Below, piece by piece: positions 1-32,169 of a DNA stretch of 32,169 nucleotides. Positions within the stretch are counted from its first letter, which is position 1, and each line of letters begins with the position of its first letter. The notes under the pieces are model-generated. The model had not been told where the DNA came from. It saw only the letters and a list, made by a program, of their open reading frames with translations, and ran no database searches. Both the position numbers and the translations under genes were made by a program. The DNA is from Deltaproteobacteria bacterium RIFCSPLOWO2_02_FULL_50_16 (GTDB lineage: Bacteria; UBA10199; 2-02-FULL-50-16): positions 16,068 to 48,236 of the forward strand of contig MGSF01000013.1 of the NCBI GenBank assembly GCA_001798715.1, written 5' to 3'.

Positions 1-1
1 C

Positions 2-2077
2 ATGCAAGACGCCACGGCCCAAATGGCCATTCTGCAATTTATGCAGGCCCAATTAAAGCAGGTCGCCGTCCCCACCACCGTGCACTGTGATCACCTAATC
101 CGCGCCCATCAAGGGGCCAAGGCGGACATGGAAGTTGCCTTAAAGGAAAATCGGGAGGTCTACGACTTTTTAAAAAATGCCAGCGCCAAGTATGGAATCG
201 GATTTTGGAGGCCCGGGGCAGGGATTATTCATCAAGTCGTCCTAGAAAATTATGCCGTTCCCGGAGGACTCATGATCGGAACGGACTCCCACACCCCCAA
301 TGCCGGTGGCCTGGGGATGTGTGCGGCGGGTGTCGGCGGCGCTGATGCGGTCGATGTCATGGCCGGGATGCCCTGGGAGGTTCTCCAACCCAAGCTTATC
401 GGAGTCAAATTGACCGGTGAGTTGTCGGGCTGGACGGCCCCCAAGGACATCATCCTTTATGTCTGCGGCAAGCTCACCGTCAAGGGAGGCACCAACCGCA
501 TCATCGAATACTTCGGCCCCGGCACCGAGACCATCAGTGGCACAGGGAAGGCCACAATCTGTAACATGGGGGCCGAACTGGGGGCCACGTGTTCAACCTT
601 CCCCTATGACAAAAAGATGGAGGCCTATTTAAGATCTACACGACGAGGGAAGCTGGCCGATATTGCCAATCAAAACGTTCGCCTCTTAACTGCCGATCCC
701 GAGGTCTTAAAAAATCCAAAAAAATTCTTTGACGAGATCATTGAGATCAATCTTTCCAAATTGGAGCCGCACATCGTGGGCCCTCACACCCCCGACCTGG
801 CGCGCCCCGTCTCACAGATGACCAATGACGTCAAACACCATAACTACCCGGCATCCCTCAAGGCCGCCCTGATCGGCAGTTGCACCAATTCCTCCTACGA
901 GGATATCTGCCGCGCCGCCGATGTGGCCACACAGGCCCTCCAACACAAGACCAAGACAAAGATCCCGCTGATGGTGACCCCGGGAAGCGACCAGGTCTTT
1001 GCTACGATCCAACGCGACGGTCAGATGGAAAAACTGGAGGCCATCGGGGCCAAGGTCTTGGCCAATGCCTGCGGGCCCTGTATTGGACAATGGCAGCGCG
1101 ACGACATCCAAAAGGGCGAACCCAACTCGATCATCACCTCATTTAACCGAAATTTTCCGGGGCGTAACGATGCCAATCCCAATACACTCGCCTTTATCGG
1201 CAGTCCGGAGATCGTCGTTGCTTATGGCCTGGCCGGACGGTTGGATTTCAATCCCTTAACAGACAGTTTGACCACCGCCCAAGGAAAAAAATGGCGACTC
1301 TCAGCACCTAAAAAGGCCCCGGACCTGCCTCCAGAAGGGTTTGCCGAGGCCCGTGATGGTTTCCTCCCTCCCTCCGATCAACCGGACTCCATCAGTGTCC
1401 AGGTGGCCCCCGATAGCCAACGCCTTCAAATACTTGCCCCCTTTACCCCCAACGACCCTGAGGATTATGCAAAGATGCCTCTTCTGCTCAAAACAAAGGG
1501 CAAAACAACCACGGACCATATCTCTCCCGCCGGTCCCTGGCTCCGCTACAGGGGACATCTGGACAAAATTAGTGACAATATGTTTACCGGGGCCATCAAT
1601 GGTTTTTCCGAACAGCGCGGGACCACAAAAAATCTCGACACCGGAGAAGATAATCTCCCCGTCCCTGCCGTAGCCCGCGCCTACAAGGCAGCCCATCAGC
1701 GCTGGGTCGTCGTCGGGGATGAAAACTATGGCGAGGGAAGCAGCCGTGAACACGCCGCCATGTCTCCCCGTTATCTGGGGGCCGCGGCCATCATGGTCAG
1801 AAGTTTCGCCCGCATCCACGAAACCAATCTCAAAAAACAGGGTCTTCTTCCGCTGACATTTAAAAATTCCAAGGATTATGACAAGGTCCGACAAACGGAC
1901 GAAATCACCATCCATGACCTGGATCAATTGGCCCCCGGCCAACCCGTCAGGGCCACATTTCATCACGAGGATAACACGGAGGATACCCTTGAGTTTACCC
2001 ACACGTTCAATCAAGAGCAGATCGGCTGGTTTAAGACGGGCTCGGCCTTGAATTACCTGAGGCAAAATCTTAAATAG
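2..2077 (+). CDS. acn: Aconitate hydratase, mitochondrial-type (5' end truncated by window)
   Basis: Long ORF open at the left edge; aconitase motifs such as GTDSHTPNAGGLGM, IGSCTNSSYED, ACGPCIGQW and GDENYGEGSSREHAA. Confidence 0.95.
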   Translation: MQDATAQMAILQFMQAQLKQVAVPTTVHCDHLIRAHQGAKADMEVALKENREVYDFLKNASAKYGIGFWRPGAGIIHQVVLENYAVPGGLMIGTDSHTPNAGGLGMCAAGVGGADAVDVMAGMPWEVLQPKLIGVKLTGELSGWTAPKDIILYVCGKLTVKGGTNRIIEYFGPGTETISGTGKATICNMGAELGATCSTFPYDKKMEAYLRSTRRGKLADIANQNVRLLTADPEVLKNPKKFFDEIIEINLSKLEPHIVGPHTPDLARPVSQMTNDVKHHNYPASLKAALIGSCTNSSYEDICRAADVATQALQHKTKTKIPLMVTPGSDQVFATIQRDGQMEKLEAIGAKVLANACGPCIGQWQRDDIQKGEPNSIITSFNRNFPGRNDANPNTLAFIGSPEIVVAYGLAGRLDFNPLTDSLTTAQGKKWRLSAPKKAPDLPPEGFAEARDGFLPPSDQPDSISVQVAPDSQRLQILAPFTPNDPEDYAKMPLLLKTKGKTTTDHISPAGPWLRYRGHLDKISDNMFTGAINGFSEQRGTTKNLDTGEDNLPVPAVARAYKAAHQRWVVVGDENYGEGSSREHAAMSPRYLGAAAIMVRSFARIHETNLKKQGLLPLTFKNSKDYDKVRQTDEITIHDLDQLAPGQPVRATFHHEDNTEDTLEFTHTFNQEQIGWFKTGSALNYLRQNLK

Positions 2078-3065
2078 TCCTCACCGTCTCCACAAAGGCC
2101 TTGACCGACTCCACAGGGGTCCCCTTCATCACCCCATGTCCAAGATTGGCGATATAGCCGGGATGACGGGCATTGCTGGCCAACATCGCCTGAGTGGATT
2201 TCCGAATATCTTCCAGGGACTGAAATAAAATCTGCGGATCAAGATTTCCCTGAAGACCCATAGTAGACGGGATCTTTTGGCGGGCCTCCTGCAAAGACAG
2301 GGTCCAATCGATGCTTAAGATGTCACATCCTGTCTGGGCGATCAAATCGATAAGGGTACAGCTGTTTTGACAATAAACCGCCACCGGGACCTTTTTATCG
2401 ACGGTCTTGATGATCTCGGCAATATAGGGCAGTGAAAACCGGCGATACTCCTCCCGTGAGAGCCGTCCCCCCCAGGTGTCAAAAATCTGAATCATATCGA
2501 CCCCGGCATCGATCTGGCCCTGAACATAGGGGATAAGGGAGCGCGTCACCTTTTCCAAAAGGGCCCGCAAAATCTTGGGATCTTCTTTGATCACGGTATT
2601 GGCCTTGCCCATCATGTAGGCCGCCGTCGTCCAGGGACTGCCGCAAAAACCGATGAGGGCGGCCTTATCTTTCAGCTCCCTTTTCAAAATAGAGAGGGTC
2701 TCAAACAAAAACCGGGTCTTTTCGGGATCCAACAAGGACAATTTTTTAAGCGAGTCCTCTGAGTGGATGAGGGGGGAGAGATGGGGCCCCTGCTCGTCAA
2801 AAGAGAGCACCTGCCCCATGGCCTCGCAGGGAATCAGGATATCGGAGAAGACAATCACGGCATCGACCCCAAAACGACGCCACGGCTGCAGTGAAATCTC
2901 GACGGCAAGATCGGGGGTCCGGCACATCTCCATAAAATCGTAACGGGCCTTGATCTTTTGATATTCCGGTAAATACCGCCCCGCTTGACGCATCAACCAC
3001 ACAGGAGGACGATCCACTCGCTCATGGCGGCAGGCGGCTAAAAAAAGCCTTCTTGAATCCATCAC
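2070..3065 (-). CDS. hemE: Uroporphyrinogen decarboxylase
   Basis: RPPVWLMRQAGRYLPEY motif and full-length UroD-like sequence; 3' end overlaps acn by 8 bp (convergent). Confidence 0.96.
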   Translation of the reverse strand: MMDSRRLFLAACRHERVDRPPVWLMRQAGRYLPEYQKIKARYDFMEMCRTPDLAVEISLQPWRRFGVDAVIVFSDILIPCEAMGQVLSFDEQGPHLSPLIHSEDSLKKLSLLDPEKTRFLFETLSILKRELKDKAALIGFCGSPWTTAAYMMGKANTVIKEDPKILRALLEKVTRSLIPYVQGQIDAGVDMIQIFDTWGGRLSREEYRRFSLPYIAEIIKTVDKKVPVAVYCQNSCTLIDLIAQTGCDILSIDWTLSLQEARQKIPSTMGLQGNLDPQILFQSLEDIRKSTQAMLASNARHPGYIANLGHGVMKGTPVESVKAFVETVRTI

Positions 3066-3137
3066 AAAACGTTAAACCATTAAGACAAAAAAAGTTCAAG
3101 CATTGAGAATAGTTAACACCCTGTTGGCCTATTTTCT

Positions 3138-3167
3138 GGACATCTCTGCCTCTTTTAAGGACATCTC
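3138..3167. promoter_or_regulatory. Pair of direct repeats GGACATCTC with 21-bp period; candidate enhancer-binding-protein site upstream of nirB
   Basis: GGACATCTC at 3138-3146 and 3159-3167, about 70-100 bp upstream of a sigma-54 promoter match. Confidence 0.4.
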
Positions 3168-3233
3168 CCTAGATAACCCCCACCCCGCACTTCCATAACT
3201 ATTTGATATTCATCAGTTTATACTTGGCCCCGA

Positions 3234-3250
3234 TTGGCACAACAATTGCT
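3234..3250 (+). promoter_or_regulatory. Sigma-54 (RpoN) type -24/-12 promoter upstream of nirB
   Basis: TTGGCAC-AACAA-TTGCT; GG and GC separated by exactly 10 nt, full match to the -24/-12 consensus. Confidence 0.8.
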
Positions 3251-3308
3251 GTTACCTCCTTAAAGAGTTTCGTAAAATCTCCGGCTTCAAGGGGAAGGGG
3301 CTTGTTTG

Positions 3309-3363
3309 AGGGTGTCTCGTGGTATAAGCCTACGAGATAGACCGACGAGGATCCCTTTTTTTT
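3309..3363 (+). terminator. Attenuator/terminator-like leader immediately before nirB start codon
   Basis: AGGG...CTCGT / ACGAG...CCCT stem followed by T8 (3356-3363) abutting ATG; CTCGT can alternatively pair with ACGAGA at 3332-3337. Confidence 0.45.
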
Positions 3364-6018
3364 ATGACAAAGAAAGACAAAAAACAAAGACTGGTCGTCA
3401 TCGGCAACGGCATGGCGGGGGCCCGTGTGGTGGAGGAGATCCTTCAACGCACCCCGGACAAATTTGAGATCACCCTGTTGGGGGCCGAACCCTATGGAAA
3501 TTATAACCGCATCCTTCTTTCCAACGTGCTCAACGGCACTCAAGACCCTACAGACATCTTCCTCAACCCCTTGGCCTGGTATCAAGACAACAGCATCAGA
3601 CTTCATGCGGGGGTCATGGCCACGAAAATCGACAGGGACAAAAAGATCGTCACGGGGCAGGCGCTCAAAAAAGACGCCTGTCCCTATAGCAACGAAAAAT
3701 CTTCATGGGTTCATTCACCTCCCCTCTCAATCCCCTATGATAGCCTCATTATCGCCACGGGGTCGCGTCCCTTTCTTCCCCCCATTGAAGGCTGTGATGC
3801 CCCTGGCGTCTTTATGTTTCGCACCTTGGATGATTGCACCCGCATCGCCGAATACGCCAAAAACTGCAAAAAGGCGGCCGTGATTGGAGGAGGGCTTCTG
3901 GGACTGGAGGCGGCCAGGGGCCTCATGACACACGGGGTCCAAGTCACCGTCTTGGAGGCCGAGACCCAACTCATGAAGGCCCAACTGGATCATGAGGGCC
4001 ATCGCCTTCTCCAGTCAACAATGAAGACGATGGGGATCACAACTCTCTGCGACAAAATCACCACCCGCATTGAAAGAAAAAACGGAAGGATCGAAAAAAT
4101 CGTTTTCAAAGACGGAGAGACGCTCGAAACCGATATGGTCATCCTCAGTGCCGGCATCCGTCCCCTCACCGAGCTCGCAACGGCCTCTGGACTGGAGGTA
4201 AAAAGGGGCATTGTCTGCAATGACCGGATGCAGACGAGCGATCCCTCAATATTTGCCATGGGCGAATGCGCCGAACACCGCCATCGACTGTATGGTCTCG
4301 TAGAACCGATCTGGGAACAGGCGAGGGTCGTTGCCGACATTATTACGGAGACCAACATACATTCCGAGTATACAGGCTCTTCCAAACTCGGGACCAAACT
4401 CAAGGTGATGGGGGTGGAGCTGGCCTCCATGGGGATCACGGAGGCCCAAGGCCCCGAGGATGAAGTCGTCACCTACAGCGAACCCCATCGCCGTGTTTAT
4501 CAAAAACTCATCCTTCGCGAGAATAAACTCATCGGCGCCATTTTATTGGGGGATATCCAGGCCAACGACACCCTCACAAGGATTTTCAAAGAAGAAAGGG
4601 AAATCTCAGAAAACAGATCGGAGCTTTTATTTGGAGAACCGGAGACCCTGTCTCTGACAAGTATTCTAGAGATGCCGGATAGTTTTCAGATTTGCAACTG
4701 CAATGGGGTCTCCAAGGGACAAATTCGGGAGGCCCTCCGGACAAAGAACTGCACCAGCGTCGCCCAGATAGGACAATGGACCCATGCGGGTAAAGGCTGT
4801 GGGTCTTGTAAAAATGTCATCACACAACTGATCCGGGCTTATGCTGATGAAATCACCCCCGATCCTAGTGAACATTATTATGTCCCCGGCATCCCCTTAG
4901 AAAAAGCCCGATTAGTCTCAGCGATCAAGGAAAAGGAATTGAAATCCGTGAGTGCCGTTTTCAAGGAGCTTGCCGCTGGCCGGGAACACGCCGAAAGCAA
5001 GGCAGGCATGGCTTCTTTATTAAAATCCATTTGGAACGAGCAATATGAAGACGAACGAGATGCCCGTTTTATCAACGACCGCGTTCATGCCAATATTCAA
5101 AACAACGGGACCTTTTCTGTGGTTCCCCGCATTTATGGGGGCGTGACCTCTGCCGACGAGCTTATTCGTATCGGGACCATTGCCAAGAAATATAACGTGC
5201 CCATGGTCAAGTTTACCGGAGGACAAAGAATCGATCTTTTGGGAGTCAAAAAAGAAGATCTTCCCAAGATATGGAAGGACTTGGGTCTCCCGAGTGGTCA
5301 TGCCTATGCCAAGGCCGTACGCACCGTAAAAAGCTGTGTGGGGACAGACTTTTGCCGCTATGGCCTGGGCAATTCCATCAAACTCGCCCAAACACTGGAG
5401 CACACCTACCAAGGCATCGAATCCCCCCACAAAATCAAAATGGCCGTGGCCGGATGTCCCCGCAATTGCTCTGAGGCCCTGGTGAAAGATGTGGGCGTCG
5501 TGGCCATTGAAGGGGCGCGATGGGCCCCGGCGACAGAGCGCCGGGACCCTGGAGCACCAGAGGCGCGATGGGCCCCGGCGACAGTACCTTCGCAGAGCTC
5601 GGGTACGTTTGAAGCGCCGGAGGCGCGTTACGAGCGCTGGGACCCTGGAGCACCAGAGGCGCGATGGGAAATCTATGTGGGTGGTGCGGCGGGGGGGACG
5701 GTCCGCAAGGGAGATCTTCTGTGCACCGTTGATAACGACCCGGGAGAAGTTGTGAAGAGGGTGGGCCGGTTTATTCAATATTACCGCGAACTGGCTCAAT
5801 ACATGGAGCGATCCTACACTTTTGTAGCACGCATAGGCATTCATCGACTCAAGGCCATCTTGATTGACGACGAGTTGGGCCTCTGTAAGGGACTCGATAC
5901 AGCTATAGCCACAGCCGTGAAAAACTATGAGGACCCCTGGGGAGAAGCCGATTTTCCAAAGTATTCGATTCAATTTAAAGGACCTAAACATGTTGAGCCA
6001 CAAAAAAAGGTTAATTAA
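3364..6018 (+). CDS. nirB: Nitrite reductase (NAD(P)H) large subunit with a 50-aa in-frame repeat insertion
   Basis: FAD/NAD-binding N-terminus, BFD-like Fe-S domain (CNCNGV...GCGSC), siroheme domain (CVGTDFC...AGCPRNC); followed by nirD. Confidence 0.95.
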   Translation: MTKKDKKQRLVVIGNGMAGARVVEEILQRTPDKFEITLLGAEPYGNYNRILLSNVLNGTQDPTDIFLNPLAWYQDNSIRLHAGVMATKIDRDKKIVTGQALKKDACPYSNEKSSWVHSPPLSIPYDSLIIATGSRPFLPPIEGCDAPGVFMFRTLDDCTRIAEYAKNCKKAAVIGGGLLGLEAARGLMTHGVQVTVLEAETQLMKAQLDHEGHRLLQSTMKTMGITTLCDKITTRIERKNGRIEKIVFKDGETLETDMVILSAGIRPLTELATASGLEVKRGIVCNDRMQTSDPSIFAMGECAEHRHRLYGLVEPIWEQARVVADIITETNIHSEYTGSSKLGTKLKVMGVELASMGITEAQGPEDEVVTYSEPHRRVYQKLILRENKLIGAILLGDIQANDTLTRIFKEEREISENRSELLFGEPETLSLTSILEMPDSFQICNCNGVSKGQIREALRTKNCTSVAQIGQWTHAGKGCGSCKNVITQLIRAYADEITPDPSEHYYVPGIPLEKARLVSAIKEKELKSVSAVFKELAAGREHAESKAGMASLLKSIWNEQYEDERDARFINDRVHANIQNNGTFSVVPRIYGGVTSADELIRIGTIAKKYNVPMVKFTGGQRIDLLGVKKEDLPKIWKDLGLPSGHAYAKAVRTVKSCVGTDFCRYGLGNSIKLAQTLEHTYQGIESPHKIKMAVAGCPRNCSEALVKDVGVVAIEGARWAPATERRDPGAPEARWAPATVPSQSSGTFEAPEARYERWDPGAPEARWEIYVGGAAGGTVRKGDLLCTVDNDPGEVVKRVGRFIQYYRELAQYMERSYTFVARIGIHRLKAILIDDELGLCKGLDTAIATAVKNYEDPWGEADFPKYSIQFKGPKHVEPQKKVN
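5515..5664. repeat. In-frame multi-hairpin repeat insertion within nirB
   Basis: 150 bp encoding ARWAPATERRDPGAPEARWAPATVPSQSSGTFEAPEARYERWDPGAPEAR between VVAIEG and WEIYVGG; internal direct repeats (5536-5572 = 5632-5668, 1 mismatch; 5514-5536 = 5562-5584) and hairpins. Confidence 0.85.
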
Positions 6019-6019
6019 T

Positions 6020-6328
6020 ATGGCTGGCAAAAAGATTTGTCTCGGTCCTTTAAACAAAATTCCCTTAGGATTGGGACGTGGCTTTCTCGTGGATGACCAA
6101 GAAATCGCCGTGTTTCGACCTCGATCAGGAGAGTTGCATGCTGTTCATAACATTTGTCCCCACAAGAAGGGGGTCCTGACTGAAGGCATCATTGACCACT
6201 GTCAAGTCATCTGCCCTCATCATGGTCATAAATTTGACCTAAAGACCGGCCAGGGAAGTGAAGCCGGAGAAAAGATCCGTATCTTTTGTGTTTGGGAGGA
6301 AAAAGGAGAGATTATCATAGAAGTGTAA
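6020..6328 (+). CDS. nirD: Nitrite reductase small subunit, Rieske-type [2Fe-2S]
   Basis: CPHKKG...CPHHGHKFDL Rieske motif directly after nirB; the tracked ORF from 5927 is extended upstream. Confidence 0.92.
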   Translation: MAGKKICLGPLNKIPLGLGRGFLVDDQEIAVFRPRSGELHAVHNICPHKKGVLTEGIIDHCQVICPHHGHKFDLKTGQGSEAGEKIRIFCVWEEKGEIIIEV

Positions 6329-6377
6329 AGGCATTATTGACGAATAACAATGGGTATGTTCTAACTGCCTCCTCAAT

Positions 6378-7646
6378 ATGTCAGTAGAAGTGGTGAGTCC
6401 CCCAAAATATCTGGTCGCCATTGTCGGCGGCGCTGTTGCAGGTTCAGAAGCCACAAGGATCTTGACGGATCATGGCGTGGGTGTCGCTGTTTTTGAACAA
6501 AATGCGCGGCCCTACGGCAAAATCGAGGATGGTCTGCCTCGCTGGCATGACAAGCAAAAACCCAAAGAGTACGAAAAGATCAACGCCCCTCTCCACCACC
6601 CACTTGTCCATTTCGTCCCCTCCACCAAAATCGGAAGAGATCTCTCCTTTGCGGATCTCAAAGACTGGGGATTTAATTACATCCTCTTGGCCAATGGGGC
6701 CTGGCGCGACCGTCCTTTGGAGATCGAGGGGATCGACGACTCCATCGACAAGGGTTTTTATTATCAAAACCCCTTCATTCATTGGTTCAATCATTATACC
6801 GAAACAAATTTTCGGGGACTGTCGTGCGAGGTTTGTGAGGATGCCATGGTGATCGGCGGGGGACTCGCCTCCATCGATGTCGCCAAGATCCTCATGATCG
6901 AAACGATCTCACAGGCCCTCGGGAAAAAAGGGATCGTTATCGACCCCATCGAGATCGAACACAAGAGTTGCAAAAAGGTCTTGGAGGAAAACGGACTGAC
7001 CTTGGAAAAACTGGGCGTGACCCCCTGCACGCTTTACTATCGCCGCCGGGCCTGCGACATGCCCGTCGCCTCGTTCAAACCGGGGGCCTCGGAGGAAGAA
7101 AAAAAGAAGACACAGCAAACAAGGGAGCACCTCTTAAATATCGCCACGGAAAAGTATCTCTTTCGCTTTCAGGGAAATTCACTGCCCCTCGACAAGATCG
7201 TCGAAAATGGGCGTTTGGTGGGGCTGCGATTTATCAAGACGGAGATTAAGGACGACAGGGTCATAAAACTCCCGAATACAGAATTTACGGTGCGATCCCC
7301 CTTGACGATCAGTTCGATCGGGAGCGTCCCCGAGCCCATTGAGGGGATTCCCATGAAGGGCGAGTTTTATACCTGGAAAAACTGGGACCTGGGAGAGCTC
7401 GATTCCCATCACAATGTCTTCGGTCTCGGCAATGTCGTCACGGGCAAGGGCAATATTGTCGTCTCCCGCAAACACGGTCAAAAGGTCGCCGAATATCTCA
7501 TCCATGAAAAATTAAAAATCACACCCCCCTTGACGCCCGATCAATACAAAAAGGTGTTGGAAAAAATTCAGGCGCGCCAAAAGATCGTCGGATATGACGG
7601 TGACTTTTCTTCCTGGATGAAAAAGGCCGTCCCCCATGAACCGTAA
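6378..7646 (+). CDS. FAD-dependent NAD(P)-binding oxidoreductase (GltD / adrenodoxin-reductase-like)
   Basis: N-terminal VAIVGGAVAGSEA dinucleotide fold, KIEDGLPRWHDK, second Rossmann motif VIGGGLASIDVAK. Confidence 0.8.
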   Translation: MSVEVVSPPKYLVAIVGGAVAGSEATRILTDHGVGVAVFEQNARPYGKIEDGLPRWHDKQKPKEYEKINAPLHHPLVHFVPSTKIGRDLSFADLKDWGFNYILLANGAWRDRPLEIEGIDDSIDKGFYYQNPFIHWFNHYTETNFRGLSCEVCEDAMVIGGGLASIDVAKILMIETISQALGKKGIVIDPIEIEHKSCKKVLEENGLTLEKLGVTPCTLYYRRRACDMPVASFKPGASEEEKKKTQQTREHLLNIATEKYLFRFQGNSLPLDKIVENGRLVGLRFIKTEIKDDRVIKLPNTEFTVRSPLTISSIGSVPEPIEGIPMKGEFYTWKNWDLGELDSHHNVFGLGNVVTGKGNIVVSRKHGQKVAEYLIHEKLKITPPLTPDQYKKVLEKIQARQKIVGYDGDFSSWMKKAVPHEP

Positions 7647-8814
7647 ATCTCTCATCATTATTTTCCTCGTCATCTTTGTCGATCTCCTGGGATTTGGCAT
7701 GATCATCCCCATCCTGCCCTATTATGCCAAATCCTTCGGGGCCAGCGCGACACAGATGGGCTGGCTGATGGTGTGTTACTCGGGTCTTCAATTTATTTTT
7801 TCCCCATTCTGGGGATCCCTGTCGGACCGGTACGGCCGGCGCCCCATCCTCTTAACAAGCATCCTGGGTGTCGGTGCCTCGATGATCGTCTTGGGGGCAG
7901 CCTCGTCACTCTTCTGGCTCTTCACCGGGCGTCTCTTGGCGGGATTTTTCGGGGCCAATGTCGCCGCCGCCTCTGCTTATATTGCCGACATCACGCCCCC
8001 TGAAAAAAGGGCCAAGGGGATGGGGATGATCGGCGCTGCCTTTGGCCTCGGTTTTTTGTTTGGTCCTGCCATCGGCGGTTTTCTCTCCCAATGGGGTTAT
8101 GGGACGGCCGCCTTTGCCGCCGGGGGGCTCTCCCTGGCCAATTTTCTCTTTGCCCTTGTTGTTTTAAGAGAGCCCCGTCGACAGAGCGACGGGGCCCATC
8201 GTTCCCATTTTCAAAAAGATCTCTGGTTCAAAATATTACGGAGCCCCCCCACGGGGATCCCCATCCTCCTCTTTTTTCTCGTCACCACCGGCTTTGCCCA
8301 GCTGGAGACCGTCTTTGCCTTTTTCATCCTGGAGCGTTTTGGTCTCCAAGCCCCTCATGCCGGCTATATCTTGGCCCTGATGGCCCTGGTGATAGTCCTC
8401 ATCCAAGGGGGCGCCATCGGAAGGCTCTCTCACAAGTTTGGTGAGGCGCGTCTTGTTATCTGTGGCACCCTTGTCATGGGGATTACCTTGATTGCCGCCA
8501 GCTTTAGCCTCCTTGTGACCCTTTTTATCGTGGCCCTTATTTTTCATGCCCTGGGCTACAGCATCACTCATCCTTCCTTAATGAGTCTCACCTCACGTCA
8601 TGCCCCTCAAAATCTACAGGGAATGACCATGGGGATCTATCAATCGGCGGGGAGCATGGCCCGTGTCATCGGCCCTTTGACGGCCGGAATCCTCTACGAT
8701 CATCTAGGTCTTAGAACCCCCTTTTGGGTGGCAGGGGGGTTCTTTTTATTGGCGACCCTTATTATGGGAATTCAAAATCGGCGGGACAAGAATGGGGTCG
8801 GAAAGGTGGTGTGA
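7636..8814 (+). CDS. MFS transporter, TetA-like DHA1 family
   Basis: Multiple hydrophobic helices; SDRYGRRPILL motif; overlaps the preceding gene by 11 bp. Confidence 0.88.
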   Translation: MNRKSLIIIFLVIFVDLLGFGMIIPILPYYAKSFGASATQMGWLMVCYSGLQFIFSPFWGSLSDRYGRRPILLTSILGVGASMIVLGAASSLFWLFTGRLLAGFFGANVAAASAYIADITPPEKRAKGMGMIGAAFGLGFLFGPAIGGFLSQWGYGTAAFAAGGLSLANFLFALVVLREPRRQSDGAHRSHFQKDLWFKILRSPPTGIPILLFFLVTTGFAQLETVFAFFILERFGLQAPHAGYILALMALVIVLIQGGAIGRLSHKFGEARLVICGTLVMGITLIAASFSLLVTLFIVALIFHALGYSITHPSLMSLTSRHAPQNLQGMTMGIYQSAGSMARVIGPLTAGILYDHLGLRTPFWVAGGFFLLATLIMGIQNRRDKNGVGKVV

Positions 8815-8817
8815 AAA

Positions 8818-9285
8818 TCACGGGGTCTTTTGGAGGATCTCGAGGGTTTTCTCGGCATTTCCCTGGGCGGCCACCTTTCCCGCCCATGAAAGAATCCTTC
8901 CCCCCTCATCGATCACCACCGTGGTGCGAAAGGGGCCCATCATCTTTTTACCATAGAGTTTCTTTTCACCCCAGGCCCCGTATTTTTCATGAACCTCGTG
9001 ATCCGCATCCGAGAGCAGGGGAAAATTGAGCCCATATTTCTTTTTAAATTTTTTATGTTCCTCAAGACTGTCGCGACTGATCCCTAATACAATAATCTTC
9101 TTGGATTTGAACCTTTTCATCAGGTCGCGATACTCACACGCCTGTACCGTACAACCGGGGGTATCATCCTTGGGGTAAAAATAGAGGACGACCTTTTTCC
9201 CCACCAAGTCCTCCAAAGAGATCTTTTTTCCCCCATCGCTTTCAAGCGTAAAGAGGGGGGCCTTGTCCCCGGGTCTTAAATTCAT
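8818..9285 (-). CDS. bcp: Thioredoxin-dependent peroxiredoxin (Bcp/PrxQ)
   Basis: MNLRPGDKAPLFTLESDGG...YFYPKDDTPGCTVQACEYRD; start taken at the internal Met rather than at 9387. Confidence 0.92.
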   Translation of the reverse strand: MNLRPGDKAPLFTLESDGGKKISLEDLVGKKVVLYFYPKDDTPGCTVQACEYRDLMKRFKSKKIIVLGISRDSLEEHKKFKKKYGLNFPLLSDADHEVHEKYGAWGEKKLYGKKMMGPFRTTVVIDEGGRILSWAGKVAAQGNAEKTLEILQKTP

Positions 9286-9635
9286 AGTGCCTCCTCTTCC
9301 GTCATGAGCCGAACCACAGGCTGGCCCCCAAGGAGGTGACCCTCGATGATCTCCCCAATATCTTCCTGGGTGACATGGCTGTACCAAACCCCCTCGGGGT
9401 AGACAACCATATTGACGCCCTTTTCACACAGTCCCAGACACCCGCTCTTGGTGACCTTGATGTCTTTCCCGGCATGGCGTTGGGCAATCCCCTGCTTCAG
9501 GAGATTGACGATCTCCAATCCCCCCTTGGCCCGACAACACCCCTTGGGGTTTTCCGGGGGCCTTTCATTGACACACACAAAGACATGACACTCATGTACG
9601 TGTCTACACGTCCCTTTAGGGATAGGTTTTGTCAT
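9282..9635 (-). CDS. Thioredoxin-like [2Fe-2S] ferredoxin domain protein
   Basis: C-x(n)-C...SGCLGLCEKGVNMVVYPEGVWYSHV; overlaps bcp by 4 bp. Confidence 0.85.
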   Translation of the reverse strand: MTKPIPKGTCRHVHECHVFVCVNERPPENPKGCCRAKGGLEIVNLLKQGIAQRHAGKDIKVTKSGCLGLCEKGVNMVVYPEGVWYSHVTQEDIGEIIEGHLLGGQPVVRLMTEEEAL

Positions 9636-9740
9636 AGGTATCTAGGCTATGACAAAGGAGAGGGGAGGTCAAGAGTGTGCCCCTCAAGGGAGAAAAAGCA
9701 CCCCCTTGCTATTCAAAATCATTCTCTTTAAGATGCCTGA

Positions 9741-11162
9741 ATGCCCCCCCCTCTAAAAGTTGTCGTGATCGGTGCGGGTCCAGGAGGTTACGCCGCCGCC
9801 TTTAGGGCCGCCGACCTGGGCCTTGAGGTCAGTCTTGTCAGTACCGAAGGAGGTCTGGGCGGCACCTGCCTCCATCAAGGCTGCATCCCCTCCAAGGCCC
9901 TTCTGCACATCGCCAAGGTCATCACTGAAAGCAGGGAGGCCAAAAAATGGGGCCTCGAATTCGGCGCCCCCAAGATCGATCTCCAAAAAATTCAGGCCTG
10001 GAAGGAGGGTGTTGTCCAAAAAATGACGGGGGGCCTCCATCATCTGTGTCAACAGCGCAAAATTAATTATATTCCGGGACGGGCCAGTTTCATCGATCCT
10101 CATACCCTCCAAGTGACTTCTCAAGAGGGTCGTCATCAAGATCTACATTTTGACAACGCCATCATCGCCACGGGGTCATGCCCCGCTACCCTTCCTGATC
10201 TCATGTTGAAAAGCCCCCGATTTTTGGACTCGACATCGGCTCTTAATCTCAAAGAGATCCCCAAGACACTTCTTGTGATCGGCGGCGGCTACATCGGGCT
10301 GGAGCTGGGTTTTGTCTATGCCTCATTAGGTTCTCAAGTGTCCCTCGTCGAGATGACCACGAGCCTCCTTCCGGGAGTGGACCGCGATCTCGTGCGTCCC
10401 CTGGCCAAACGACTGGGAGACCTCTTTCAAGACATCTCTCTCAAGACCCAGGTCAAGAGATTGGGAGAAAAGAAGGGGGACATCGAGGTCGTCTTTGAAG
10501 GCGAGGGAAAAAATGATGCACAAACCTTTAGTCACGTCCTCATGGCCGTGGGCCGCAAACCCCATACCGATGATTTGAATCTAGGCTGCACAAGGGTCAA
10601 GACCGACGACAAGGGTTTCATCGAAGTGGATGCTAAGCGTCGTACCAACGAACCTCACATCTTTGCGATCGGCGATGTTGCCGGACCTCCCATGCTCGCG
10701 CACAAGGCCACGCACGAAGGATGTCTCGTGGCTCAGGTGATTGCCAAAAAAGATATCCAGTCGAAGCCCAAGGCCGTCCCGGCAGTGGTCTTTACGGATC
10801 CAGAGATCGCCTGGTGCGGATTGATGGAGACAGAGGCCAAGGAACAGGGGCTCAAGGTCCAGGTCGTGCGTTTTCCCTGGATGGCCTCGGGGCGGGCCGC
10901 CACACTGGATCGCCAAGAAGGTCACACAAAACTGATCTTGAATCCAGAGACAGGACATATCTTAGGTGTCGGCATCGTCGGTCCCGGGGCCTCCGAACTC
11001 ATTGCCGAAGGGGTCCTGGCCATCGAGATGGGGGCCAAGGTCGGAGACCTCTCCTCCTGCATCCATCCCCACCCCACCCTCTCCGAGACCCTTAAGGAGG
11101 CCGCAGAGATCTTCCACGGCTTAAGTACTCACCTGTACCGACCGATAAAACCGGAGGTTTGA
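9741..11162 (+). CDS. lpdA: Dihydrolipoyl dehydrogenase
   Basis: VVVIGAGPGGYAAAFRAADLG, GGTCLHQGCIPSKALL, C-terminal HPHPTLSETLKEAAE. Confidence 0.95.
   Translation: MPPPLKVVVIGAGPGGYAAAFRAADLGLEVSLVSTEGGLGGTCLHQGCIPSKALLHIAKVITESREAKKWGLEFGAPKIDLQKIQAWKEGVVQKMTGGLHHLCQQRKINYIPGRASFIDPHTLQVTSQEGRHQDLHFDNAIIATGSCPATLPDLMLKSPRFLDSTSALNLKEIPKTLLVIGGGYIGLELGFVYASLGSQVSLVEMTTSLLPGVDRDLVRPLAKRLGDLFQDISLKTQVKRLGEKKGDIEVVFEGEGKNDAQTFSHVLMAVGRKPHTDDLNLGCTRVKTDDKGFIEVDAKRRTNEPHIFAIGDVAGPPMLAHKATHEGCLVAQVIAKKDIQSKPKAVPAVVFTDPEIAWCGLMETEAKEQGLKVQVVRFPWMASGRAATLDRQEGHTKLILNPETGHILGVGIVGPGASELIAEGVLAIEMGAKVGDLSSCIHPHPTLSETLKEAAEIFHGLSTHLYRPIKPEV
11041..11143 (+). repeat. 103-bp direct repeat copy 1 (3' end of lpdA)
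   Basis: Matches 13970-14072 with one mismatch (11135 G vs 14064 A). Confidence 0.97.
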
Positions 11163-11220
11163 TAATTCCTTCATTCTCCCACGTCGGACTCTGTGTACAA
11201 AGGATGTCAAGATAGGAACG

Positions 11221-11250
11221 GGCTTGAATTTAAATTGGCTTGAATTTAAA
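11221..11250. repeat. Tandem GGCTTGAATTTAAA repeats, 16-bp period, upstream of the GH8-like gene
   Basis: GGCTTGAATTTAAA at 11221-11234 and 11237-11250. Confidence 0.85.
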
Positions 11251-11305
11251 CTACACAACTTTGTTTTATGTGAAGCGATAAGGGATCGAGTTGGGAGGTT
11301 GGGAG

Positions 11306-12619
11306 ATGCGACCATGTTGGATTTTCATCATCACGGTTGTCTTGTGTCTTAGCAATACAGCCTGTCCAATGAAGACAACCGACAATTCTCAAGATGATGG
11401 GGCTTCGGCCAGTGAAGGATCCGGTCAGGACCAACCCGAGGAAGTTCGCGATGATGATGACGACGATAATAAAACCGATGACAATGACAGCGATGATGAC
11501 AACCAAGGGAATGTGTACACCTGTGCCGATGAAATCCTTCCTCCCATGACACAGCCAGAAATCTTGGGCAAATATTTCCTCGTCGAGACCATGACAACCC
11601 CTGAAGGGGGAATCTGGTCGAATCTTAAAGACACATGGCCTTTAGAAGCGGGCTATGGAGTCAACCACGATCTCCTTTCTGAGAGTGCGGGTCTCGCCTT
11701 GATGTATGCGGCCTACGCAAGGGATAAGGCCCTCTTTGATCGTTACCTGGCCTTTGTACGGGATTATTTAAAAACGGATGATGGACTCCTCATTTGGAGG
11801 ATCAATTTAGAGCTAGGAGAAGAAGAAACATCGAGCGCTTCCATTGATGACCTTCGAGTGGTGAAGGGATTGTTATTGGGTTATGAATGCTGGAGGGAAG
11901 ATGGAATTAGGAGTCTGGCCCTTCAGATCGCCAATGGGGTCAAGACCTACAATTTTCATGATTGGATCTTGATCTGGGGGAGTTATTGGGATGATGGTTT
12001 TGTTGGTGTCGACAACACACCGGAGAAAATTCTTTCTTATATTGATACGGAGGCCATGCAACTCCTGACCGGTCATGATGCCTCATGGGATCCGATCCTG
12101 CAGGACAATGTTTCTTTCTTAAGCCAAGGGCTCATCGAACCCGGCAATCCTTTAAATGGGCTCTTTGAAGATACTTATGAAGGGGGACAATACCAGCACG
12201 ATCCTAATGAGTTGGCGAGCATGATTCGTGGAATGCACACGGCTCTTTGGCTGGCGAGGGGAGGAAGAACGGACTTGGCGCAACGCTCACTCAATATGGT
12301 GAAAAAAGAGTTTAATGAAACCCATCACATTTCTCACAAATATCACTGGGACGGTTCCCCTGAGGGAGGGGCTCAAGACATGGCGGTTTATGGGATTATT
12401 GCCCGCTTGGCCTACGCCTTAAACGATGTTTCCTTTGCTGAGGCCATTCTTGAAAAGATGTCAGGGATCCAGATTACAGAGGCAGGGCATCCCTATTATG
12501 GGGCTTTTACATGGGAGGAGGACGATATCGCAGACCAGAGGGTTTATATATTTTCTCATCTGAATGCTCTCGTCGTGTTTGCTTATCAGAGATATCTCAA
12601 TCGCATCATCCCTCAATAA
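11306..12619 (+). CDS. Secreted protein with Asp-rich linker and alpha/alpha-barrel (glycoside hydrolase family 8-like) domain
   Basis: N-terminal hydrophobic signal; DDDDDDNKTDDNDSDDDN linker; GH8-like segments (LLSESAGLALMYA, DDGLLIWRIN, SASIDDLRVVKGLL); GGAGG upstream of ATG 11306. Confidence 0.65.
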   Translation: MRPCWIFIITVVLCLSNTACPMKTTDNSQDDGASASEGSGQDQPEEVRDDDDDDNKTDDNDSDDDNQGNVYTCADEILPPMTQPEILGKYFLVETMTTPEGGIWSNLKDTWPLEAGYGVNHDLLSESAGLALMYAAYARDKALFDRYLAFVRDYLKTDDGLLIWRINLELGEEETSSASIDDLRVVKGLLLGYECWREDGIRSLALQIANGVKTYNFHDWILIWGSYWDDGFVGVDNTPEKILSYIDTEAMQLLTGHDASWDPILQDNVSFLSQGLIEPGNPLNGLFEDTYEGGQYQHDPNELASMIRGMHTALWLARGGRTDLAQRSLNMVKKEFNETHHISHKYHWDGSPEGGAQDMAVYGIIARLAYALNDVSFAEAILEKMSGIQITEAGHPYYGAFTWEEDDIADQRVYIFSHLNALVVFAYQRYLNRIIPQ

Positions 12620-12710
12620 CCCGACTATGGCCCCATATCCCCTGGCACATCGCACCGGCTTGACTGCTTCCAGGTGGAGCAGGAAAAAGGGCTGGAGCTT
12701 TTTTGACAAA

Positions 12711-12760
12711 AAAAGTGCTTGTAATATTGGTATAAAATATGCAATATTACATGTACTTTT
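12711..12760. promoter_or_regulatory. 50-bp dyad-symmetric element abutting the ATPase start codon
   Basis: AAAAGT-gct-TGTAATATTG-(12 nt)-CAATATTACA-tgt-ACTTTT, then ATG at 12761. Confidence 0.75.
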
Positions 12761-13954
12761 ATGCACCACCGGAAACGCCATATCCTCGATATCTTGTCCA
12801 AGCGGGCCAAAATTTTCCCGGTGGTCGGGCTTGTGGGGCCGCGTCAGGTCGGCAAAACCACTTTTTTGATGCGGGAGTGGAAAGCGGGCACTCAAGCCCA
12901 ATATATCACGCTGGATAAATCAGAAACGGTCAAACGAGCCAAACGGGAACCGGAAAATTTCCTGCTCTCTGCATCGGATGATCTGAAAAAAAAATTGATC
13001 ATTGATGAAGCACAAAAGGTCCCTCAGCTTTTTGATTCGATCAAATCGATTATTGATGAAAGGAGACGCGTCGGCCAGTTCACTCTCTCCGGCTCCGTGG
13101 AGTTCTCCGACAAATCGGGGGTTCGTGAGTCGCTGGCCGGTCGCATCGGTCTATGCCGTCTCTATCCGATGACATTGCGCGAGCTGGCACAGAAGCCGTT
13201 GCGGACCCCATGGGTCAAGGGGTGGAAGGAATATCAACCTCAAGTGACGGCCCGGGATGTGGACATCTGGCTGAAACGGGGCGGCATCCCGATATTTTGC
13301 TCTTTGCATAACGAAACAGAAGTGGGGCTTGCCGTCCAAAGTTGGTTAGAGGCACTTTGCTATCGTGATTTACAGAAACTCAAAGGAGCACATTTGGACG
13401 GCGATGTGGCGATGGCAATTCTTGGCACTATCGCGCGCAATCCGACCCTCAACGCAAGTTCCGTCGCTCAAGATGCCGGGGTAAACAGAAATACGGTTCA
13501 AAAACATTTGGATGCTCTTGAGGCCATTTTTCTCCTTTATCGATTGCCTTCCTTTGATAACCGGCGCGCGGCGCCCGATTATGTTTTTTTTGACCCCGCT
13601 CTTTTGCACTACTTTTTGGGAAATCGGGATGACGCGTTTGTCCGTCACCAAACGCTCCGCACACTTCTGGTCAACGAGATTCTGGCCCAATATGAATACA
13701 GTGGGGAGGGCCGTCCGGGGCTGTTTGCCTATCGCTCACGCGGGGGAGCTGAAATTGATCTCGTTATCCAAAGCAAAAAGAAAACGCTGGGGGTACGGCT
13801 AAGCATTACCAGCGATATTTCTTCCTACTCCCTGCGGGGTCTCAAAAGTTTTCTTGCCAAGCAGGGGCTTGCTCAAGGGATTGTGTTGGCACCAGTCACC
13901 GAAACCTTTAATATAGACGGGATATCGATCATACCATGGACGCATATCGGTTGA
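12761..13954 (+). CDS. AAA-family ATPase with DUF4143-type C-terminus
   Basis: Walker A GPRQVGKTT, Walker B LIIDEAQKVP, SGSVEFS, AGRIGLCRLYPMTLREL, C-terminal nuclease-like E-I-D-L. Confidence 0.88.
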   Translation: MHHRKRHILDILSKRAKIFPVVGLVGPRQVGKTTFLMREWKAGTQAQYITLDKSETVKRAKREPENFLLSASDDLKKKLIIDEAQKVPQLFDSIKSIIDERRRVGQFTLSGSVEFSDKSGVRESLAGRIGLCRLYPMTLRELAQKPLRTPWVKGWKEYQPQVTARDVDIWLKRGGIPIFCSLHNETEVGLAVQSWLEALCYRDLQKLKGAHLDGDVAMAILGTIARNPTLNASSVAQDAGVNRNTVQKHLDALEAIFLLYRLPSFDNRRAAPDYVFFDPALLHYFLGNRDDAFVRHQTLRTLLVNEILAQYEYSGEGRPGLFAYRSRGGAEIDLVIQSKKKTLGVRLSITSDISSYSLRGLKSFLAKQGLAQGIVLAPVTETFNIDGISIIPWTHIG

Positions 13955-13969
13955 CCCAGCAATGCTTGT

Positions 13970-14072
13970 TCGGAGACCTCTCCTCCTGCATCCATCCCCA
14001 CCCCACCCTCTCCGAGACCCTTAAGGAGGCCGCAGAGATCTTCCACGGCTTAAGTACTCACCTATACCGACC
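13970..14072 (+). repeat. 103-bp direct repeat copy 2 (duplicated lpdA 3' end with alternative tail)
   Basis: Near-identical to 11041-11143; reading frame continues to RPRQATK-stop instead of RPIKPEV-stop. Confidence 0.97.
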
Positions 14073-14101
14073 ACGACAAGCAACGAAATAGTCCTCATCC
14101 C

Positions 14102-14133
14102 CAAGGAGAGCTTGTTAACAAAATCTCTCCTTG
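14102..14133. other. Stem-loop CAAGGAGAG / CTCTCCTTG upstream of metH
   Basis: Perfect 9-bp arms at 14102-14110 and 14125-14133; loop contains the palindrome TTGTTAACAA. Confidence 0.6.
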
Positions 14134-16782
14134 ACTCCACCCGATAACCAGACCAATATTCCTGCCTCTATGGGGATAAAAGCCAACGATATCAAAGAAC
14201 TAATGAAAGAACGCCTCTTGGTCCTGGACGGGGCCATGGGCACGATGCTCCAGTCCAAAAATCTCACGGCCGAGGATTTTGGGGGTCCCGAATTTGAGGG
14301 ATGCAATGAAAACCTCGTCCTTTCCCGGCCGGAGGTGATTGCCGATATCCACCGCGCCTATTTCGAGGCCGGATCCGACATCATCGAGACCAATACCTTC
14401 GGGGCCTCCCCCTTAGTCCTTGCCGAATACGGCCTCCAAGACAAGTTTCGTGAAATCAACATCGCCGCCGTCCAACTCGCCAGACAAGTGGCCAGGAAAT
14501 TTTCCACCCCTCAAAGGCCCCGCTTTGTCGCCGGTTCCATGGGACCGACGACAAAGGCGATCTCCGTCACCGGGGGTGTGACCTTTGAGGCACTGATTCA
14601 AAACTTTTATATCCAGACATTGGCCCTCCTAGAAGGGAATGTGGATCTTTTGTTGCTCGAGACCTGTCAGGACACCCGCAATATCAAGGCGGGGACCTTG
14701 GGCATCCAAAAGGCCTGCGAGGAGTTCGGCAGAAAACTCCCCCTCATCATCTCAGGCACCATCGAACCCATGGGGACGATGCTCGCCGGTCAGACGGCCG
14801 AGGCCCTTGTCCTCTCTCTGCAACACATTGACCTCCTGGCCCTGGGACTCAATTGTGCCACGGGCCCCGAGTTCATGACCGATCACATCCGTACGATTCA
14901 CGAACTCGCGGACTGTTCTGTATCGTGTTATCCCAATGCGGGTCTCCCCGACGAAGAGGGAAAATACCTCGAGACGCCGGAGTCGCTGGCCCGCCAGCTG
15001 GAACGCTTCGTCGACAACGGTTGGCTCAATATCCTCGGGGGTTGTTGCGGGACCCGGGACGACCATATTCGCGCCATCGCGCAAATGGCGCACAATAAAA
15101 GGCCCCGCGTCCCCCCGCATGGGACTAAGAACAGAAGTTTTTACACAGGCATTGATGTGGTCGAGGCCACTGATGACAATCGTCCTCTCCTTATCGGAGA
15201 AAGGACCAATGTCATCGGCTCCCGCCTCTTTCGCGACCTCCTCCGCGCTGAAAAATGGGACGAGGCCACGGACATCGCGAGGCGCCAGGTCAGGAACGGG
15301 GCGCAGGTGATCGATGTGTGTCTCATGGACCCCGACCGGGAGGAATTGGAGGACATCGACCCCTTTTATTCGCGGCTGATCAAAAAGATCAAGGCCCCGA
15401 TCATGATCGACACCACCCATCCGGAGGCCCTGGAAAAGGCGCTCACCTATTCCCAGGGAAAGGCCATCATCAACTCCATCAATCTCGAAGATGGTGAGGA
15501 AAAGTTTGAAAAGGTCGTACCCCTCCTCCACCGTTACGGGGCGGCCGTCGTCGTGGGCTGTATCGATGAAGATCTTCGTGAGGCCCAGGCCTTTACCCGC
15601 GAACGCAAACTCGCCATCGCCGAAAGGGCACACACCCTCTTGACGAAAAAATACGGCATCCGGGAGACCGATATCATCTTTGACCCGCTGGTCTTTCCTT
15701 GTGCCTCCGGGGACGAAAAATACATCGGCGGGGCGGTCGAAACCATCGAGGGACTGAGACTCATCAAGAAGAGGTTTCCCCACTGCAAAACCATTTTGGG
15801 GATTTCCAACGTCTCCTTTGGCCTCCCCCCTGCAGCCCGCGAGGTGATCAACGCCGTCTTTCTCCACCACTGCACAAAAGCAGGCCTGGACCTGGCGATC
15901 GTCAATGCCGAAAGGCTGGAGCGCTACGCCTCGCTCGACAAGGAGAGTCAATCTTTGGTCGAGTGTTTATTATTTAACGCCGATCCCGACCTGGTTGAAA
16001 AAATTGAGCCGGCAAGACAAGACTGGAGAAAACAACCGGCGGAAAAAAGGGCGGCATTCAACAATCACTGGATCACCTCGGTCGCGGCAAAATTTAGAGA
16101 GGTGAAGAAAAAGGAAAAAAGAGGACCAAAAGACATCCCGCTCGATCAACGCCTGGCCCACTACATCATCGAGGGAACCAGGGATGGTCTTGTGGCGGAT
16201 CTTGATTTAAAGCTGAAAGAGGCCAAGCCCCTGGCCATCATCAACGGACCTCTCATGAGCGGCATGAGTGAGGTCGGTCGTCTTTTCAACAACAATGAAC
16301 TCATCGTCGCCGAAGTCCTGCAATCCGCCGAGGCCATGAAGGTGGCGGTCTCTCACCTGGAACCATACATGGAAAAATCCGAGACAGCCGTCAGGGGAAA
16401 GGTCCTTTTGGCGACAGTCAAAGGCGACGTCCATGACATCGGAAAAAACCTGGTGGAGATTATCCTGCAAAATAACGGCTATGAGGTGATCAACCTGGGC
16501 ATCAAGGTCCCCAATGAAAAAATCATCGAGGCCGCCAAAAAACACAAGCCCGATATCATCGGTCTCTCGGGCCTCCTGGTCAAATCCGCCCAACAAATGA
16601 TCCTCACGGCCGCAGATCTCAAGACAGCGGGGATCCGGATCCCCCTCCTTGTGGGCGGCGCGGCCCTGTCCGACAAATTTACCCGCGGTAAGATTGCCCC
16701 CAGCTACACCCACACGGTTCTTTATGCCAAAGACGCCATGAAGGGGCTGGAACTCGCCAATAAACTCTTGGAAGGAAAATAA
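14131..16782 (+). CDS. metH: Methionine synthase, cobalamin-dependent, lacking the C-terminal activation domain (start may be 14170)
   Basis: Hcy-binding (VLDGAMGTMLQ, GGCCGT), pterin-binding (LLIGERTNVIGS) and B12-binding (KGDVHDIGKNLVEIIL) domains; ends after the B12 domain. Confidence 0.92.
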   Translation: MTPPDNQTNIPASMGIKANDIKELMKERLLVLDGAMGTMLQSKNLTAEDFGGPEFEGCNENLVLSRPEVIADIHRAYFEAGSDIIETNTFGASPLVLAEYGLQDKFREINIAAVQLARQVARKFSTPQRPRFVAGSMGPTTKAISVTGGVTFEALIQNFYIQTLALLEGNVDLLLLETCQDTRNIKAGTLGIQKACEEFGRKLPLIISGTIEPMGTMLAGQTAEALVLSLQHIDLLALGLNCATGPEFMTDHIRTIHELADCSVSCYPNAGLPDEEGKYLETPESLARQLERFVDNGWLNILGGCCGTRDDHIRAIAQMAHNKRPRVPPHGTKNRSFYTGIDVVEATDDNRPLLIGERTNVIGSRLFRDLLRAEKWDEATDIARRQVRNGAQVIDVCLMDPDREELEDIDPFYSRLIKKIKAPIMIDTTHPEALEKALTYSQGKAIINSINLEDGEEKFEKVVPLLHRYGAAVVVGCIDEDLREAQAFTRERKLAIAERAHTLLTKKYGIRETDIIFDPLVFPCASGDEKYIGGAVETIEGLRLIKKRFPHCKTILGISNVSFGLPPAAREVINAVFLHHCTKAGLDLAIVNAERLERYASLDKESQSLVECLLFNADPDLVEKIEPARQDWRKQPAEKRAAFNNHWITSVAAKFREVKKKEKRGPKDIPLDQRLAHYIIEGTRDGLVADLDLKLKEAKPLAIINGPLMSGMSEVGRLFNNNELIVAEVLQSAEAMKVAVSHLEPYMEKSETAVRGKVLLATVKGDVHDIGKNLVEIILQNNGYEVINLGIKVPNEKIIEAAKKHKPDIIGLSGLLVKSAQQMILTAADLKTAGIRIPLLVGGAALSDKFTRGKIAPSYTHTVLYAKDAMKGLELANKLLEGK

Positions 16783-16788
16783 AAGCCC

Positions 16789-17676
16789 ATGACCCCTCTC
16801 CCTCCCCCCTATTTGGATCGCAAGAAGAGGGATGTCCCCGACCTGGAAAAGATCTGGAGCTTCATCAATCCCATGATGCTCTATGTCCGTCACCTGGGTT
16901 TTAGGGGAAATTTTGAGAAAAAACTTGCCGAGCGCGATCCCAAGGCCCTGGAACTCAAATCTCAGGTGGATGCCGTAAAAAACGAAGCTAAAAAATTTAT
17001 GAAGGTCAAGGCCCTCTGGCAGTTCTTTGAGGCCGAGGCGGAAGGGAACTCCATTCATCTTTTTGAAACTGGAAAGACACCTTCGCAGACCAGAGTCAGA
17101 GACTCTGGAACCTGGGGCTCCAGAGGAGCTGATCCGAGCTCAGGTGCGCTTGAAGCACCAGAGGTGCGAAGCGAAAAACCCCTGCATACCTTTACCTTTC
17201 CCCGTCAGAAAGCAAATGGGCTCTGTCTCTCTGATTATGTCCTGCCATCCAAGGAAGGTGTCCGAGATCACATCGCCGTCTTTGTCGTCACCGCAGGAAA
17301 GGGGATCATGGAACAGGCCCAATCATGGAAGGAAAAGGGAGATTATTTAAAGTCCCATACCCTTCAGGCCCTAGCGATCGAGACCGCCGAAGGGTGTGCC
17401 GAGTGGTTGCATCAGAGGATCCGCGAGGACTGGGGATTTGCCGATCCCACGGACATGACGATGTTGGCGCGTTTTCAGGCCCGCTACCGCGGCAAGCGCT
17501 ACAGCCCAGGATACCCCGCCTGTCCTGATTTGGAGGATCAAAAAGGGATCTTCAAACTCTTAAGACCCGAAGATATTGGCGTCCACCTGACGGAGGGCAT
17601 GATGATGGACCCGGAGGCCTCTGTCAGCGCCTTCGTCTTTTCCCATCCGCAATGCCAATATTTTAGCACCTTGTAA
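16789..17676 (+). CDS. Separately encoded methionine synthase activation (AdoMet-binding) domain protein with in-frame repeat insertion
   Basis: LCLSDYVLP, RYSPGYPACPDLEDQKGIFKLL, LTEGMMMDPEASVSAFVFSHP match the MetH activation domain; same frame as metH, after one stop codon. Confidence 0.88.
   Translation: MTPLPPPYLDRKKRDVPDLEKIWSFINPMMLYVRHLGFRGNFEKKLAERDPKALELKSQVDAVKNEAKKFMKVKALWQFFEAEAEGNSIHLFETGKTPSQTRVRDSGTWGSRGADPSSGALEAPEVRSEKPLHTFTFPRQKANGLCLSDYVLPSKEGVRDHIAVFVVTAGKGIMEQAQSWKEKGDYLKSHTLQALAIETAEGCAEWLHQRIREDWGFADPTDMTMLARFQARYRGKRYSPGYPACPDLEDQKGIFKLLRPEDIGVHLTEGMMMDPEASVSAFVFSHPQCQYFSTL
17077..17178. repeat. In-frame multi-hairpin repeat insertion, same family as the nirB insertion
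   Basis: Encodes TPSQTRVRDSGTWGSRGADPSSGALEAPEVRSEK; perfect hairpin CCAGAGTC-AGA-GACTCTGG (17090-17108), GCTCC-AGA-GGAGC, GCACC-AGA-GGTGC; modules shared with 5515-5664. Confidence 0.8.
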
Positions 17677-17699
17677 GGTTGGCGGCCCACAGAAGGCTA

Positions 17700-17822
17700 G
17701 AAACCTCTCAAAAAGACCCAGATGCAAGGCGCCCGCCGAGTGAGGCCCGAGGCGTATTAGAAAGTACGTTGAGGGTCGCGCGAGAAGGGCAACACCGCAG
17801 ATGGGACTTTTTCAGAGGTTTC
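17700..17822. repeat. MITE/REP-like element with 21-bp terminal inverted repeats between convergent genes
   Basis: GAAACCTCTCAAAAAGACCCA (17700-17720) vs reverse complement of TGGGACTTTTTCAGAGGTTTC (17802-17822), 2 mismatches. Confidence 0.85.
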
Positions 17823-17828
17823 ATTCCT

Positions 17829-19283
17829 TTACTGACTCATCGAGGCCATAAATTCCTGATTGTCCTTCGTCCCCTTCATCTTATCGGTCAAAAATTCGAT
17901 GGCATCGACGACGTTCAAGGGCTGGAGGAGGCGGCGCAGGATCCAGACACGATTCATCACCTCTTCACCTAAGAGGAGCTCTTCCTTACGCGTCCCGGAT
18001 TTGTTGACATCCATGCATGGGAAGATGCGCTTCTCCATGAGCTTGCGATCGAGAACAATCTCGCTGTTGCCCGTCCCCTTAAATTCTTCAAAGATGACCT
18101 CATCCATCCGGCTTCCCGTATCAACGAGGGCCGTCGCGACAATCGTCAGACTGCCGCCATTTTCAATATTGCGGGCGGCCCCAAAAAAGCGCTTGGGTTT
18201 ATGGAGGGCGTTGGAGTCCACACCGCCAGAGAGGATCTTGCCCGAAGGCGGCACGACCGTATTATAAGCCCGTGCCAAGCGCGTAATACTATCCAACAAG
18301 ATGACAACGTCTTTTTTGTGCTCCACCAGCCGTTTGGCCTTTTCCAGGACCATTTCCGCCACCTGGACGTGGCGCTGGGGCGGCTCATCAAAGGTCGAGC
18401 TCACGACCTCTCCCTTGACGGAGCGTTGCATGTCGGTCACTTCTTCAGGGCGCTCATCGATCAACAAGACGATCAGGACGACATCGGGATGATTATCGGT
18501 AATCGAATTGGCGATGCTCTGGAGCATCATCGTCTTTCCGGTACGCGGGGCCGCAACGATCAAGGCACGCTGCCCCTTTCCAATGGGGGCCAGCATGTCC
18601 AAGATACGACCCGTATAATTACTGGCCTTGTTTTCGAGCGCCAACTTTTCCTCAGGATAAAGGGGGGTCAGGTTGTCAAAAAGAATTTTGTCTCGGGCCA
18701 CTTCCGGATTTTCAAAATTAATCGTCTCTACCTTTAAGAGGGCAAAATAGCGCTCTCCCTCCTTGGGGGAACGAATCTGACCCGTCACGGTATCGCCGGT
18801 CCTCAAGTTAAATTTGCGGATCTGTGAGGGAGAGACATAGATGTCATCGGGACCCGGGAGGTAGTTATAATCCGAGGCCCTCAAGAAACCAAAGCCGTCA
18901 GGCAATATCTCCAAGATACCCTCCGCATAGACCCGACCCTGTTTTTCCGTTTGATTCTGGAGGATCGAGAAGATCAGGTCCTGGCGGCGCATCCCCGCGG
19001 CATTTTCGATATTGAGTTCTTTGGCCATGACCGTCAGCTGATCAATCCTCATCTGCTTGAGCTCACGAAGATAGAGTGCCGGTCCCTTGACCTCGCCGTT
19101 TGTGCCGGTTGTGCCGGTTGCACCGGTGCCATTGATTCCATTATTTTCAGTATTCATAATAGTGCTTTCGCGGTCCTCATAATCCATCGCATTATCGGAA
19201 GGATGATTATGGTCGGACCTTGGTCGGTGATTATAAGGACGATGCGATCGCTTCCTTCTATCGGGTCTGGAGATATCTGACAT
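17829..19283 (-). CDS. rho: Transcription termination factor Rho
   Basis: [15 protein letters not shown]-terminus, [63 protein letters not shown]. Confidence 0.97.
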
Positions 19284-19401
19284 GGTGAGTGATTCAATAT
19301 GAGAACAATTTCACAAGAACTGATTAAATTGTATTAATGGATTGATCGTCTCTTCTCCGGAAATTACAACCAAGATATGTTTCGATGGAAAGACGGGAGA
19401 G

Positions 19402-19430
19402 ATTATCTCCATCCCCCCTTTTTTTGTCAA
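19402..19430 (-). promoter_or_regulatory. Sigma-70-type promoter for rho
   Basis: Minus strand TTGACA (19430-19425), 17-nt spacer, GATAAT (19407-19402). Confidence 0.55.
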
Positions 19431-19479
19431 GGAGATTATCATGAAAGGGCCCTTCGAGTTCGCTAAATATCGGGTAATC

Positions 19480-19508
19480 TTGACAAAAAAACCATTTACC
19501 GCTACTAA
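19480..19508 (+). promoter_or_regulatory. Sigma-70-type promoter for argH, predicting a leaderless or near-leaderless transcript
   Basis: TTGACA (19480-19485), 17-nt spacer, TACTAA (19503-19508); ATG at 19515. Confidence 0.45.
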
Positions 19509-19514
19509 CTGTCC

Positions 19515-20900
19515 ATGAGGAACGAACGCTGGAGCTCTCGATTCAGTGAAGGTCTAAATCCCCTAGCCCTCCGATTTACGGCCTCCATTGATTTCGACAG
19601 AAAATTGTATCTCTATGATATTATTGGCAGTATAGCGCACTGCCAGATGCTGGCCAAGTGTGGTCTCTTAAAGTCCTCTGAGTCCCATAAAATCACCAAG
19701 GGCCTCAAGGAAGTGGCCCGGGAGATTGAGGGCAATCGATTTTCCTATTCCCTTGAAAAAGAAGATATTCACACCAACATTGAAGCGGCATTGATCCGAA
19801 AGATAGGTCCCGTGGGGGGAAAATTGCACACGGCCCGGAGTCGCAATGATCAAGTCACCCTGGATCTCCGATTGTACTGCCGAGATCAGTTGCAATACCT
19901 CATCCTGAGCCTCATGGAGCTGGAAAAGGCCGCCTTGGGGCTCGCTGAAAAAAATATCGACGTGATCATCCCCGGTTATACCCACCTTCAAAGGGCCCAA
20001 CCCGTCCTCTTCTCCCACCATCTCCTGGCCTATGTCGCCATGTGGGAAAGGGACCGGGAACGACTCGTCGACGCCCTGACACGGGTCAACGTCCTCCCCT
20101 TGGGATCCGGGGCCCTCGCGGGAACGACCTTTCCCATCGACCGGGAATACGTGGCCAAAAAATTGGGCTTTGCTCGAGTGAGCCACAACAGTCTCGATGC
20201 GGTCAGTGACCGGGACTATGCCATCGAGATTGCCGCAGCCACATCCATCATCATGATGCATCTCTCCCGATTGTGCGAAGAGCTGATTCTTTGGTCCTCT
20301 GAGGAGTTTGGGTTCATCGGCCTCCCCCAGTCCTTTTGCACCGGCTCCTCCATGATGCCTCAAAAAATCAATCCCGATGTTGCTGAATTGGTGCGAGGAA
20401 AAACGGGGCGGGTTTATGGTCACCTCATATCACTTCTCACACTCATGAAATCCCTTCCACTGGCCTATAATAAAGACATGCAGGAAGACAAAGAGCCCCT
20501 CTTCGACACCTTTGACACTGTAAGCCTCTGTCTCGAAGTCATGGCCCAGATGCTTCCAAAGATTACGGTGAACAAGAAAAAAATAGAGGCCTCTTTGCCG
20601 GGCGGCTATCTCTTGGCCACCGACCTTGCGGACTGGCTGGTCACGCAAGGCCTGCCCTTCAAACAGGCCCATGGACTCACAGGGAGTGTTGTCCAATACT
20701 GCGCCAAAAATAATAAAGAAATTTATGAGCTCACTCAGAAGGAATGGAAAACCCTCCTTCCCAAAATCAAATCGGTCCCCACTGGCGAGCTCACCTTTAA
20801 AAAGGCCATTCAAAAGAGGAGTGCTATCGGAGGGACCTCCCTTAAAAACGTAAAAAAAGAGATCAAGGCCTGCCTTAAAAAACTGGAGACCTTTCCATGA
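19515..20900 (+). CDS. argH: Argininosuccinate lyase
   Basis: HTARSRNDQVTLDLRLY, GYTHLQRAQPV, GSSMMPQKINPD. Confidence 0.96.
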   Translation: MRNERWSSRFSEGLNPLALRFTASIDFDRKLYLYDIIGSIAHCQMLAKCGLLKSSESHKITKGLKEVAREIEGNRFSYSLEKEDIHTNIEAALIRKIGPVGGKLHTARSRNDQVTLDLRLYCRDQLQYLILSLMELEKAALGLAEKNIDVIIPGYTHLQRAQPVLFSHHLLAYVAMWERDRERLVDALTRVNVLPLGSGALAGTTFPIDREYVAKKLGFARVSHNSLDAVSDRDYAIEIAAATSIIMMHLSRLCEELILWSSEEFGFIGLPQSFCTGSSMMPQKINPDVAELVRGKTGRVYGHLISLLTLMKSLPLAYNKDMQEDKEPLFDTFDTVSLCLEVMAQMLPKITVNKKKIEASLPGGYLLATDLADWLVTQGLPFKQAHGLTGSVVQYCAKNNKEIYELTQKEWKTLLPKIKSVPTGELTFKKAIQKRSAIGGTSLKNVKKEIKACLKKLETFP

Positions 20901-22174
20901 CCGCCTTTCGTTATAAAAGGGATTCCCTTTATGTGGAGGGAATAGCCGTTTCGTCTCTCGCCAAAAAATATAAAACCCCCTTATATATCTACAGTCACAA
21001 GACCCTCACTCGGCAATTTGATCTTTTTGATGCCGCCTTCAAGGGGATTCCTCACCTTGTCTGTTTTGCCATCAAGTCAAATTCCAACCTTTCTATTGTG
21101 AAGACCATGGCCGATCGAGGGGGAGGGGCGGATATCGTTTCCATCGGCGAATTATACAGGGCACGCCAGGCCGGAGTCCCTGCCAAAAAAATCGTCTTCT
21201 CCGGGGTCGGCAAGACCCATGAAGAGATCCAGGCGGCGTTAAGGGCCGACATCCTGATGTTCAACGTCGAGTCTGAACAAGAGCTCGAGGTCCTCCAAAA
21301 GGTCGCTCAAAAGAGGGGCAAAAAGGCCCCCGTCGCCCTCCGCGTCAATCCCGATATCGATGCCAAGACCCATCCCTATATTGCCACCGGGATGAAGGAA
21401 AATAAGTTTGGGACACCGATCCATGAGTGTTTGCGAATGTATAATAAAGCCAAAAATTTCAGCCATTTAGACATTGTTGGGATCAGCTGTCATATCGGTT
21501 CTCAGATCACCCAGACCTCACCCTTTACCGCCGCCATTCACCGCCTCCGTATCCTCATTGAAAAATTGGAAAAAAATGGTATCTTCATCCAATACTTGGA
21601 TCTCGGCGGGGGGCTGGGGATCACCTATTCTGATGAAACCCCTCCCGCCCCTGCAAGGTATGGGGCCGCCCTCAAAAAGGCCTTAAAAGGCCTTCGCTGT
21701 ACATTAATCTTAGAACCGGGACGTGTCCTTGTGGGAAATGCGGGTATTTTTGTCACGGAAGTGATTTATACCAAAAAACAGGGAGACAAAAATTTCGTGA
21801 TCGTGGATGGGGCGATGAATGATCTGGTCAGGCCCTCCCTTTATCAGGCCCATCACGAGATCCTCCCTGTGAAGAAAAAAAGGGCGCCTTTTAAACGGGT
21901 CGATGTGGTGGGTCCCATTTGTGAGACGGGTGATTTTTTGGCGAAGGGGCGTCGCCTCCCAAGATTTCTTCCGGGGGAGTTGATGGCCGTGATGAGTGCC
22001 GGGGCCTACGGTTTTTCAATGGCCTCCAATTATAATTCGCGCCCTCGTACGGCTGAAGTGTTGGTACAAGGAGGAAAAAGTTTTTTGATACGCCAGCGAG
22101 AGACATTGGGAGATCTGGTTCGCCATGAAGCGGGGTCTCTTTACTTGCTTCAACACGGCTTGGTGAAAAGATAA
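20897..22174 (+). CDS. lysA: Diaminopimelate decarboxylase
   Basis: CFAIKSNSN PLP-lysine region, GISCHIGSQI, LEPGRVLVGNAGI; 4-bp overlap with argH. Confidence 0.96.
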   Translation: MTAFRYKRDSLYVEGIAVSSLAKKYKTPLYIYSHKTLTRQFDLFDAAFKGIPHLVCFAIKSNSNLSIVKTMADRGGGADIVSIGELYRARQAGVPAKKIVFSGVGKTHEEIQAALRADILMFNVESEQELEVLQKVAQKRGKKAPVALRVNPDIDAKTHPYIATGMKENKFGTPIHECLRMYNKAKNFSHLDIVGISCHIGSQITQTSPFTAAIHRLRILIEKLEKNGIFIQYLDLGGGLGITYSDETPPAPARYGAALKKALKGLRCTLILEPGRVLVGNAGIFVTEVIYTKKQGDKNFVIVDGAMNDLVRPSLYQAHHEILPVKKKRAPFKRVDVVGPICETGDFLAKGRRLPRFLPGELMAVMSAGAYGFSMASNYNSRPRTAEVLVQGGKSFLIRQRETLGDLVRHEAGSLYLLQHGLVKR

Positions 22175-22177
22175 TTT

Positions 22178-23005
22178 ATGCCATTACTACGCTTTACAAA
22201 AATGCAGGGGGCCGGCAATGATTTTATTTTTATCAATGCCTTGAAGGGGCGTTGTGGCCTCAATCGCCAGCAAATCCGCCAACTCTGCCATCGCCAATTG
22301 GGTGTCGGGGCCGATCAGATCCTGATTCTTCAAAGATCAAGAAAGGCCGATTTTAAAATGAAGATCTTCAACCCCGATGGCAGCGAGGCTGAAATGTGCG
22401 GCAATGGTTTGAGGGCCCTCACCCGCTATGTCAACGAGAGAAAGATCTCGACCAAAAAGACATTAACCGTTGAAACCAAAAAGGGGGTGCACGAGGCCCA
22501 GATCCTCTCAAAAAATCGCATCCGGGTGGATATGGGCCCTCCTTTTCTCAAAGGCCAAGAGATCCCTGTCAACTTGAGGGGCCGTATCATCAATCGCCCC
22601 TTTAAAATCGAGGGACGTGAATTCAGGATCACCTGTGTCTCTATCGGAAATCCTCATTGTGTTATTTTTGTCGATAACCTCGCCCATTGTCCGGTGACGA
22701 CCTATGGTCCCCTCATTGAAAATCACTCCATCTTTCCCAAGAGAACCAATGTCGAATTTGTCGAGATCCACAACAAAAATCACGTGACGGCCCGCGTGTG
22801 GGAACGAGGCGCCGGGGAGACACTGGCCTGCGGCAGCGGGGCCTGCGCCATCAATGTGGCGGGGGTCCTCAATGGCTTTACAGAACGCAAGCTAACGGTC
22901 AAGCTCAAAGGCGGCACACTAGAATTGGAATGGAATCGCGACTCCAATCATATTTTTATGACGGGCCCGGCCCAGATAACCTTTGAGGGAGAGATTAAGG
23001 TATGA
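22178..23005 (+). CDS. dapF: Diaminopimelate epimerase
   Basis: MQGAGNDFIFIN, NPDGSEAEMCGNGLRAL, ERGAGETLACGSGACA. Confidence 0.97.
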   Translation: MPLLRFTKMQGAGNDFIFINALKGRCGLNRQQIRQLCHRQLGVGADQILILQRSRKADFKMKIFNPDGSEAEMCGNGLRALTRYVNERKISTKKTLTVETKKGVHEAQILSKNRIRVDMGPPFLKGQEIPVNLRGRIINRPFKIEGREFRITCVSIGNPHCVIFVDNLAHCPVTTYGPLIENHSIFPKRTNVEFVEIHNKNHVTARVWERGAGETLACGSGACAINVAGVLNGFTERKLTVKLKGGTLELEWNRDSNHIFMTGPAQITFEGEIKV

Positions 23006-23032
23006 AAAGCACCTAAACAACGGAGTTATTCT

Positions 23033-23905
23033 ATGTTCCAAGGATCTTTTGTTGCGATTGTCACCCCCTTTAAAAATAACGAGATCGATGAGCCTGCCCT
23101 AAGAAACCTCATTGACTGGCACATCCAATCGGGAACCGACGGGATCGTCCCCTGTGGCACTACCGGAGAGTCGGCCACCCTCTCCCATGAGGAGCACAAT
23201 CGTGTGGTCCGCATCACTGTCGAACAGGTCAATAAAAGGATCAAGGTCCTGGCGGGCACGGGTTCCAATGCCACCAGTGAGGCCCTCCGAATGACCCGCA
23301 ACGCCAAAGAGGCCGGGGCCGATGGCTGTCTCCTCATCACCCCTTATTACAACAAACCCACTCAAGAGGGACTTTTCCGCCACTTTGAGGCCATTGCCAA
23401 GGCCGTCGACATCCCCTTGATCCTTTATAATGTACCGGGACGCACCGCCGTCAATATGCTTCCCTTAACCGTCAAGAGGTGTGCCACACTTTCCAATATC
23501 ATCGGCATCAAAGAGGCCTCCGGTGACCTGGACCAAATCCGTGACATCATCAAGTTCTGCGGCCCTGATTTTCTGATCCTCTCCGGCGAAGACGCCCAAA
23601 ATCACGCAATCATGAAACTGGGGGGCAAGGGGGTCATTTCCGTCACGGCCAATTGTCTCCCCTCAAGGGTGGCTGATCTCTGTCGGCAATGCCTGAAAAA
23701 AAATGATGCCGCCGCAGAAAAGATCCAGGACGAGCTTTCAGAGATCAATGACGTCCTGTTTATTGAAACCAACCCCATCCCCATCAAGACCGCCATGGCA
23801 TTGATGGGGAAGGTGCGTGAAGAATTTCGCTTGCCCCTTTGCCCCATGGGTGAAAAAAACAAAAAACAGCTTGAGGCTGTGTTGAAGAAATATGAGTTAA
23901 TGTAA
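23033..23905 (+). CDS. dapA: 4-hydroxy-tetrahydrodipicolinate synthase
   Basis: GTTGESATLSHEEH, YYNKPTQEGLFRHF, GIKEASGDL. Confidence 0.97.
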   Translation: MFQGSFVAIVTPFKNNEIDEPALRNLIDWHIQSGTDGIVPCGTTGESATLSHEEHNRVVRITVEQVNKRIKVLAGTGSNATSEALRMTRNAKEAGADGCLLITPYYNKPTQEGLFRHFEAIAKAVDIPLILYNVPGRTAVNMLPLTVKRCATLSNIIGIKEASGDLDQIRDIIKFCGPDFLILSGEDAQNHAIMKLGGKGVISVTANCLPSRVADLCRQCLKKNDAAAEKIQDELSEINDVLFIETNPIPIKTAMALMGKVREEFRLPLCPMGEKNKKQLEAVLKKYELM

Positions 23906-23925
23906 TGGGTGCTGACTAGGATCTT

Positions 23926-24684
23926 ATGTCAAAGACACGCATTATCGTTGCTGGGGCCGCAGGCCGCATGGGACAACGCATCGTGGCCACGATCTTGTCC
24001 CATCCAGAGGCGGAGCTTGCCGGGGCTACCGAATCCTACGAGTCCCCTTTTCTGGGCCAAGACGCCACGATTGTCTGCGGTTGTGAACCCAGTCACATCA
24101 TGATCAGCGATCGGCTCGAAAAAATCATCTCCCCTGAAGACGTTGTTATTTCCTTTGCCACCCCCAAGGCCAGTTTGCAGCATCTTGAAATCACGGCCGC
24201 CCAAGGCAGGGGGATTGTCATTGGGACCACGGGGTTTAGTGAGGAACAAAAAATCCAAATTGAAGAAGGGGCCCGAAAGATCCCCGTTGTCCTGGCCCCC
24301 AACATGAGCGTGGGGGTCAATGTCCTGTGGAAGCTCGTCGAACAGACCGCCAAGGTTCTTGGCGATCATTTTCGCGTCCTCGTCTCCGAGACCCACCATA
24401 TCAAAAAGATCGATGCCCCCTCGGGAACCGCCGTCAAAATCGGAGAGGTTTTGGCCAAGGCCCTCCACAAAAAATACGAAGAGATCCCCATCAAATCCAT
24501 TCGCGAGGGAGATGTCGTGGGAGATCATACAACGCTCTTTAAAAGTCCCGAGGAAACCCTGGAGATCACGCACCACGCCATCAGCCGTGATATCTTTGCA
24601 AAAGGTGCCGTGAAAGCCGCTCTTTGGGTCAAAAAACAACGCCCCGCCCTCTATGACATGCAGGATGTGCTGGGACTGAAATGA
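23926..24684 (+). CDS. dapB: 4-hydroxy-tetrahydrodipicolinate reductase
   Basis: [47 protein letters not shown]. Confidence 0.96.
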
Positions 24685-25493
24685 TAGCCGCTTTCCAAAA
24701 TTTAGCCCCTACCCTCCAGGCCCTCCTGGCAGGATGTTTGACATGGTTCCTCACGGCGTTGGGGGCCTCGCTGGTCTTTTTCACAAGAAATGCGAGCCAG
24801 AAACTCCTGGATTGGATGCTGGGTTTTGCCGCGGGCATCATGATCGCGGCCAGTTTTTGGTCCCTCTTGGCCCCGGCCATTGCCATTTCAAAAGAGGGAG
24901 ACCTTCCGATCTGGCTGCCAGCATCCGTGGGATTCCTCCTGGGGGGCGGATTCCTCCGGTGCCTGGACAAGATACTCCCTCATCTTCACATCGGATTCAG
25001 AATGGAAGAGGCCGAAGGAGTCAAGACCTCTTGGCAACGAAGCATCCTTCTTGTATTGGCCATCACCTTGCACAATATTCCCGAAGGCCTTGCCATAGGA
25101 GTCGCCTTCGGGGCCCTTTCTGCAGGCCTTCCCTCGGCCACCCTTCCAGGGGCCATCGCCTTGACGATCGGTATCGGCATCCAAAATTTTCCGGAAGGCC
25201 TCGCGGTGTCCATGCCCCTAAGACGCGAGGGGCTCTCTCGACTCAAGAGTTTTTGGTACGGACAACTCTCCGGTCTGGTGGAACCCCTGGCCGCCCTTAT
25301 GGGGGCCGCCGCTATTCTCTTAGCCAAACCCCTTCTTCCCTATGCCCTGGGTTTTGCCGCGGGAGCGATGATATTTGTCGTCGTTGAAGAAGTCATCCCG
25401 GAGGCCCAGCGAGAAGGCAATACAGATCTGACAACCGCCGCCGTCATGATTGGTTTTACACTCATGATGATCCTAGATTCGGCCTTCGCCTAA
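24681..25493 (+). CDS. ZIP family divalent metal transporter
   Basis: [21 protein letters not shown] and [14 protein letters not shown] HNxPEG-type motifs; hydrophobic helices. Confidence 0.88.
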
Positions 25494-25509
25494 CGGTGTG
25501 CCCATAATA

Positions 25510-25538
25510 TTGACAATCCATCCCCATCGAGATACTAC
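25510..25538 (+). promoter_or_regulatory. Possible internal promoter before dapL
   Basis: TTGACA, 17-nt spacer, TACTAC. Confidence 0.3.
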
Positions 25539-25596
25539 GAGAAGCAATAAATGTTTTTTCACACCACCTTCATCAGTGGAACAAGGACAACAGAGG

Positions 25597-26757
25597 ATGA
25601 AAATAGAACTCGCCGATCGCATCAAACACCTTCCTCCCTATCTCTTCGCGGAGATCGATCGATTGAAACAAGAACAGATCCGGCGGGGAGTCGACACCAT
25701 TGACCTGGGTGTGGGGGATCCGGATCAACCCACGCCGGATCATATCATCAAGGCCCTCTGTGAAGCCGTCAAAAATCCCCGGCATCATCGATATCCCTCC
25801 TACGTGGGTCTCTTGGGTTTTCGGGAGGCCGCGGCACAATGGATGAAGAGGCGTTATAATGTCTCCATCAACCCGGCAACCGAGGTCGTCTCCCTGATTG
25901 GATCCAAGGAGGGAATCGCCAATCTCCCCTATGCCTTCATCAACCCCGGTGATGTCGTCCTCATCCCCTCTCCCGGTTATCCCCCTTATACGAGCGGCAC
26001 CCTCTTCACAGGTGGAAAACCCTATTGTCTCCCCCTAAAAAGGGAAAACAGTTTTCTCCCGGACCTCAAAGCCATCCCCAAAGATATCCTAAAAAGGGCC
26101 AAACTGATCCACGTCAATTATCCCAATAATCCCACCTCCAAGGTGGCCCCCCGCTCCTTCTATGAAGAAGTGGTCCGCTTTGGACACAAAAACAATATTA
26201 TCGTCTCGAGTGATATCGCTTATGGAGAAATCTATTATGGTCCTGAAAGACCCTTGAGTCTTTTGGAAATCGACGGTGCCAAGGACGTTGCAATAGAATT
26301 TCACTCACTGTCCAAGACCTTTAACATGACGGGATGGCGCATTGGTTTCGCCGTGGGACAGGCCGATATCATCGCCGGACTGGGCAAGATCAAGACCAAT
26401 ATCGATTCCGGCATCTTTGAGTCCGTGCAGATGGCCGGCATTGCCGCCCTTCAAAAACCTGCGTGGACGGATTTGATGAGAAAAGTCTATCAGGAACGCC
26501 ACACCTGTCTGACAACGGGTTTAAAAAAGATTGGTTTTGACATTGCCTGCGCCGAGGCCTCCTTCTACGTGTGGATGGCCGTGCCCCGGGGTCTGACATC
26601 GGCGACCTTTGCCATGAAACTCCTCAAGGAAAAAGGGATTATCGTCACCCCCGGCAATGGTTTCGGAGAGTATGGTGAGGGCTATGTCCGTTTTGCCCTG
26701 ACCCAAGAGGTGAAAAGGCTTGAAGAAGCCCTTTCGCGCCTCAAAGGTATTCTTTAA
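25597..26757 (+). CDS. dapL: LL-diaminopimelate aminotransferase / class I aminotransferase
   Basis: MKIELADRIKHLPPYLFAEIDRLK, DLGVGDPDQPTPDHII, HSLSKTFNMTGWRIGFAVG; the tracked ORF from 25498 is over-extended. Confidence 0.85.
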   Translation: MKIELADRIKHLPPYLFAEIDRLKQEQIRRGVDTIDLGVGDPDQPTPDHIIKALCEAVKNPRHHRYPSYVGLLGFREAAAQWMKRRYNVSINPATEVVSLIGSKEGIANLPYAFINPGDVVLIPSPGYPPYTSGTLFTGGKPYCLPLKRENSFLPDLKAIPKDILKRAKLIHVNYPNNPTSKVAPRSFYEEVVRFGHKNNIIVSSDIAYGEIYYGPERPLSLLEIDGAKDVAIEFHSLSKTFNMTGWRIGFAVGQADIIAGLGKIKTNIDSGIFESVQMAGIAALQKPAWTDLMRKVYQERHTCLTTGLKKIGFDIACAEASFYVWMAVPRGLTSATFAMKLLKEKGIIVTPGNGFGEYGEGYVRFALTQEVKRLEEALSRLKGIL

Positions 26758-27252
26758 GTGAGGACCACCGCCTTTATCAGTCTGGGATCCAATCTGGGCC
26801 ATCGCCGCCGGACATGCCACGAGGCCCTTTTAAAACTCACCTCCCATCCTGAAATTTTCCTAAAAAACTCTTCCTCCTACTATGAGTCCGAGGCCATAAC
26901 CCTTGACAATACCCCCCAACCCCCCTACCTCAATCAGGTCGTCGAGATCGAAACCTCCCTTGATTCTCGCGCGCTTCTGTACTATCTCCTAGAAATCGAA
27001 AAAACCCTGGGCCGGAGCCGCCAAGAGAGATGGGGCCCCCGCACCATTGACCTCGACATACTCTACTACGACAATTTAGTCACGGAATCGCCCGAGCTCA
27101 TCCTCCCCCATCCGGAAATCCAAAACCGCCCGTTTATCCTGATCCCCCTGATGGAAATCGCCCCCTCATGGCAGGATCCCAAAAGCAAAAAAAGTCTGGA
27201 AGAGATGTGCCGTGGCCTACCCCAATCCCAAAAAGTGACGAGGGCCTCCTGA
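26758..27252 (+). CDS. folK: 2-amino-4-hydroxy-6-hydroxymethyldihydropteridine pyrophosphokinase (GTG start)
   Basis: FISLGSNLGHR, RWGPRTIDLDILYYDN, LPHPEIQNRPFILIPL. Confidence 0.95.
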   Translation: MRTTAFISLGSNLGHRRRTCHEALLKLTSHPEIFLKNSSSYYESEAITLDNTPQPPYLNQVVEIETSLDSRALLYYLLEIEKTLGRSRQERWGPRTIDLDILYYDNLVTESPELILPHPEIQNRPFILIPLMEIAPSWQDPKSKKSLEEMCRGLPQSQKVTRAS

Positions 27253-27485
27253 TGAGAATTCTTCTTTTCCTCCTCTTGATTTTTCTCCTCTATCAACTCT
27301 GGAGGTTTTCTGAATTAAGGGCCAAAATGATCCGAAAAAAAACCGTCAAGACCCAACCAAAAATCGAGGCCCACCCCATGGTTCAGTGTCAGAGGTGCGA
27401 AACCTTTGTCCCCAAAAACGAATCCATTGATTATAAGGGACGTGCTTTTTGTGGTGAAAAATGCCGGGATGAATCCAGGCCATGA
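27252..27485 (+). CDS. Small membrane-anchored PP0621-like protein with Cys motifs
   Basis: N-terminal TM helix, MVQCQRCETFVPKNESI..GRAFCGEKC; start codon overlaps the folK stop. Confidence 0.7.
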   Translation: MRILLFLLLIFLLYQLWRFSELRAKMIRKKTVKTQPKIEAHPMVQCQRCETFVPKNESIDYKGRAFCGEKCRDESRP

Positions 27486-27531
27486 TTACACTTGAACCCC
27501 TAAATCAAAAGTGCTTTAATGCTCTATCCTT

Positions 27532-28113
27532 ATGTCCTTTATTGATCCCAAAACCAAAGAAGTTAACTGCAAGATCGTCTATTACGGCCCTGCCTTCTCC
27601 GGAAAGTCCGCGAACATCAAGAGTCTTTACAGAAAGATGTCCAAGGGGAAAAAGATCAAAATCCTCTCCATCCCCCAATCCCAGGACAAGACCCTCTTTT
27701 TTGATTTCATTCCCCTCTCGGTAGGAATGGTTAATGATTACAAGATCCGCTTTCACCTCTATACCGTCCCCGGTCAGCCCCTCTACGACACCAGCCGACG
27801 CATCATCCTCAAGGGAGTCGATGGTATCGTCTTCGTCGCGGATTCCCAAGTCGCCAAGATAGAGGATGATCTGGAAAGCCTGGAAAATTTGAAAACCAAC
27901 ATGATCGATCTTGGGGCCTCTCTCGATGATTTTCCACTCGTGATTCAATACAACAAACGAGATCTGAAAGGCATCGCCCCCTTAAGTGAGCTCAACACCC
28001 TCCTCAATAAAACCAACGTCCCCACATTTGAGTCCGTCGCCAGCGAGGACAAGGGGACCTTTGAAACGATGCAATCCATCGCAAAGCTGGTCTTGAAGGA
28101 ACTGAAAGACTGA
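27532..28113 (+). CDS. MglA-like small Ras-superfamily GTPase
   Basis: EVNCKIVYYGPAFSGKSANIKSLY, TLFFDFIPLSVG, RFHLYTVPGQPLYDTSRRIILKGVDGIVFVADSQ, VIQYNKRDL. Confidence 0.9.
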   Translation: MSFIDPKTKEVNCKIVYYGPAFSGKSANIKSLYRKMSKGKKIKILSIPQSQDKTLFFDFIPLSVGMVNDYKIRFHLYTVPGQPLYDTSRRIILKGVDGIVFVADSQVAKIEDDLESLENLKTNMIDLGASLDDFPLVIQYNKRDLKGIAPLSELNTLLNKTNVPTFESVASEDKGTFETMQSIAKLVLKELKD

Positions 28114-28116
28114 CCT

Positions 28117-28761
28117 TCACTTTGGGACTTTTTTCCAATCCTCCAAAAACCTCTGAATCCCGATATCCGTCAGGGGATGTCTCGTCAATTGCTGGATGAC
28201 ATTAAAAGGGACCGTCGCCACATCGGATCCAATGAGGGCCGCCTCCTTCACATGAATGGGATGGCGGATACTGGCGGTCAAGATCTGGGTCTTAAAACCA
28301 TAGTTATCATAAACCTGCCGGATTTCTGAAATCAGATTCATCCCCGTCTCGGAGATATCATCCAATCTCCCCACAAAGGGACTCGCATAGGAGGCCCCCG
28401 CCTTGGCCGCCAAAAGGGCCTGATTGACGGAAAAGACGAGGGTCACATTGGTAGGGATCCCTTCTTGAGCACAGAGCTTTGTGGCCTTGAGTCCCTCCGA
28501 GGTCATGGGCAATTTAACAACAATATTTTTATGCCAGCCGGAAAATTCGTGGGCCTCCTTCATCATCCCCTTGGCCTCCAAGGAAACGGCCTCCACACTG
28601 ATGGGACCATCGACGATGGAGACAATTTCCTCGATCACCTCCCTGTGTTTGCGACCTGTCTTGGCCATCAGGCTGGGATTGGTGGTCACACCATCAATGA
28701 CCCCCATCTCATGGGCCTCTCGAATCTCTTTCACATCAGCGGTATCGATAAAAATTTTCAT
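28117..28761 (-). CDS. Transaldolase / fructose-6-phosphate aldolase-type
   Basis: [65 protein letters not shown]. Confidence 0.93.
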
Positions 28762-28780
28762 GCAAGCTCCTTTTTTTCGG

Positions 28781-29371
28781 TTACACCTCAAATCGCCGCT
28801 CCAACGCTCTTGTCAAGGTCACCGGATCGATATACTCCAGATCCCCCCCCACAGGAATCCCAGAGGCCAAGCGGGTCAGCCGTTTATTAAAGGGCCTTAA
28901 CACCTCCGTCAAATAAAGGGCCGTGGCCTCGCCTTCGGCATTGGGACTCAAGGCCAAGACAATTTCTTGAATGTCCTTATCCCTTTTTAACCGCTCCATC
29001 AAGAAAGACAATCTCAATTGATCCGGCCCAATGGCCTTCAACGGCGAGAGGACACCATGCAAGACATAGTAGAGACCCCTAAAAAAACCCGTTTTTTCAA
29101 CCGTTAAAATATCCGAGGGTTCTGCCACAACACATAAAATCGTTGTGTCTCTCTGTCCCTTGGCACAAAGAGGACAGCGTTTCGCTTCGGAGATGTTTTG
29201 GCAAAGATCGCAATAATAGACATTTTCGGTCACTCCCTGAATCGCCACTGCCAGGCGTTTGGAATAATCCCCCTTGGAACGCAAAATAAAATAGGCCAAG
29301 CGGGTTGCGGTCTTTTCACCGATCCCCGGAAGCCGGGACAATTCTTGAATCAGTCGATCTATTGGATTCAC
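28781..29371 (-). CDS. recR: Recombination protein RecR
   Basis: [19 protein letters not shown]4 zinc motif [37 protein letters not shown]. Confidence 0.95.
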
Positions 29372-29682
29372 AAATTTGGGGGGTTGAGTCCTAAATCCTC
29401 AAAAACCTTCATCATGCCTGTTTTGGCATTCTCACGGGCCTTTTTCAAGGCCTCATTCACAGCGCCGGCAATTAATTCCGGAAGCATGGATTCTCCCACC
29501 TTCTCCACAAGGCCTTCCTCCAAGACAATCCTCAAAATCTCTTGCTTGCCATTGGCGACCACCTTGACCATTCCCGCCCCGGACTGTCCCTCAAAGGTCA
29601 TGGCCTCGAGCTCTTCCTGTCTCTCTCTCAACTGTTCCTGAATCTTGCCAGCATCCTTAAACATCTTCAAAAAATCCATCAA
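29368..29682 (-). CDS. YbaB/EbfC family nucleoid-associated protein
   Basis: Size, position between dnaX and recR, GAGMVKVVANGKQEILRIVLEEGL. Confidence 0.92.
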   Translation of the reverse strand: MMDFLKMFKDAGKIQEQLRERQEELEAMTFEGQSGAGMVKVVANGKQEILRIVLEEGLVEKVGESMLPELIAGAVNEALKKARENAKTGMMKVFEDLGLNPPNL

Positions 29683-29688
29683 TCTCTC

Positions 29689-31230
29689 CTATGACTTCCT
29701 CTCGACAACTCTGGTCTCTTGAGGGTCGAAAATGGCCAGGGCCTCATCCACAATCGAGTGAGAACGGCCCATCTTTGCAGGATCAGGGGGCGGACTTCCC
29801 TCCTGGAGAATCCACTCAATCTTCATCTCCTTTTTGAAAAATTTCTGGGCCAGTGACACCAAGACCACCATGCGCTCGGGATCCTGAACCACCTCATAGT
29901 AAATCGAACCCTGCGGATAACTGATAATGAGGCGCTCATGCTCCATCGAAACCAGGGAGCCATGTTCCAACATCGAGGCCAGTTGAGGTTTGTGGGACTT
30001 GACAAAGGCCAAAAATCCCAGCCATGAGGGGACCGGTGAGATCTCACTGGGGGGACCCAAAGGAGGTAAAACCGCTGGTTTTGGCGAGGAAGAAAGGGTC
30101 TCCAGGCGCTGTAAAATTTCCTGAATCGACTGGACGGATTCCAGGTGACACAACCGCAAACACGTAATCTCCAACAACGTCTTGGGATAAGTCGAACGCG
30201 CCATCTCTTCATAGGCCCTGTACAAGATCTGAAACATCCGATCAAGATCGGCCCATGAACCCTGTTTCGCCTGGGCCATGATCTTTTCCCTTTCCTCCGG
30301 CAGGAAATCCTGCAAGACTTCCTGCCCCCCTTGTGGTTCGATCTGTGACACCAGGAGGTGGCGAAAATGATTGAGGAGGTTTCCGGACCACCTTTTGACA
30401 TCCAGACCCCCCTCAAATATCTCCCGAATCTTGTCCATCGCCCCCCTGGCATCCCTTTTGAAAATCAAATCCGTCATCTCAAAGACAGAATCATGACTCA
30501 AGATCCCCAGGGCCTCACGGACCTGGGAGGCCTTGATCGCAGAACCTGAAAAAGAGACGACCTGATCCATCAGACTCAAGGCATCCCGAAGGCTCCCGGC
30601 CGCCTCCCTGGCAATAAGAAACAGTCCTTCTTGATCGACCTTGATCCCCTCCTTTTTGGCGATGGAGGAGAGACTCTCCATAATCTTGGCCGCCGGGATG
30701 CGGCGCAGATCAAAACGAAGGACCCGAGAGAGGATGGTCGCCGGCAGTTTTTGGGGTTCGGTGGTCGCAAAGATGAAGATCGCGTGAGGGGGGGGCTCTT
30801 CCAGGGTCTTGAGAAGGGCATTGAAGGCCGAGGTCGACAACATATGGACCTCATCGATGATGTAGATCTTATAGCGTCCACTGGCCGGGGTATACTTGAT
30901 GTTCTCCCTCAATTCGCGCACATCATCGACCGAGGTATTGGAGGCCCCATCGATCTCCAAGACATCCAGGGAGCGCCCCCGGGTAATATCCTGACACAGG
31001 GGACAGGCATTGCAGGGATCGGGGGTGGGTCCCTTCTGGCAATTGAGGGCCTTCGAAAAGAGGCGCGCGAGCGACGTCTTCCCGATCCCCCGGGGTCCCG
31101 TCAGGAGGTAGGCATGGTGGAGGCGTTTAAGACGGACGGCATTTTTAAGGGTCGTCGTCACCGCCTCCTGGGCCACCACCTCATCAAAGGTCTGGGGCCG
31201 ATATTTGAGGGCAAAGACTTGATAGGACAT
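29689..31230 (-). CDS. dnaX: DNA polymerase III subunit gamma/tau
   Basis: YRPQTFDEVVAQEAVTTTLKNA, LLTGPRGIGKTSLARLFSKALNC, IIDEVHMLSTSAFNALLKTLEEPP. Confidence 0.96.
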   Translation of the reverse strand: MSYQVFALKYRPQTFDEVVAQEAVTTTLKNAVRLKRLHHAYLLTGPRGIGKTSLARLFSKALNCQKGPTPDPCNACPLCQDITRGRSLDVLEIDGASNTSVDDVRELRENIKYTPASGRYKIYIIDEVHMLSTSAFNALLKTLEEPPPHAIFIFATTEPQKLPATILSRVLRFDLRRIPAAKIMESLSSIAKKEGIKVDQEGLFLIAREAAGSLRDALSLMDQVVSFSGSAIKASQVREALGILSHDSVFEMTDLIFKRDARGAMDKIREIFEGGLDVKRWSGNLLNHFRHLLVSQIEPQGGQEVLQDFLPEEREKIMAQAKQGSWADLDRMFQILYRAYEEMARSTYPKTLLEITCLRLCHLESVQSIQEILQRLETLSSSPKPAVLPPLGPPSEISPVPSWLGFLAFVKSHKPQLASMLEHGSLVSMEHERLIISYPQGSIYYEVVQDPERMVVLVSLAQKFFKKEMKIEWILQEGSPPPDPAKMGRSHSIVDEALAIFDPQETRVVERKS

Positions 31231-31348
31231 TTATTTCTCCTCCCAGGAGACCCTAAAATAGGAACGGTCCTTTGTAATCAAAATGAGGGGGACTGACAAG
31301 CAAGAAAGGGGTCTTATCCCCGTCAAGGGAGGGGGTCGTGGAGGGGCA

Positions 31349-31389
31349 TTATCAATTTGATAAGTGTGATATTATCAAAATGAGAATAT
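31349..31389. promoter_or_regulatory. Two adjacent dyads, candidate activator-binding sites
   Basis: TTATCA-ATT-TGATAA (31349-31363) and ATATTATCA-AAA-TGAGAATAT (31369-31389). Confidence 0.45.
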
Positions 31390-31475
31390 TGACGTTTTTA
31401 GACATCACTCCCTCCCTACTAATTTCATAACACATTGATTTTATTATAAAAACATTGGCTATGAAATCCTTTGAG

Positions 31476-31492
31476 TTGGCACTGGGCTTGCA
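31476..31492 (+). promoter_or_regulatory. Sigma-54 (RpoN) type -24/-12 promoter upstream of the Cys-rich repeat protein
   Basis: TTGGCAC-TGGGC-TTGCA; GG-N10-GC spacing. Confidence 0.7.
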
Positions 31493-31506
31493 ACCTATAG
31501 GGGGCA

Positions 31507-32169
31507 ATGAAGATAATTCGTGGGATCCATATTTGTGCACTCTCCATTATATTAATAGGGATCCTTGTCTCCTCTTCGACCCACGCCGCAGGGGCCCTTG
31601 CTAAAGCCAAAACGGGCTCAAAGGTCAACCAGACTGCCAATATGTCCTTCGCCAATTCCGGCAGCAATGCCCTGATGTCGACGGTCAGCCAAGGGATCTT
31701 TGTTGATGTTGGCGGAAGGAATGTTGCCGTTGCAGGGACTGGAGCCGGCTCTGTTGAGGGGGGCGGTTTTGATGTCGTTGTCCGCGATCCCGGTGGTGGA
31801 GGGGGGCAAGAATGCAATCCCCAGACAAAACCAGCACCAGTACCCTGCATCCAATTTGTATGCCTCCTGGGCCAGTGGAAGCCTGATACCGTATCCCTCA
31901 ATGGAGACGCCTGCAATGACAGCAACGCCTGTACTGTGACAGATGTCTGTTCCGGAGGGGCCTGCACGGGCTCTGGAACTATTCCAAATCTCAATGACAA
32001 TAATGTGTGTACCACTGATACGTGCGTCAATGGCGCCGCTGTCCATACAAACAACACAGCTGCCTGTAACGATGGCAATGCCTGTACTGTAACAGATGTC
32101 TGTTCCGGAGGGGCCTGCACGGGCTCTGGAACTATTCCAAATCTCAATGACAATAATCCCTGTACCAAT
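31507..32169 (+). CDS. Secreted Cys-rich tandem-repeat protein (3' end beyond window)
   Basis: Not in the ORF track because it runs off the edge. Translation MKIIRGIHICALSIILIGILVSSSTHAAGA... then ACNDxNACTVTDVCSGGACTGSGTIPNLNDNN repeats. Confidence 0.85.
   Translation, partial: MKIIRGIHICALSIILIGILVSSSTHAAGALAKAKTGSKVNQTANMSFANSGSNALMSTVSQGIFVDVGGRNVAVAGTGAGSVEGGGFDVVVRDPGGGGGQECNPQTKPAPVPCIQFVCLLGQWKPDTVSLNGDACNDSNACTVTDVCSGGACTGSGTIPNLNDNNVCTTDTCVNGAAVHTNNTAACNDGNACTVTDVCSGGACTGSGTIPNLNDNNPCTN
31909..32169 (+). repeat. 153-bp (51-codon) tandem repeat in the Cys-rich protein gene
   Basis: Unit 1 31909-32061, unit 2 from 32062; 66-bp perfectly identical block (31939-32004 = 32092-32157). 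Confidence 0.93.

Follow-up and report, generated by a model that had tools for sequence, protein, structure and literature searches.

Rickettsia palindromic elements (RPEs) are about 150 bp long and fall into ten families, each with its own conserved peptide, and nearly half of the copies in R. conorii lie in genes (PMC10969869, which also reviews the RPE work of Ogata et al. 2000, 2002). A CGTC end tag has been reported for the RPEs of R. conorii, and intragenic REP sequences are on record in several species (PMC3733652). The inserts analysed here lie in metH and nirB, within a window of 32,169 nt (the whole stretch of DNA that was studied), and consist of a unit of 48 nt. This unit shares with RPEs the in-frame insertion in unrelated conserved genes. 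It does not form the single long palindrome of roughly 100–150 bp that is typical of an RPE, and the CGTC end tag is found in 0 of 62 contexts. The GTAG at the hairpin foot that marks REP sequences moved by a RAYT is likewise found in 0 of 62, and a Y1 gene flanked by copies of the unit, as expected for a RAYT system, is not found in the genome from which the window comes. Of the features of IS200/IS605 elements, the lack of a target-site duplication is seen at sites with known empty copies; as to insertion 3' of a fixed short target related to the right-end cleavage site, the picture is mixed, with TTCCG in the Elusimicrobia genome G061 and elsewhere AG (20 of 62 contexts) or GATGGG.

Comparison of the copies in the genome of origin defines a unit of about 48 nt, corresponding to 16 codons, with two hairpins. 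Hairpin 1 (19–21 nt) comes in two forms, one with a 9-bp stem closed by an AGA loop and one in which the stem is shorter and has an internal loop around CAGAG. It is followed by a spacer of 7–8 nt, by hairpin 2 (13 nt, 5 bp, loop mainly AGA or GGA) and by a tail of 6–7 nt that pairs with the spacer in some units. The stems vary with compensation. For 12 units chosen by sequence similarity, the covariation score of the structure is 0.502, compared to 0.113 for shuffled and at most 0.151 for slid partners, with 81.9% paired cells and changes on both sides in 12 of 19 pairs. Of 70 distinct units, 62 have a perfect hairpin 2, built from 13 different arm sequences, and 47 have the outer 5 bp of hairpin 1 intact, with 27 arm sequences; this second count is biased towards structure because the units were found by the structure model. 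The ends called by the covariance model differ from the insertion ends in some subfamilies (a tandem period of 48 where 47 was called). Loop statistics of single hairpins were rejected as a sole criterion, being too weak, as such loops are common to other palindromic families.

The first-pass annotation had placed 34 extra residues at 17077–17178 in the MetH activation domain. The insert is real, and alignment to orthologues trims it to 32 residues or 96 nt (17078–17173): residues 3–95 and 129–293 align to the class relatives G031, G019, G006 and G017, with a single residue between the two blocks. The insert is built as a nest, CACCTTCGCAG[ACCAGAGTCAGAGACTCTGGAACCTGGGGCTCCAGAGGAGCTGATCCG]AGCTCAGGTGCGCTTGAAGCACCAGAGGTGCGAAGCG, in which the inner unit stands in the additional brackets. 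In NirB, the insert amounts to exactly 144 nt or 48 residues in comparison with all five close orthologues and consists of three units, which include the peptide VPSQSSGTFEAPEAR. The aligned blocks of NirB (to residue 732 and from residue 779) overlap by two residues for each of these orthologues. The corresponding empty DNA reads GAAGGnGGnAAATGGGAAATC in four of the five, and the fifth deviates in detail. Both metH and nirB are found once in the genome, with the frame open. The coordinates are collected in Table 1.

Table 1. Positions in the window of the two genes that carry inserts, of the units and unit parts within them, and of two further palindromic features (^ marks a point of insertion)
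Feature	Position	Strand	Basis or remark
metH activation-domain gene, carries an insert	16789..17676	+	ORF and alignment to class relatives
Outer metH unit, 5' part (CACCTTCGCAG), broken after CAG	17078..17088	+	
Inner metH unit, 48 nt, nested in the outer unit, in the loop of hairpin 1	17089..17136	+	identical copies in C9 and C46
Outer metH unit, 3' part	17137..17173	+	11 + 37 = 48 nt; whole insert of 96 nt missing in class orthologues
nirB gene, carries an insert	3364..6018	+	orthologue comparison
nirB insert, unit 1, 48 nt	5525..5572	+	covariance model and copy comparison
nirB insert, unit 2, 5' part (CCCCGGCGACAG)	5573..5584	+	
nirB inner unit, 48 nt, nested in unit 2 at GACAG^AGCGC	5585..5632	+	
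nirB insert, unit 2, 3' part	5633..5668	+	12 + 36 = 48 nt; whole insert of 144 nt missing in five orthologues
Perfect hairpin CCCCGTCGACAGAGCGACGGGG, in frame in MFS transporter gene (7636–8814)	8173..8194	+	
Copy of another palindromic repeat family	17697..17824	.	apex GGCGTATTAG^AAAGTACG at 17751–17768

The DNA shared between the two genes had been read as a set of modules in differing order, and thus as mosaic versions of one element. The common DNA is far above chance, as the pattern GCNCCAGAGGNGCG gives 13 matches in the genome and its reversed control none. The differing order was also read correctly. Its cause, in contrast, is not a shuffling of modules: units have inserted into the loops of other units, so that the supposed modules are parts of a unit and the supposed mosaics are units inside the loops of others. 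The same nests as in metH and nirB recur on the contigs C86, C46 and C9 and in the class relative G037.

Further features of the window and of the MetH loop were noted. The MetH proteins of two relatives, G012 (L038) and G002 (L043), carry other, unrelated-looking extra residues in the same loop, which indicates that this position tolerates insertions. The perfect hairpin in the transporter gene looks, tentatively, like a unit that has lost its second half and retains hairpin 1; the covariance model of the unit does not detect it. At the Rfam gathering score, the window has no matches. A direct duplication of 103 bp (11041–11143 and 13970–14072, 99% identity) has copied the 3' part of a dihydrolipoamide-dehydrogenase-like gene upstream of metH, and a direct repeat of 106 bp with 92% identity lies at the end of the window (31909–32014 and 32062–32167).

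Two empty sites in other repeat families allow the insertion to be followed base by base. The first, CATAGAGGCAG^TAAGG (GGCAG^TAAGG), is occupied in C49 and C52, and the second, GGCGTACTAG^AAAGTACG (ACTAG^AAAG), in C46, C54 and C73; the repeat apex given in the last row of Table 1 is the empty form of this second site. Relative to their known empty copies, the occupied sites have gained 48 nt, without duplication of any target base. A subtype of 47 nt has inserted at CTTGAG^CGGC of the first repeat family. In insertions with a known empty site, the unit has entered a hairpin at its apex or close to it, and AG commonly precedes it. Upon rejoining of the flanks, a stem of at least 5 bp is formed in 14 of the 62 distinct contexts compared to 2.2 in shuffled ones, and some of these stems represent nests in other units. 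In the relatives G002, G014 and G032, the unit is preceded by GGGAG or GGAAG and followed by AGGG. With AG restricted to the fraction of contexts given above, type I units often following GATGGG and the units of G061 following TTCCG, more than one target rule has to be assumed. In G061, TTCCG is often found in the left flank and also forms the end of the unit; flank and unit end share 3.4 bases on average, compared to 0.33 at random positions.

Besides the 48-nt unit, the genome of origin has five or more further families of palindromic repeats, about 100–170 bp long and with many copies, some of them mutually nested (L085:16806–17041, L080:18157–18340, L071:7409–7581, L074:15464–15588 and the copy in the window at 17697–17824), and several of these families are landing sites for the 48-nt unit.

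Several further genes have insertions whose size fits whole units. The inserts in ClpB and in the acetyl-CoA acetyltransferase (thiolase, atoB) are exactly 16 residues in comparison with the structures 4d2q and 6bn2, respectively. An offset of 64 residues in RlmN corresponds to four units, one nested in opposite orientation, and an offset of 33 residues in an elusimicrobial PpdK to one 48-nt unit with a nested unit of 51 nt. Extra residues at or near the unit site are also seen in PDB alignments of Acs, RibE, ApgM, HDAC, agmatine deiminase and SucC, where neighbouring indels bar an exact count. In Pfam-supported genes of the genome of origin, units lie in frame in holA (single in this genome, frame open), uvrC, an FtsJ/TlyA-like gene, two HGD-D genes, an RluA-type pseudouridine synthase and a Na/H exchanger. 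Others lie in frame in tsaD of G002, in a LigT-like gene and murI of G037, and in murI, dapF, LUD, epimerase, RNase HII, AcrB-type, ribE, sucC and pyrF genes of G061; a few of the G061 units lie so close to the N-terminus that translation may begin after them. In G061, a locus with three tandem partial units at a spacing of exactly 51 nt (17 codons) in one open frame was also observed (L281, G061:C47:3450–3582).

All six reading frames are used by units in genes, so no particular peptide is kept, and the earlier proposal that one part of the element is read in the same frame in both genes does not hold as a rule. Nor does the element have a special stop-free character, as had been supposed: on average 4.3 of 6 frames are open, compared to 4.1 of 6 in shuffled units, which leaves selection for stop-free units unsupported and describes an element that is merely GC-rich and usually 3n long. 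In the genome of origin, 24 of 25 genic units are 48 nt long (the remaining one is ambiguous), while 12 of 30 intergenic units are 47 nt long after collapsing copies (p=0.0013). The genic class was assigned by hand with an open frame required, and the comparison therefore tests survival and not the landing site. The same test with model-called lengths is negative for 40 Elusimicrobia loci (p=0.52). The frame argument therefore rests on the orthologue comparisons, in which MetH, NirB and others show inserts of exact unit multiples.

A scan for further copies with the covariance model gave at least 75 unit matches at E<=1 in the genome of origin (1.73 Mb; 150 of 776 candidates scored), with E-values down to 1e-12, and a DNA search detected about 12 further dispersed copies at E<0.1. 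This genome is a draft of 90 contigs, and the counts come from genome searches and about 0.4 Mb of sampled stretches. Runs of N (8–24 or more) stand beside several units (L005, L010/L034, L077:18614, L155) and represent scaffold gaps or masked bases. Among 45 other genomes of the class, for which only part of the candidates was scored, matches were obtained in G037 (11), G002 (4) and G014, G032 and G025 (one each), and G015 has one doubtful, borderline match. The other 39, including the sole relative of the same order, have no unit at E<=0.01 among the candidates scored. A pattern scan of 84,980 species for the type II unit detected it only in two Elusimicrobia MAGs and in MAGs labelled 'Deltaproteobacteria' (the genome of origin was possibly excluded). 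The Elusimicrobia genomes G060 and G061 have 23 and 52 matches, and in one Elusimicrobia class 14 of 98 genomes carry the unit with up to 57 matches per genome. It was not found in the IMG/VR viral contigs, phages and plasmids searched. The thiolase unit of the genome of origin has 43 of 48 bases in common with units of G061 and G060. That similar units turn up so patchily in different phyla points to horizontal spread, which is inferred. Together with the orthologue comparisons, the scans support the first-pass annotation in its main claim of a dispersed mobile family in a form compatible with protein coding.

In G060, units are also found mid-way in a longer repeat (...GGTTTAGCGCAGGGGAG...GGCAAGG...; L205, L209, L211, L215, L219). 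This longer repeat is likewise located within open frames, in some cases next to glycosyltransferase, pyruvyl-transferase or SpoIID domains, and is a second coding-compatible repeat family.

The likely explanation, in our view, is that metH and nirB carry copies of a selfish, non-autonomous mobile element some 48 nt in length. Its mobility, the translation of the inserts and the activity of the proteins have not been shown directly. The unit, its nesting and copy number, the insertions of 16n residues, the covarying stems, the hairpin-apex targets and the occurrence in two phylum-level groups are direct observations, and that the unit is a mobile element is well supported. Mobility is inferred from the copies and from vacant sites within other repeats, without a comparison of strains in which one site is occupied and empty. 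According to the proposed mechanism, the unit would insert whole and, where the empty site is known, without target duplication. It would favour the apical loops of hairpins already present, often at AG^AG, and as units themselves offer such loops, nested arrays would arise. Since most units are 48 nt long, GC-rich and often open in the frame that is hit, an insertion in a gene would add 16 residues per unit and could persist where a housekeeping protein is permissive. Translation of the inserts and continued function of the proteins are inferences, without translation or activity data behind them.

IS200/IS605 elements transpose as single strands, have a hairpin near each end, generate no target duplication and insert 3' of a short motif. 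The lack of duplication, the short left motif, the hairpin near each end and the apex preference of the unit fit such single-strand transposition, and movement by an enzyme of this type supplied in trans is a possibility that we put forward tentatively. No enzyme linked to the units was found. The sole Y1 gene of the genome of origin (L192, G000:C87:4027–4359) is enclosed by a palindrome of its own (GGGGTCAG...TTGACATTCGACAT / ATGTCGAATGTCAGGACCTGACCCC); with no unit beside it and the palindrome unrelated, it was rejected as a linked mover. The carriers G037 and G032 have no Y1 match in their incomplete assemblies. Reverse transcriptase RVT_1 (PF00078) and IS110 (PF02371) were considered as movers and discarded, since none is present in the genome of origin. 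The most far-reaching version, in which a minimal 48-nt element is directed to hairpin apices by an unknown enzyme, passes horizontally between phyla and acts as a frame-compatible peptide inserter that alters dozens of core proteins per organism, remains speculative, and we doubt it in this full form.

The units could instead be REP sequences of the GTAG/CGTC type that are moved by a RAYT and stray into genes. Short hairpins in high copy number and in arrays, one Y1 gene in the genome, the lack of target duplication and the recorded intragenic REPs (PMC3733652) would agree with this. We regard it as unlikely, given the absence of both tags from all contexts, the two differing hairpins in a fixed unit of 48 nt, a Y1 gene without an adjoining unit and carriers without a Y1 match. 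A classical MITE, with the unit as a reduced DDE transposon and the flanking repeats TTCCG (in G061) and GATGGG (type I) as target duplications, is harder still to reconcile with the data and appears improbable. The excess of bases shared between left flank and unit end in G061 and the GATGGG on both sides of nirB and type I units point in this direction. The shared bases, however, are one constant motif, and exchanging flanks among the G061 units also gives 3.4; at known empty sites, the full 48 nt are extra with zero duplicated bases, and neither terminal inverted repeats nor any inverted repeat joining the unit ends is present.

Proteins of normal length would result if the inserts were spliced out after transcription or bypassed by the ribosome, as in Magnusiomyces mitochondrial genes. 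The strong hairpins, the insertion in many essential genes and a bypass precedent of similar size (PMC6649704) could be explained in this way. An open frame, however, is kept through every genic insert, whose total is 48n or 48+51 nt. Units of 47 nt do exist, but outside genes, and neither splicing nor bypass would require such a restriction; both orientations and all six frames occur as well. We hold this explanation to be very improbable. That there is no mobile element, only a chance likeness of GC-rich DNA coding for Pro, Ala and Glu or artefacts of metagenome assembly, might be suspected from the 90 contigs of the draft and the N gaps beside some units. This suspicion is already refuted by the 13 matches against none for the reversed pattern, by model E-values to 1e-12 with no unit among the candidates scored in 39 related genomes, and by exact 16n insertions in single open frames of conserved genes in independent assemblies from two phylum-level groups.

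For the mobile element that we favour, the empty sites can be compared base by base. This opens the chemistry of insertion, the enzyme still missing and the capacity of enzymes to tolerate 16 added residues to testing. ClpB, RlmN, UvrC, HolA, MetH, NirB and PpdK provide a natural set of positions that accept foreign peptides. For annotation and phylogeny, the unit is a trap that gives rise to false indels, false ORFs and broken assemblies. The unit is undescribed in the open-licence literature searched, and an earlier description elsewhere is not excluded.

Coding hairpins are also kept within protein-coding genes of nematomorph mitochondria (PMC6649704) and in the bypass elements of Magnusiomyces. 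Those cases are organellar, being either long inverted repeats with perfect arms or bypass elements that are not translated, in contrast to a bacterial dispersed unit. With IS200/IS605 and its non-autonomous derivatives, the unit shares the absence of target duplication and the hairpins close to both ends, and many insertions likewise lie 3' of a short motif, though not the same one in all genomes; it differs in having no linked tnpA, in carriers without a Y1 match, in its preference for hairpin apices and in its size of merely 48 nt. Similar to REP, BIME and REPIN sequences with their RAYT (GTAG, CGTC; PMC3733652), it consists of short hairpins that covary and reach tens of copies in a genome, in arrays and partly in genes. 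Unlike them, it has no tag, a fixed two-hairpin organization, self-nesting in loops and no RAYT beside its copies. Rickettsia palindromic elements resemble it most: selfish hairpins found both between genes and, in frame, within many conserved but unrelated genes, with no known enzyme. RPEs differ in their length of about 150 bp and their conserved peptide from this 48-nt, two-hairpin unit that nests in itself, is read in six frames and occurs in Elusimicrobia and a 'Deltaproteobacteria' class. RPEs are the nearest precedent, and judged by tags, size and transposase linkage we class the 48-nt unit with neither the RPE nor the REP family. In-frame palindromes of Rickettsia and genic REPs were already known; the much smaller, self-nesting two-hairpin unit extends such insertions to two other phylum-level groups.
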